A stretch of 35,289 bases of DNA from a virus. The stretch spans positions 1-35,289 of the IMG/VR virus record IMGVR_UViG_3300042567_002487; one strand, written 5' to 3'. The notes under the pieces are model-generated. The model saw only the letters and a program-made list of their open reading frames with translations. It did not search any database and had not been told where the DNA came from. This document shows positions 1 through 35,289 of this stretch, piece after piece (the first letter of the stretch is position 1; the number at the start of each line of letters is the position of its first letter). A program made the position numbers and the translations under genes.

Positions 1-279
1 ACCAGTAAAGACGGTTACACCAGTTCCGCTGCCAGTTATGGAAGCGCCAAGCGTTCCAGTCTGTGAACCCTTATCCCAACCAGTCAGTGTGCCATCTTCA
101 AAACCAGCGTTTGGTATTGAGACGGTGTTGCCTGTTGCATTGGCTGTGAGACCTAATGGAGTAAAAGCCGAAGCTAGTGCTATAAGTATAGATGGAATAA
201 TTACCCAAGAGCCTTTACGAACTCTTATGATTTTGTTTCGCCCGAAACGCTCTCCCCCGCGTGTACCGCGGTGGTTCAT
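1..279 (-). CDS. Secreted protein, N-terminal part (runs off window edge)
   Basis: The minus-strand frame starts at the ATG complementary to 277-279 and stays open for 93 codons to base 1. A basic N-terminus (residues 1-24, many Arg and Lys) is followed by a hydrophobic stretch of about 20 residues ending near LTANA, as in a signal peptide. After it comes NAGFEDGTLTGW, a pattern typical of the start of carbohydrate-binding beta-sandwich modules in exported proteins. An AAGGATAT ribosome site lies just upstream of the ATG. It may be a tail or host-surface-binding protein; the catalytic or binding part is outside the window. Confidence 0.75.
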   Translation of the reverse strand, partial: MNHRGTRGGERFGRNKIIRVRKGSWVIIPSILIALASAFTPLGLTANATGNTVSIPNAGFEDGTLTGWDKGSQTGTLGASITGSGTGVTVFTG

Positions 280-296
280 ATATCCTTACTTGTTAA

Positions 297-551
297 TTAG
301 TAGTCTTCATCTTCGAGTTGTTGTGGTGTCAGTGTGTGTTGCCAGGCTATGGCGCGAATTTCATCTGTGAGATGCATTGCTACATCAATAAGGTTCTCTA
401 CTGATATGAGTAGATCTCCTCGCTTTTCTACGTCTTCAAGCTCTTCGTCTTCGAAGTCATCAAGCTCTTCTGCCACCGCATAGAGAGTGTGAGTGCAGGC
501 TGAAAGCCTTCTCAAGATTCTTTTGTGTGGGTCTTCATTTAGAAAATACAT
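297..551 (-). CDS. Small acidic hypothetical protein
   Basis: An 84-residue protein that I do not recognise. It has a basic N-terminal helix followed by a Glu/Asp-rich stretch (residues 29-45) and a probable helical C-terminus. It sits 17 bases upstream of the secreted-protein gene on the same strand, so the two are probably co-transcribed leftward, away from the rest of the window. A TATGAT box lies 9 bases before its ATG, so its leader would be very short. Confidence 0.6.
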   Translation of the reverse strand: MYFLNEDPHKRILRRLSACTHTLYAVAEELDDFEDEELEDVEKRGDLLISVENLIDVAMHLTDEIRAIAWQHTLTPQQLEDEDY

Positions 552-1005
552 GACTCTGTAATCATATCTTGTTTGTATCTCAATGTGAAATTACCTGCTT
601 TGCATTGTACTAATCGGCGGGAGCGGAAGGGCGTTGCTTGTACTAATGTGACTCGGATGACGATGCAGAAGGCGGTTGTGAATACGAATTTTGAGCTGCA
701 GTTAAGAAGATAATGAGAAGAGGGCGACTATGAAAATGGGAGAGAGAGTGTTGAGTTTGGGATGTGAGTGTGTGGCTATAGTGCAGTGTACTACTTGAAA
801 ATGATGTGAGTGCAAAAACAATTCTTCTAAGTACTACTATAAATACTATATATTGATACTCTGTTACTGAACTATTTTTGGTATACGCGTATACGTGTAC
901 GTGAGTGGCTAACCTAAAAAATAGTTCAGTTACGGAGTTACAGAGACTTCTAAACAGTTTCAATAAGAATCAAAGATAGTCAACAATAGTTACTAGTTTG
1001 TATGG
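552..1005. other. Divergent intergenic region without a convincing gene
   Basis: This region separates the leftward pair of genes from the rightward genes. It holds a direct repeat TTGTACTAAT at 605-614 and 638-647, AT-rich stretches around 835-860, and a large inverted repeat at 863-933. The only long minus-strand frame (643-963) translates to a low-complexity Ser/His/Thr-rich product and has no ribosome site, so I treat the region as non-coding and probably regulatory. Confidence 0.6.
863..933. repeat. Inverted repeat enclosing a 14-bp perfect palindrome
   Basis: Arms 863-879 and 917-933 are complementary over 17 positions with one mismatch (core ACTGAACTATTTTT). The enclosed segment carries the perfect palindrome GTATACGCGTATAC at 881-894. 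It could be a bidirectional terminator, an operator or an origin-type element; the sequence alone does not decide. Confidence 0.7.
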
Positions 1006-1011
1006 TATAGT
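1006..1011 (+). promoter_or_regulatory. -10 box TATAGT, leaderless start
   Basis: TATAGT is followed by 7 bases and then the ATG at 1019, the geometry expected for a leaderless mRNA. The CTAAAG element common further right is absent here. Confidence 0.5.
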
Positions 1012-1018
1012 TTCACAC

Positions 1019-1561
1019 ATGACAAATGATGCACACGCAATAAAACTTGTACAGGATCCATTGGATAAAACTGTACAAAATGAAAGACGAACTACTTCTG
1101 CACGAGAGGCTCTCGAGATGATGGGCATTGACGTAGAAGAAGCTATCGAGATGGACGAGATGCTCCTTGGGAAGATCGCGTCAGGAATGAGAGATCCTCA
1201 TGTCTGCGTCTGTGGTCATCCAGTTTCTCGTCATACTTCTACTAACGGTGTTGTCTACTGTAAGCCGACTAGAATGGAATGTCCTTGTAAGCATGTCAAG
1301 CCAGTTCTTGAAGTAGAGGATCTAAGATCTTTTTTGCGTAAAACTACTGGTGGAGGATCTATGCATGCACTTACTCGTGGAATGGTCGCTTCTATCAAAA
1401 AGGGTAAGTCAGTGACTTGGCTTGTAGATCCTGTCTGCGACAGATGTGGAAACTCAGCAGACAGTATTTCACCTACACCTGTGACTCCTAACGGGATTTC
1501 TGTAAACTATGCAACTGGCTATGACGCTCTTCTCTGCCCGAGTTGCCGTGATCAAGTCTAA
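1019..1561 (+). CDS. Double zinc-ribbon hypothetical protein
   Basis: A 180-residue protein. The ATG at 1019 is preferred over an upstream TTG because it falls 7 bases after a TATAGT box. Two cysteine clusters are visible: one near residues 60-90 (CVCGHPVSRH, then CPCKH) and one near 140-177 (CDRCG, then CPSC). These look like two structural zinc-binding ribbons. The fold suggests nucleic-acid or protein binding, but I do not recognise the family. Confidence 0.75.
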   Translation: MTNDAHAIKLVQDPLDKTVQNERRTTSAREALEMMGIDVEEAIEMDEMLLGKIASGMRDPHVCVCGHPVSRHTSTNGVVYCKPTRMECPCKHVKPVLEVEDLRSFLRKTTGGGSMHALTRGMVASIKKGKSVTWLVDPVCDRCGNSADSISPTPVTPNGISVNYATGYDALLCPSCRDQV

Positions 1562-1588
1562 ACTAATTAAAGTAAGGAGGAACAAACA

Positions 1589-1669
1589 GTGGAAACGATC
1601 ATTATTGTCGTTGTTCTTGCTATTCTTGGTATGGCTATGATGGCATTCAACGATTGGAAGGCGAAATGA
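1589..1669 (+). CDS. 26-residue single-pass membrane peptide
   Basis: A GTG start at 1589 follows the strongest ribosome site in the region, AAGGAGG at 1574-1580. The product is nearly all one transmembrane helix (IIIVVVLAILGMAMM) with a short polar tail NDWKAK. Its TGA overlaps the ATG of the next gene (ATGA), so the two are probably translationally coupled. It may anchor or accompany the glycosyltransferase. Confidence 0.6.
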   Translation: METIIIVVVLAILGMAMMAFNDWKAK

Positions 1670-2325
1670 AGCCTCACTATCATGTCGTAATCGCGACTCC
1701 TGGACGAATGTTCCATGCAGAGTATGTGAAAAGCCTAGTAGAAACTACGCAAACCCTTGCAAACAAAGGGCTTCAGGTCAAGTTTCTCAATAAGTACACG
1801 TCTTTTGTGCCAACAGCTCGAGAATTGACTGCTATTGACTCCTGGAGTCATGACTACTCTTCAAGAGAGATTGGTCGTGGAGAGTTCACGTATGACAAGA
1901 TCTTCTGGATTGACTCAGATATCGAGTGGACGGTGGAAGATTTTATGAAACTCTACGAGTCAGAACACGATGTGATCTCTGGACTCTACACAATTGATCC
2001 TGCTGGAACTATCGCTGCTCAGTTTCCTAATGAGCGAGGAGCTCCGACAAGAATTAACAAAGTAGAGTTTCTTCTTCACTACGAGCCAGTCGAAGTCGGC
2101 GGTGTTGGTTTCGGATTCCTATGCGTAAAATCTGGTATATTCGAGACCATGCCAAGACCGTGGTTCTTGATCGGCAAAGTTAAGTGGTCTGATGATTCAG
2201 AGATGCGAGTCAATGTCGGAGAAGACTATTCTTGGTGTGGTGCCGCTCAACTTGCTGGATTCAAGATTATGATTGATCCTCTTGTCAAAGTGAAGCATCA
2301 CAAAGAAACAGTTTACGAGGTATGA
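1666..2325 (+). CDS. GT-A-type glycosyltransferase
   Basis: A 219-residue protein. I chose the ATG at 1666, which overlaps the preceding stop as ATGA, over an in-frame TTG at 1654. The N-terminus HYHVVIATPGR is the first strand of a GT-A fold. IFWIDSDIEW near residue 85 supplies the DXD-type metal and sugar-nucleotide site, and GEDYSWCGAAQLAG near 190 resembles the acceptor-side loop of family-2-like enzymes. A likely role is sugar transfer onto phage DNA, a virion protein or host envelope, in the cytoplasm. The donor cannot be told. Confidence 0.8.
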   Translation: MKPHYHVVIATPGRMFHAEYVKSLVETTQTLANKGLQVKFLNKYTSFVPTARELTAIDSWSHDYSSREIGRGEFTYDKIFWIDSDIEWTVEDFMKLYESEHDVISGLYTIDPAGTIAAQFPNERGAPTRINKVEFLLHYEPVEVGGVGFGFLCVKSGIFETMPRPWFLIGKVKWSDDSEMRVNVGEDYSWCGAAQLAGFKIMIDPLVKVKHHKETVYEV

Positions 2326-2326
2326 C

Positions 2327-2593
2327 ATGAACAAGCAGGATGTTGTGAAAACGATCATAAAAGAACTAGCAGTGGTTCAACCCAACGTGCCAGTAGAGAA
2401 GATTGCAGCAATTGTCTCCGATGCGACAATGGACTGGATTGACACGATTGAGATGAAACTCACAGAGATGATTCGCGACTGGGAAGAGAGAATGCCCGAT
2501 GACGGTACTTTTTATTCTCTCGGTCTTCGTAGAGCTCTTGATGTTGTAAAAGGAAACGACCCAGATTTTCCAGATCTAACACAGACTCAATAG
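2327..2593 (+). CDS. Hypothetical helical protein
   Basis: An 88-residue protein starting one base after the glycosyltransferase stop. It is predicted to be largely helical, with charged amphipathic stretches (residues 8-60), and has no cysteines or membrane segment. It ends 9 bases before tRNA-Thr. I do not recognise the family. Confidence 0.7.
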   Translation: MNKQDVVKTIIKELAVVQPNVPVEKIAAIVSDATMDWIDTIEMKLTEMIRDWEERMPDDGTFYSLGLRRALDVVKGNDPDFPDLTQTQ

Positions 2594-2602
2594 ATCTAAC
2601 CC

Positions 2603-2674
2603 GCCCTTGTAGCTCAGTGGTAGAGCAACGCACTTGTAATGCGTAGGTCGTCAGTTCAATCCTGACCGAGGGCT
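2603..2674 (+). tRNA. tRNA-Thr (anticodon TGT)
   Basis: A full cloverleaf can be drawn: acceptor 2603-2609 with 2667-2673, a D arm beginning AGCTCAGTGG, anticodon stem ACGCA/TGCGT at 2628-2632 and 2640-2644, and loop CTTGTAA with anticodon TGT at 2635-2637. The T arm contains GTTCAATC. CCA is not encoded. It reads ACA, a codon used often in this window. Confidence 0.95.
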
Positions 2675-2676
2675 CA

Positions 2677-2919
2677 ATGAATGATGCAACCTGGACCTGG
2701 GTCCTTTTCGCAATGGAGATTATTGGCGTAGCGGGAATGCTTGTCGTCGGAAGAAAGATCTGGTGGGGTTGGCTTATTGTCCTGCTCCACAGCATCCCAT
2801 GGTTCATTTATTCCATCAGTCACAACAAGCCAGGCTTCATTGCGATGTCAGCAATGTGGTGGATCTCTCACGCCTACAACATGACAAAATGGCGTAGAGA
2901 GCAGCACAAGCCGAGGTAG
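2677..2919 (+). CDS. Small membrane protein between two tRNAs
   Basis: An 80-residue protein with about two to three hydrophobic helices (residues 7-25, 30-46, 53-66) and a basic C-terminus. The pattern GWLIVLLHSIPWFIYS recalls small phage membrane proteins with PnuC-like spacing, but I would not assign transport. The ATG lies 3 bases after tRNA-Thr, so there is no room for an independent ribosome site outside the tRNA. The last 10 bases, including the stop, are also the first 10 bases of tRNA-Arg. Confidence 0.75.
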   Translation: MNDATWTWVLFAMEIIGVAGMLVVGRKIWWGWLIVLLHSIPWFIYSISHNKPGFIAMSAMWWISHAYNMTKWRREQHKPR

Positions 2920-2982
2920 CTCAGTGGATAGAGCAAGAGCCTTCTAATCTCTTGGTCGCAGGTTCGATTCCTGCTCTCGGCG
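2910..2982 (+). tRNA. tRNA-Arg (anticodon TCT)
   Basis: Acceptor GCCGAGG pairs with TCTCGGC (one G-T). The D arm is GCTCAGTGGATAGAGC, the anticodon loop CTTCTAA with TCT at 2943-2945, and the T arm GCAGGTTCGATTCCTGC. The closing anticodon-stem pair (C-T) is a mismatch. It reads AGA. Its 5' end overlaps the preceding gene by 10 bases. Confidence 0.93.
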
Positions 2983-2995
2983 CAGATTTCAAAAG

Positions 2996-3018
2996 CACTT
3001 TTTTCTATTATAAAAGTG
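2996..3018 (+). terminator. Hairpin after tRNA-Arg
   Basis: CACTTTT at 2996-3002 pairs with AAAAGTG at 3012-3018 around a 9-base loop. It probably defines the 3' end of the tRNA transcript. Confidence 0.5.
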
Positions 3019-3038
3019 TCCACAAAATCCCTGTTTCT

Positions 3039-3067
3039 AAAAGCGATAGCCCAGGAGGCTGCCTTTT
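3039..3067 (+). terminator. Second hairpin with T-run
   Basis: Outer pairing AAAAG/CTTTT and inner pairing AGCC/GGCT enclose the loop CAGGA, ending in TTTT. This is a plausible intrinsic terminator before the lysis cassette. Confidence 0.45.
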
Positions 3068-3156
3068 GACCTCACACTCACAAAAAATCTCTCAACACTT
3101 CGTGTGCCATAGTGGTGAATAGAGATCTCTGTGACTCTAGAAAGAAGATAATCATC

Positions 3157-3351
3157 ATGAATCTATCCCCAGCAATCAAAGCTATGATAGCGTCGTATGC
3201 GAGATCATTCGGCGGAGCTGCCCTAGCATTGTATATGACAGGCAACACCGATCCAAGTGACCTTCTTGCAGCAGGCGTAGCAGCGGTAGCCCCGATGCTC
3301 GTTCGTTACTTGAACCCTAAAGACATTGCATTCGGCCGTACTGCAAAGTAG
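3157..3351 (+). CDS. Holin-like membrane protein
   Basis: A 64-residue protein. The ATG at 3157 is preferred to an upstream GTG at 3112 because AGAAAGAAG precedes it and the product then starts at the natural domain edge. Two hydrophobic segments (about 15-30 and 36-52) are separated by a polar turn TGNTDPSD, followed by RYLNPKDIAFG, an ending common in small actinophage holins. It lies upstream of a lysin gene, fitting a role in forming the inner-membrane lesion at lysis. This is an inference from size, topology and neighbours. Confidence 0.65.
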   Translation: MNLSPAIKAMIASYARSFGGAALALYMTGNTDPSDLLAAGVAAVAPMLVRYLNPKDIAFGRTAK

Positions 3352-3377
3352 ACCGAGTTACAAACAGAAAGCGACAC

Positions 3378-3653
3378 ATGTCAGCAGAAAAGAAAGCACC
3401 AGCTAAGAAAGCTCCAGCGAAGAAAGCAGCAGCTAAAAAAGCACCTGCCAAAAAAGCTGCAGCACCCGCTAAGAAAGCAGCGGCTCCAGCTACATCAGCT
3501 ACGAGCACCGCAACTAATGCGACCGTGAAGTACACGACGCATACGCACACTGCAGCAGAAGCTCCGAAAGTAACCATTTCTACGACGCCAGCGCCAAAAG
3601 CTCCAGCTCCGAAGAAGAAGTCATTTTTCAAGAGACTTTTCAGCCGCAAGTAA
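3378..3653 (+). CDS. Histone-H1-like Lys/Ala/Pro-rich protein
   Basis: A 91-residue protein. Residues 4-40 are repeats of the AKKAPAKKA type, as in bacterial histone-H1-like and HU-tail proteins, which bind DNA without base specificity. A Thr-rich centre follows, then a second Lys/Pro patch and a C-terminal amphipathic basic helix KKKSFFKRLFSRK that could touch membrane. It may condense phage or host DNA, or act with the adjacent holin-like protein at the membrane. The composition is certain; the function is inferred. Confidence 0.65.
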   Translation: MSAEKKAPAKKAPAKKAAAKKAPAKKAAAPAKKAAAPATSATSTATNATVKYTTHTHTAAEAPKVTISTTPAPKAPAPKKKSFFKRLFSRK

Positions 3654-3667
3654 GCTGCAAAACTCGA

Positions 3668-3710
3668 GGGGTCTCCACGTAAGTTTCGCCCTCTCCCCAG
3701 TGGAGATCCC
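3668..3710 (+). terminator. Strong 11-bp hairpin between genes
   Basis: GGGGTCTCCAC at 3668-3678 pairs with GTGGAGATCCC at 3700-3710 (one G-T) around a 21-base loop. It lies between the H1-like gene and the next ribosome site, so it is either a terminator or an attenuator. No T-run follows. Confidence 0.5.
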
Positions 3711-3735
3711 TCACCTCCACTCACGAAGGTAAAAA

Positions 3736-4680
3736 ATGCCAGACATTGTTCTAACTTCATTCCAAGATGACGAGCCCAAGGGAGAGCGGCCTGAAGTCCA
3801 AATTGACGAGCCAGTCAATATTCGACCTAACCTCTCTGATATCGGCATTGATGAAGTAGAGCGTGGTGTTTGCCAAGATACCTACGAGAACCGCGCTATC
3901 CTCCGTGGAGCTCGGATGGGTTGGGATACCGTATACGCCTCGAACGGTGTGCCTACAGGCCTAATCCAGGCTCGATCCGACGAAATGGCGAAACAACGCC
4001 GGATTATGTCACTTTCGGAGAAAAAGCCGATTTTGACAGATCCATCGATCATTAACTCGGACTATATCACTGGCTATGATCTCCTCGCCGAAAGCGCCGC
4101 AGACTACTTAGTTCCACCCTGGGTCATGGGTTCTACCCGCGCATACCTTAAAGAGCAGGAAGAGGGCCCTAAGTCCTCAAAGAAACAACCCAACGCGCAA
4201 CCTCACCGTTGCCGAGCCGTTAAAGATGACGGCATTCGTTGCATGCTCTGGTCCTCGGGACGCCCGAAGGATGACGGCTTGTGCCGTGTGCATCTTCGCA
4301 GCATGTCGCGCAAACCTGGCGAAGACATTGAACGCGCAAGAGCCAAGCTTACTCAAGCTGCGCCGTACGCCGTAGACATTCTAGAAGATCTCATGCAAAA
4401 TGCCGCATCAGAGCCTGTGAGATTAAAAGCATCAACTGAGATTTTGGACCGCGCGGGCGTGCGTGGTGGTGTAGAATTCGATGCACGCCTTGAAGTTACT
4501 GACGGACGCGCTCCAGCTCAAATTGTAGCTGAACGTCTCCAGAGATTAGCTGACGGTGCAATTCAAGTTGCAGCAAGATTAGCAGAAGCTGGGATCAACC
4601 TTCCCGGAATCATAGATGCAGAAATTGTTGACGACACCGTTTCATCAGAAAACCCAGAGGATACGTCAAATGACGACTGA
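3736..4680 (+). CDS. Possible small-terminase-like packaging protein
   Basis: A 314-residue protein with GAAGGT before the ATG. A cysteine/histidine cluster near residues 155-185 (CRAVKDDGIRC, then CRVHLRS) could bind zinc. The helical C-terminal half APYAVDILEDLM ... RLKASTEILDRAGVRGG (about 213-248) resembles a block I associate with small terminase or DNA-packaging proteins of actinophages. It is far from the large terminase at 26578, so the assignment is tentative; a virion scaffold or regulator is possible. Confidence 0.5.
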   Translation: MPDIVLTSFQDDEPKGERPEVQIDEPVNIRPNLSDIGIDEVERGVCQDTYENRAILRGARMGWDTVYASNGVPTGLIQARSDEMAKQRRIMSLSEKKPILTDPSIINSDYITGYDLLAESAADYLVPPWVMGSTRAYLKEQEEGPKSSKKQPNAQPHRCRAVKDDGIRCMLWSSGRPKDDGLCRVHLRSMSRKPGEDIERARAKLTQAAPYAVDILEDLMQNAASEPVRLKASTEILDRAGVRGGVEFDARLEVTDGRAPAQIVAERLQRLADGAIQVAARLAEAGINLPGIIDAEIVDDTVSSENPEDTSNDD

Positions 4681-4843
4681 AACCCTACGTCAACTTGCAG
4701 TAGCGCTTGTTGAGAATCTCCAAAGTGACATCGACAAATGCTCAACACGAGAAGCTCACATCCGCACAACTGCGAGGGCCGCTGAGGCTTTAGCCGTTCT
4801 TGCTGGTATAAATAGCTTGTATGACGAGATTAGTGCAGCATAG
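4670..4843 (+). CDS. Short helical hypothetical protein
   Basis: A 57-residue protein whose ATG at 4670 overlaps the preceding gene by 11 bases and whose end overlaps the next gene by 23 bases. It is predicted to be a helical hairpin. Tight overlap on both sides argues for a co-translated unit with the lysin. No known family is apparent. Confidence 0.6.
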   Translation: MTTETLRQLAVALVENLQSDIDKCSTREAHIRTTARAAEALAVLAGINSLYDEISAA

Positions 4844-5597
4844 CAATTTAGATCTATTTATCGCCGGCGCCAAGTCTCATCTTGGTTACCGAACCCGACC
4901 CGGCGGTCAAAGTGATTTCTCCGCGCAGATTGGCTACACATCTCACGACACACCGTGGGCTGGCGCTTTCGTTGACATTGTTGCTAGGGACGCCGGATTA
5001 AAGATCCCCTCATGCGTTTACACACCGACAGGCCTAGCGGAGTTCTCTCAACAGGGACGGTTGAAGTTTAGACCGCGGCCTGGAGACATTGTCTTCTTCG
5101 GATTTGCGACGGACAAAGATTTCGGTACTCCGCATTGTGGCATAGTTGTAGACACTACAGGCGTACGTATGACCGACAGATTCATGACGGTGGAAGGTAA
5201 CGTAAGTTCAGGCCTACCTAAAGGATCTCAGGACCGTGACGGTGTACATTTACGTGAACGTTGGATTTACGATGTCATTGGATTTGGACGACCAGATTTC
5301 AAAGCCCGGCCTAGTAGTAAGGCTATAAGTGAGACGGTGGCTATTGAGCTAAAGTTTTCAAACGTCAGGCCTGGAAGGAAGGGTCGGGATATTGCGACGG
5401 TACAACTTGCGCTTGAGCAGTTTACTGACCTTCGTGGATTTACAGCCGGCGTTTTCGATTCTGCAACTAAAGACGCTTACGCACGTTGGCAACGAATGTC
5501 GGGATACGTCATGACAAGTGCAACAGGAATTCCCGATTTATCGAGCCTTGAAAAACTCGGGCGAGATTCTGGCTTATTTACAATCGTTGCTAATTAA
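4821..5597 (+). CDS. CHAP-like lysin with peptidoglycan-binding domain; catalytic Cys position is Ala
   Basis: A 258-residue protein. Residues 1-155 follow the CHAP/NlpC layout: DTPWAGAFVDIVARDAG (43-59), RPGDIVFFGF (86-95), PHCGIVVD (104-111) and VEGNVSS (124-130). The His (105) and Glu/Asn (125/127) are present, but the position that is normally the nucleophilic Cys in PWC reads Ala47, while a Cys sits beside the His (106). The C-terminal 180-255 has a PG_binding_1-like pattern. Expected role is peptidoglycan cleavage at lysis. The start could also be the GTG at 4833. Confidence 0.75.
   Translation: MTRLVQHSNLDLFIAGAKSHLGYRTRPGGQSDFSAQIGYTSHDTPWAGAFVDIVARDAGLKIPSCVYTPTGLAEFSQQGRLKFRPRPGDIVFFGFATDKDFGTPHCGIVVDTTGVRMTDRFMTVEGNVSSGLPKGSQDRDGVHLRERWIYDVIGFGRPDFKARPSSKAISETVAIELKFSNVRPGRKGRDIATVQLALEQFTDLRGFTAGVFDSATKDAYARWQRMSGYVMTSATGIPDLSSLEKLGRDSGLFTIVAN
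5305..5341 (+). repeat. Bipartite repeat, copy inside lysin gene
   Basis: CCCGGCCTAGTA, 16 bases, then GACGGTGGC. Same total length (37 bases) and half-site spacing as the two intergenic copies at 13564 and 13611. Confidence 0.55.
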
Positions 5598-5616
5598 CAA
5601 TCATTGAAAATTAGAA

Positions 5617-5633
5617 TCTAAAGATGTTATAGT
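5617..5633 (+). promoter_or_regulatory. Promoter element copy 1 (AAAGA class)
   Basis: TCTAAAG-ATGT-TATAGT. The ATG at 5641 is 7 bases downstream: leaderless. Confidence 0.75.
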
Positions 5634-5640
5634 TATCTCC

Positions 5641-5709
5641 ATGAGCTGGAGAGACGATGGCAAAGGCGGCTGGATAAAAAAGTCCGAACTGCCTACATCG
5701 AGAATCTAA
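5641..5709 (+). CDS. 22-residue leaderless micro-ORF
   Basis: The ATG lies 7 bases after promoter copy 1. The peptide (MSWRDDGKGG start, two Trp) ends at TAA 5707-5709, which is part of promoter copy 2. Its placement matches the other leaderless genes, which is the main support; length alone would not be enough. It could be a real peptide or a leader controlling the regulator gene that follows. Confidence 0.45.
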   Translation: MSWRDDGKGGWIKKSELPTSRI

Positions 5710-5721
5710 AGATGATATAAT
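5705..5721 (+). promoter_or_regulatory. Promoter element copy 2 (AAAGA class)
   Basis: TCTAAAG-ATGA-TATAAT, driving the regulator at 5752 with a leader of about 24 bases and ribosome site AGGAGAAAT. Confidence 0.8.
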
Positions 5722-5751
5722 GATCACATACCTAACGACACAGGAGAAATA

Positions 5752-6342
5752 ATGAATAAACAAATACCAACCCAGCTTCAGCCTTTCATCGAGGCCCGCC
5801 GTATGATCGGTAGCTCGGTGCGACAAGGAGTCAAGATGGTTCTTGACGACGCGAAGCAGCCGCTGACGGTTCTCGAGATCAACCGATCGACCGAGCAACT
5901 GCTCGAACGACGTATTGACCAGAGCCACATCCGACTTGTTCTGCAAGAACTTCAAACTTCAGGCCTGGTAAGCACCAGAGTTGAGACGGTGGAAGAACGA
6001 CTACTTCGCGCAAACGGAAAAGCATCACGCGGATATCTTGCAACTTTCTACTGGACTCACGGTAAGCGTGTACCAGCACGAACGGTAGCTGAAGCAATTC
6101 CAGGCGTATCGCTTGAGCACCGATCAAAGACGGCTAAAAGAGCTAGCGGCAAAGTTGGTCGTCCTAAGGGATCGAAAAACAAGCCGAAAAAAACTTCAGG
6201 CCTAGTAGCGACTTCAAAAGGTGTGACGGTGGAAGTTTCATCTCTCATCGACGAGATCGTCAGATTACGCACTCTCGAGTTACAAGCGCAGATCTCAATT
6301 CTCGAGACAAAGCTTGCAGCAATTAAAATAACGCTGGCGTAA
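5752..6342 (+). CDS. Winged-helix / AT-hook DNA-binding protein
   Basis: A 196-residue protein. Residues 22-82 (LTVLEINRSTEQLL ... IRLVLQELQTSGLVSTR) have the helix, helix, recognition helix and wing pattern of a winged-helix domain. Residues 137-149 (GRPKGSKNKPKK) form an AT-hook-like minor-groove binder, and 163-196 is a heptad-rich coiled coil for oligomerisation. It is the first larger product of the promoter array and a good candidate regulator of it. Bipartite repeats lie in its own reading frame (5962, 6199) and just upstream. Confidence 0.7.
   Translation: MNKQIPTQLQPFIEARRMIGSSVRQGVKMVLDDAKQPLTVLEINRSTEQLLERRIDQSHIRLVLQELQTSGLVSTRVETVEERLLRANGKASRGYLATFYWTHGKRVPARTVAEAIPGVSLEHRSKTAKRASGKVGRPKGSKNKPKKTSGLVATSKGVTVEVSSLIDEIVRLRTLELQAQISILETKLAAIKITLA
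5962..5992 (+). repeat. Bipartite repeat, copy in regulator gene
   Basis: GGCCTGGTA, 14 bases, then GACGGTGG. Confidence 0.5.
6199..6232 (+). repeat. Bipartite repeat, second copy in regulator gene
   Basis: GGCCTAGTA, 17 bases, then GACGGTGG. Confidence 0.5.
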
Positions 6343-6356
6343 CTTCGCAAACGAGT

Positions 6357-6380
6357 CATGACCTGGTAGATTAGGTCATG
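6357..6380. promoter_or_regulatory. Perfect dyad containing a start codon
   Basis: CATGACCT (6357-6364) and AGGTCATG (6373-6380) are exact inverted repeats around 8 bases. With flanking ACGAG/CTCGT the arms extend to about 13 pairs with a small bulge. The ATG of the next gene is the last three bases of the right arm. TAGATT in the loop could be a -10 box. Operator, terminator or start-codon-occluding hairpin are all possible. Confidence 0.6.
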
Positions 6381-6638
6381 GTCTCGTTTGACATCATTGT
6401 CGTTGAAAATGCTGTTGACGCGATTATCGCGGCTCAACAAGGGATTTTCGATTTCATTATTGACGCCGGCGAGTGTGAAAACTGTGGAATGGTTATTGGC
6501 CCAATTGCTGATGAATTTTTTCCCTGCGCAATTGTTTCCGACAATGAAGATGTCAAATGGCCAATTTGCATTGACTGCGCGTTCCCTTTGATTTATCCGC
6601 GAGAGTGGATGATCGGGATGGACTCTGACGAATTCTAA
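6378..6638 (+). CDS. Zinc-ribbon hypothetical protein
   Basis: An 86-residue acidic protein with CENCG (residues 33-37) and CIDC (64-67) pairs, consistent with one zinc site. There is no ribosome site; the ATG sits in the dyad at 6357-6380, so translation may be leaderless or structure-controlled. The TAA at 6636-6638 is embedded in promoter copy 3. Confidence 0.7.
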   Translation: MVSFDIIVVENAVDAIIAAQQGIFDFIIDAGECENCGMVIGPIADEFFPCAIVSDNEDVKWPICIDCAFPLIYPREWMIGMDSDEF

Positions 6639-6650
6639 AGTTGTTATAAT
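6634..6650 (+). promoter_or_regulatory. Promoter element copy 3 (AAAGT class)
   Basis: TCTAAAG-TTGT-TATAAT. The ATG at 6657 follows after 6 bases: leaderless. Contains the upstream stop codon. Confidence 0.85.
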
Positions 6651-6656
6651 GACTAC

Positions 6657-6809
6657 ATGGAAACAACGACGAAAAACTTCAAACTAGAACGCGGCTCATT
6701 TGCCTGGAACGTAGTGACCCCGACAGGTGTTCGCTACTTCAAGCAGAGAGAAATAGCAGAGGACTGCATCAGGTTTCTTGAGGAAAAGCAAAAGAAGGAA
6801 ACCAAGTAA
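6657..6809 (+). CDS. 50-residue hypothetical, leaderless
   Basis: The ATG is 6 bases after the -10 box. The protein is basic, with an aromatic middle (FAWNVVTPTGVRYF) and a helical EEKQKKE tail. TAATG couples it to the next gene, sharing the A at 6809. The family is unknown. Confidence 0.65.
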   Translation: METTTKNFKLERGSFAWNVVTPTGVRYFKQREIAEDCIRFLEEKQKKETK

Positions 6810-6970
6810 TGGGACTTCTATCTGCTTACTTGATTTACAAGTATGGCAAGAACAAAGCCGAAAAGAATTGTCAACTCTCTGAAGAGCAAATGGAAATCAT
6901 TTGTGACAACTGCGGCTACAAACTTCGTCAGCATGCAGACGACGATCAAATGAGCTGCCCAAGTTTCTAA
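6809..6970 (+). CDS. 53-residue zinc-ribbon-like protein
   Basis: The ATG overlaps the preceding TAA. An N-terminal short hydrophobic helix (LLSAYLIYKYG) is followed by CDNCGYKL and a later CPS, three cysteines plus a His that could hold zinc. The TAA at 6968-6970 lies inside promoter copy 4. Confidence 0.6.
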   Translation: MGLLSAYLIYKYGKNKAEKNCQLSEEQMEIICDNCGYKLRQHADDDQMSCPSF

Positions 6971-6982
6971 AGATGTTATAAT
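6966..6982 (+). promoter_or_regulatory. Promoter element copy 4 (AAAGA class)
   Basis: TCTAAAG-ATGT-TATAAT, then 6 bases, then leader hairpin ATCAGC/GCTGAT (6989-6994 with 6999-7004). Contains the upstream stop codon. Confidence 0.85.
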
Positions 6983-7024
6983 GAACTTATCAGCAAGCGC
7001 TGATATAACGAAAAGGACAAAACA

Positions 7025-7435
7025 ATGACAAAGCGATTCGAAATCAAAGTGGCTGGAGCGACTATCACAGTCATCCCTCGTAGCTATAAATACAGCTATA
7101 AGAAAGAGTACTACCAAGCACCACGCATGTATGTGAGCGTTGCCGATGAGTCGATCATGGATAACCTTGCGAATCGCAAGCGCCGCCCATACAATGTCTA
7201 CAAGACGCTGATCCACTCAAGCGATATCGCAAGTGTTCTCAACCTTAGCGGACTACGCTGGTCACAGCACGCCGGTTGCACATGCAACTGCTCGCCAGGA
7301 TTCATCCTAAACAGCGTGCAGTCCGTCAAAGACGAGGATGGAAACTATCTCAGTCACTTCGATATCTGGGTGACTCTCGAGAATGCTCCTTCAGTTGATG
7401 AGACCAAGCCAGCCCGCGTGCTGGTTGGTCTCTAA
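7025..7435 (+). CDS. Hypothetical with Cys cluster
   Basis: A 136-residue basic protein with AAAAGGACAA before the ATG. The N-terminal half looks beta-rich with many Tyr. A compact CTCNCSPGF motif near residue 84, preceded by RWSQHAG, may bind metal. Similar Cys motifs occur in uncharacterised phage proteins. Confidence 0.75.
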   Translation: MTKRFEIKVAGATITVIPRSYKYSYKKEYYQAPRMYVSVADESIMDNLANRKRRPYNVYKTLIHSSDIASVLNLSGLRWSQHAGCTCNCSPGFILNSVQSVKDEDGNYLSHFDIWVTLENAPSVDETKPARVLVGL

Positions 7436-7436
7436 A

Positions 7437-7453
7437 ACTAAAGTTGTTATAAT
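7437..7453 (+). promoter_or_regulatory. Promoter element copy 5 (AAAGT class)
   Basis: ACTAAAG-TTGT-TATAAT. The ATG at 7461 follows after 7 bases: leaderless. Confidence 0.85.
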
Positions 7454-7460
7454 GATCTTT

Positions 7461-7979
7461 ATGGAAACAAACAAAAAAACAAAAACAAAAGCGTTCTTCT
7501 ATCAAAGAGAGTATAGCAGTTATGTAGAGATAGATCTTTCTAATCCTCTTCATAATGAACTTGCGTATCTATTCTTTGATCGGGATCTAAGTAATCCAAA
7601 GTGGTGTCCGGGAGTTTTTCCAGGATCTATTAGAAAAGCTACGGAGCTGATGAAAAAGATTGAAGGGTTTGTCGGAAAGCCAGATGCTTCAAATCTCTAT
7701 CTTAAAGTTTATAATCTTGATGAAAACGGGAAAGTCATCGGGACGTATAAAAAGAAAACTACCCATAAAACATTTAATAACAACCTTGTCCCATTCACTA
7801 CTACTATAAAAGTAACAGAAGAAGACTACATATGCGACTACTGCCTTGATCTGGGCCGCCACAATGAAGAAGAGCACGGTCCTCTGATGGATATGGAACT
7901 CAAAGTAAACTCAGCATTAGACTTAATATTTTGCAGGTTCTGCCACGGGACTCAAGACTACACAGAAGTAAAAGACTAA
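7461..7979 (+). CDS. Leaderless hypothetical, zinc-finger C-terminus
   Basis: A 172-residue protein. The frame is open from 7383, but the ATG at 7461 is the true start by promoter geometry. A Lys-rich N-terminus is followed by a mixed domain and, near 124-165, CDYCLDLGRHNEEEH and CRFCHG, giving a likely zinc site. Codon use is more T-rich than in its neighbours, suggesting a separate origin. Confidence 0.7.
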   Translation: METNKKTKTKAFFYQREYSSYVEIDLSNPLHNELAYLFFDRDLSNPKWCPGVFPGSIRKATELMKKIEGFVGKPDASNLYLKVYNLDENGKVIGTYKKKTTHKTFNNNLVPFTTTIKVTEEDYICDYCLDLGRHNEEEHGPLMDMELKVNSALDLIFCRFCHGTQDYTEVKD

Positions 7980-7981
7980 AA

Positions 7982-7998
7982 ACTAAAGTTGTTATAAT
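7982..7998 (+). promoter_or_regulatory. Promoter element copy 6 (AAAGT class)
   Basis: ACTAAAG-TTGT-TATAAT; leader begins ATCACC, ribosome site AAGGACAA. Confidence 0.85.
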
Positions 7999-8031
7999 AC
8001 TCTTATCACCTACAAACAAGGACAAAACAAA

Positions 8032-8226
8032 ATGACAATCACACGAATCACACTTAATCGCACAAGTGATCCACACACAAAGCTCAAGCCGGGCGACAAG
8101 GGAACTCTCAAAAGCAGCAGAGTCGATCCTTGGGGTGACAGAGTCATCTCAGTCAACTGGGACTCAGGCTCAAGTCTTTCTCTCATCTCGGGCGAAGACT
8201 CGTGGAGTGAAGAAGAGCAAAACTAA
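8032..8226 (+). CDS. DUF4314-like small protein
   Basis: A 64-residue protein. SDPHTKLKPGDKGTL, then VNWDSGSSLSLISGEDSW, matches the pattern I know for DUF4314: a small SH3-like barrel of unknown role common in actinobacterial and phage genomes. The stop codon is inside promoter copy 7. Confidence 0.75.
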   Translation: MTITRITLNRTSDPHTKLKPGDKGTLKSSRVDPWGDRVISVNWDSGSSLSLISGEDSWSEEEQN

Positions 8227-8238
8227 AGTTGTTATAAT
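8222..8238 (+). promoter_or_regulatory. Promoter element copy 7 (AAAGT class)
   Basis: ACTAAAG-TTGT-TATAAT; leader starts ATCAACC; contains the upstream stop codon. Confidence 0.85.
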
Positions 8239-8269
8239 GACTTTATCAACCAATACAAAAGGACAAACC

Positions 8270-8596
8270 ATGAGTACAATTACAACCACTAAAACAGAGG
8301 TCATCATCTCCGAAGATGTGACCCAGTTGGATCCAGCGATGGAAGCAATCATCGTTGAGTTTAACGAAGCCAAGGCAGCCATCAAGGCTCTTGAGGCAAA
8401 GAAGTCAGCGGCTGAAAATGCAATCCGCGAAGCGCTAAAGGGCAACGACGTTGGCCTTATCAATGGCGTCGAACGAGTTCGCGTTCAGCATCGCAACCTG
8501 AGCAAGATTGATCGCGAGTCTCTCAAGACAGCGTTCCCTGAGGCGTACGCCGCAGTGCTCAGCGAATCGTCTTACACAGTCCTCCAGGCTAAGTAA
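8270..8596 (+). CDS. Coiled-coil hypothetical protein
   Basis: A 108-residue protein. The ATG at 8270 follows AAAAGGACAAACC; a longer upstream frame runs through the promoter and is not used. Residues 28-60 are a long charged helix, likely coiled coil. The C-terminal IDRESLKTAFPEAYAAV recalls small proteins encoded beside phage exonucleases, but no recombination gene is next to it here. Confidence 0.7.
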   Translation: MSTITTTKTEVIISEDVTQLDPAMEAIIVEFNEAKAAIKALEAKKSAAENAIREALKGNDVGLINGVERVRVQHRNLSKIDRESLKTAFPEAYAAVLSESSYTVLQAK

Positions 8597-8826
8597 GATC
8601 GAGGAAGCGCCGGCCGGGAGACCCCCCCTCTCCTGGCTGGCAACTCCTCAAGGTTTAGGTGCCCAAGGGCGAAAGCTCAATAGTAGGGAGCCTGATGGTT
8701 CTGGGTCTCCACCCAGCTAAGTAGGCAGCAGCAGTGAAAACGCAGGTGCAGTCAAGTCACGCCTTCGGGCAATGACAACGACTGCAGAGTCGGATAGTAA
8801 CAGCGGTAAGCACGCGGCCATCAAAT
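8597..8826 (+). ncRNA. Candidate structured RNA, about 230 nt
   Basis: No convincing frame or ribosome site is present; a + frame crossing it has no start signal. Visible structure: a 13-bp stem 8609-8621/8629-8641 with an all-C loop of seven, closed further by GAGGA/TCCTC; GGGC-GAAA-GCTC at 8667-8678 (GNRA tetraloop); CTGGGT-CTCC-ACCCAG at 8701-8716; GTCA/TGAC with GCC-TTCG-GGC at 8756-8776; and CGACT-GCAG-AGTCG at 8779-8792. So many stable hairpins with GNRA and UUCG loops point to a functional RNA transcribed with the gene before it. Confidence 0.6.
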
Positions 8827-8843
8827 TCTAAAGAAGATATAAT
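8827..8843 (+). promoter_or_regulatory. Promoter element copy 8 (AAAGA class)
   Basis: TCTAAAG-AAGA-TATAAT; leader hairpin CAGCC/GGCTG starts at +1. Confidence 0.85.
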
Positions 8844-8889
8844 GAACATATCAGCCAACACCGGCTGGTAAGACAAAAGGACAACCACA

Positions 8890-9291
8890 ATGTTTCAACA
8901 CGCAAAAATTACTTACCGAGATCGCAGAACAACAGCGGCTTTCGATGGCCCGATTCTCGAGTCAACTCCAGAAGATGGTGTAGAAGTTTGGCACGAGCGT
9001 GTCAAGGTTACAATGTCACACAACAAAGACAAGAAGCGCTACGAAGCGTATATCTCTTGGTGCAAGGCGTCTGAGCGCAATGGCTTTCAAGTCGAGCAGT
9101 CTGCGATCTTTACTGATCCTTTCGTTGAGTTCGCAACTGCGCCAGCCGCGCGCTTCAACGAGAATAAGTTTGAAGTCTTTTGCACAGAAGTTCAGGCGAT
9201 GTGTAACGTCATTGTCGCTGGCGATCTCGCCACAGGACCAGCTGCGGATCTTCTTCGCAAGGCAAATAGCTTCGCCTTGGTGAAGAACTAA
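8890..9291 (+). CDS. Hypothetical protein
   Basis: A 133-residue protein with AAAGGACAACC before the ATG. It is of mixed alpha/beta character, with two Trp-containing strands early and a helical C-terminus; two single cysteines, no motif. It is followed directly by promoter copy 9, which holds its stop codon. Confidence 0.75.
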   Translation: MFQHAKITYRDRRTTAAFDGPILESTPEDGVEVWHERVKVTMSHNKDKKRYEAYISWCKASERNGFQVEQSAIFTDPFVEFATAPAARFNENKFEVFCTEVQAMCNVIVAGDLATGPAADLLRKANSFALVKN

Positions 9292-9303
9292 AGTTGTTAT
9301 AAT
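9287..9303 (+). promoter_or_regulatory. Promoter element copy 9 (AAAGT class)
   Basis: ACTAAAG-TTGT-TATAAT; leader ATACCC; contains the upstream stop codon. Confidence 0.85.
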
Positions 9304-9335
9304 AATCTTATACCCAATACGAAAGGACAACTAAC

Positions 9336-9701
9336 ATGGGAGACAGAGCAGTAATCGGATTCAAGGCGGACGTGGCAGCAGTGCCAGTATTCCTATACGC
9401 CCACTGGGGCGGAAGCGACAGATACAAAGACGCGCAACGCGCAATCGAGGCAGCACGTCCTCGATGGAATGACCACGCTTATGCGACACGCATCGGCATC
9501 TCACAAATCGTTGAGAACTACTGGGCAGAAGAAACTGGGTTCGGCGTCAGTGCCGGTCACAACTCATTCAGCACGCCCGACTACGATGACGTGATTCTCA
9601 TTACATGGGAAGACAAGTTAGTCGAGATTGTAAGTGCGAGTGACTCCACTAAGGTTTCACAAACAATGACATTCGATGAGTTCTCCAGTCAGCTTGTCTG
9701 A
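9336..9701 (+). CDS. Conserved phage hypothetical (MGDRAVIGFK type)
   Basis: A 121-residue protein. The opening MGDRAVIGFK and the LYAHWGG segment (residues 20-26) match a hypothetical family I have seen repeatedly in phages and their hosts. It is acidic, probably globular, with unknown function. An 8-bp hairpin overlaps its stop codon. Confidence 0.8.
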   Translation: MGDRAVIGFKADVAAVPVFLYAHWGGSDRYKDAQRAIEAARPRWNDHAYATRIGISQIVENYWAEETGFGVSAGHNSFSTPDYDDVILITWEDKLVEIVSASDSTKVSQTMTFDEFSSQLV

Positions 9702-9705
9702 CTGG
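9685..9705 (+). terminator. Hairpin spanning the stop codon
   Basis: CCAGTCAG-CTTGT-CTGACTGG, 8-bp stem, immediately before promoter copy 10. Confidence 0.6.
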
Positions 9706-9708
9706 AAA

Positions 9709-9725
9709 ACTAAAGTTGATATAAT
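9709..9725 (+). promoter_or_regulatory. Promoter element copy 10 (AAAGT class)
   Basis: ACTAAAG-TTGA-TATAAT; leader hairpin CAGC/GCTG begins at +1. Confidence 0.85.
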
Positions 9726-9765
9726 GATTACATCAGCACAACGCTGACCAGACAAAAGGACAAAC

Positions 9766-10245
9766 ATGGAAACACCTACAACAACAATCGCAGGACGAGC
9801 AGTCTATATGGAGTTCCGCAAGGGACCTTCAACGACTCAAGTTCTTCTCATGCCGGAAGGACGCTGCACATCAGGACACACAGTTCCGATGACAATGTAC
9901 CGCCGGCGAGTATCGCCAGCAGCGCCACGCAAAACATGGCGCATGGTTTCATCCGCAGTGAGTGGAGCAGTTACAGCAGGCGTATCGACAACAGCAACTG
10001 GCTCATTGCCAATTCCAGTAGATCTGCGCGCTGAAGCAACAAGGCGTCTGTCATTCTCATACACTCTCTTCGACAGCTTGAAGAATAACGACTGGAAGCT
10101 CTACAAGGAAGCTATCGTAGTCGAAGTACTGCCGACAGACCTTGATGATGCTCGTATGGGTCGCACTCCATACAAAACTCTCGGACGAATTCTCAAGGCT
10201 CGCAAGTTCCTCGGCTTCCCCAAAGAGATCTTTGGGGCGGTCTGA
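9766..10245 (+). CDS. Hypothetical protein upstream of the AAA+ gene
   Basis: A 159-residue basic protein with AAAAGGACAAAC before the ATG. The N-terminal half contains RRRVSPAAPRKTW and a small-residue stretch (residues 63-80); the C-terminal half is helical (FDSLKNNDWKLYKEA). I do not recognise it. Its position next to the MoxR/VWA pair makes it a candidate third component. Confidence 0.7.
   Translation: METPTTTIAGRAVYMEFRKGPSTTQVLLMPEGRCTSGHTVPMTMYRRRVSPAAPRKTWRMVSSAVSGAVTAGVSTTATGSLPIPVDLRAEATRRLSFSYTLFDSLKNNDWKLYKEAIVVEVLPTDLDDARMGRTPYKTLGRILKARKFLGFPKEIFGAV
10218..10237 (+). terminator. Hairpin in the 3' end of the gene
   Basis: CCCCAAAG-AGAT-CTTTGGGG, perfect 8-bp stem, 8 bases before the stop codon's end. 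Confidence 0.55.
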
Positions 10246-10246
10246 A

Positions 10247-10263
10247 TCTAAAGATTATATAAT
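10247..10263 (+). promoter_or_regulatory. Promoter element copy 11 (AAAGA class)
   Basis: TCTAAAG-ATTA-TATAAT; unstructured leader, AAAAGGACAAA ribosome site. Confidence 0.8.
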
Positions 10264-10295
10264 AATCTCAACACCTACAAACAAAAGGACAAATA

Positions 10296-11291
10296 ATGAC
10301 AACGACAGCAACAACTTATGATGTTATGGGAGCAGGGATCACTGAGCTTCTCATGACAGCAGCGGCTCAGGCATTCTCCCCTGACGCAGCACATGAACTA
10401 GATAAGAAGATCCTTGACGCCGGAAGAGCCGCTAGCAGAACAGCAGCAGTAAAGAAGAAAGTCAAGATGGTCTCAACAGATTCACTCGAAGGAGAAACAA
10501 AGTACTCACGCCCTAATGGCGAAGACTACTACACCCGAGCATGGGGCGAGCACAATGACGTGCAAGTTCTGCGTAAGGCGCGTGAAGGTTCACAGTACGC
10601 ACTCCTCTACGGAGCACCTGGTTGTGGAAAGACTGCACTCATTGAAGCAGCGTTCCACACTGAAGCTGGCGGAATACAAACAGTGCTCGGCTCAGGTGAC
10701 ACTGAAGTGTCCGACTTAGTTGGCGGATATGTTCAGACACCAAGTGGTGGCTTCGTCTGGGAAGATGGCCCATTGCTCAAAGCAGCAGAGTCAGGCGGCG
10801 TGTTGCTGATCGACGAAGTCGGATTGATTGATCCTAAAGTTCTTTCAATCATCTACGGCTTGATGGATGGACGCCGTGAGTACACAGTCACAGCAAACCC
10901 AGAACGCGGAACTGTCAAGGCAAAGCCTGGCTTCTACGTAGTCGCAGCGACAAACCCCAATGCACCTGGAGTTCGTCTCTCTGAAGCTCTTCTTTCACGA
11001 TTCACTGTTCACGCAGAGATGACAACTGACTGGGGTCTTGCTCGCAAGCTCGGTTGCCCAACTCCAATTGTGACAGCAGCGCAGAACCTGAGCAAGAAGC
11101 AGCAGTCAAACGAAGTGTCATGGGCTCCGCAGATGCGCGAACTCCTGGCATTCAGAGAACTGTCTAAGACATTCGGTAGCAAGTTCGCGATCTCGAACTT
11201 ATTGGCCGCGGCTCCCGAGATTGATCGCCCAGTTGTGGCGGATGTCTTGACCCGAGTCTTCGGTGAAGAGTGCCGACCAGCCAAGATCTAG
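10296..11291 (+). CDS. MoxR-type AAA+ ATPase
   Basis: A 331-residue protein. Walker A GAPGCGKT is at 106-113, Walker B LLIDEVG at 170-176, sensor-1 AATN at 217-220 and the arginine finger in LLSRF at 235. The helix-2-type insert VGGYVQTPSGGFVWEDGPL is typical of MoxR/CbbQ ATPases, which act as chaperone-like remodellers paired with a VWA protein. Such a partner follows at 11388, each gene with its own promoter. Homologous pairs occur in other actinophages; their target is unsettled. Confidence 0.9.
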   Translation: MTTTATTYDVMGAGITELLMTAAAQAFSPDAAHELDKKILDAGRAASRTAAVKKKVKMVSTDSLEGETKYSRPNGEDYYTRAWGEHNDVQVLRKAREGSQYALLYGAPGCGKTALIEAAFHTEAGGIQTVLGSGDTEVSDLVGGYVQTPSGGFVWEDGPLLKAAESGGVLLIDEVGLIDPKVLSIIYGLMDGRREYTVTANPERGTVKAKPGFYVVAATNPNAPGVRLSEALLSRFTVHAEMTTDWGLARKLGCPTPIVTAAQNLSKKQQSNEVSWAPQMRELLAFRELSKTFGSKFAISNLLAAAPEIDRPVVADVLTRVFGEECRPAKI

Positions 11292-11296
11292 GTCTT

Positions 11297-11333
11297 CAGC
11301 GGCTGGCTCCTGTAGGTGGGAGCCGGCCAGCTG
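11297..11333 (+). terminator. Intrinsic terminator after the AAA+ gene
   Basis: CAGCGGCTGGCTCC pairs with GGAGCCGGCCAGCTG (one bulge, one wobble) around 8 bases and is followed by ATTTTCT. Confidence 0.7.
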
Positions 11334-11337
11334 ATTT

Positions 11338-11354
11338 TCTAAAGTTGGTATAAT
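11338..11354 (+). promoter_or_regulatory. Promoter element copy 12 (AAAGT class)
   Basis: TCTAAAG-TTGG-TATAAT; the leader holds two AAGGACAAA-type ribosome sites in tandem. Confidence 0.85.
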
Positions 11355-11387
11355 GATCTATACAAGGACAAACCTAAAGGACAAAAC

Positions 11388-13196
11388 ATGGGACATCTAA
11401 AATACGACAAAAAGACTCGCGCAGAGTCCACGCCAGTTGAGTGGCTTGGCATCGGAGCTGCAGTCGGAGAGCTCGCTAACAAGTGGGCAGATCGCCACGA
11501 CCTCGTGGGATACGTAGGACCTGGTGCCGGCGGAGTTGCTCCAGCGTGCTACACTCCAGCAACTGCTGAAGTTGAAGTCAATGTTGAAGTTGCCTTCGGC
11601 GGCAATATCTCTCCCGAGACAATCGGCGACTTGCGAGTTCGCTCAAACCAATTCGAGTGGCCAAAAGCTACAGGCGCAATCTTTCACGAAGCGCTTCACG
11701 CTCGCTTCTCTAACTGGGATATCGAAGCCGCGTTCAATGCGTTGTCGCCGGCTGAATTCAAAGCTCTTATCTATCTTGAAGAAGGACGCATCGAATACAA
11801 TGGCGTGACTATCATGCCAGAGAACAGAGCGTTTCTTCGCGCAAGCGCGCTCGAGATTGTAGTTGCTGATCTTAAAGAAGAAGCAATCAAAGAAAGCGAC
11901 ACACGAGTTGCTGCAGCTATTGCTGCTCTCACAATGGCACGAGTCTCTGCGGGTGTTCTTCAAGACGAAGACATTGAAGCAATCACTCCACTCATTGAGT
12001 CTAAGCTCGGCGCAGCGACACTTGCAAAGCTTCGCGAGATCTGGATTGCGGCGCAGGACCACAACAATCATCTTGACGCAACAGCAATGTATCCGCTTGC
12101 ACGCAAGTGGGTTGAGATTGTTAACGAGCAAGCAGAAGAGAATGGCGAGCCTGATCCAGGCGAAGGCACTCCTGATGAGAATGGCGCTGAAGGTTCCGGC
12201 GGAATCATGGGCGAGATGCTCGAGGCACTCGAAGAAGCAGCAGGCACTGCAGCAATCAATGCTAGCGGAGATCTTGATGATCAACAGACCACTGAAGAGT
12301 GGAGTGAGATCGCGAAGGAACGCGGCAGTTCAGCGAAGACTCAGAAGGAACACGAGAGTGTTGCGAATGAAGTCTTTGGCCAGGGCACCGGTCCAATGGC
12401 CGATGGCAAGAGCAGCAGCCGACTCATTGAAGAGCGTACTCCGTCTGCGGAAGAACGAGCAGCGGCTGTCACAGTCGCACGACTTCTCGAGAAGGCAAAG
12501 TATCGCGAGCGCGATGTTGTTGAGATTGCATCAATCGTTCCTCCCGGACGCCTTCGCACTCGTGCAATGGTTCAAGGTGCGGCACTCAAGAGCAAGGGCA
12601 TCATGACTCAAGTTGAGCCATGGCGTCGCTCAGTGCGCAAGCACACTGACGAGCCAACGCTTAACATTGGCGTGATGGTTGACATCAGCGGTTCAATGAG
12701 TGAAGCGATGAACCCGATGGCAGTTACTGCTTGGGTGATGAGCGAAGCAGCACGCCGAATACAAGCACGCGCAGCGATGGTGTACTACGGCGAAGGTGTC
12801 TTCCCAACTCTGAAGCCCGGTCAGCACCTTGACAAAGTCAACGTGTACACCGCGTCTGATGGGACTGAGAAGTTTGACAAAGCGTTCAAGGCATTGAATG
12901 GTTCGCTCAACTTGTTGAATGGCTCAGGAGCTCGCATGCTGGTAGTTGTAAGTGATGGTTGCTACACAGAGCAAGAACTACAAGCAGCACGCCGCTGGGT
13001 GAATGAGTGCGACAAAGCTGGTGTCGGAGTTCTTTGGCTTCCGTTTGATAGTCGCGGCGGTATGTACGCGTCAGCAATCTGCAAAGGTTCATCAGCGGTT
13101 GTTCTAAAGGGAGTTCGTGACCCGGCTGCAGTGGCCACTGAGATCGGCGCTGCTGCGGCGAAAGCAATGACCACGGTATCCAGCAAGGCTGCCTAA
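11388..13196 (+). CDS. VWA-domain protein with HExxH motif (MoxR partner)
   Basis: A 602-residue protein. N-terminal AIFHEALHARFS holds an HExxH zinc-peptidase motif at residues 100-104, with YLEEGRIE (129-136) as a candidate third ligand. A Glu/Gly-rich linker near 245-275 is followed by a C-terminal VWA domain: MIDAS D-I-S-G-S at 432-436 and SDG at 522-524. The layout resembles the CobT-like VWA proteins that work with MoxR or CobS ATPases, plus an added metallopeptidase-like domain. Coupled unfolding or cleavage of a host or virion protein is an inference. Confidence 0.85.
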   Translation: MGHLKYDKKTRAESTPVEWLGIGAAVGELANKWADRHDLVGYVGPGAGGVAPACYTPATAEVEVNVEVAFGGNISPETIGDLRVRSNQFEWPKATGAIFHEALHARFSNWDIEAAFNALSPAEFKALIYLEEGRIEYNGVTIMPENRAFLRASALEIVVADLKEEAIKESDTRVAAAIAALTMARVSAGVLQDEDIEAITPLIESKLGAATLAKLREIWIAAQDHNNHLDATAMYPLARKWVEIVNEQAEENGEPDPGEGTPDENGAEGSGGIMGEMLEALEEAAGTAAINASGDLDDQQTTEEWSEIAKERGSSAKTQKEHESVANEVFGQGTGPMADGKSSSRLIEERTPSAEERAAAVTVARLLEKAKYRERDVVEIASIVPPGRLRTRAMVQGAALKSKGIMTQVEPWRRSVRKHTDEPTLNIGVMVDISGSMSEAMNPMAVTAWVMSEAARRIQARAAMVYYGEGVFPTLKPGQHLDKVNVYTASDGTEKFDKAFKALNGSLNLLNGSGARMLVVVSDGCYTEQELQAARRWVNECDKAGVGVLWLPFDSRGGMYASAICKGSSAVVLKGVRDPAAVATEIGAAAAKAMTTVSSKAA

Positions 13197-13200
13197 GATC

Positions 13201-13253
13201 GTCAGCACGGGGTGAGTAGTTTACTTGTCCTTTACGTCCTCCTCCGTGCTGGC
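13201..13253 (+). terminator. Hairpin after the VWA gene
   Basis: GTCAGCACGG pairs with CCGTGCTGGC (10 bp, one wobble) around a 33-base loop, followed by a pyrimidine-rich stretch. Confidence 0.55.
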
Positions 13254-13262
13254 CCTTCTCTT

Positions 13263-13279
13263 TCTAAAGTTGTTATAAT
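13263..13279 (+). promoter_or_regulatory. Promoter element copy 13 (AAAGT class)
   Basis: TCTAAAG-TTGT-TATAAT; leader ATCAACAC, ribosome site AAAAGGA. Confidence 0.85.
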
Positions 13280-13312
13280 GAACATATCAACACAACGACA
13301 AAAGGATACACA

Positions 13313-13549
13313 ATGGACCGTGATGCATATATCAAACGAGAATACGGCGCACTAGTCGGTCGCAAGATCAAGACGGTCCGACCACTGACTAACGGTGAGT
13401 GCGAAGACTTCGGCTGGGACGGTAGCTTCTCAGGCGTACCTATGGTCATCATTCTTGATGACGGTACTGCTTTGATCCCATCGTCAGACCCTGAAGGCAA
13501 CGACTCAGGCCACATATTTGTAGAGTCTACAGTAAAGGTGCTGATCTAG
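13313..13549 (+). CDS. Small hypothetical, beta-rich
   Basis: A 78-residue protein with alternating hydrophobic strands (GRKIKTVRPL, PMVIILDDGTALIPSSDPEGN). It looks like a small barrel, similar in character to conserved phage proteins of unknown role. It is followed by about 100 bases holding two bipartite repeats. Confidence 0.7.
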   Translation: MDRDAYIKREYGALVGRKIKTVRPLTNGECEDFGWDGSFSGVPMVIILDDGTALIPSSDPEGNDSGHIFVESTVKVLI

Positions 13550-13563
13550 CACAAAAACAAAAA

Positions 13564-13600
13564 CCCGGCCTAGTAGGCAACTGAATACGTTGACGGTGGC
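13564..13600 (+). repeat. Bipartite repeat, intergenic copy A
   Basis: CCCGGCCTAGTA, 16 bases, GACGGTGGC, then a T-run. It is not within a gene, so codon constraint cannot explain it. Confidence 0.7.
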
Positions 13601-13610
13601 TTTTTGAAGT

Positions 13611-13647
13611 CCCGGCCTGGTATAGAGCCCGACTATGAGACGGTGGC
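13611..13647 (+). repeat. Bipartite repeat, intergenic copy B
   Basis: CCCGGCCTGGTA, 16 bases, GACGGTGGC, then TTTT. It starts exactly 47 bases after copy A and runs into promoter copy 14. Confidence 0.7.
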
Positions 13648-13650
13648 TTT

Positions 13651-13667
13651 TCTAAAGAAGATACAAT
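13651..13667 (+). promoter_or_regulatory. Promoter element copy 14 (AAAGA class)
   Basis: TCTAAAG-AAGA-TACAAT, weakened -10; the bipartite repeat copy B ends 3 bases upstream, so this is a candidate regulated promoter. Confidence 0.75.
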
Positions 13668-13698
13668 GACTAATACCAACGACAACAAAGGACAACAC

Positions 13699-13887
13699 AT
13701 GAACCACTATTTTGCAACTGATGGCAATTACGGAAACGCAGAGAATCTGATAATTATCGACACAACTGATTGGACAGAAGACGAATGGGACATTATTGAC
13801 CAATCGCCCGAAAATGATCGCACAAAAATTGCACAGCAACTTTCACAAGGTCAAAACGAAAATCAGCTTTCTCTCTTTGAAGAGTAA
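13699..13887 (+). CDS. 62-residue protein with sliding-clamp-binding tail
   Basis: The ATG at 13699, after AAAGGACAAC, is preferred to the in-frame ATG at 13666, which is inside the promoter. It is acidic, with DWTEDEWDIIDQ in the middle. The C-terminus ENQLSLFEE contains QLSLF, an exact match to the bacterial beta-clamp-binding consensus QL[SD]LF. This suggests docking on the host DNA polymerase clamp, to inhibit or recruit. The core is unrecognised. Confidence 0.75.
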   Translation: MNHYFATDGNYGNAENLIIIDTTDWTEDEWDIIDQSPENDRTKIAQQLSQGQNENQLSLFEE

Positions 13888-13889
13888 AA

Positions 13890-13906
13890 TCCAAAGTTGT
13901 TATAAT
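13890..13906 (+). promoter_or_regulatory. Promoter element copy 15 (AAAGT class)
   Basis: TCCAAAG-TTGT-TATAAT; leader ATCAACAACG. Confidence 0.8.
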
Positions 13907-13938
13907 GATCATATCAACAACGACGAGAAAGACAAAAT

Positions 13939-14184
13939 ATGAAAATTACGATTCGTGAATCAATAGCATGGGCAGGGTCAATTGAAAATGAAACTCTATT
14001 AGATGTATTGGCAAAAATGAATGAAGCTGTTCCCTCAGTAAAGTTTAGTATTTTCGAGGCGAAGCCGATGCACTCAGGTGGTTGGCCGATATTCGATATT
14101 GAGTTTGACGAAGATGAGATCGAGCTGATGGCCGCGTATTACGAAATGGAAATTCAAGATTTCACTGATTCGTATTTTGGCTAA
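13939..14184 (+). CDS. Acidic hypothetical protein
   Basis: An 81-residue protein, net strongly negative, with a helix-rich C-terminus (DEDEIELMAAYYEMEIQ). It has a single promoter and a GAAAGAC ribosome site. No family is recognised. Confidence 0.7.
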   Translation: MKITIRESIAWAGSIENETLLDVLAKMNEAVPSVKFSIFEAKPMHSGGWPIFDIEFDEDEIELMAAYYEMEIQDFTDSYFG

Positions 14185-14188
14185 AAAA

Positions 14189-14205
14189 TCCAAAGTTGTT
14201 ATAAT
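14189..14205 (+). promoter_or_regulatory. Promoter element copy 16 (AAAGT class)
   Basis: TCCAAAG-TTGT-TATAAT; leader hairpin ATCAGC/GCTGAT. Confidence 0.8.
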
Positions 14206-14247
14206 GTATTTATCAGCAAGCAGCTGATAACGACGAAAAGGAAAAAT

Positions 14248-14451
14248 ATGAAAATTGGAGATAAAATCATCATCCGCGAAGAGGGTGCTTTTTTCGGCGA
14301 GGAAGGAATCATTTCTGAACTTCCAAAAGCCGAACTTAAAGGACAGGGATTCGACTTGAGCGTCCCAGCAGAACATCAGACAGCCGTGGTGAAAATCTTC
14401 GGCGGGGTTTTGGGTGTCTTTATAAAGCCATCGGATCTCGAGCTGATCTAA
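14248..14451 (+). CDS. KOW/SH3-like small protein
   Basis: A 67-residue protein. The opening KIGDKIIIREEGAFFGEEGII reads like a KOW or SH3 barrel, as in ribosomal and transcription-elongation proteins: alternating strands with a Gly turn. It ends SDLELI. Nucleic-acid or protein binding is a guess. Confidence 0.7.
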   Translation: MKIGDKIIIREEGAFFGEEGIISELPKAELKGQGFDLSVPAEHQTAVVKIFGGVLGVFIKPSDLELI

Positions 14452-14469
14452 GAATAAAACTTCTGATCC

Positions 14470-14496
14470 GGTGGGCGGTCATCATGGCCGCCTGCC
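14470..14496 (+). terminator. GC-rich hairpin
   Basis: GGTGGGCGGTC-ATCAT-GGCCGCCTGCC, 11 bp with G-T wobbles, directly before promoter copy 17. Confidence 0.65.
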
Positions 14497-14499
14497 GAA

Positions 14500-14516
14500 T
14501 CTAAAGATGATATAAT
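14500..14516 (+). promoter_or_regulatory. Promoter element copy 17 (AAAGA class)
   Basis: TCTAAAG-ATGA-TATAAT; leader hairpin AAGC/GCTT. Confidence 0.85.
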
Positions 14517-14567
14517 GGACTTATCAAGCAAACCTGCTTGGTAAAACGACGAAAGGACAACAACGTC

Positions 14568-14822
14568 ATGGCAACATCAAAATGGTGTCTCCTTAAGGGG
14601 AGCGATATCGGACCTATGGGTCGCGGACAAAGCGGCAAGAAGAAGGTCTACGAGGTCACAGTTCAGGATAACGTCCTGGTGTGCTCGTGGGGAATGGCAG
14701 AATTGCCACGCCGCCAGACCAGCCGGCAAGTGTTCAGCACTGGCCAAGCCGCCCTCAGCGCCGCTTACACGAAAGTGTACGCGAAGCAAGATCGCGGTTA
14801 CTCAGTCGCCTACCGCGTCTAA
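14568..14822 (+). CDS. WGR-like domain protein, paralogue A
   Basis: An 84-residue protein. The ATG at 14568 follows GAAAGGACAAC; an upstream GTG is inside the leader. KKKVYEV, CSWGMAE, VFSTGQAALSAAYTKVYAKQDRGY follows the WGR-domain order (strand, WG-x, then helix ending K..GY), as in PARP and MolR proteins that bind DNA ends. The usual Arg of WGR is Met here. It is near-identical in layout to the protein at 25917, so the two are paralogues. Confidence 0.7.
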   Translation: MATSKWCLLKGSDIGPMGRGQSGKKKVYEVTVQDNVLVCSWGMAELPRRQTSRQVFSTGQAALSAAYTKVYAKQDRGYSVAYRV

Positions 14823-14840
14823 GTAATCGCAACGAGGCTT

Positions 14841-14900
14841 GCGGGCCGGATCCTAATTCACCACACAAAAAGGCGAATTGCTAACGGGGATCCGGCGCGC
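14841..14900 (+). terminator. Long two-part hairpin
   Basis: GCCGGATCC at 14845-14853 pairs with GGATCCGGC at 14888-14896, and inside it AATTC/GAATT. It separates the WGR-like gene from a leaderless promoter; terminator or structured 3' end. Confidence 0.6.
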
Positions 14901-14917
14901 AGCATCTCGCTGTAAAA

Positions 14918-14934
14918 ACTAAAGTTGTTATAAT
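14918..14934 (+). promoter_or_regulatory. Promoter element copy 18 (AAAGT class)
   Basis: ACTAAAG-TTGT-TATAAT. The ATG at 14941 follows after 6 bases: leaderless. Confidence 0.85.
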
Positions 14935-14940
14935 GTATTT

Positions 14941-15174
14941 ATGAAAACAATTACACACTTCACCGACTTAAATCACGAATCAATCCAAAACCTACAAAAA
15001 TTCGTCCCGACAGCTCAATTGAAAATTCTTTCTGAACCTAACATTACAAATCACGATTACGAATGTGAAATAACAATTCCAGCTTCCGACGAGCACCTCC
15101 TCGGCGACTTCTACTGCAACGACCCCATCGGCTTCATAAACGGCCAATACTCTTACGAACGCATTGAAAACTAA
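14941..15174 (+). CDS. Leaderless hypothetical protein
   Basis: A 77-residue protein with C-ending codons and a G-poor plus strand, like the acidic genes at 16664-17712. It carries ITIPASDEHLLGDFYCN in its second half. Function unknown. Confidence 0.7.
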   Translation: MKTITHFTDLNHESIQNLQKFVPTAQLKILSEPNITNHDYECEITIPASDEHLLGDFYCNDPIGFINGQYSYERIEN

Positions 15175-15358
15175 AGTAGAAAAGTCAGTGATCACACGCG
15201 AGCGTAGAGAGTACGCGCGGCTGATGCACTATGATGCGGAGCTAACTCATGAGGAAGCTCTTCAGCGAGTGGGCAGTCTACACGAACACAAAAAAGTTCC
15301 TTCAGACGCTCCAGGTGAGATCGGCGAGTGCGAGTGCGGAGCTAGGATTACAATCTAA
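15164..15358 (+). CDS. Small basic hypothetical
   Basis: Open from a TTG at 15164 (overlapping the preceding gene by 11 bases), with a GTG at 15188 as the alternative start; 64 or 56 residues. ITRERREYARLMHY is a basic helix and CECGARI at the C-terminus is a half zinc knuckle. The TAA is inside promoter copy 19. Confidence 0.55.
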   Translation: MKTKVEKSVITRERREYARLMHYDAELTHEEALQRVGSLHEHKKVPSDAPGEIGECECGARITI

Positions 15359-15370
15359 AGTTGATATAAT
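15354..15370 (+). promoter_or_regulatory. Promoter element copy 19 (AAAGT class)
   Basis: TCTAAAG-TTGA-TATAAT; contains the upstream stop codon; leader ATCAACC. Confidence 0.85.
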
Positions 15371-15404
15371 AATCTTATCAACCTAAACAAAAGGACAAAA
15401 CGAC

Positions 15405-15644
15405 ATGGACACACAAGTTCAAATTCCAGGCTACATGGTAGCCACAATCAACGAGATTACTGGTGCAATCTCCGGATACACATTCACACCTGCCGTAGCC
15501 GATGCGGGCTACTTCGGGAACGAGATCATTCACATTGAAGGTAACAAGATCAGCTCTGAAGAGTTCTTTGAACTAGTGAGCACTTCACTTACTCTCTCAA
15601 AAGATGAGCAGTCAACATTCATTCTTGTAGAATGGACTTGCTAA
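15405..15644 (+). CDS. Hypothetical protein, first of a four-gene run
   Basis: A 79-residue protein with AAAAGGACAAAAC before the ATG. It is beta-rich at the N-terminus and helical near 50-65. It heads a run (15405, 15644, 15898, 16107) in which each stop overlaps the next start, so one promoter serves four genes. Confidence 0.7.
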   Translation: MDTQVQIPGYMVATINEITGAISGYTFTPAVADAGYFGNEIIHIEGNKISSEEFFELVSTSLTLSKDEQSTFILVEWTC

Positions 15645-15901
15645 TGAAGATGCGACCAGTTCAACCCGGCCGAGATGGCGGACTCCGAGTACGCGGCGGC
15701 TACTGCTTGCGGATTGAAGATGGCGTTGTGGTAATCCAAATCGATCAGCAAGAACTAATCGACGCGATGTTTAACAATGGATACTCGTACGGCAAAACAA
15801 ACAAAGATCATCTTCCAACAATCCGTGAGGGTGAGTACCGACTCGAAGTTCTTTGCCGAGCAGTCGCTTACACCGAAGACACGACTCGAGTGATGGTATG
15901 A
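15644..15901 (+). CDS. Hypothetical protein, coupled
   Basis: An 85-residue protein. I prefer the ATG at 15644 (TAATG overlap) to one 12 bases upstream. It is beta-rich with GGLRVRGGYCLRIEDG early. No family is recognised. Confidence 0.65.
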   Translation: MKMRPVQPGRDGGLRVRGGYCLRIEDGVVVIQIDQQELIDAMFNNGYSYGKTNKDHLPTIREGEYRLEVLCRAVAYTEDTTRVMV

Positions 15902-16110
15902 AAGTTCCACACATGTGTCCGCGATGCCAGTACAACTGGATTCCAAATAATTTGATGCCGGCTGAATATCCAGGTGCTCTTTCTCGAGCGGACAACAAGA
16001 CAGAGATCTGCTCCGATTGCGGAACAGCAGAAGCGATTCAAGATTACACACATGGCTGGTGTACTGAAGTATCTGAGTGGCCTGTTGATCCACTAAAGAA
16101 GGACACGTGA
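15898..16110 (+). CDS. Zinc-ribbon hypothetical
   Basis: A 70-residue protein beginning with an ATGA overlap. CPRCQYNW at residues 7-14 and CSDCG near 37 make a classic rubredoxin-like zinc ribbon. It ends in a GTGA overlap with the next gene. Confidence 0.7.
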   Translation: MKVPHMCPRCQYNWIPNNLMPAEYPGALSRADNKTEICSDCGTAEAIQDYTHGWCTEVSEWPVDPLKKDT

Positions 16111-16463
16111 ACACTCCGGTTCGAGTCTTACAAGTTCACGCAACTGGATTCTGGTGCGCGGCAACTCTTGATCATCATCCAAATACTCTTGATGAAAAGA
16201 ACTTTGAAACATTAAAGTTGCAAATTGCGGACTTTATGCTTGTGTGCAACATGAACTCAACTGGTATGCGCAACTACTTTGCGGAAGCATTGCTAAGAAC
16301 TCTCGGCACTCCACTCGATAAGGACAGAGAAGTGCGGGGGATTGCTTACATCGGTGCGTACACGCGGTTTGGCTGGCCAGTAAACGAAGTTGATGATGAT
16401 TCATTTGCAAAACTCTGTGCGGTTGCGCAACTGTATCAACAAGAAATTGCGGCAAGAGTGTAG
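16107..16463 (+). CDS. Hypothetical protein, last of the four-gene run
   Basis: A 118-residue protein with a GTG start and AAGGACAC upstream. A helical body contains FMLVCNMNSTGMRNYFAEAL and a conserved-looking GIAYIGAYTRFGWP. Unrecognised. Confidence 0.7.
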   Translation: MNTPVRVLQVHATGFWCAATLDHHPNTLDEKNFETLKLQIADFMLVCNMNSTGMRNYFAEALLRTLGTPLDKDREVRGIAYIGAYTRFGWPVNEVDDDSFAKLCAVAQLYQQEIAARV

Positions 16464-16464
16464 T

Positions 16465-16481
16465 TCTAAAGTTGTTATAAT
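16465..16481 (+). promoter_or_regulatory. Promoter element copy 20 (AAAGT class)
   Basis: TCTAAAG-TTGT-TATAAT. The ATG at 16488 follows after 6 bases: leaderless. Confidence 0.85.
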
Positions 16482-16487
16482 GATTAC

Positions 16488-16628
16488 ATGGCAACAAAGC
16501 AGAAAAATAAATGGCACGACGAAGATCGTCAAGCATTCGCGGACAGGAACTTCCTGAAGGCGCAGACAATCCCGAACAAAAAGCGGGTCGCATCGCGCAA
16601 AGCCTGCCGTAAGGGGCGGTGGGATTAG
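16488..16628 (+). CDS. 46-residue very basic leaderless protein
   Basis: It starts 6 bases after the -10 box. The product is Lys/Arg-rich (NKKRVASRKACRKGRW at the end) and probably binds nucleic acid. It sits directly before three highly acidic genes. Confidence 0.6.
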   Translation: MATKQKNKWHDEDRQAFADRNFLKAQTIPNKKRVASRKACRKGRWD

Positions 16629-16640
16629 TGCCGTCTGAAA

Positions 16641-16657
16641 ACTAAAGTTGTTATAAT
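16641..16657 (+). promoter_or_regulatory. Promoter element copy 21 (AAAGT class)
   Basis: ACTAAAG-TTGT-TATAAT. The ATG at 16664 follows after 6 bases: leaderless. Confidence 0.85.
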
Positions 16658-16663
16658 AACCAT

Positions 16664-17005
16664 ATGGAAACAAACACAAACTTATTCACCTTTGAAATTA
16701 CCGAAACCGAAACCTATATCGCCTACGACATTTGGATTACCGACGAATACTTCGCAACATTCATTTCAGATTCCGACGACTACTTCGAATCCGGCCACCG
16801 CTTCATCTACAACATCGAAAACAAAACATTTTGCGGAACTTCGACTTCTTCTTACTACGGCGACGACCTCTACCACTTCGAATCAATCGACAGACTCTAC
16901 GAATTCTTCGGACAGCAACTTCCCAACACAATCAAAACCGATCTCATCAATCGCAACTTACAAATCGACAATCTCACAATTCCCAACGACGCCCTCATCG
17001 CCTAA
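16664..17005 (+). CDS. Acidic protein 1 of 3
   Basis: A 113-residue protein with about 20 Asp/Glu against 5 Lys/Arg, rich in Tyr and Phe. The plus strand is C-rich and G-poor. The fold looks beta then helical. It may be a DNA mimic or a protein-interaction decoy; this rests on charge and neighbours only. Confidence 0.7.
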   Translation: METNTNLFTFEITETETYIAYDIWITDEYFATFISDSDDYFESGHRFIYNIENKTFCGTSTSSYYGDDLYHFESIDRLYEFFGQQLPNTIKTDLINRNLQIDNLTIPNDALIA

Positions 17006-17012
17006 CTCAAAA

Positions 17013-17029
17013 ACTAAAGTTGTTATAAT
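17013..17029 (+). promoter_or_regulatory. Promoter element copy 22 (AAAGT class)
   Basis: ACTAAAG-TTGT-TATAAT; short leader with AGAAAG in place of the usual AAAGGACA. Confidence 0.85.
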
Positions 17030-17062
17030 AACTATATCAATTCAATTCAGAAAGTTATAAAA

Positions 17063-17338
17063 ATGATTATTTTCAATACTCCATTCAAATACATCCAAAC
17101 GACGCACGACGACGACTACGGCATTCAGCACCACTTCACCGCCGACTTCATCAATCAAAACGACTTCGACGGCAATCCATCCACCGACACCCTAAATATC
17201 ATCTACCGCCCAACAGACAAATACCAATTTCATATCGACATCGACGGACAGCATCACAGCGACGACATCGACAGCATCGACGACTCTCAATACTTCGACG
17301 ACAACGCAATCGCCTTCTTCAAATCATTCAAAATCTAA
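17063..17338 (+). CDS. Acidic protein 2 of 3, no Glu
   Basis: A 91-residue protein with 17 Asp, no Glu and 5 Lys/Arg. Asp occurs in short DD runs. Same codon style as its neighbours (GAC almost exclusively). No known family. Confidence 0.7.
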   Translation: MIIFNTPFKYIQTTHDDDYGIQHHFTADFINQNDFDGNPSTDTLNIIYRPTDKYQFHIDIDGQHHSDDIDSIDDSQYFDDNAIAFFKSFKI

Positions 17339-17371
17339 CTCTCAACGACTCCGCAAACATCCGCCCTAAAA

Positions 17372-17388
17372 ACTAAAGTTGTTATAAT
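17372..17388 (+). promoter_or_regulatory. Promoter element copy 23 (AAAGT class)
   Basis: ACTAAAG-TTGT-TATAAT. The ATG at 17395 follows after 6 bases: leaderless. Confidence 0.85.
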
Positions 17389-17394
17389 ATAATC

Positions 17395-17712
17395 ATGCAA
17401 ACATTTACAATTACATCAGACACAAACGACGACACACAGACACTTACGCTACTCATAACGCCCGCTTACGCGCAAGCAAACTGCAGCTTCGACATCACCG
17501 ACTTCGCTAACGACGACGACGACATCGAAAACGACAGCATCGACGACAACGGCAACATCAAACTCTTCCTTCATTTTTACGAAAACGAAAACCCATACCT
17601 CGCCTTCAACGATCACTTCAACGACAACGACGAAATCATCGAATACTTCGGCAACGAAATCTTCGACGCAATCATCGCACTACGACCAACAAACACAATC
17701 ACCTACTACTAA
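17395..17712 (+). CDS. Acidic protein 3 of 3
   Basis: A 105-residue protein with about 22 Asp/Glu and only 2 Lys/Arg, the most acidic product in the window. It begins with a beta-like Thr-rich stretch, then NDDDDIENDSIDDN. It is followed by the strongest terminator hairpin seen here, which closes the block. Confidence 0.7.
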   Translation: MQTFTITSDTNDDTQTLTLLITPAYAQANCSFDITDFANDDDDIENDSIDDNGNIKLFLHFYENENPYLAFNDHFNDNDEIIEYFGNEIFDAIIALRPTNTITYY

Positions 17713-17724
17713 ACCTCCCGCTTC

Positions 17725-17747
17725 GGCGGCGCCACTTCGGCGCCGCC
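17725..17747 (+). terminator. Perfect 9-bp GC hairpin
   Basis: GGCGGCGCC-ACTTC-GGCGCCGCC. Confidence 0.75.
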
Positions 17748-17764
17748 AACAGCGCGCATTAGAA

Positions 17765-17781
17765 TCTAAAGTTGTTATAAT
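17765..17781 (+). promoter_or_regulatory. Promoter element copy 24 (AAAGT class)
   Basis: TCTAAAG-TTGT-TATAAT. The ATG at 17788 follows after 6 bases: leaderless. Confidence 0.85.
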
Positions 17782-17787
17782 GTATTT

Positions 17788-17940
17788 ATGGAACAAACAG
17801 AGATAGAAATAATGGCAGCTGAATTCGTAGAAATTATCGAGGGTTCGGGTGAAAGTGCGAGTGCAGTAATGGCTCGTATGCAGTTGCTGATTGATATGAT
17901 CAATAAGTGGCGTCGTGAGAACGGGGTTAGAGAAATCTAA
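17788..17940 (+). CDS. 50-residue helical leaderless protein
   Basis: It begins 6 bases after the -10 box and is predicted to be nearly all helical. An acidic N-terminal half is followed by a basic KWRREN tail. It is followed at 24 bases by the next ATG with ribosome site AAAAGGAAAA. Confidence 0.65.
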   Translation: MEQTEIEIMAAEFVEIIEGSGESASAVMARMQLLIDMINKWRRENGVREI

Positions 17941-17964
17941 TCCCGTAATAAAAGGAAAAACAAA

Positions 17965-18240
17965 ATGACAAATACACTAAGTGAATATGACGAGCTTCGA
18001 ATCGGAGACGTGATTGCGGATACAGGTAGAACTGTAGTCGCGGAGACAAAGCTAGGCGAGCGCATCATTGGCGATAGCTACGCTCACTGGATCACGATCT
18101 GCTTCAAAGAAGGAGAGTATCACCCATACGCAGTGTGGACTGTGATCGCTCGAGCTGAAGGCTTTCATGCTGAGCAAGGCGACTACTGCTTCACAATCTT
18201 TGAAGCGGTTGAAGCATACAGCAAGCGAGGCGGAAAGTGA
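17965..18240 (+). CDS. Hypothetical beta-rich protein
   Basis: A 91-residue protein. GDVIADTGRTVVAET and GDYCFTIFEAVEAYSK frame a small alpha/beta domain. The GTGA overlap with the next gene implies coupled translation. Confidence 0.7.
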   Translation: MTNTLSEYDELRIGDVIADTGRTVVAETKLGERIIGDSYAHWITICFKEGEYHPYAVWTVIARAEGFHAEQGDYCFTIFEAVEAYSKRGGK

Positions 18241-19034
18241 AGCGGCTTGTTGCGAGCCTATTCGCTGTCTCATTACTGTTTGTAGTCTCGCCGGCTGAAG
18301 TGCATGCTGTCGATTGTGATGCGGCAATCGCAACATATCTCCCAATCTCTGAGGTTCCTCAGCCAATTTCTTTCTACGGAGACAATATTGGCGAACAGCA
18401 AATGGCCGTGCTGTGGGATCTTGGAATGAAGTGGAACACACACGACTTTGGTAAAGTGATTGCGGCTGAACAAAATTGGTTCGGCGAATGTAAATATCCT
18501 GGAATCGGATTAGCTACAGGTTCAGGCTACAGTTGGCACGACAGAAATGTCACGCTCTGGATCTGGGCTGATGGAGTTGATCTTGCTCAAGCGGTTAGCA
18601 CAATCCATAGTTTGCTTCAGCCGACGCCAGTAACAACAACATCGACGTCTACTACGTCGACCACCACAACATCCACAACCACAACGACACTGGCACCAAC
18701 CACATCAACAACTTCATCAACCACGACATTACCACCAGCGCCAGTAGATGAAGAGCCAGCTACAACCACATCAACCACAACAACCACAACAGTTGCGCCA
18801 GAGCCAGAGCTTATAGCGGTAACGCAAGTAATCTCTGGGCCAGTCTCTTCTCCGCCTGCGGAAACGACTACTACAACCACTACTACAATCGCTCCAATGA
18901 TTGCGGTGTCATACGCTGCCGCGGTTGCGCCTGCCGTAAAGATAGCGTCGCCGGCTGTGCAAAAGAAAGTCGTCAAGAAGATTGTAAAGAAAAAAGTAGT
19001 CAAAAAGAAAGTAAAAGTCAATGGCAATAGGTAG
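18237..19034 (+). CDS. Exported protein with Thr-rich stalk and Lys-rich tail
   Basis: A 265-residue protein with a GTG start in a GTGA overlap. MKRLVASLFAVSLLFVV ... VHA is a clear signal peptide (cleavage near residue 24). A 100-residue globular part with Cys pairs follows and looks lysozyme-like in its WFGECKYPGIGLATGSGY segment; I cannot place it further. Residues about 130-220 are Thr/Ser/Pro stalk, and the end is a hydrophobic Ala/Val part plus KKIVKKKVVKKKVKV. Thr stalks of this sort are common in secreted proteins of freshwater Actinobacteria and Acidimicrobiia. A superinfection or envelope role is possible. Confidence 0.75.
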   Translation: MKRLVASLFAVSLLFVVSPAEVHAVDCDAAIATYLPISEVPQPISFYGDNIGEQQMAVLWDLGMKWNTHDFGKVIAAEQNWFGECKYPGIGLATGSGYSWHDRNVTLWIWADGVDLAQAVSTIHSLLQPTPVTTTSTSTTSTTTTSTTTTTLAPTTSTTSSTTTLPPAPVDEEPATTTSTTTTTTVAPEPELIAVTQVISGPVSSPPAETTTTTTTTIAPMIAVSYAAAVAPAVKIASPAVQKKVVKKIVKKKVVKKKVKVNGNR

Positions 19035-19212
19035 CGAAGGCGAAATAGGCAAGAACTTTTCCGTGTGGAAAGATATGTCTGAACAAGACAGGATTGACTG
19101 GTTTCAGTACATGAACGACAACTGGGGAAAATATCTTCAAGCCGGATACGCAACCCTTGTACATCACAAGAACAATCGTTTCTACAAACAATACGGAGAG
19201 CACAATGGGTAA
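19021..19212 (+). CDS. Hypothetical protein, overlapping
   Basis: A 63-residue protein overlapping the exported protein by 14 bases and the next gene by 8. Aromatic and basic (WFQYMNDNWGKYLQ). Its role is unknown. Confidence 0.65.
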   Translation: MAIGSEGEIGKNFSVWKDMSEQDRIDWFQYMNDNWGKYLQAGYATLVHHKNNRFYKQYGEHNG

Positions 19213-19384
19213 GAAAAAAGAAGAAGAAGAAAAAGACTATTCATGGCTTCATGAACCCGCTATTGAGTTTGTTGAACACGACTTTGCCAAGGTTCAGGCA
19301 GAGCGTGACGCGCTAAAACTTAAAGTGCTTGAACTTTACGCCGAGATTGAACGTCTAACGGGAAAGCCACGCTGTAACTTCTAA
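19205..19384 (+). CDS. 59-residue coiled-coil protein
   Basis: The ATG at 19205 sits in the preceding gene's end. A Lys/Glu-rich start is followed by heptads FAKVQAERDALKLKVLELY with Leu at a/d positions. The TAA at 19382-19384 is inside promoter copy 25. Confidence 0.65.
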   Translation: MGKKKEEEEKDYSWLHEPAIEFVEHDFAKVQAERDALKLKVLELYAEIERLTGKPRCNF

Positions 19385-19396
19385 AGATGTTATAGT
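19380..19396 (+). promoter_or_regulatory. Promoter element copy 25 (AAAGA class)
   Basis: TCTAAAG-ATGT-TATAGT; contains the upstream stop; leader ATCAACGACG, ribosome site AGAGGAAAA. Confidence 0.8.
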
Positions 19397-19426
19397 TACT
19401 TTATCAACGACGACAAGAGGAAAACT

Positions 19427-19705
19427 ATGGGATCAGGGTTCAATATGCCAGAAGGTGTCTACGAAAGAGACATTCCTGGCTACAACGACATAGAAGTAAC
19501 AATCGGATTCCAGTGCGATGCAACAGAAGATTGCGGCGACTGGGACGAAGAAAACGTAACTGTAGACTCAGGCGGCGGACACGAAGTCGAAGCCATTTGC
19601 CCAGTCTGCGGAATAACAGTCAAGCAAGACTACAATGGCTATGAGCCAGACTACGATGATCGCGATGACTATTACGATAGTCGCGACTACGATGGACCTT
19701 ACTAA
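19427..19705 (+). CDS. Zinc-ribbon protein with Asp/Tyr-rich tail
   Basis: A 92-residue protein. Cysteines at 30, 36 and CPVCG near 58-62 form a zinc ribbon. The last 25 residues are a D/Y repeat (DYDDRDDYYDSRDYD), probably disordered and strongly negative. Confidence 0.7.
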   Translation: MGSGFNMPEGVYERDIPGYNDIEVTIGFQCDATEDCGDWDEENVTVDSGGGHEVEAICPVCGITVKQDYNGYEPDYDDRDDYYDSRDYDGPY

Positions 19706-19728
19706 ACAACAAACAAGGAGAAAACAAA

Positions 19729-19830
19729 ATGGAATTTCATATCGAGTTCTACAACACAATCGCATCTCTCAGCTGGGCATTCGTTGTCTTTTCGCTGGTG
19801 GGAATGATCATTGTCAGGAAGAATAAATGA
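19729..19830 (+). CDS. 33-residue membrane peptide
   Basis: AAGGAGAAAAC ribosome site. One transmembrane helix (SWAFVVFSLVGMIIV) with a RKNK anchor inside. ATGA overlap with the next gene, also a membrane protein. Confidence 0.6.
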   Translation: MEFHIEFYNTIASLSWAFVVFSLVGMIIVRKNK

Positions 19831-20030
19831 GTACAAATAGTCTAGCAATTACTATTGCGGGATTTGCAGCTCTCATCTCTACTTACTCATGGGCGTCAAC
19901 TGAGCGGTTCAAGTCAATGCAACGCTGGAATCAACTTCAACGAGTAGTCAACGACGCTCGAGACGACATTGACTTAGCGGCTTCACGCCTTCGTCACCCT
20001 GCGGGTAAGGGACTTCAGCAGAAGATCTAA
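19827..20030 (+). CDS. Small membrane-anchored helical protein
   Basis: A 67-residue protein: an N-terminal transmembrane helix (LAITIAGFAALISTY) and then a basic amphipathic helix. With the 33-residue peptide it may form a two-component membrane module. Its stop codon lies inside promoter copy 26. Confidence 0.65.
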   Translation: MSTNSLAITIAGFAALISTYSWASTERFKSMQRWNQLQRVVNDARDDIDLAASRLRHPAGKGLQQKI

Positions 20031-20042
20031 AGTTAGTATAAT
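20026..20042 (+). promoter_or_regulatory. Promoter element copy 26 (AAAGT class)
   Basis: TCTAAAG-TTAG-TATAAT; contains the upstream stop; leader hairpin CCAGC/GCTGG. Confidence 0.85.
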
Positions 20043-20085
20043 AATTCTTACCAGCACAACGCTGGCCCACGAAAGGACATAAGAC

Positions 20086-20601
20086 ATGGGAATGGATGTA
20101 TACGGCGTAAATGCCACAACTGAGCGCGGAGAGTACTTCCGCAACAACGTATGGTCATGGCGACCACTTTGGAACTATTGCGTCGAACTCGCACCCGAAC
20201 TTTGCGGTGACGTAGATGGAGACACTAATGGCGGCGATGGACTCGGCGCTCAAGGTGCAGATGACTTAGCGGTTGTGCTCTTCAACGAACTTGCAAGCGG
20301 ACGAACTGCTGAGTATGAAAAAGAGTATCACAAGACGATCTCTGAACTTCCTCGACACAAGTGCACATACTGCGAAGCTACAGGAATCCGTGCGGACAGT
20401 GTTGGCAAAGATATGGGAATGGTTGAGCGAGAGCTTTCTCCAGAAATCCAAATCATCACGGGACGCTCACATGGTTGGTGCAACGCTTGCAATGGCGAAG
20501 GACTTGTAGACGACTGGAAAGCAGGATACCCATTCTCTGAAAGTAACGTTCGCGAGTTTGCGGAGTTCCTTGCGGAGTGTGGTGGATTCAAGATCTGCTA
20601 A
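20086..20601 (+). CDS. Conserved phage hypothetical with DnaJ-type zinc motifs
   Basis: A 171-residue protein. The opening MGMDVYG plus YFRNNVWSWRPLW belongs to a widespread uncharacterised phage family. CTYCEATGIR (residues 92-101) and CNACNGEG (131-138) are CXXCXXXG repeats of the DnaJ cysteine-rich type, consistent with two zinc half-sites. Confidence 0.8.
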   Translation: MGMDVYGVNATTERGEYFRNNVWSWRPLWNYCVELAPELCGDVDGDTNGGDGLGAQGADDLAVVLFNELASGRTAEYEKEYHKTISELPRHKCTYCEATGIRADSVGKDMGMVERELSPEIQIITGRSHGWCNACNGEGLVDDWKAGYPFSESNVREFAEFLAECGGFKIC

Positions 20602-20603
20602 TT

Positions 20604-20620
20604 TCTAAAGTTATTATAAT
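20604..20620 (+). promoter_or_regulatory. Promoter element copy 27 (AAAGT class)
   Basis: TCTAAAG-TTAT-TATAAT; larger leader hairpin ATACCGCC...GGC-AT-GGTAT. Confidence 0.8.
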
Positions 20621-20677
20621 AACTACATACCGCCAATACGGCATGGTATGGTACGACGACAAAATGAAAGGCACAAC

Positions 20678-20878
20678 ATGGCACACTACGTTGACAACGC
20701 ACTCGAAGGGTTCGCCCGACTTGCAGCAGAGATCAAAAAGTTGACAATCGAAAAGGTTGCGGCTGAAGCAGGAATCAAACCACGAATGGTGAAGAAGTTC
20801 TGCACAGACCCACTGCTGAGTAAGAACTCAGATATCACCAAGATCAAGAGAGCAGTCACAGCACTGACTGCCGAATGA
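20678..20878 (+). CDS. HTH protein, 66 residues
   Basis: The ATG at 20678 follows GAAAGGCACAAC. VAAEAGIKPRMVKKFC (residues 25-40) is a helix-turn-helix of the Xre or TetR type in a single short domain, so DNA binding is likely. It is a second candidate regulator within the array. Confidence 0.7.
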   Translation: MAHYVDNALEGFARLAAEIKKLTIEKVAAEAGIKPRMVKKFCTDPLLSKNSDITKIKRAVTALTAE

Positions 20879-20895
20879 TCTAAAGTTGATATAAT
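20879..20895 (+). promoter_or_regulatory. Promoter element copy 28 (AAAGT class)
   Basis: TCTAAAG-TTGA-TATAAT; leader ATACCC; begins at the last base of the upstream gene's stop region. Confidence 0.85.
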
Positions 20896-20928
20896 AATCT
20901 CATACCCAATAACACAAGGACAAAAGAC

Positions 20929-21252
20929 ATGGAAACAATTACAGCACAAATAGCACGAGGACTCTTCGACGCGGATCTCGCTTTGATGGAGCAAGCAATC
21001 GCAGAGCGGTTGACGACAATCAGGAAGTCTGCAAAGATAACTGACTTCGGCGTTGGCGACAAGGTAAAAGTGAACAGCTACTGCGGTACTCAGTACTTGC
21101 GCGGATCAACAGCAACAGTGATCGGCATGCGGCAGAAGAAACTTCTCATCAAACTCGATGCTCCCGTGGGAAGATTTGTTCGCACGATGGCTGACGGAAC
21201 TAGGGAGTCGTCTGATATTGTAGTTCCGCCAAGCATTCTTGACAAGATCTAA
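20929..21252 (+). CDS. Hypothetical with SH3-like C-terminal half
   Basis: A 107-residue protein. A helical N-terminal half is followed by FGVGDKVKVNSYCGTQYLRGSTATVIG, a KOW/SH3-type barrel signature. It is followed 17 bases later by the Ntn hydrolase gene, apparently in one transcript. Confidence 0.7.
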   Translation: METITAQIARGLFDADLALMEQAIAERLTTIRKSAKITDFGVGDKVKVNSYCGTQYLRGSTATVIGMRQKKLLIKLDAPVGRFVRTMADGTRESSDIVVPPSILDKI

Positions 21253-21269
21253 ATATAGAGGAGAGCCCG

Positions 21270-21890
21270 ATGACTACAATTGTTGCCGTACAAGGTAATG
21301 GTTGGTCAGTCGTCGGGTACGACTCTCAAGTAACAGAAGAAGATGGTCGTCGCTACACAATGGCACGCGGTTCTTCTAAGGTTGCAAAGAACGGAGAGTA
21401 CCTACTTGGTGCGGCAGGCGATGTGCGAGCAATAAATATTCTTGCATACGCTTTCGCTCCACCAAAAGTTGGAGACTTGACAGGTGTTCGGCTTGACAGG
21501 TTCATCACAAGTAGATTCGTTCCAGCATTGCGGGCGTGCTTTGAAGCTCAAGGATACGCTGCATCAAAAGAATCAAAAGAGATCGCGGAGCAAGGCTCTG
21601 TTGTCTTAGTTGTAGTCAACGGAACTATCTATGTGATTGGCGAAGACTATTCTTGGGTGCGAGACTCAGGAGCGATCTACGCATTTGGTTCAGGTGGAGA
21701 CTACGCACTTGGTGCATTGTATTCATACGGCATTGAAAAAGTAACATCACGCGTTGATGTAGCGCAAGACTTGATTCGTAATTCTCTTGCCGTTGCATCG
21801 AGACTCGACCCAGGCACAGGAGCTCCATTTCATATTATGACTCAGAGCCCTGTGAAAATAGAAAAGAAACCGGTAAGGAAACCAAGATGA
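21270..21890 (+). CDS. HslV / proteasome-beta-like Ntn hydrolase
   Basis: A 206-residue protein with strong GAGGAG site. It begins MTTIVAVQGNG and continues GYDSQVT, then YLLGAAGD and FGSGGDYALGALYSYG, the order of strands seen in HslV and 20S beta subunits. Thr2 (after Met removal) would be the N-terminal nucleophile; LDPGTGAPF matches the late loop. No HslU-type unfoldase is adjacent, though a MoxR ATPase is encoded elsewhere. It is likely to be a cytoplasmic self-compartmentalised hydrolase or a relative without protease activity. Confidence 0.8.
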   Translation: MTTIVAVQGNGWSVVGYDSQVTEEDGRRYTMARGSSKVAKNGEYLLGAAGDVRAINILAYAFAPPKVGDLTGVRLDRFITSRFVPALRACFEAQGYAASKESKEIAEQGSVVLVVVNGTIYVIGEDYSWVRDSGAIYAFGSGGDYALGALYSYGIEKVTSRVDVAQDLIRNSLAVASRLDPGTGAPFHIMTQSPVKIEKKPVRKPR

Positions 21891-22042
21891 CAGACAATGA
21901 AAACATGTTTAGACTAGTAGCAACAATGTTGCTTGCGGCATACGTTGTACTAACAGCGATCACAGTTCTTGCTATCCCTGCGGGTATCACTTCAATCTGG
22001 TGCGCAGTAAAGATCGCTCAAATAACATCGAGGAACCAATGA
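21887..22042 (+). CDS. 51-residue membrane protein
   Basis: ATGA overlap with the Ntn hydrolase and with WhiB downstream. One or two hydrophobic helices (LVATMLLAAYVVLTAITVLAI, then GITSIWCAV). It links the hydrolase and WhiB genes into one coupled transcript. Confidence 0.6.
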   Translation: MTDNENMFRLVATMLLAAYVVLTAITVLAIPAGITSIWCAVKIAQITSRNQ

Positions 22043-22293
22043 TAGAAGATCGACCAAAGTGGCAAACACTCGCAGCATGCATTGGAAAGCCAGAATTTTT
22101 CTTTGATGACATGAAGCGAACGCAAGTTGGCAAAGCAAAAAAGCTGTGCTCAACATGTCCTGTTATTGATGAGTGTCTCGAGTACGCAATCAAAGCGGAC
22201 GAGTTTGGAGTCTGGGGCGGCAAGACAATGAACGAGCGCAGAAAGATGCGGCGTTCGAGAAAGAAAGAAGTAAAGGGTGAAGGTTCTCTGTGA
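22039..22293 (+). CDS. whiB: WhiB-family iron-sulfur regulator
   Basis: An 84-residue protein. The four-Cys pattern is AACIGKPEFFF (Cys13), then LCSTCPVIDEC (three Cys near 45-54), followed by the GVWGG turn and a basic C-terminus RRKMRRSRKKE. This is the WhiB signature: a [4Fe-4S] protein that binds sigma factor region 4 and DNA. WhiB is confined to Actinobacteria and their phages, which fixes the host group. It may redirect host RNA polymerase. Confidence 0.92.
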   Translation: MIEDRPKWQTLAACIGKPEFFFDDMKRTQVGKAKKLCSTCPVIDECLEYAIKADEFGVWGGKTMNERRKMRRSRKKEVKGEGSL

Positions 22294-22341
22294 GCGGATG
22301 TGTTATTGTCATTCACCACGAACAACTAACGAAGGAAAGTT

Positions 22342-22515
22342 ATGGCAGACGAACAAGGACAATCAGAGAAAGCGCCAAAGTTCAAGCAGCTTTGGAAGTG
22401 CCCTAAGTGCTCAAACACGCTGACACTCTACATTAGTGTAAGCCAGCCGCCAACATGCAACAATCCAAAGTCGCACACGACAACGTCAGTGAATATGGTT
22501 CCCGTTGAGAAGTAA
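22342..22515 (+). CDS. 57-residue zinc-ribbon protein
   Basis: The ribosome site is GAAGGAAAG. CPKCSNTLTLYISV and a later CNNPKSH provide three Cys and a His for zinc. The central sequence looks like a C4-type actinobacterial zinc ribbon. Confidence 0.7.
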   Translation: MADEQGQSEKAPKFKQLWKCPKCSNTLTLYISVSQPPTCNNPKSHTTTSVNMVPVEK

Positions 22516-22681
22516 AATAAAGATCTTCTTGACTGCGGTCGTTGTTGGCACTGCGGTATTCCCCGCAATCGATAAGTTCTTTGCGCGCCGACGTAGAGCA
22601 AAAGGCGAAGAGCTAAGTACTCTTCTTGGTACTTTATTTCCGAAGGATCAAGAAGATTGGAAGAACAGTAGATATAATTAG
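22505..22681 (+). CDS. 58-residue membrane-anchored protein
   Basis: A TTG start overlapping the previous gene by 11 bases. N-terminal helix IFLTAVVVGTAVFPAI, then a RRRR cluster and an acidic C-terminus. The start codon is uncertain, but the frame is clean and fills the gap. Confidence 0.5.
   Translation: MRSKIKIFLTAVVVGTAVFPAIDKFFARRRRAKGEELSTLLGTLFPKDQEDWKNSRYN
22662..22678 (+). promoter_or_regulatory. Degenerate relative of the promoter element
   Basis: AGAACAGTAGATATAAT keeps AGT-N-GATATAAT but loses CTAAA; it lies in the end of the preceding gene. A leader hairpin GAGC/GCTC follows. Confidence 0.45.
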
Positions 22682-22738
22682 ATCTCGAGCGGTCACGCTC
22701 AAGAAACCACAAACCAAACTACATAACAGGAGAACAAA

Positions 22739-22927
22739 ATGACAACATCAGAATTAACACCGCAGCTTGCGGCTCAGATGTACACCGAAGGTAAGACTGT
22801 CTACGAAATCGCCGTAGCAAGCAGCACTACTTACGCCAAGGCTCGTAAAGCAATTGTCGCAAGTGGCACACCAATTCGTAACGCTTCAGATCGACTCAAG
22901 GGTCGCACTCGCAAAGCACAGGCCTAA
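22739..22927 (+). CDS. Small HTH protein
   Basis: A 62-residue protein with AGGAGAACAAA upstream. MYTEGKTVYEIAVASSTTYAKARKAI (residues 15-40) is a helix-turn-helix with the recognition helix STTYAKARKAI, as in resolvase-type HTH domains. Basic C-terminus. DNA binding is probable. Confidence 0.7.
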   Translation: MTTSELTPQLAAQMYTEGKTVYEIAVASSTTYAKARKAIVASGTPIRNASDRLKGRTRKAQA

Positions 22928-23106
22928 TGCCTAAGCCAAACCAGTTCTCGAGAATGACTCGGGGTATTGTTTGGCCTGCAGTCTCTGCGGGTCTGATGGC
23001 TGGACTGGCTGTCGGATCCGCAGTTGTGGGCTGGAGTACGGACATAACCCTCGCTTGCGGGCTCGCAGGTATTACTCTAGCTATCCTGAGCCCTAGGAAC
23101 TACTGA
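22927..23106 (+). CDS. 59-residue membrane protein
   Basis: TAATG overlap with the HTH gene. Two hydrophobic helices (VWPAVSAGLMAGLAVG and LACGLAGITLAILS) with a short loop, the topology of a small holin or pinholin; no lysis gene is near. Confidence 0.6.
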   Translation: MPKPNQFSRMTRGIVWPAVSAGLMAGLAVGSAVVGWSTDITLACGLAGITLAILSPRNY

Positions 23107-23131
23107 CCCAGCAGTTCTCGCCGGCTGAAAA

Positions 23132-23148
23132 ACTAAAGATGTTATAGT
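23132..23148 (+). promoter_or_regulatory. Promoter element copy 29 (AAAGA class)
   Basis: ACTAAAG-ATGT-TATAGT. The ATG at 23156 follows after 7 bases: leaderless. Confidence 0.8.
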
Positions 23149-23155
23149 ACTATAC

Positions 23156-23710
23156 ATGACAACGACACTTATTCCAGCCAGCGACAAACAAATCTCTTTC
23201 GTGAACGACCTCATGGCCACTCGCGAAGTTACTCCTGATGAGATGGAGCTCTTTGCAGAGATCATCGAATGCGGACTTGACAAGCACAACGCAAGCATGA
23301 TCATCGATACGCTGATCAAGCGCGCAAAAGTAGCCAAGTCGAAGAGCGGACTCTCAAGTATTCTTTCAACGATTCCAAAGTCAAAGTACGCAGTCCCAGT
23401 CGCAGAACTTGAATTCAGCGAAGCCGATGACAAATTCACTGGCGACTTGGTCTTCATCGAGATCAAGGAATACATGCAAACACTCTACATGCGTCAACTT
23501 CATGGCGCGCCTGGCCGCTTCAACAGGAGCAAGCTCAGCGTCAAGAGTGTAAAAGCAATCGTTGAGATCATCTCAAAGGACGCTTACAAGTACACCAAGA
23601 TCTTCGGTGAGCACTACGCTTGCTGCGGATCATGCGGAGCTGAGTTGACTGATCCCACATCACGTGAGCTTCAGCTTGGACCAGAGTGCCGGAAGAAGTT
23701 CGGGTACTAA
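23156..23710 (+). CDS. DUF6011-type zinc-ribbon protein
   Basis: A 184-residue leaderless product. PASDKQISFVNDLMATRE near the N-terminus and CGSCGAELTDPTSRELQLGPEC at the end (zinc ribbon of DUF6011) are a pair often found together in actinophage proteins of unknown function. The stop codon lies inside promoter copy 30. Confidence 0.8.
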   Translation: MTTTLIPASDKQISFVNDLMATREVTPDEMELFAEIIECGLDKHNASMIIDTLIKRAKVAKSKSGLSSILSTIPKSKYAVPVAELEFSEADDKFTGDLVFIEIKEYMQTLYMRQLHGAPGRFNRSKLSVKSVKAIVEIISKDAYKYTKIFGEHYACCGSCGAELTDPTSRELQLGPECRKKFGY

Positions 23711-23722
23711 AGATGTTACAAT
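23706..23722 (+). promoter_or_regulatory. Promoter element copy 30 (AAAGA class)
   Basis: ACTAAAG-ATGT-TACAAT; contains the upstream stop codon; ribosome site AAGGAGG follows. Confidence 0.75.
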
Positions 23723-23746
23723 TAACTACGAAACAAGGAGGCCATA

Positions 23747-23929
23747 ATGGCTGATCAAAAGATCTTCAAGATCACAACAACAAATGCACAGGGCGATGAG
23801 CTCACTGCGTATGTCTATGAAACATACAAGCAGGCGTATCTCCGTTCAATGATGGAAGAATACGGCAATGCAATCTCAGTTGAAGTTGACATCGCTGATG
23901 TTCCTGACAACGTAAATCTTCCACGATGA
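23747..23929 (+). CDS. 60-residue hypothetical
   Basis: A canonical AAGGAGG site. FKITTTNAQGDELTAYVYE then a helix: a small alpha/beta protein. ATGA overlap to the next gene. Confidence 0.65.
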   Translation: MADQKIFKITTTNAQGDELTAYVYETYKQAYLRSMMEEYGNAISVEVDIADVPDNVNLPR

Positions 23930-24087
23930 GCGTGCCAGAGTTCCTTCGCATTGCGGGCGGACCAACAACAATCGAAGACGACAAGCGCGAATTGCGCAAA
24001 GCCGCAAAGATCGATGCCGATTCTAATGAACGCTTTATGCGGGACTTACTCGGCGACGATGAGTACGAAGACTGGGACAACGACTAA
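23926..24087 (+). CDS. 53-residue acidic hypothetical
   Basis: ATGA start. A helical body of charged residues with an acidic end LLGDDEYEDWDND. Unknown function; coupled to the preceding gene. Confidence 0.6.
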   Translation: MSVPEFLRIAGGPTTIEDDKRELRKAAKIDADSNERFMRDLLGDDEYEDWDND

Positions 24088-24135
24088 GTTCTCGTACTCA
24101 CAACAAAAAGACAAAAAGACAAAAGGAAAAACAAT

Positions 24136-24486
24136 ATGTGGGTATTCACCCAAACAGGATTCGTCAGCGCTGTGCGACATCGCGACGACAAAACAAAACT
24201 AATGGTTCGCGGACGAGACTCTGAGTCTCTCGAAGATCTTGCGGATATGGCGTCAGCATCAATTGATCACACACCGGGAGGAGATTATCCTTACCGAGTT
24301 ACGGTCACTGATCTTCAATTCATGGAGTGGGCTGAGATGCAGATTGAAACTTTGGATTACACCAACTTTAAAAGCCGAGTAACAATCACACGCGGTGATA
24401 TCTATCACGACGCCTGCATGGACGTGTGGTCAGCAATGCACCAAGTCGAAGACGCTAATGCGCGTAATCGATATGCGGCCAAGTAA
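24136..24486 (+). CDS. Conserved hypothetical (MWVFT type)
   Basis: A 116-residue protein with AAAAGGAAAAAC upstream. The opening MWVFTQTGFVSAVRHRDDK, together with LMVRGRDSESLEDLA, matches a hypothetical family I know from actinobacteria and phages, an alpha/beta fold of unknown role. Confidence 0.75.
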   Translation: MWVFTQTGFVSAVRHRDDKTKLMVRGRDSESLEDLADMASASIDHTPGGDYPYRVTVTDLQFMEWAEMQIETLDYTNFKSRVTITRGDIYHDACMDVWSAMHQVEDANARNRYAAK

Positions 24487-24565
24487 CTTAGACTCGCACG
24501 ACAAAGCAACACTAGTGCTTGGTACAGTGCTTGCTTGCGCTATCTTGGCGGCGTTGTGCCTGTAG
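24473..24565 (+). CDS. 30-residue membrane peptide (weak)
   Basis: ATG overlapping the previous gene by 14 bases. LVLGTVLACAILAALCL is a single transmembrane helix. No ribosome site is visible, so this rests on overlap and composition only. Confidence 0.35.
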   Translation: MRPSNLDSHDKATLVLGTVLACAILAALCL

Positions 24566-24813
24566 CTAAGCATGAATGCTATGTATGCGGAGAGATGTTT
24601 GTAAAAATAAATGACAAACTGGATCACTACATGGAAAAGCATGACGATGGCTACAAGCCACGCGGTCAGCGTCGCTTGCGAAAGGTCTCATGCTGGAGCT
24701 GCGTCAAAGAAATGGAAGTCCCAAACCTTGCCGCTGGTGAGTGGTGGCATTGCGACTGCGGGTTCGAGCTTCCTCGAAACTGGGTCAATGGCCAGCTCAT
24801 TCCTGAAAACTAA
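24556..24813 (+). CDS. C2H2 plus ribbon zinc-finger protein
   Basis: An 85-residue protein, GTG start at 24556 assumed. CYVCGEMFVKINDKLDHYMEKH is a C2H2-type finger, and CWSCVKEMEVPN ... CDCG is a second zinc ribbon. The stop codon lies inside promoter copy 31. Confidence 0.7.
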   Translation: MPVAKHECYVCGEMFVKINDKLDHYMEKHDDGYKPRGQRRLRKVSCWSCVKEMEVPNLAAGEWWHCDCGFELPRNWVNGQLIPEN

Positions 24814-24825
24814 AGATGTTATAGT
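24809..24825 (+). promoter_or_regulatory. Promoter element copy 31 (AAAGA class)
   Basis: ACTAAAG-ATGT-TATAGT; contains the upstream stop; leader hairpin CAGC/GCTG. Confidence 0.8.
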
Positions 24826-24871
24826 GTACTTATCAGCAAGCACGCTGGTACAAACAAAAGGACATATTCAC

Positions 24872-25081
24872 ATGGACACAATCACAATGAAGGGTGCCGT
24901 CATCGCGGTTCTCACACTCGGCAGCACAGTTCAAATCTGGGTCGCTTCGCCAACAGGTGACTCATCAGACTCACATATCTTTGAAATGCCGGCAATATCT
25001 GACTCGCACGCTCAAGTCATTGCAAATATGTGGCGCAAAGCGTGGGATCTCCCCACAGCTAACGCTCCTCTCGAGTTCTAA
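24872..25081 (+). CDS. 69-residue hypothetical
   Basis: The ATG at 24872 comes after AAAAGGACATATTCAC; a longer in-frame extension crosses the promoter and is not used. It has a hydrophobic N-terminal strand region and a helix with MWRKAWDLP. Unrecognised. Confidence 0.65.
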   Translation: MDTITMKGAVIAVLTLGSTVQIWVASPTGDSSDSHIFEMPAISDSHAQVIANMWRKAWDLPTANAPLEF

Positions 25082-25140
25082 TCTTTAACGGTCGAGTAAC
25101 GCCGTAAAACCTCATCGCGCTGGGCGGTGTCAAAGTTACT

Positions 25141-25244
25141 CACTCAGCCCTATAGCGGTGGTGAAACTGGCGGACACGCGAAGACACCACTTTGGTCTAC
25201 TCGCCCAGTCTGAGTTCTTCGTCGTACTCAGGCTGGGCCGAGTG
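25141..25244 (+). ncRNA. tRNA-Leu-like segment joined to a long hairpin
   Basis: GGTGGTGAAACTGGCGGACACGC at about 25157-25179 closely resembles the D-arm region of tRNA-Leu, and AGAC...GTCT follows as an anticodon-like stem. In place of a variable arm, T arm and acceptor there is a hairpin of about 15 bp, 25200-25215 with 25226-25242. CACT/AGTG plus GCCC/GGGC can close the whole. No canonical acceptor stem exists, so it is a tRNA-like or degenerate element. Confidence 0.45.
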
Positions 25245-25249
25245 CTGTT

Positions 25250-25266
25250 TCTAAAGATGTTATAGT
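25250..25266 (+). promoter_or_regulatory. Promoter element copy 32 (AAAGA class)
   Basis: TCTAAAG-ATGT-TATAGT; leader hairpin ATCAAGC/GCTTGAT. Confidence 0.8.
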
Positions 25267-25309
25267 GTACTTATCAAGCAAACGCTTGATAAGACGAAAG
25301 GACACAATC

Positions 25310-25675
25310 GTGGAAACACTCACCAAACTAGAGCAGAAGGTCTTGGTTCGCCAAGCCATTGCAGAATACATCACCTTTATGAATGAGGCTTCAGCAAAGC
25401 ATAATGCAGAGCATTACCCAATGCTTGAAGCGGATCTCTTCTGGATTGCCGGTGGCCAGAAATACATCAAGGTCGTGCAAGGTCGCGATCCTGAAGGTGG
25501 ATCACGCACTTCGGTTCACAGCTTCGTGGACGCCCTCACAGGCGATGTCTACAAAGCAGCAGGGTGGAAAGCTCCAGCACTCAACGGAGCTCGCTACAAC
25601 TTGCTCGACGAGGACTCACTCGCTCTCCTCAAAGAGCGCTTCGACGTCTACGGCGGCTACCTCTACAAGAAGTAA
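25310..25675 (+). CDS. Hypothetical protein
   Basis: A 121-residue protein with a GTG start at 25310 after GAAAGGACACAATC. A helical N-terminus is followed by ADLFWIAGGQKYIKVVQG and VDALTGDVYKAAGWKAP, a beta-hairpin unit reminiscent of small phage proteins of unknown function. Confidence 0.75.
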   Translation: METLTKLEQKVLVRQAIAEYITFMNEASAKHNAEHYPMLEADLFWIAGGQKYIKVVQGRDPEGGSRTSVHSFVDALTGDVYKAAGWKAPALNGARYNLLDEDSLALLKERFDVYGGYLYKK

Positions 25676-25855
25676 CCACGGGGTTCGGGTCCTGGAAACA
25701 GGGCCCGGCCACCCTGCGGGTGCTATCACCACAATCACCAGGAGCGGTTCTGGCGGTTGACACCATGTGATGCTATATATCTGGGCAGTGGCTGGCCTGA
25801 AAGCAGGATAGCGGTCCTAAGAATCAGGGCCTCCTGGCGGAGCTCTGTTTGAGAT
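25676..25855 (+). ncRNA. Candidate structured RNA, about 180 nt
   Basis: Gene-free. CGGGTCCTG-GAAA-CAGGGCCCG at 25686-25707 is a 9-bp stem with a GNRA loop, followed by ACCC-TGC-GGGT. CCAGGAG at 25738-25744 pairs with CTCCTGG at 25831-25837, closing a domain with inner hairpin CCTG-AAAG-CAGG. It sits in the 3' region of one gene and just before promoter copy 33, like the element at 8597-8826. Confidence 0.5.
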
Positions 25856-25872
25856 TCTAAAGATGTTATAGT
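25856..25872 (+). promoter_or_regulatory. Promoter element copy 33 (AAAGA class)
   Basis: TCTAAAG-ATGT-TATAGT; leader hairpin CAGC/GCTG. This is the last copy, just before the morphogenesis genes. Confidence 0.8.
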
Positions 25873-25916
25873 GTAGTTATCAGCACAACGCTGGTAACGA
25901 CGAAAAGGACAAAATT

Positions 25917-26171
25917 ATGAATGCACGCAAATGGGCACTCCTCAAAGGATCAGACATTGGGCCAATGGGACGAGGACAAGCAGGAAAGAAAAAAGTGTAC
26001 GAGATCCACGTGATCAACAACACACTCACCTGCTCATGGGGCATGGCAGAAAAAGCACAACGCCAAACAAGCGTTCGCCACTTCAGCAGTCACCAGTCAG
26101 CAATCAGCGCGGCTTACGAGAAGCTCAACGCAAAGGTTGATCGCGGATACGTGATCGCTTACTCGGTCTGA
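25917..26171 (+). CDS. WGR-like domain protein, paralogue B
   Basis: An 84-residue protein of the same length as paralogue A (14568). It shares LLKGSDIGPMGRGQ, GKKKVYEI, CSWGMAE and the C-terminal K.DRGY...Y. The WGR core Trp-Gly is kept, and Arg is replaced by Met in both. The genes are 11 kb apart and differ in promoter class, so the copies may be expressed at different times. Confidence 0.7.
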   Translation: MNARKWALLKGSDIGPMGRGQAGKKKVYEIHVINNTLTCSWGMAEKAQRQTSVRHFSSHQSAISAAYEKLNAKVDRGYVIAYSV

Positions 26172-26183
26172 TCGAGTGGGACT

Positions 26184-26201
26184 GCTCCCCTTCGGGGGAG
26201 C
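26184..26201 (+). terminator. UUCG-loop terminator hairpin
   Basis: GCTCCCC-TTCG-GGGGAGC. Confidence 0.7.
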
Positions 26202-26205
26202 ACGT

Positions 26206-26241
26206 CCTCAGAGCACATCGCTTACGTGGTGTGTTGTGAGG
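26206..26241 (+). terminator. Second hairpin in tandem
   Basis: CCTCAGAGCACA pairs with TGTGTTGTGAGG (one mismatch, one wobble). Together with the hairpin at 26184 it insulates the promoter array from the late genes. Confidence 0.5.
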
Positions 26242-26269
26242 GTGGAGACCCCAAACAAAAGGACACAAC

Positions 26270-26542
26270 ATGTTCACACACAAACACATACGCACAGCAA
26301 CTAAATACGCACTCGGACTCTTCGCAATTTGGATTGCGGCGCTGATGATCGCAAAGTTATATGAAGTTCAGTCACAGTTCACTTGCGTGAATCCCGGTAC
26401 AACAATTGTCGTTGGTGAAGGCGACTCGGCTTGGGCCATTGCTGAAAAGTATTGCACAGGCGATGTGCGTTCGGCAACAGACGCAATCGTCAAAGTGTAC
26501 GGCAGCACTTTCAATCGCGGTCAAATCATCAACCTACCGTAG
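26270..26542 (+). CDS. Membrane-anchored LysM-like protein
   Basis: A 90-residue protein with AAAAGGACACAAC upstream. One transmembrane helix (GLFAIWIAALMIAKL) precedes VVGEGDSAWAIAEKYCTGD, which ends in GQIINLP: a LysM fold that binds peptidoglycan outside the cell. Perhaps an envelope-associated lysis or exclusion factor. Confidence 0.75.
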   Translation: MFTHKHIRTATKYALGLFAIWIAALMIAKLYEVQSQFTCVNPGTTIVVGEGDSAWAIAEKYCTGDVRSATDAIVKVYGSTFNRGQIINLP

Positions 26543-26565
26543 ACGCATGGCGCACCATCGCGGTG

Positions 26566-26571
26566 TAGTAT
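26566..26571 (+). promoter_or_regulatory. Candidate late -10 box, leaderless terminase start
   Basis: TGTAGTAT holds TAGTAT, then 6 bases, then the ATG at 26578. No CTAAAG element and no ribosome site are present. Confidence 0.4.
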
Positions 26572-26577
26572 AGCCGC

Positions 26578-28005
26578 ATGGGTAAAAGTCTTGCACAGGT
26601 CATCGCGGAGATGCCAGAGGATGAACGCAACGCAGTGCTTGCGGGTGTCGATATGGATGCGCTTGCTTGGGACTGGAAGTTCTGGGCACGCCCTGAACAA
26701 CTTCCTCCTGCTAATGATGACTGGGCAATTTGGATGTACCTTGCGGGTCGAGGTGCAGGCAAGACTCGAAGCGCTGCTGAGTGGGTGAGAGACAAAGCCA
26801 AAGACACTTCGCATGGTCAATTGCGCTTTGCTCTTGTTGCACGTACTGCGGCTGACGTTCGTGACGTTATTGTTGAAGGCGAGTCAGGCATCATCTCTGT
26901 TTCACCACCGAGTGAGCGGCCACTCTATGAGCCATCAAAGCGACGACTGACTTGGCCGAACGGCAACACAGCAACATGCTTCACTGCTGATGAGCCTGAT
27001 GGGCTTCGAGGCCCGCAGTTCACTCACGCTTGGGCAGACGAGATTGCTGCGTGGCGTCAATCACCTGACGCTGCGGGTATGACATCATGGGACAACTTAC
27101 GTGTCGCAACTCGTCTCGGAAACAATCCTCAGATTATCTGCACAACAACTCCAAAGCGTGTGCCGGTTCTCTACAACTTAATCAATGAGTCAGTGAAGAC
27201 TGGGCGTGTGATCATCTCTCGTGGATCAACACTTGACAACTCAGGTAACCTGTCAGAGACTTATCTTGACGCGATCACTGGTGTGTATGCGGGAACACGT
27301 TTGGCTGCACAGGAACTCTACGGTGAGATGCTGAGTGATGTTGAAGGTGCTCTGTGGACAATTGAATCCATTGACGCAGGACGACAAACAGTGATGCCAC
27401 ATGGTGTGTCACTTCGTTGTATTGGTGTTGACCCGTCTGTTGCTGAGCGACCAGGAGATGAGTGCGGCATTGTTGTATGTGCATCTTCAGGTGAACGAGA
27501 TCTCTACAAACGACAAGCATGGATTCTCGAAGACGCGTCGATTCTTGGCTCACCTGAAGTGTGGGCTAATACGGTTGTTGCAATGGCGCGTAAGTGGGGA
27601 TGTCCGGTTGTGTGTGAAGTGAACCAAGGCGGTGCTCTTGTGCGCAACGCGATCAACACAATTGATCCTTCAGTGAAGGTGCTAGAGGTTCACTCAAAGT
27701 ACGGCAAAGCTTTGCGGGCAGAGCCAATCTCAATGGCGTACGATCAGGGTCGTGTTCATCACATCAACTACTTACCTGATCTCGAGTCGCAGATGTGTTC
27801 ATGGATTCCTGGTGAAGGCAAGTCTCCGGACCGTGTTGACGCGATGGTGCATGCGCTTACGGCTCTTATGATCAAGCCACCTGAAGGATTCACTGGCGGT
27901 ACAATCACAGCGAAGTCGCCTGCGGCTAGAAGACTTCCGGCATTTCGCGGTGGCAATAGCGGCACAGGTAAAAGCAGTGGCGCACGATTGTTCTTACCAA
28001 AGTGA
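26578..28005 (+). CDS. terL: Terminase large subunit
   Basis: A 475-residue protein. Walker A GRGAGKT at 57-63; FTHAWADEIAAW supplies Walker B with its catalytic Glu; a C-terminal RNase-H-like nuclease opens with GVDPSVAERPGDECG (first Asp 285) and keeps later acidic residues (RVDAMVHAL). It is the ATP-driven motor that packages DNA into the prohead and cuts it. It starts the morphogenesis block. Confidence 0.93.
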   Translation: MGKSLAQVIAEMPEDERNAVLAGVDMDALAWDWKFWARPEQLPPANDDWAIWMYLAGRGAGKTRSAAEWVRDKAKDTSHGQLRFALVARTAADVRDVIVEGESGIISVSPPSERPLYEPSKRRLTWPNGNTATCFTADEPDGLRGPQFTHAWADEIAAWRQSPDAAGMTSWDNLRVATRLGNNPQIICTTTPKRVPVLYNLINESVKTGRVIISRGSTLDNSGNLSETYLDAITGVYAGTRLAAQELYGEMLSDVEGALWTIESIDAGRQTVMPHGVSLRCIGVDPSVAERPGDECGIVVCASSGERDLYKRQAWILEDASILGSPEVWANTVVAMARKWGCPVVCEVNQGGALVRNAINTIDPSVKVLEVHSKYGKALRAEPISMAYDQGRVHHINYLPDLESQMCSWIPGEGKSPDRVDAMVHALTALMIKPPEGFTGGTITAKSPAARRLPAFRGGNSGTGKSSGARLFLPK

Positions 28006-28053
28006 TGCGGCACGCTGCAATCACACTTACAAACTATAGATAAAGTAGGACCC

Positions 28054-28482
28054 ATGAACACAGAGCACACACCAGAAGATATCAATGCGGCAACAGAAAT
28101 TGAAGCCCCTGCTGAAGAAGTAGTGACACAGGAAGTAGTTGCTGAAGTCATTGCTGAAGTAATTGCTGAAGTAGTACCAGTGCGTGCGGAGCGCAGTGCG
28201 GTTGTTAGTGGTGCGGATAAAGATGAAGTGCTCTTATCTGCATGTGTGTACCGAAACTCATACGCACGTAAGTCACTCTCTGTTCATCATCTGCAGCGTC
28301 GCCTTGCGGTGCTCGGGTATCACAATGCTGATGCAGATAAAGATGGCTGGTACGGAGATCTCACGCTTGGTGCGGTTGCTGAATTTCAAGCAGACAAGAA
28401 TCTCAAGGGTGCGGGTTACATGAATGCGGAGACTCTTGAAGCGATCTTTGCGGGTGACCCATATTGCACTGTAGTTCTCTGA
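28054..28482 (+). CDS. Peptidoglycan-binding-domain protein with acidic repeat
   Basis: A 142-residue protein. Residues 18-45 hold tandem VAEVI-type acidic repeats. The C-terminal 78-137 is a PG_binding_1 domain (LSVHHLQRRLAVLGY, GWYGDLTLGAVAEFQ). There is no catalytic domain and no signal peptide. It may be a virion or lysis accessory protein that grips the cell wall. Confidence 0.8.
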   Translation: MNTEHTPEDINAATEIEAPAEEVVTQEVVAEVIAEVIAEVVPVRAERSAVVSGADKDEVLLSACVYRNSYARKSLSVHHLQRRLAVLGYHNADADKDGWYGDLTLGAVAEFQADKNLKGAGYMNAETLEAIFAGDPYCTVVL

Positions 28483-28528
28483 ACACACTGCACTCGTACT
28501 TCAACAAATATCTTCCGAAAAAGCTAAA

Positions 28529-28556
28529 GCACATTTGCTACCTGAGTAGCATGTGC
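28529..28556 (+). terminator. Hairpin after the peptidoglycan-binding gene
   Basis: GCACAT/ATGTGC outside and GCTAC-CTGA-GTAGC inside; 11 bp with a TT bulge. Confidence 0.6.
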
Positions 28557-28939
28557 CTTCCTGCATATTTATTATGCACTATGCCAGACACACACACGCA
28601 TAGCAATTGTGTATGTCACTGAGCACATACCCAGAAGCTCCTGGAGAGCACCAGCGTACTAAAGTGTACAACTATTCACTGCCAGCGCACTGACGCAGAA
28701 AACGCACGCTCACTATCACTAAGTGCCTACACACTGCGCACGCATTGAGTACACGTCGTGCACACATCAAGTACATGTTAATCACACACAGCTTCACACC
28801 TAGAACAACAACACACACTCACACGCTCAAGCACGCACATCGAGCTCTCAAAAGCTCTCTCGCACACGCACAAGTGCTCAATGAATACACGCACATCGCA
28901 TAGCTCCTGCGCCTTCTTTGTCACACAGAGAGAGACGTT

Positions 28940-29001
28940 GTTACTCGTCGGTAACTTGATTGGTTACCCGGCGGTAACTTTTTTTGTTACTCACTGGTAA
29001 C
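28940..29001. repeat. Three GTTAC-N6-GTAAC dyads at 23-base period
   Basis: Units at 28940-28955, 28963-28978 and 28986-29001. Each reads GTTAC, six variable bases, GTAAC, and starts exactly 23 bases after the one before. A T-run (28979-28985) separates units 2 and 3. Typical of a cooperative dimer-binding array. Confidence 0.75.
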
Positions 29002-29200
29002 TAGTGGAAACACTTCGCAAAAAGTGCTCTACTAACAACCTCCTTCTTGCGGGTCAAATCCACTAGTCATAATGTACTATTCCCCCGATTCTGTACAGAA
29101 CACAAGAAGCTCTAAACCTTAAGGTACAACAACTTCCTCTTTGTACAATAATGTTCAGGCGTCCTTCTCGTACATGCACGCGAGGTGCCGTACTTTATGA

Positions 29201-29206
29201 TACAGT
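29201..29206 (+). promoter_or_regulatory. -10 box TACAGT, leaderless start
   Basis: TACAGT is followed by 6 bases and then the GTG at 29213. No CTAAAG element. Confidence 0.4.
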
Positions 29207-29212
29207 GTCAGA

Positions 29213-29317
29213 GTGAAAGTAGCTCAAGTTCTTCCTCAGTCAGAACGCGAGTTTCTCGCCGTCCTTAAGGATGATGAATTAAAAAGACAAGTCAAGTCTT
29301 ACAAGCGTGTACCGTGA
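29213..29317 (+). CDS. 34-residue basic peptide upstream of glycosyltransferase
   Basis: A GTG start 6 bases after TACAGT, and a GTGA overlap with the glycosyltransferase. A charged helix (VLPQSEREFLAVLKDDELKRQVKSY) with a basic end. Probably a coupled leader gene. Confidence 0.5.
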   Translation: MKVAQVLPQSEREFLAVLKDDELKRQVKSYKRVP

Positions 29318-30309
29318 GCAGTAGCAATATACCGCGTAACGGCAAGATTTTTGTTGGGGTGCCGGCGTATGATGAGCCGTTCCTTGAGGCTACCGTAGAA
29401 GATGCGTATGAGAAGGCTGATGACCCTGCCCGTGTTTTCTTTGGGATCCACAATCAAAAGAGCGCGCCCAACAAGTTTGAGGATCTTTCAAGGTTCAAAA
29501 ATGTGCGCGTCACTAGCGCCGTATATCATCTTCCGCCAGGCGTCAGTATTAGCCGCTTAAATGCATCTCTTCTTCACGAAAATGAAGAGTACTACATGCA
29601 GATAGATGCGCACAACTTCTTTGTACCAGGCTGGGACACTATTATGCGTGATGACTACGACTTGCTCGCGTCTCACGTTGAAAAGCCAGTAATAGCGACA
29701 TCGCAGTACTGGCACGAACTTCATGCGTATGAGCCAGGCAATACGCACAGACTGTCATTCTATCTTGTCGACGATCGCAACAATTACACAGCTGGTATGC
29801 CGTTTACTGTAAATGATAACGGTGATGCGGTGCACGACGATTCAAGAGCATCTGAGCCGCGATTCCTTGACAAGTTCCAAGAGCACTACACTATGAACGC
29901 TAGTGCGGGAGTTTTTACGTCGAGCAGTATCATCTACGACGTGTCGTATGAGCCATTTACGATGTACCTTCCAGAGCAAGAGTTATTCGCGCTACGTGCA
30001 TACACACGTGGATACAGATTCTTTAGCAGTGACACGGCTGTAACTTCGACTCTTTCAAAGAATCTACCTAACGGTGATTTCCAGTCTGACGTATTTCCGA
30101 CAAGTCTTCAAGCGCGCCTTACCTCACATGTGCATGACAGTAAAGAGCGCTGGAAAAGCAACCTCTCTTTTGAGTATCTGCGTGGCGAAAGATTTGGTTT
30201 TGCCGGGGCCCCTAATAAAGAACTGTACGAAAAATACGTAAAAGACTCTGGGATTGACTTTAGGCGTTATAAAAAAATTGAACCTCCAGGCCCTGAAATT
30301 GTACATTAG
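29314..30309 (+). CDS. GlcNAc-type glycosyltransferase (PF11397-like)
   Basis: A 331-residue protein, GTG start in GTGA overlap. FVGVPAYDEPFLEATVEDA with FFGIHNQ is the N-terminal Rossmann half, and YYMQIDAHNFFVPGWD holds the DAH-type metal site that stands in for DXD in this family. Family members add N-acetylglucosamine. Target could be virion protein, teichoic acid or DNA. It stands between the gene-free region and the portal block. Confidence 0.8.
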   Translation: MSSSNIPRNGKIFVGVPAYDEPFLEATVEDAYEKADDPARVFFGIHNQKSAPNKFEDLSRFKNVRVTSAVYHLPPGVSISRLNASLLHENEEYYMQIDAHNFFVPGWDTIMRDDYDLLASHVEKPVIATSQYWHELHAYEPGNTHRLSFYLVDDRNNYTAGMPFTVNDNGDAVHDDSRASEPRFLDKFQEHYTMNASAGVFTSSSIIYDVSYEPFTMYLPEQELFALRAYTRGYRFFSSDTAVTSTLSKNLPNGDFQSDVFPTSLQARLTSHVHDSKERWKSNLSFEYLRGERFGFAGAPNKELYEKYVKDSGIDFRRYKKIEPPGPEIVH

Positions 30310-30313
30310 GTGA

Positions 30314-30319
30314 TATGGT
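30314..30319 (+). promoter_or_regulatory. -10 box TATGGT, leaderless start
   Basis: TATGGT, 6 bases, GTG at 30326. Same geometry as the starts at 29213 and 26578. Confidence 0.35.
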
Positions 30320-30325
30320 AACGCT

Positions 30326-30880
30326 GTGTCAAAAATAAAGCAAGTAATACCTCCTGAGGAGCGGCTTTTTCTGCAAGAGCTGTCTAAGCTAGATTGCATG
30401 TCTCGTGTACAGCAGTTACATCAGGCAGGCTGGACCCTCGCGGCAATCGGGAACGCGTTCAATCCGCCAAAGCAGCGCTCAACTATACATTCATGGGTAA
30501 CAGCCCCGCCCCGAACAAACACCCTCCCTCCTCCTCCCCCTCCTTCTTTTTCCTCTTCCTCTTCCTCCTCTTCTTCTTCTTCTATACACTTACCTACGGC
30601 TGAAAATTCAGACCAGACCAAAACCCAGGCTCGGGCGTATAGAATGTATGATACAGAAGCACCTGTTCTTTCAAAGACTGTTCATAACCGCATTGCAAAG
30701 ATCGCACCAATTGCACGGCGATATAGAGCAAAGGCCAACCCCAATGGCATATATAAAGAAGCAAACGACGAACTCACCAGTATAGCTAAAGAGCAATATG
30801 CTAAAGGCGTTTCAATTCGAGAACTATGCCTAGCCGCTGGTGTCACATATAGAGCTATGGCTCGCCGCCTGGGAAGATAG
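30326..30880 (+). CDS. Two-HTH protein with Pro/Ser linker
   Basis: A 184-residue protein. N-terminal HTH (LHQAGWTLAAIGNAF, residues 31-45), a linker of poly-Pro then a dozen Ser (about 66-88), and a C-terminal HTH (GVSIRELCLAAGVTYRAMARRLG, 160-183). The linker is coded by a 62-base all-pyrimidine tract. Between terminase and portal this could be the small terminase (DNA recognition) or a late regulator. Confidence 0.65.
   Translation: MSKIKQVIPPEERLFLQELSKLDCMSRVQQLHQAGWTLAAIGNAFNPPKQRSTIHSWVTAPPRTNTLPPPPPPSFSSSSSSSSSSSIHLPTAENSDQTKTQARAYRMYDTEAPVLSKTVHNRIAKIAPIARRYRAKANPNGIYKEANDELTSIAKEQYAKGVSIRELCLAAGVTYRAMARRLGR
30522..30583 (+). repeat. 62-base uninterrupted pyrimidine tract
   Basis: Only C and T from 30522 to 30583, encoding Pro and Ser. 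It could form triplex DNA and vary by slippage. Confidence 0.8.
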
Positions 30881-30883
30881 GCT

Positions 30884-31261
30884 ATGAGAATAATACATGA
30901 TCTATTTCCCGCTCGAGTTCGCGTTTCCGCAGACTTTTCATTTAGCGACGACGCAGACAAGACGCCAGTTCTCAGTAGTAACGCTACAAGAATAGTAGAG
31001 TCCGTTCGCATTGTTGTCACAGAAGATACTGTTTTCGTAGCAGCAGACTCTCATACAGGACCAGTCCTTATCTTCCGCGATAAATACCAGCCAGAGAATA
31101 TAACGCTTGTTGGCAAAAGAAAAGATCTAGAGTCACGGATTATTACCGACACGGGCAAACTCATTCTGTTTAAGAGTGATGACGGTTGCGGTTGTGGAAG
31201 TAAACTCCGTGCCTGGAACCCATACAACACAGTTTACTCAACGAAGGACCAAACAGAATGA
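30884..31261 (+). CDS. Hypothetical protein
   Basis: A 125-residue protein starting 4 bases after the HTH gene. Beta-rich, with IVVTEDTVFVAADSHTGPV and a CGCGSKLRAWNPY motif near 105-117 that I have seen in phage structural-module hypotheticals. ATGA overlap with the next gene. Confidence 0.75.
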   Translation: MRIIHDLFPARVRVSADFSFSDDADKTPVLSSNATRIVESVRIVVTEDTVFVAADSHTGPVLIFRDKYQPENITLVGKRKDLESRIITDTGKLILFKSDDGCGCGSKLRAWNPYNTVYSTKDQTE

Positions 31262-31560
31262 CTACTGATATGACCGTGCTGCAGTTTGCTATACTCGCAT
31301 TCGCAGCTTTTAGAATTACACGACTTGTGACTCGAGACGTGATTTTTAATCCACTTCGCGAAAAAATCTGGAATAAGTACCCGCCATCTGGTAACGGTGT
31401 TGGGTACATCATCACCTGCGACTGGTGCACAAGCATTTGGGTATCATCACTTATTGTAGTTATGTATACAATTGCTACTAGCTTCACCTTCGGAGTATGT
31501 TGCATGTTTGCAATTTCCTCCGTGGTTGGCTTACTAACCGCACTTGTAGATCAATCGTAA
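31258..31560 (+). CDS. DUF1360-like membrane protein
   Basis: A 100-residue protein. FRITRLVTRDVIFNPLREKIW, then ITCDWCTSIWVSS and two transmembrane helices, match the DUF1360 pattern (R-D near the N-terminus, CxxCxxxW at the membrane entry). Small phage and sporulation membrane proteins of unknown job. Confidence 0.8.
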   Translation: MTTDMTVLQFAILAFAAFRITRLVTRDVIFNPLREKIWNKYPPSGNGVGYIITCDWCTSIWVSSLIVVMYTIATSFTFGVCCMFAISSVVGLLTALVDQS

Positions 31561-31564
31561 TTGA

Positions 31565-31570
31565 TATAAA
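31565..31570 (+). promoter_or_regulatory. Degenerate promoter, portal gene
   Basis: GTAATTGATATAAAATGATC resembles the array element TTGATATAATGATC, with TATAAA as -10 and no CTAAAG. A GAGGAG site follows. Confidence 0.4.
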
Positions 31571-31611
31571 ATGATCAACATGTTCCGTTGCAACGACATT
31601 GAGGAGAAATA

Positions 31612-33312
31612 GTGGGCGTTTTCCGCCGAGAGCCAACAGGAAGAACTACTCCGAAGAGCAGACCAGCGTCTGCATTGGATAGCGTTATCTTTCCTAGCAA
31701 CTACAACACTGCTCAGTCGTTGCCGTACTCTGCGCCCCGTGGACTTACAGCTGCCGCCGTTCAAGTACGCTTGAATGATAAAGGCGAAGCTGACCAATTC
31801 AAAGCACGCCGTACTGCAAGCTCTAGTGCTTGGCAAGGTGAAGCCTGGGAATACTATGACGCTATTGGCGAAGTTAAGTACGCATTTAACTTAGTCGCAT
31901 CTGTTGTTTCTCGTATTCGTCTTTATGCTGCTGTTGTTGACAACCCTGCTGAAACACCAGTAGCTGTTCGCAATACAGACAGCATTGACCAGCGTTTAGC
32001 AAGCGCCGCTGAGCGTGCACTTGCGAGATTAGATTCTGCCTATGGCGGCCAAGCAGGAATGCTTCGCGACGCGGCGCTGAACATCAGCGTCTCTGGCGAA
32101 TGCTACTTAGTGCAGATGCCAGCACGACCTGGATCTGGAATTCAAGAGTCATGGGATATTCGTTCTACAGACGAAGTGCAGATTGACCAAAAAGGTAACT
32201 ACACAATTGCTGGTCGTCGCGACCTTGCTGGACCTGAAGGTGCACGAAGCGGTAAGGGAATTCTTTCTCTTCCAGGGAATGCATTCGTTGGTCGCATCTG
32301 GCGCGCACACCCAAGATTTTCAGATGAAGCTGATTCGTCACTTCGTGGATTGCTCGACCTATGTGCCGAGCTTCTCCTTCTGAATCGCACATTCCGTGCG
32401 ACGGCGCGTTCCCGCTTGAACGCTGGTGCGCTCTATCTTCCTGACGGTCTATCAGTTGCAGCTTCAGCTGATCCTGATTATCCATACGATGAATCGTCTG
32501 ACTTAAATCCTGGACTTACTCCAGAAGAAGCAGCAGATGAATTCGAAGATCAACTCATTGATGCAATGACTACTCCTATTCGTGACGAAGACTCTGCATC
32601 AGCAGTTGTTCCTTTGATCATTCGTGGACCTGCAGAACTTGGTGACAAGATCAAGCAGTTCAAGTTCGAGCGTTCATTTGACCCTGCACTTGCACAACGT
32701 GCTGACCGTGTTCTTGAGAGAATTCTTCAAGGTCTCGATGTTCCAAAAGACATCGTCACAGGTCTTGCGAATGTTAAGTACTCAAATGCATTGCAGATTG
32801 ACGAATCACTCTACAAGGCGCATATTGAACCATTGATGCTTCTTATTGCAGACGCACTCACGGTTGTCTATTTGCGCCCTTACTTGATTGCAAACGGATT
32901 TACTGCAACTGACGTTGAGCGTTTGGTTATCTGGTACGATCCAAGTCAAGTTGCAACACGTAATGACAGAGCTGCAGATGCTGACTCTGGTTTCGACCGC
33001 ATGGCAGTTTCATTTGATACATGGCGCCGTGCTCATGGATTTAACGAACACGATGCACCAACACCAAACGAAATCGCTTTGCGACTTATGTTTGAAAAGG
33101 GTGTCATCTCGCCAGAGCTTACGGAGTCTATGTTGAAGTTGATTGCACCAGATGTAATTAACGGAGCAACACAAGCTCAGCAAGCGACTAGCGTTGCACC
33201 AATTCCACCAGAGGTTCAACAAATTCTTAAGAATGCGCAAGGCGGCGTAGGTGCACCACCTGCTCCCGCAGAGCCAGAAGCCAGCGCGCCTACAGATACA
33301 GAGGAGCAGTAA
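31612..33312 (+). CDS. Portal protein
   Basis: A 566-residue protein, GTG start after GAGGAGAAATA. The signature block near residues 374-405 (GLDVPKDIVTGLANVKYSNALQ ... HIEPLMLLIADALT) is the portal crown/clip segment seen in many actinophages. The C-terminal 30 residues are Pro/Ala/Glu-rich. It forms the dodecameric DNA entry ring. It ends overlapping the Dps-like gene's ATG by one base. Confidence 0.9.
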   Translation: MGVFRREPTGRTTPKSRPASALDSVIFPSNYNTAQSLPYSAPRGLTAAAVQVRLNDKGEADQFKARRTASSSAWQGEAWEYYDAIGEVKYAFNLVASVVSRIRLYAAVVDNPAETPVAVRNTDSIDQRLASAAERALARLDSAYGGQAGMLRDAALNISVSGECYLVQMPARPGSGIQESWDIRSTDEVQIDQKGNYTIAGRRDLAGPEGARSGKGILSLPGNAFVGRIWRAHPRFSDEADSSLRGLLDLCAELLLLNRTFRATARSRLNAGALYLPDGLSVAASADPDYPYDESSDLNPGLTPEEAADEFEDQLIDAMTTPIRDEDSASAVVPLIIRGPAELGDKIKQFKFERSFDPALAQRADRVLERILQGLDVPKDIVTGLANVKYSNALQIDESLYKAHIEPLMLLIADALTVVYLRPYLIANGFTATDVERLVIWYDPSQVATRNDRAADADSGFDRMAVSFDTWRRAHGFNEHDAPTPNEIALRLMFEKGVISPELTESMLKLIAPDVINGATQAQQATSVAPIPPEVQQILKNAQGGVGAPPAPAEPEASAPTDTEEQ

Positions 33313-34451
33313 TGCAGACTAATAGCCAACTAAATCAAGCAGGCGGAGAAAATCCACTTGAAGCAGCTCTTCTGCAGTCGTTCTCAGACGTGTTTACTAT
33401 GTACTATCGCACTCATGCGTTTCATTGGAATGTAAAAGGTCCAGAGTTCTCGCAGTTCCATGATTTCTTTCAAACAATCTATGAAGATGTTTATGGCTCA
33501 ATTGATCCACTAGCAGAGAGCATTCGTAAGGTTGCTTGCGATGTTCCTTCAGCACTTAACGATATTTGCGGTATGTCACGAGTAAACGTGTCAGACGTAA
33601 CAAGCTCCAATCCAATGGATATGACAGCGTCTCTTCGTGACGCTAACGAAGTAGTTATGTCTTCGCTTAATGTAGCGTTCTCAGTTGCTGTAGCAGTCAA
33701 CGAGCAAGGTATTGCAGACTTCATTGCTGGACGACTTGATGCTCATAAAAAATGGGCATGGCAGTTGTCAACAACTCTTGGCGCTGATGATAAGCCAAAA
33801 ATTGAAACATCGAGTGTAACTCGCGTTGAGCGCACTATGCCTATCGAAGTAGAAATGTATCAAGCAGATGACATGGACGAAGATATGAACGAGCCACGCA
33901 TGATGCAGTTTAGTGACGCAACAGAGTCAACACTTAGTAGCAAAGTAGACGAGCACAATAATGTTGCACCAAATGGTCGCAAAGCATCTGTTGACATGCT
34001 CAAGGCTGTATACCGTCGGGGCGCTAGTTCATTTTCTAACTTAAACAATCCGCAGTACGCGTCTCGCGATGAGTGGGCGCTGTCTCGCGTTAATTCGTAT
34101 TTACGTTTGCTAAGAACGGGCGCACCTGTAAGTCTTAGCTATACTCAAGATAACGACTTACTCCCAAGCGGACATCCTAAGGCGATAAAAGAAGCAGCAA
34201 TGACTGCCTCTGCAGTTATCGCCTCTGAGCTTAGTTTGACATTGAAAGAAGAATATGAATACTCGTCTCCAGAACATGCAATCGTTTCGTTTGCAGAATT
34301 TTCTGGTCTCGGGTACGAGTCGGTTCCAGTTTTTAGAGCAGCATGGAAACGTGCTGTTGTTGATAACGAGAATCCATTTGCTAGAGCAAAAGATCTAGCA
34401 ATAAAAATGTACTCAAGCAAAGACGCTGACCTGTTGCCAAAAAAGAAATAG
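33312..34451 (+). CDS. Dps/ferritin-like fusion protein
   Basis: A 379-residue protein. Residues 17-155 are a Dps-type four-helix bundle: HWNVKGPEFSQFHDFF puts His38 and His50 at the exact 12-residue spacing of the Dps ferroxidase centre, and Asp65 and Glu69 fall where the second pair of ligands belongs; the usual Asp at position 54 is Gln. After an acidic linker, 210-375 is a second domain with MLKAVYRRG, RVNSYLRLLRTG, DNDLLPSGHP, RAAWKRA. Part of it recurs in the next gene. Its place between portal and a structural gene suggests a virion or DNA-protecting role. Confidence 0.8.
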   Translation: MQTNSQLNQAGGENPLEAALLQSFSDVFTMYYRTHAFHWNVKGPEFSQFHDFFQTIYEDVYGSIDPLAESIRKVACDVPSALNDICGMSRVNVSDVTSSNPMDMTASLRDANEVVMSSLNVAFSVAVAVNEQGIADFIAGRLDAHKKWAWQLSTTLGADDKPKIETSSVTRVERTMPIEVEMYQADDMDEDMNEPRMMQFSDATESTLSSKVDEHNNVAPNGRKASVDMLKAVYRRGASSFSNLNNPQYASRDEWALSRVNSYLRLLRTGAPVSLSYTQDNDLLPSGHPKAIKEAAMTASAVIASELSLTLKEEYEYSSPEHAIVSFAEFSGLGYESVPVFRAAWKRAVVDNENPFARAKDLAIKMYSSKDADLLPKKK

Positions 34452-34465
34452 ATAGGTGTATCCGA

Positions 34466-35289
34466 GTGAATACCAATAAAAAGCGTAGATCAAGACTCGC
34501 AAAAGTCTATACAGTAAAAATTCGCGAAGACATCACTAAGATGATCGAGAGAGCAAATCATTTTGCTCTTGCAGAACGTCAAGTTACATTGCAGACAGCG
34601 ATTGAAGTTGCTAACCGCGATCTTCGTAGAACAGTTGAAATGCACCCAGACCGTAGAGCATTCTCTGCACTAAAAGCCGTGTCAGCGCACATTGCACTAG
34701 CTTCAAATAACAAGTACACATCTGCATCATTAAGTAACTCTGATCTTCTTCCAGTTGGTCATCCGATGTCAACAGCACTTCATGCAATGACTTCGTCAGC
34801 TCTTGCTCATGCGCAAGCACGATGGATCGCAGCTGATAGACTTATCGCTGATGATACGCGCGCACTTGTAGCATCTGCCTATTCGCTTACACCAGACTCG
34901 TTTGAGCGTAGACACGCATTCGCTCGCCTCGCAGCAACGCCACATACGTCCGTACCTCGTATGCTCACACTTGACCCAATCATTGCAGTAGGCGGCTTTG
35001 GTCTCGGAGGAGACTCCAGCGCAGCGCGATCAATGCGCGCTAAACTACAGCGCCGTGACCGCTATGGCAAATTTGCATTCATGGGTGGTGGATTTTCTTT
35101 CAACTTGCGCGGCCTTGATGGCAGATTTACTAAGTTAGGTGGTCGCGTTGCAGGCGCAGGTGAAAACAACACTGTTGAGATTGAAGTAAAAGGTCATCCA
35201 ACAGTTCCTAATGGCATTTATTCATTGCCTGCAGGTAAAGGTGTTTCATCTAAAGCATGGCTACCAGAAAGTGTAGAAGTAAAAGACTC
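34466..35289 (+). CDS. Structural protein, open at window end
   Basis: A GTG start at 34466 and an uninterrupted frame of 274 codons to the edge. A helical N-terminal 140 residues contains SDLLPVGHPMSTALHAMTSSA, like the Dps-fusion's second domain. Later RRDRYGKFAFMGGGFSF and EVKGHPTVPNGIYSLPAG look like strands of a virion or maturation protein. Downstream of portal, a prohead protease/minor capsid protein is the usual occupant, but no catalytic motif is seen. Confidence 0.7.
   Translation, partial: MNTNKKRRSRLAKVYTVKIREDITKMIERANHFALAERQVTLQTAIEVANRDLRRTVEMHPDRRAFSALKAVSAHIALASNNKYTSASLSNSDLLPVGHPMSTALHAMTSSALAHAQARWIAADRLIADDTRALVASAYSLTPDSFERRHAFARLAATPHTSVPRMLTLDPIIAVGGFGLGGDSSAARSMRAKLQRRDRYGKFAFMGGGFSFNLRGLDGRFTKLGGRVAGAGENNTVEIEVKGHPTVPNGIYSLPAGKGVSSKAWLPESVEVKD

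Follow-up and report, generated by a model that had tools for sequence, protein, structure and literature searches.

A recurrent inverted-repeat motif, probably an operator, in the putative packaging and structural promoter region of environmental actinophages

The window, that is, the whole stretch of DNA analyzed here, is a viral sequence record 35,289 bp long and probably a fragment. Its source is an actinophage, a virus of freshwater actinobacteria, and its portal protein is 79% identical to that of the lake phage DSL-LC01 and 65% identical to that of Microbacterium phage Pumpernickel. Elsewhere in the window (10296-13196), a gene for an AAA_5 (dynein-related AAA) ATPase is followed by one for a VWA-domain-like protein, a pair that we take to resemble MoxR/VWA pairs. 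The host of DSL-LC01 is predicted to belong to Actinomycetia in the relevant passage of PMC10611076. The locus studied in this work comprises the following features.

26578..28005, + strand: terminase large subunit (terL)
28054..28482, + strand: peptidoglycan-binding domain protein
28483..29212: gene-free region, with a C/A-rich, fast evolving upstream half and a conserved downstream half
28940..28955, strand not applicable: dyad unit 1, GTTACTCGTCGGTAAC
28963..28978, strand not applicable: dyad unit 2, GTTACCCGGCGGTAAC, with perfect 6-bp arms
28986..29001, strand not applicable: dyad unit 3, GTTACTCACTGGTAAC
28940..28985, + strand: units 1 and 2, able to form one long RNA hairpin, then seven T; terminator-like, in this species only
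29042..29081, + strand: conserved promoter-like block 1, CTTGCGGGTCAAAT...TCATAATGTACTA
29116..29164, + strand: conserved block 2, CCTTAAGGTACA...TTTGTACAATAATGTTCAGGCGTCC
29213..29317, + strand: 34-codon ORF, similar by eye to the N-terminal end of the two-HTH protein
29314..30309, + strand: glycosyltransferase gene, between the promoter-like block and the two-HTH gene
30326..30880, + strand: two-HTH DNA-binding protein, possibly a small terminase subunit
31612..33312, + strand: portal protein
33312..34451, + strand: protein with a Dps/ferritin-like N-terminal domain, directly after the portal gene

Two HTH domains on a flexible linker are predicted for the two-HTH protein. Since it lacks PDB matches with an E value of 0.001 or lower and has only two weak viral matches, which are unnamed or uncharacterized, we call it two-HTH rather than TerS. 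Its gene is regarded here as the ancestral first gene behind the putative promoter. The glycosyltransferase gene appears to have entered the two-HTH gene at its start, with a 34-codon N-terminal remnant left behind that overlaps the glycosyltransferase start by 4 bp (GTGA). Among the fetched loci, the glycosyltransferase gene was found only in the same species, its sister genome and three further loci (L016, L272 and L273).

Three GTTAC-N6-GTAAC dyads with starts at 28940, 28963 and 28986, 23 bp apart, had been reported in a preliminary description of this DNA as lying in a gene-free stretch 5' of the glycosyltransferase and portal genes. All three were recovered at these positions, and the region 28483-29212 was confirmed to be free of genes; it has no nucleotide similarity to the phage collection searched. 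The three units are the only exact matches to GTTAC-N6-GTAAC in the window. The array is real and non-random: triples of equally spaced dyads (5-bp arms, spacer of 0-10, period of at most 60) occurred in none of 200 dinucleotide-preserving shuffles of the window. With two mismatches allowed, the whole window yielded 11 matches against 10.96 expected, with no excess, so the signal resides in the exact cluster and not in a window-wide motif. One of the two-mismatch dyads, TTAACGGTCGAGTAAC at 25085-25100, lies just past an ORF stop and about 1.5 kb from terL, approximately the distance seen for exact dyads in L137, L152 and L170; the other two-mismatch matches of the window are at chance level. 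Within the array the symmetry extends one base inward as Y/R, giving GTTACY-N4-RGTAAC. Degenerate neighbors such as TTACTAGTCAGTAA in L229 and L260 suggest a dyad core of TTACYNNNNRGTAA.

Contigs of the same species carry an identical array with the 23-bp spacing kept. In the sister genome (L008) a single substitution falls within the 62-bp array core (C to T at 28968, in unit 2), none in the next 61 bp and four in the 146-bp promoter-like block, while the 100 bp adjoining the array upstream contain 12 substitutions and the DNA farther out is unalignable. The array therefore travels with the conserved downstream block. This block lies ~65 bp downstream of the array, has the consensus CTTGCAGGTCAAxxTCAxTxxCATAATGTACTA followed by GTAC elements and TTCAGGCGTCC, and is common to relatives with and without dyads. 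The consensus scan found no sigma-70-type promoter. In DSL-LC01 the promoter motif TCATAAAGTACTA is present in exactly two copies: the copy before the two-HTH gene has no dyads, and the other occupies a 780-bp divergent intergenic region, where a dyad precedes it by 33 bp. The DSL-LC01 cluster (L358:1961-2097, record ~17760-17896) contains one exact and two degenerate dyads. In another phage group a TGATATAAT promoter is evident, and a dyad overlaps its -35 region.

Among 64 non-redundant two-HTH upstream regions, 10 contain GTTACYN4RGTAAC, with a total of 18 occurrences, compared with none for the reversed pattern and a shuffle mean of zero. Scattered relatives carry one to three copies, located ahead of the two-HTH gene at distances of 131-478 bp, and most relatives have none. 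The positive regions were not all obtained independently of the motif: five (L201, L217, L228, L229 and L260) were retrieved with it, two (L188 and L193) entered when records selected on other grounds were searched for dyads, and the window itself accounts for one, so the blind count amounts to 2 of 56 regions (L090 and L341). Thirty related records yielded 20 exact GTTAC-N6-GTAAC sites versus one for the reversed control, and 18 of the 20 carry Y/R at the next position, for which the search did not ask. The 23 records picked regardless of the dyad contain seven sites against one control, a modest excess; two of the seven are 440-480 bp upstream of the two-HTH gene. On these counts, we consider the motif real but patchy. 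Three Rhodococcus plasmids (2.12 Mb) yielded one site with a control of zero, and the motif is not enriched in them. The literature search with spelled-out motif variants found no paper naming it.

The geometry of the sites is fixed. All 18 dyads in the 64 regions have the same arms, inverted orientation and 6-bp spacer; among the GTxAC-N6-GTyAC matches every one is GTTAC...GTAAC, the other 15 combinations being absent, and one extra GTTAC/GTAAC pair occurs at a spacer of 15. Since this inverted, spacer-6 form is the only one represented, the dyad is best described as a symmetric site and not as a direct repeat. Several genomes of 100-170 kb have most or all of their sites in one intergenic cluster. 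Tandem GTTACY dyads precede a tyrosine-recombinase-like (integrase) ORF by 26-27 bp at L249:5848-7197 and likewise in L251 and L256, the identity of the ORF being judged from sequence, and tandem GTTACY dyads lie ~500-615 bp upstream of a terminase-like ORF (terL) in L200, L230, L214 and L232, members of another phage group. Palindromes resembling GTTGAA..TTCAAC are found near the arrays in L200, L214 and L247, with a partial one in L232. A divergent ORF lies 34-46 bp from the array in L188, L228 and L244 and may be the true regulated gene there.

The 23-bp phasing, on which the preliminary description had placed much weight, is preserved in same-species contigs and in the sister, but relatives have one to three copies, and in the multi-copy ones the dyads of a pair are 31-39 bp apart. 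When viral contigs were scanned for tandem pairs, 69 stretches were obtained with spacings from 16 to 45 bp, of which 31-33 bp is the commonest (40 of 106 spacings, duplicates included); the seven 23-bp cases come from the species of the window, the sister genome and a single unrelated record. The array had been expected to persist with its phasing in close relatives, and at a wider range this expectation failed: a relative with the glycosyltransferase insertion (94% identical) has no array. The phasing thus appears, from these comparisons, to be a lineage detail and the least conserved part of the array. The preliminary description equated the period with about two helical turns; at 10.5 bp per turn, 23 bp correspond to ~2.2 turns and not to exactly two.

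We conclude that the dyads are probably operator sites for a sequence-specific, symmetric-dimer protein at a putative packaging and structural promoter module. This reading rests on the fixed arms, orientation and spacer, the recurrence of the motif upstream of a homologous gene and its conservation alongside the promoter-like block in the sister genome. Of the original proposal of a dimeric-protein operator, the symmetric-dimer sites in a promoter region survive as the best interpretation, and the exact phasing no longer serves as support. A symmetric dimer would recognize the half-site GTTACY, with the two half-sites one helical turn apart across the 6-bp spacer. The array would form the upstream edge of a conserved promoter module for a packaging and structural operon, which originally would have comprised the two-HTH gene followed by the portal and Dps-like genes, the glycosyltransferase gene having been inserted in front later. 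Adjacent dimers probably assist each other's binding, and bound dimers would tune the putative promoter ~65 bp downstream by activation or repression. A dyad over the -35 region of the TGATATAAT promoter, as in the other phage group, would suit repression, and the placement ~65 bp upstream in the window would suit activation or looping. The Pfam scan of 30 window proteins gave an HTH match in the two-HTH protein alone, below the cut-off. Of 17 records scanned, none had a TetR_N match over the cut-off and two had an HTH_3 match over it (G001, with iron boxes, and G030, with the array); no candidate binder was found in these scans. Recurring at one functional position in environmental actinophages, this operator-like motif points to late-gene control in phages with little known regulation.

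Two related phages have DtxR/IdeR iron boxes, two each, ahead of their two-HTH gene at the spot equivalent to the array (L076/L080 in record G018 and L084 in record G001), and no iron box with up to two mismatches was found elsewhere in the 30 related records. The published consensus is TTAGGTTAGSCTAACCTAA, as given in the relevant passages of PMC8464063 and PMC1382209.

G018:45077-45095 and 45162-45180: iron boxes L346 and L348, both exact matches
G001:34213-34231 and 34297-34315: iron boxes L347 and L349, one an exact match when W positions are allowed, the other with a single mismatch

Both phages have the Dps-like gene right after the portal gene, and for Corynebacterium glutamicum the cited literature describes a positive action of DtxR on dps and ftn. 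The link between iron boxes and Dps is only suggestive, since phages lacking iron boxes have the Dps-like gene too (it is present at 79 of 124 eligible portal loci, a count that includes many redundant ones) and no Dps-like match was found downstream of the portal in the dyad-bearing L217, L228 and L244. Tentatively, and with more doubt than confidence, we propose that in this large group of actinophages the putative promoter of the packaging operon may act as a socket in which operators of host-type metabolic regulators are exchanged, occupied by perfect iron boxes in two relatives, by GTTACY-N4-RGTAAC, the dyad of another regulator, in this phage and others, and by nothing in many. If so, the phage would time packaging and structural gene expression, including that of the Dps/ferritin-like gene where present, by the iron or nutrient state of the host. 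The presence of iron boxes at the same position in relatives makes host-regulator timing of packaging directly testable.

Units 1 and 2 could alternatively act at the RNA level, as a hairpin followed by seven U that would serve as an intrinsic terminator for the terL and peptidoglycan-binding transcripts before the next promoter, and this we consider unlikely. A terminator-like match lies at 28962-28979 with a T run, and a folding energy of -25.6 kcal/mol (z of -3.5) was obtained for the 76-nt stretch, with none of 200 shuffles equally stable; however, tandem dyads fold in this manner on either strand, the minus strand giving a z of -4.7. A GC-rich hairpin with a T run can be formed by units 1 and 2 in this species only and is missing in most relatives; of the 18 dyads in the two-HTH upstream regions, only 3 are followed by at least five T within eight bases, and the long hairpin is out of reach for relatives that have one dyad only. 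The upstream gene of L090 is directly followed by a hairpin with a T run that, as read in the sequence, is separate from the dyad, while unit 3 of the window is left unexplained by termination. A reading of the dyads as RNA through U-G wobble at position 6/11 was rejected because C..A and T..G are about equal (33 vs 31 over 170 distinct sites, in a count that is not normalized to the direction of transcription and draws in part on sites retrieved by the Y/R pattern) and because the T runs are not shared. In this species, a terminator role of units 1 and 2 may coexist with the operator role.

It is also rather improbable that the array is a cosB- or pac-like packaging site recognized by the terminase or the two-HTH protein. 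Cos and pac sites are usually located near such terminase genes, and the array indeed lies between terL and the two-HTH gene, whose product is predicted to have two flexibly linked HTH domains; the tandem dyads ahead of terL in the four loci mentioned above fit as well. On the other hand, the two-HTH protein is kept in dyad-free relatives (61-64% identical in L272, which has no dyad), two relatives have iron boxes at this spot instead, and in other phages the same dyad stands before the integrase-like gene.

The proposal of replication-origin iterons, raised in the preliminary description, has become very hard to maintain. Tandem regular repeats in a gene-free region and a weak maximum of the cumulative GC skew near 28 kb are what it could draw on, but the units are palindromic dyads and not directional iterons, most relatives have none and others may keep a single copy, no replication initiator was found among the 30 window proteins scanned, and the position is that of a putative terminase/portal promoter. 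The skew maximum lends no support to an origin, as all larger genes keep one direction to either side of it and the skew is displaced by the C-rich noncoding stretch itself.

Least probable of all is a host GlnR or MtrA box, GTnAC-n6-GTnAC in direct repeat, with its 5+6+5 layout: the unit fits the S. venezuelae GlnR box exactly as published in the relevant passage of PMC10704036, and MtrA binds similar sites according to that of PMC13189361, but this candidate was rejected on geometry, since the sites are exclusively inverted with a spacer of 6 bp, GTnAC-N6-GAAAC is absent from the 64 regions and the next base is Y/R symmetric, a test somewhat weakened by half of the array loci having been fetched with the palindrome.

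The operator reading can be placed among known systems. While GlnR and MtrA boxes share the 5+6+5 layout, the dyads of the window are strictly inverted, with inner Y/R symmetry and without direct-repeat variants. DtxR/IdeR iron boxes have a different sequence, and the array is not an iron box. The R sites of lambda cosB are several 16-bp sites adjoining the terminase genes and in this respect resemble the array, which also consists of multiple 16-bp sites beside terminase genes; in contrast to cosB, window-type dyads are not conserved with the gene for the DNA-binding protein and are also found before unrelated genes. Dimers of the TetR or lambda repressor type bind tandem dyad operators. Window-type arrays differ from these in that their spacing varies between relatives, and they share with the tandem dyad operators of dimeric repressors the short inverted repeats, the tandem arrangement, the location in what is a putative promoter region here, and the half-sites one turn apart.

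Follow-up and report, generated by a model that had tools for sequence, protein, structure and literature searches.

The window that we analyzed is one linear virus record of 35,289 nt (IMG/VR record IMGVR_UViG_3300042567_002487), and its right-hand part is a head and packaging block that starts with the gene for the large terminase subunit and continues into a large gene that runs off the window (Table 1). Directly behind the portal protein gene lies a gene for a 379-aa protein in which a Dps (mini-ferritin) domain is joined, through an acidic and disordered linker (net charge of –7 over aa 161–205), to a DUF5824-like domain and a conserved helical domain, the last of these modeled by AlphaFold at pLDDT 86–97 from aa 311 onward. 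A full-length relative (L010) is 47% identical to the fusion protein. The TAA of the portal gene and the ATG of the fusion gene share one base (TAATG, within the sequence at 33301–33314), and a Shine-Dalgarno-like GAGGAG is located 5 nt upstream of the ATG, which argues that the Dps gene belongs to the head operon. An earlier note on this DNA had described a Dps domain fused to a phage structural-type domain next to the portal. Our analysis agrees, with the term "structural-type" resting on gene context and homologues, and the same context and homologues would place the window protein in the head.

Table 1 Features of the window, numbered from its first nucleotide (aa numbers refer to the 379-aa fusion protein)
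Feature	Position	Strand	Evidence or remark
tRNA-Thr and tRNA-Arg	2603..2983		near left end
PHROG 1040 match (HslV-type peptidase family)	21270..21890		E 8.8e-24
Terminase large subunit, start of head/packaging block	26578..28005	+	PF03237 1.1e-20, PF17289 2.2e-10
GlcNAc-type glycosyltransferase	29314..30309		PF11397; between terminase and portal
Predicted HTH protein	30326..30880		packaging region; proline-rich stretch, then serine run (low-complexity repeat)
DUF1360 protein	31258..31560		between terminase and portal
Portal protein gene	31612..33312	+	PHROG 776 E 1.9e-105; stop overlaps fusion start by 1 base
Dps-DUF5824-like fusion, 379 aa, ATG start	33312..34451	+	ORF, Pfam/PHROG
Dps/mini-ferritin domain, aa 15-158	33354..33785	+	PF00210, AlphaFold, Foldseek
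Ferroxidase motif H38-x11-H50-x3-Q54-x10-D65-x3-E69	33423..33518	+	viral-clade motif alignment
Codon of H38	33423..33425		
Codon of H50	33459..33461		
Codon of Q54	33471..33473		
Codon of D65	33504..33506		
Codon of E69	33516..33518		
W150-Q151, Gln where cellular Dps has Met/Phe after Trp	33759..33764	+	111/119 viral domains, first sample
Acidic disordered linker, aa 159-198	33786..33905	+	pLDDT < 50 at aa 160-196
DUF5824-like domain, aa 199-294 (RRG...DNDLLPxGHP)	33906..34193	+	local HMM (L090 = same protein)
C-terminal helical domain, conserved, aa 302-379, ends DADLLP	34215..34448	+	local HMM
Large head-block gene start, runs off window; N-terminus with second DLLPVGHP	34466..35289	+	

The Pfam family PF00210 (Ferritin) matched aa 18–158 of the protein with an E value of 3.3e-15 (56.7 bits against a cutoff of 24.5), and sequence searches also linked the domain to PHROG 3636 (E 8.5e-23) and to PDB entry 8ff9 (E 3.4e-17). 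Structure prediction had been named in the earlier note as a check on its Dps assignment, and an AlphaFold model built from an alignment of 27 sequences returned the four-helix ferritin fold, with pLDDT values of 91–98 in most blocks of the bundle and helices at aa 15–40, 46–73, 82–88, 101–128, and 132–156 that correspond to A, B, BC, C, and D of the Dps topology. The best Foldseek matches to the model were all Dps proteins, led by 8ff9 (Pseudomonas aeruginosa PA0962; TM score of 0.85 by target length, rmsd 1.5 Å). Given these Pfam, PHROG, PDB, and structural matches, we rejected a chance or mis-called Dps domain. At 28% identity over the structural alignment, PA0962 shares with the window domain the four-helix bundle with its BC helix and the intersubunit His/His/Asp/Glu site. 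Compared with PA0962 and other cellular Dps proteins, the viral clade described below mostly lacks the acidic ligand at position 67, and most of its members carry Gln instead of Met or Phe after the conserved helix-D Trp; the window domain further differs in having no basic DNA-binding tail and in being fused to a head-block protein.

Scanning IMG/VR with an alignment of 30 domains yielded at least 578 confirmed relatives, and a second alignment yielded at least 588; the viral Dps clade thus comprises more than 580 IMG/VR contigs. For comparisons within the clade we used the best 80 domains per scan, a non-random choice, which gave a first sample of 119 distinct domains and, after redundancy was collapsed at 90%, a wider set of 177. 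Only two contigs matched among 84,980 bacterial and archaeal genomes; each has Dps fused to a prohead protease and is therefore very likely of phage origin. No match at ≥60% identity was found in 50,697 phage records, and the plasmid-borne cellular Dps proteins that we sampled were at most 34% identical, one short piece excepted. In a quick tree, which has few columns and a small outgroup on long branches, a starred branch (SH-aLRT 95) separated the viral rows from the eight cellular Dps proteins sampled. The two genome contigs, the low identity to cellular Dps, and this branch leave a recent pick-up of a cellular host gene unsupported. One phage contig (L011) carries two different Dps genes, at 5992–6423 on the plus strand and 7023–7478 on the minus strand.

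In the ferroxidase site of the window domain, H38, H50, D65, and E69 occupy the places of E. coli H51, H63, D78, and E82, and Q54 occupies that of D67, so that four of the five canonical ligands (H51, H63, D/E67, D78, E82) are present, as the earlier note had read from the His-His spacing, the two acidic ligands, and the Gln. The H, H, D, and E residues showed no variation in any of the 119 or 120 viral domains sampled. Position 67, on the other hand, was Gly in 26, Ala in 24, Gln in 21, Glu in 15, Asn in 11, Ser in 10, and Leu in 9 of the 119 domains of the first sample, with a few other residues making up the rest. The wider set gave a similar picture, in which a simple motif search misplaced seven rows: H/H/D/E was kept almost without exception and the acid at position 67 was usually lost. 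The residue that follows the helix-D Trp was Gln in 121 and Met in 48 of the 177 domains of the wider set, Met being commoner there than in the first sample.

In canonical Dps, residue 67 acts via a water at site B (PMC6675082). The Nostoc protein NpDps4, which has Asn at this position, oxidizes Fe(II) with O2 and showed no use of H2O2, and its His164, contributed by a third subunit, binds iron at site B (PMC6675082). Like NpDps4, the window domain has a non-acidic, non-metal-binding residue at position 67 (Gln vs. Asn) and an altered site-B neighborhood; it differs in having Asp (the D78 place) rather than His at site A and Gln in place of His164, if the Gln after the helix-D Trp is, as we presume, equivalent to that residue. 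Because NpDps4 is active with Asn67 and two of the cellular Dps proteins in our sample also lack an acid there (Q and M), Gln at position 67 does not exclude membership in the Dps family. We also rejected the idea that the Gln marks a degenerate, dead ferroxidase site, since the clade as a whole varies at position 67 yet keeps the other four ligands unchanged. Judged from these residues, site A of the viral Dps looks intact and site B altered, and ferroxidase activity is plausible.

The DUF5824-like domain scored 14 bits against the PF19141 (DUF5824) gathering cutoff of 25, and we name it "DUF5824-like" only for this reason; its homologues in L010, L018, and L072 passed the cutoff at 33–36 bits. 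The closest cultured relative is Actinomycetia phage DSL-LC01, whose head-block protein WJZ48509 is 56% identical to the C-terminal half over 182 aa and is likewise encoded between the portal gene and a giant gene. Its N-terminal half, in contrast, has a VPNCVP-type domain and no Dps, and Dps is therefore dispensable for the head. In Salinibacter phages DUF5824 is fused with a protease, and in Roseobacter phage CRP-823 it lies ahead of a protease-capsid fusion. The window protein itself had no match to PF04586 (HK97-type prohead protease) in the Pfam search and none to a MuF domain in Pfam or PHROGs, and we rejected a MuF-type head cargo on the latter grounds.

A DLLP sequence recurs in this region. 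It closes both the DUF5824-like domain and, at the extreme C-terminus, the fusion protein, and it appears again in the next protein (window 33906–34448 and from 34466 on; L001 7494–8570 and from 8574 on). The gene after the fusion (window 34466–35289; L001 8574–16546) starts with DLLPVGHP, and its DSL-LC01 homologue is a giant gene of about 3290 aa between the portal and the capsid maturation proteases. Within 51 kb of DSL-LC01, DLLP was confined to the gene with the DUF5824 part and the giant gene. A role as a signal for processing or for docking is conceivable.

We called the architectures of the viral Dps genes with small local profiles and a simple ORF caller. In the first sample, a portal gene immediately preceded 49 of the 119 domains, 17 of them fused to DUF5824 and 32 solo, and in seven of the 32 portal-following solo genes the next gene encoded DUF5824 plus the C-terminal domain, i.e., the window protein in two pieces. 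Fusions to Peptidase_S78 accounted for 25 of the 119 domains, and S78 or capsid genes were located just downstream in five more. The wider set contained 47 fused domains and 53 that followed a portal gene. About half of that set (83 of 177) consisted of solo Dps genes without a recognized head gene nearby, and replication genes adjoined 15 of the 119 domains of the first sample. Linkage to the head therefore does not hold for every part of the clade.

Head maturation proteases of at least five families featured among the fusion partners, along with a minor head protein and, behind the portal, the DUF5824 module. Besides Peptidase_S78 (PF04586, with matches up to 4.6e-41), the proteases comprised an XkdF/S78_2-type enzyme (PF14550; L282), PHROG 9427 (L306), PHROG 18402 (L145, L310, and L318), and PHROG 3270 (L061 and L252), and the minor head protein was PHROG 16619, accompanied by a zeta-type kinase (L276). 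Domain order also varied, from protease-Dps (L154) to Dps-protease (L049) and HAD-Dps-protease (L153). The fused relatives retained the His motif (NHD) and the Ser motif (MSFAF) of the protease, and disordered linkers connected Dps with its partner. The Dps gene has capsid, head protease, or minor head genes beside it or nearby in L113, L145, L119, L137, and L099. Relatives of the window Dps are fused to or located beside an HK97-type prohead protease (Peptidase_S78); the window protein, by comparison, has a DUF5824-like partner and no protease domain. When the fused and solo labels were mapped on the tree, in which many forks are unsupported and a contig end (L009) counts as solo, we obtained 13 changes, and the starred branches alone force two to three changes per fusion class. 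Since the tree has few columns, we base the number of independent fusions on the differing partner families instead. That both partner family and domain order differ by lineage suggests that head location, and not one particular partner, has been selected, and we regard the association of the Dps fusions with the head as well supported by these gene arrangements.

Several other arrangements were seen among the relatives. A HAD-phosphatase-like domain precedes Dps in L041, L044, L045, L152, and L153 and adjoins or is joined to the prohead protease. Dps and a zeta-toxin-type kinase (PF06414) occur in one head-block protein in L276 (2807–5824) and L119 (9575–11968), one of them with PHROG 16619. 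The PHROG 2859 module (FxRHExDKxGxGF...GRVAWxxWGGD; e.g., L052 aa 5–107, L002 4340–5053, and many others) recurs across different phages in combination with head proteases, Dps, and DUF5824. Solo Dps genes of a separate group (L066, L069, L101, L118, and others) lie on the opposite strand beside genes for DnaB helicase, primase, and replication initiation; members such as L134 also have baseplate wedge genes.

The statement in the earlier note that Dps coats DNA was not borne out. The Dps domain of the window has a net charge of –11 (mean of –9.7 over the first sample), and direct DNA binding is unlikely because the domain is so acidic. A basic DNA-binding tail of the E. coli type, which is not universal in Dps, was absent, the N-terminal tail of the window protein containing no Lys or Arg, and only six of 80 N-terminal tails had two or more such residues. 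DNA coating through a basic tail is accordingly unsupported.

The prohead encloses its HK97-type maturation protease, and a Dps domain that is fused to such an enzyme should therefore enter the head too. On balance we favor the explanation that Dps enters the procapsid as cargo linked to a protease or head protein and oxidizes Fe(II) near the packaged DNA, which we consider probable but far from assured. A phage-specific mini-ferritin would be produced as a component of the head module and travel into the head during assembly. The form seen in the window, attached to a DUF5824-like head-block module, would be co-translated with the portal, and in the relatives the mini-ferritin is attached directly to a head maturation protease. 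In the procapsid, perhaps after release by proteolysis, the Dps domains would assemble into the usual oligomer and bind Fe(II) at the intersubunit His/Asp/Glu site, where it would be oxidized with O2 or H2O2, and removal of iron would lessen the damage that Fenton chemistry does to head proteins and to the packaged DNA. Presence in the particle, the oligomer, iron oxidation, and the protective effect are all predictions of this scheme. The earlier note had proposed that the protein is packaged or shields phage DNA from oxidative damage: an association with the head is upheld by the fusion of related Dps domains to unrelated head proteases and by their position behind the portal, and DNA coating is the part that finds no support. 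The most likely task of the domain would be to oxidize and trap Fe(II) close to DNA.

Dps might instead be a late-expressed auxiliary product that lowers iron and peroxide in the infected cell, placed in the head operon for timing and not found in the particle. Such a host-helper role is what the literature assigns to Dps and ferritin of phages (Benler 2021, PMC8008677; Kavagutti 2019, PMC6802176), and it fits both the Dps genes of cultured phages, which are solo and outside the head block, and the viral Dps domains that sit beside replication genes. We nevertheless think it unlikely, as it leaves the repeated covalent joining of Dps to several unrelated head proteases unexplained. Those same fusions, together with the portal-adjacent module, the disordered linkers, and the frequent loss of the acid at position 67, would be expected if the Dps fold were an oligomerizing module whose cage or dimer holds head-block proteins or proteases together in the core of the procapsid, with the metal site serving stability rather than iron oxidation. 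Four invariant metal ligands are more than an oligomer needs, however, and solo Dps genes occupy the same place behind the portal, and we judge this idea quite improbable. That Dps carries iron in the particle for entry or host supply seems to us very improbable indeed: iron-in-virion hypotheses exist, and mass spectrometry has picked up a ferritin-like protein in Vi01-like phages (PMC10892097), but the Ferrojan-horse hypothesis concerns tail proteins and surface receptors, whereas the Dps domain here sits with portal, protease, and capsid genes.

Phage Dps proteins are known as products of solo genes and are thought to help the host (PMC8008677, PMC6669764), ferritin has been counted among the genes for defense against reactive oxygen species in freshwater phages (PMC6802176), and the ferritin-like protein of Vi01-like phages has been detected by mass spectrometry (PMC10892097). 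The stand-alone Dps proteins of Gratiaviridae and of Lactobacillus, Aeromonas, and Streptomyces phages share the phage-encoded Dps fold with the window protein; they differ in being solo and outside the head block in the records that we examined, and their similarity is distant, with no match at ≥60% identity. We found no account of Dps-head protein fusions when we searched the literature on Dps or ferritin in connection with the head or the prohead protease. Unreviewed BFVD entries named "Prohead protease [uncultured Caudovirales phage]" match the Dps fold, and the sequences of Dps-protease fusions have thus been deposited but, within the literature searched, not discussed.

The recurrent fusion to head proteases and the fixed place behind the portal point to the particle itself rather than to help for the host. 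Fusion to a protease or head protein would offer a natural route for loading a mini-ferritin into a capsid, and the idea of a particle cargo is directly testable by virion proteomics and iron measurement. We put it at about an even chance that fusions of a viral mini-ferritin to prohead-bound proteins arose several times independently in uncultured phages, producing virions with an iron-oxidizing, DNA-shielding cargo. An antioxidant virion cargo would, if real, be a class not yet described, and some common aquatic phages would carry their own protection against Fenton chemistry.
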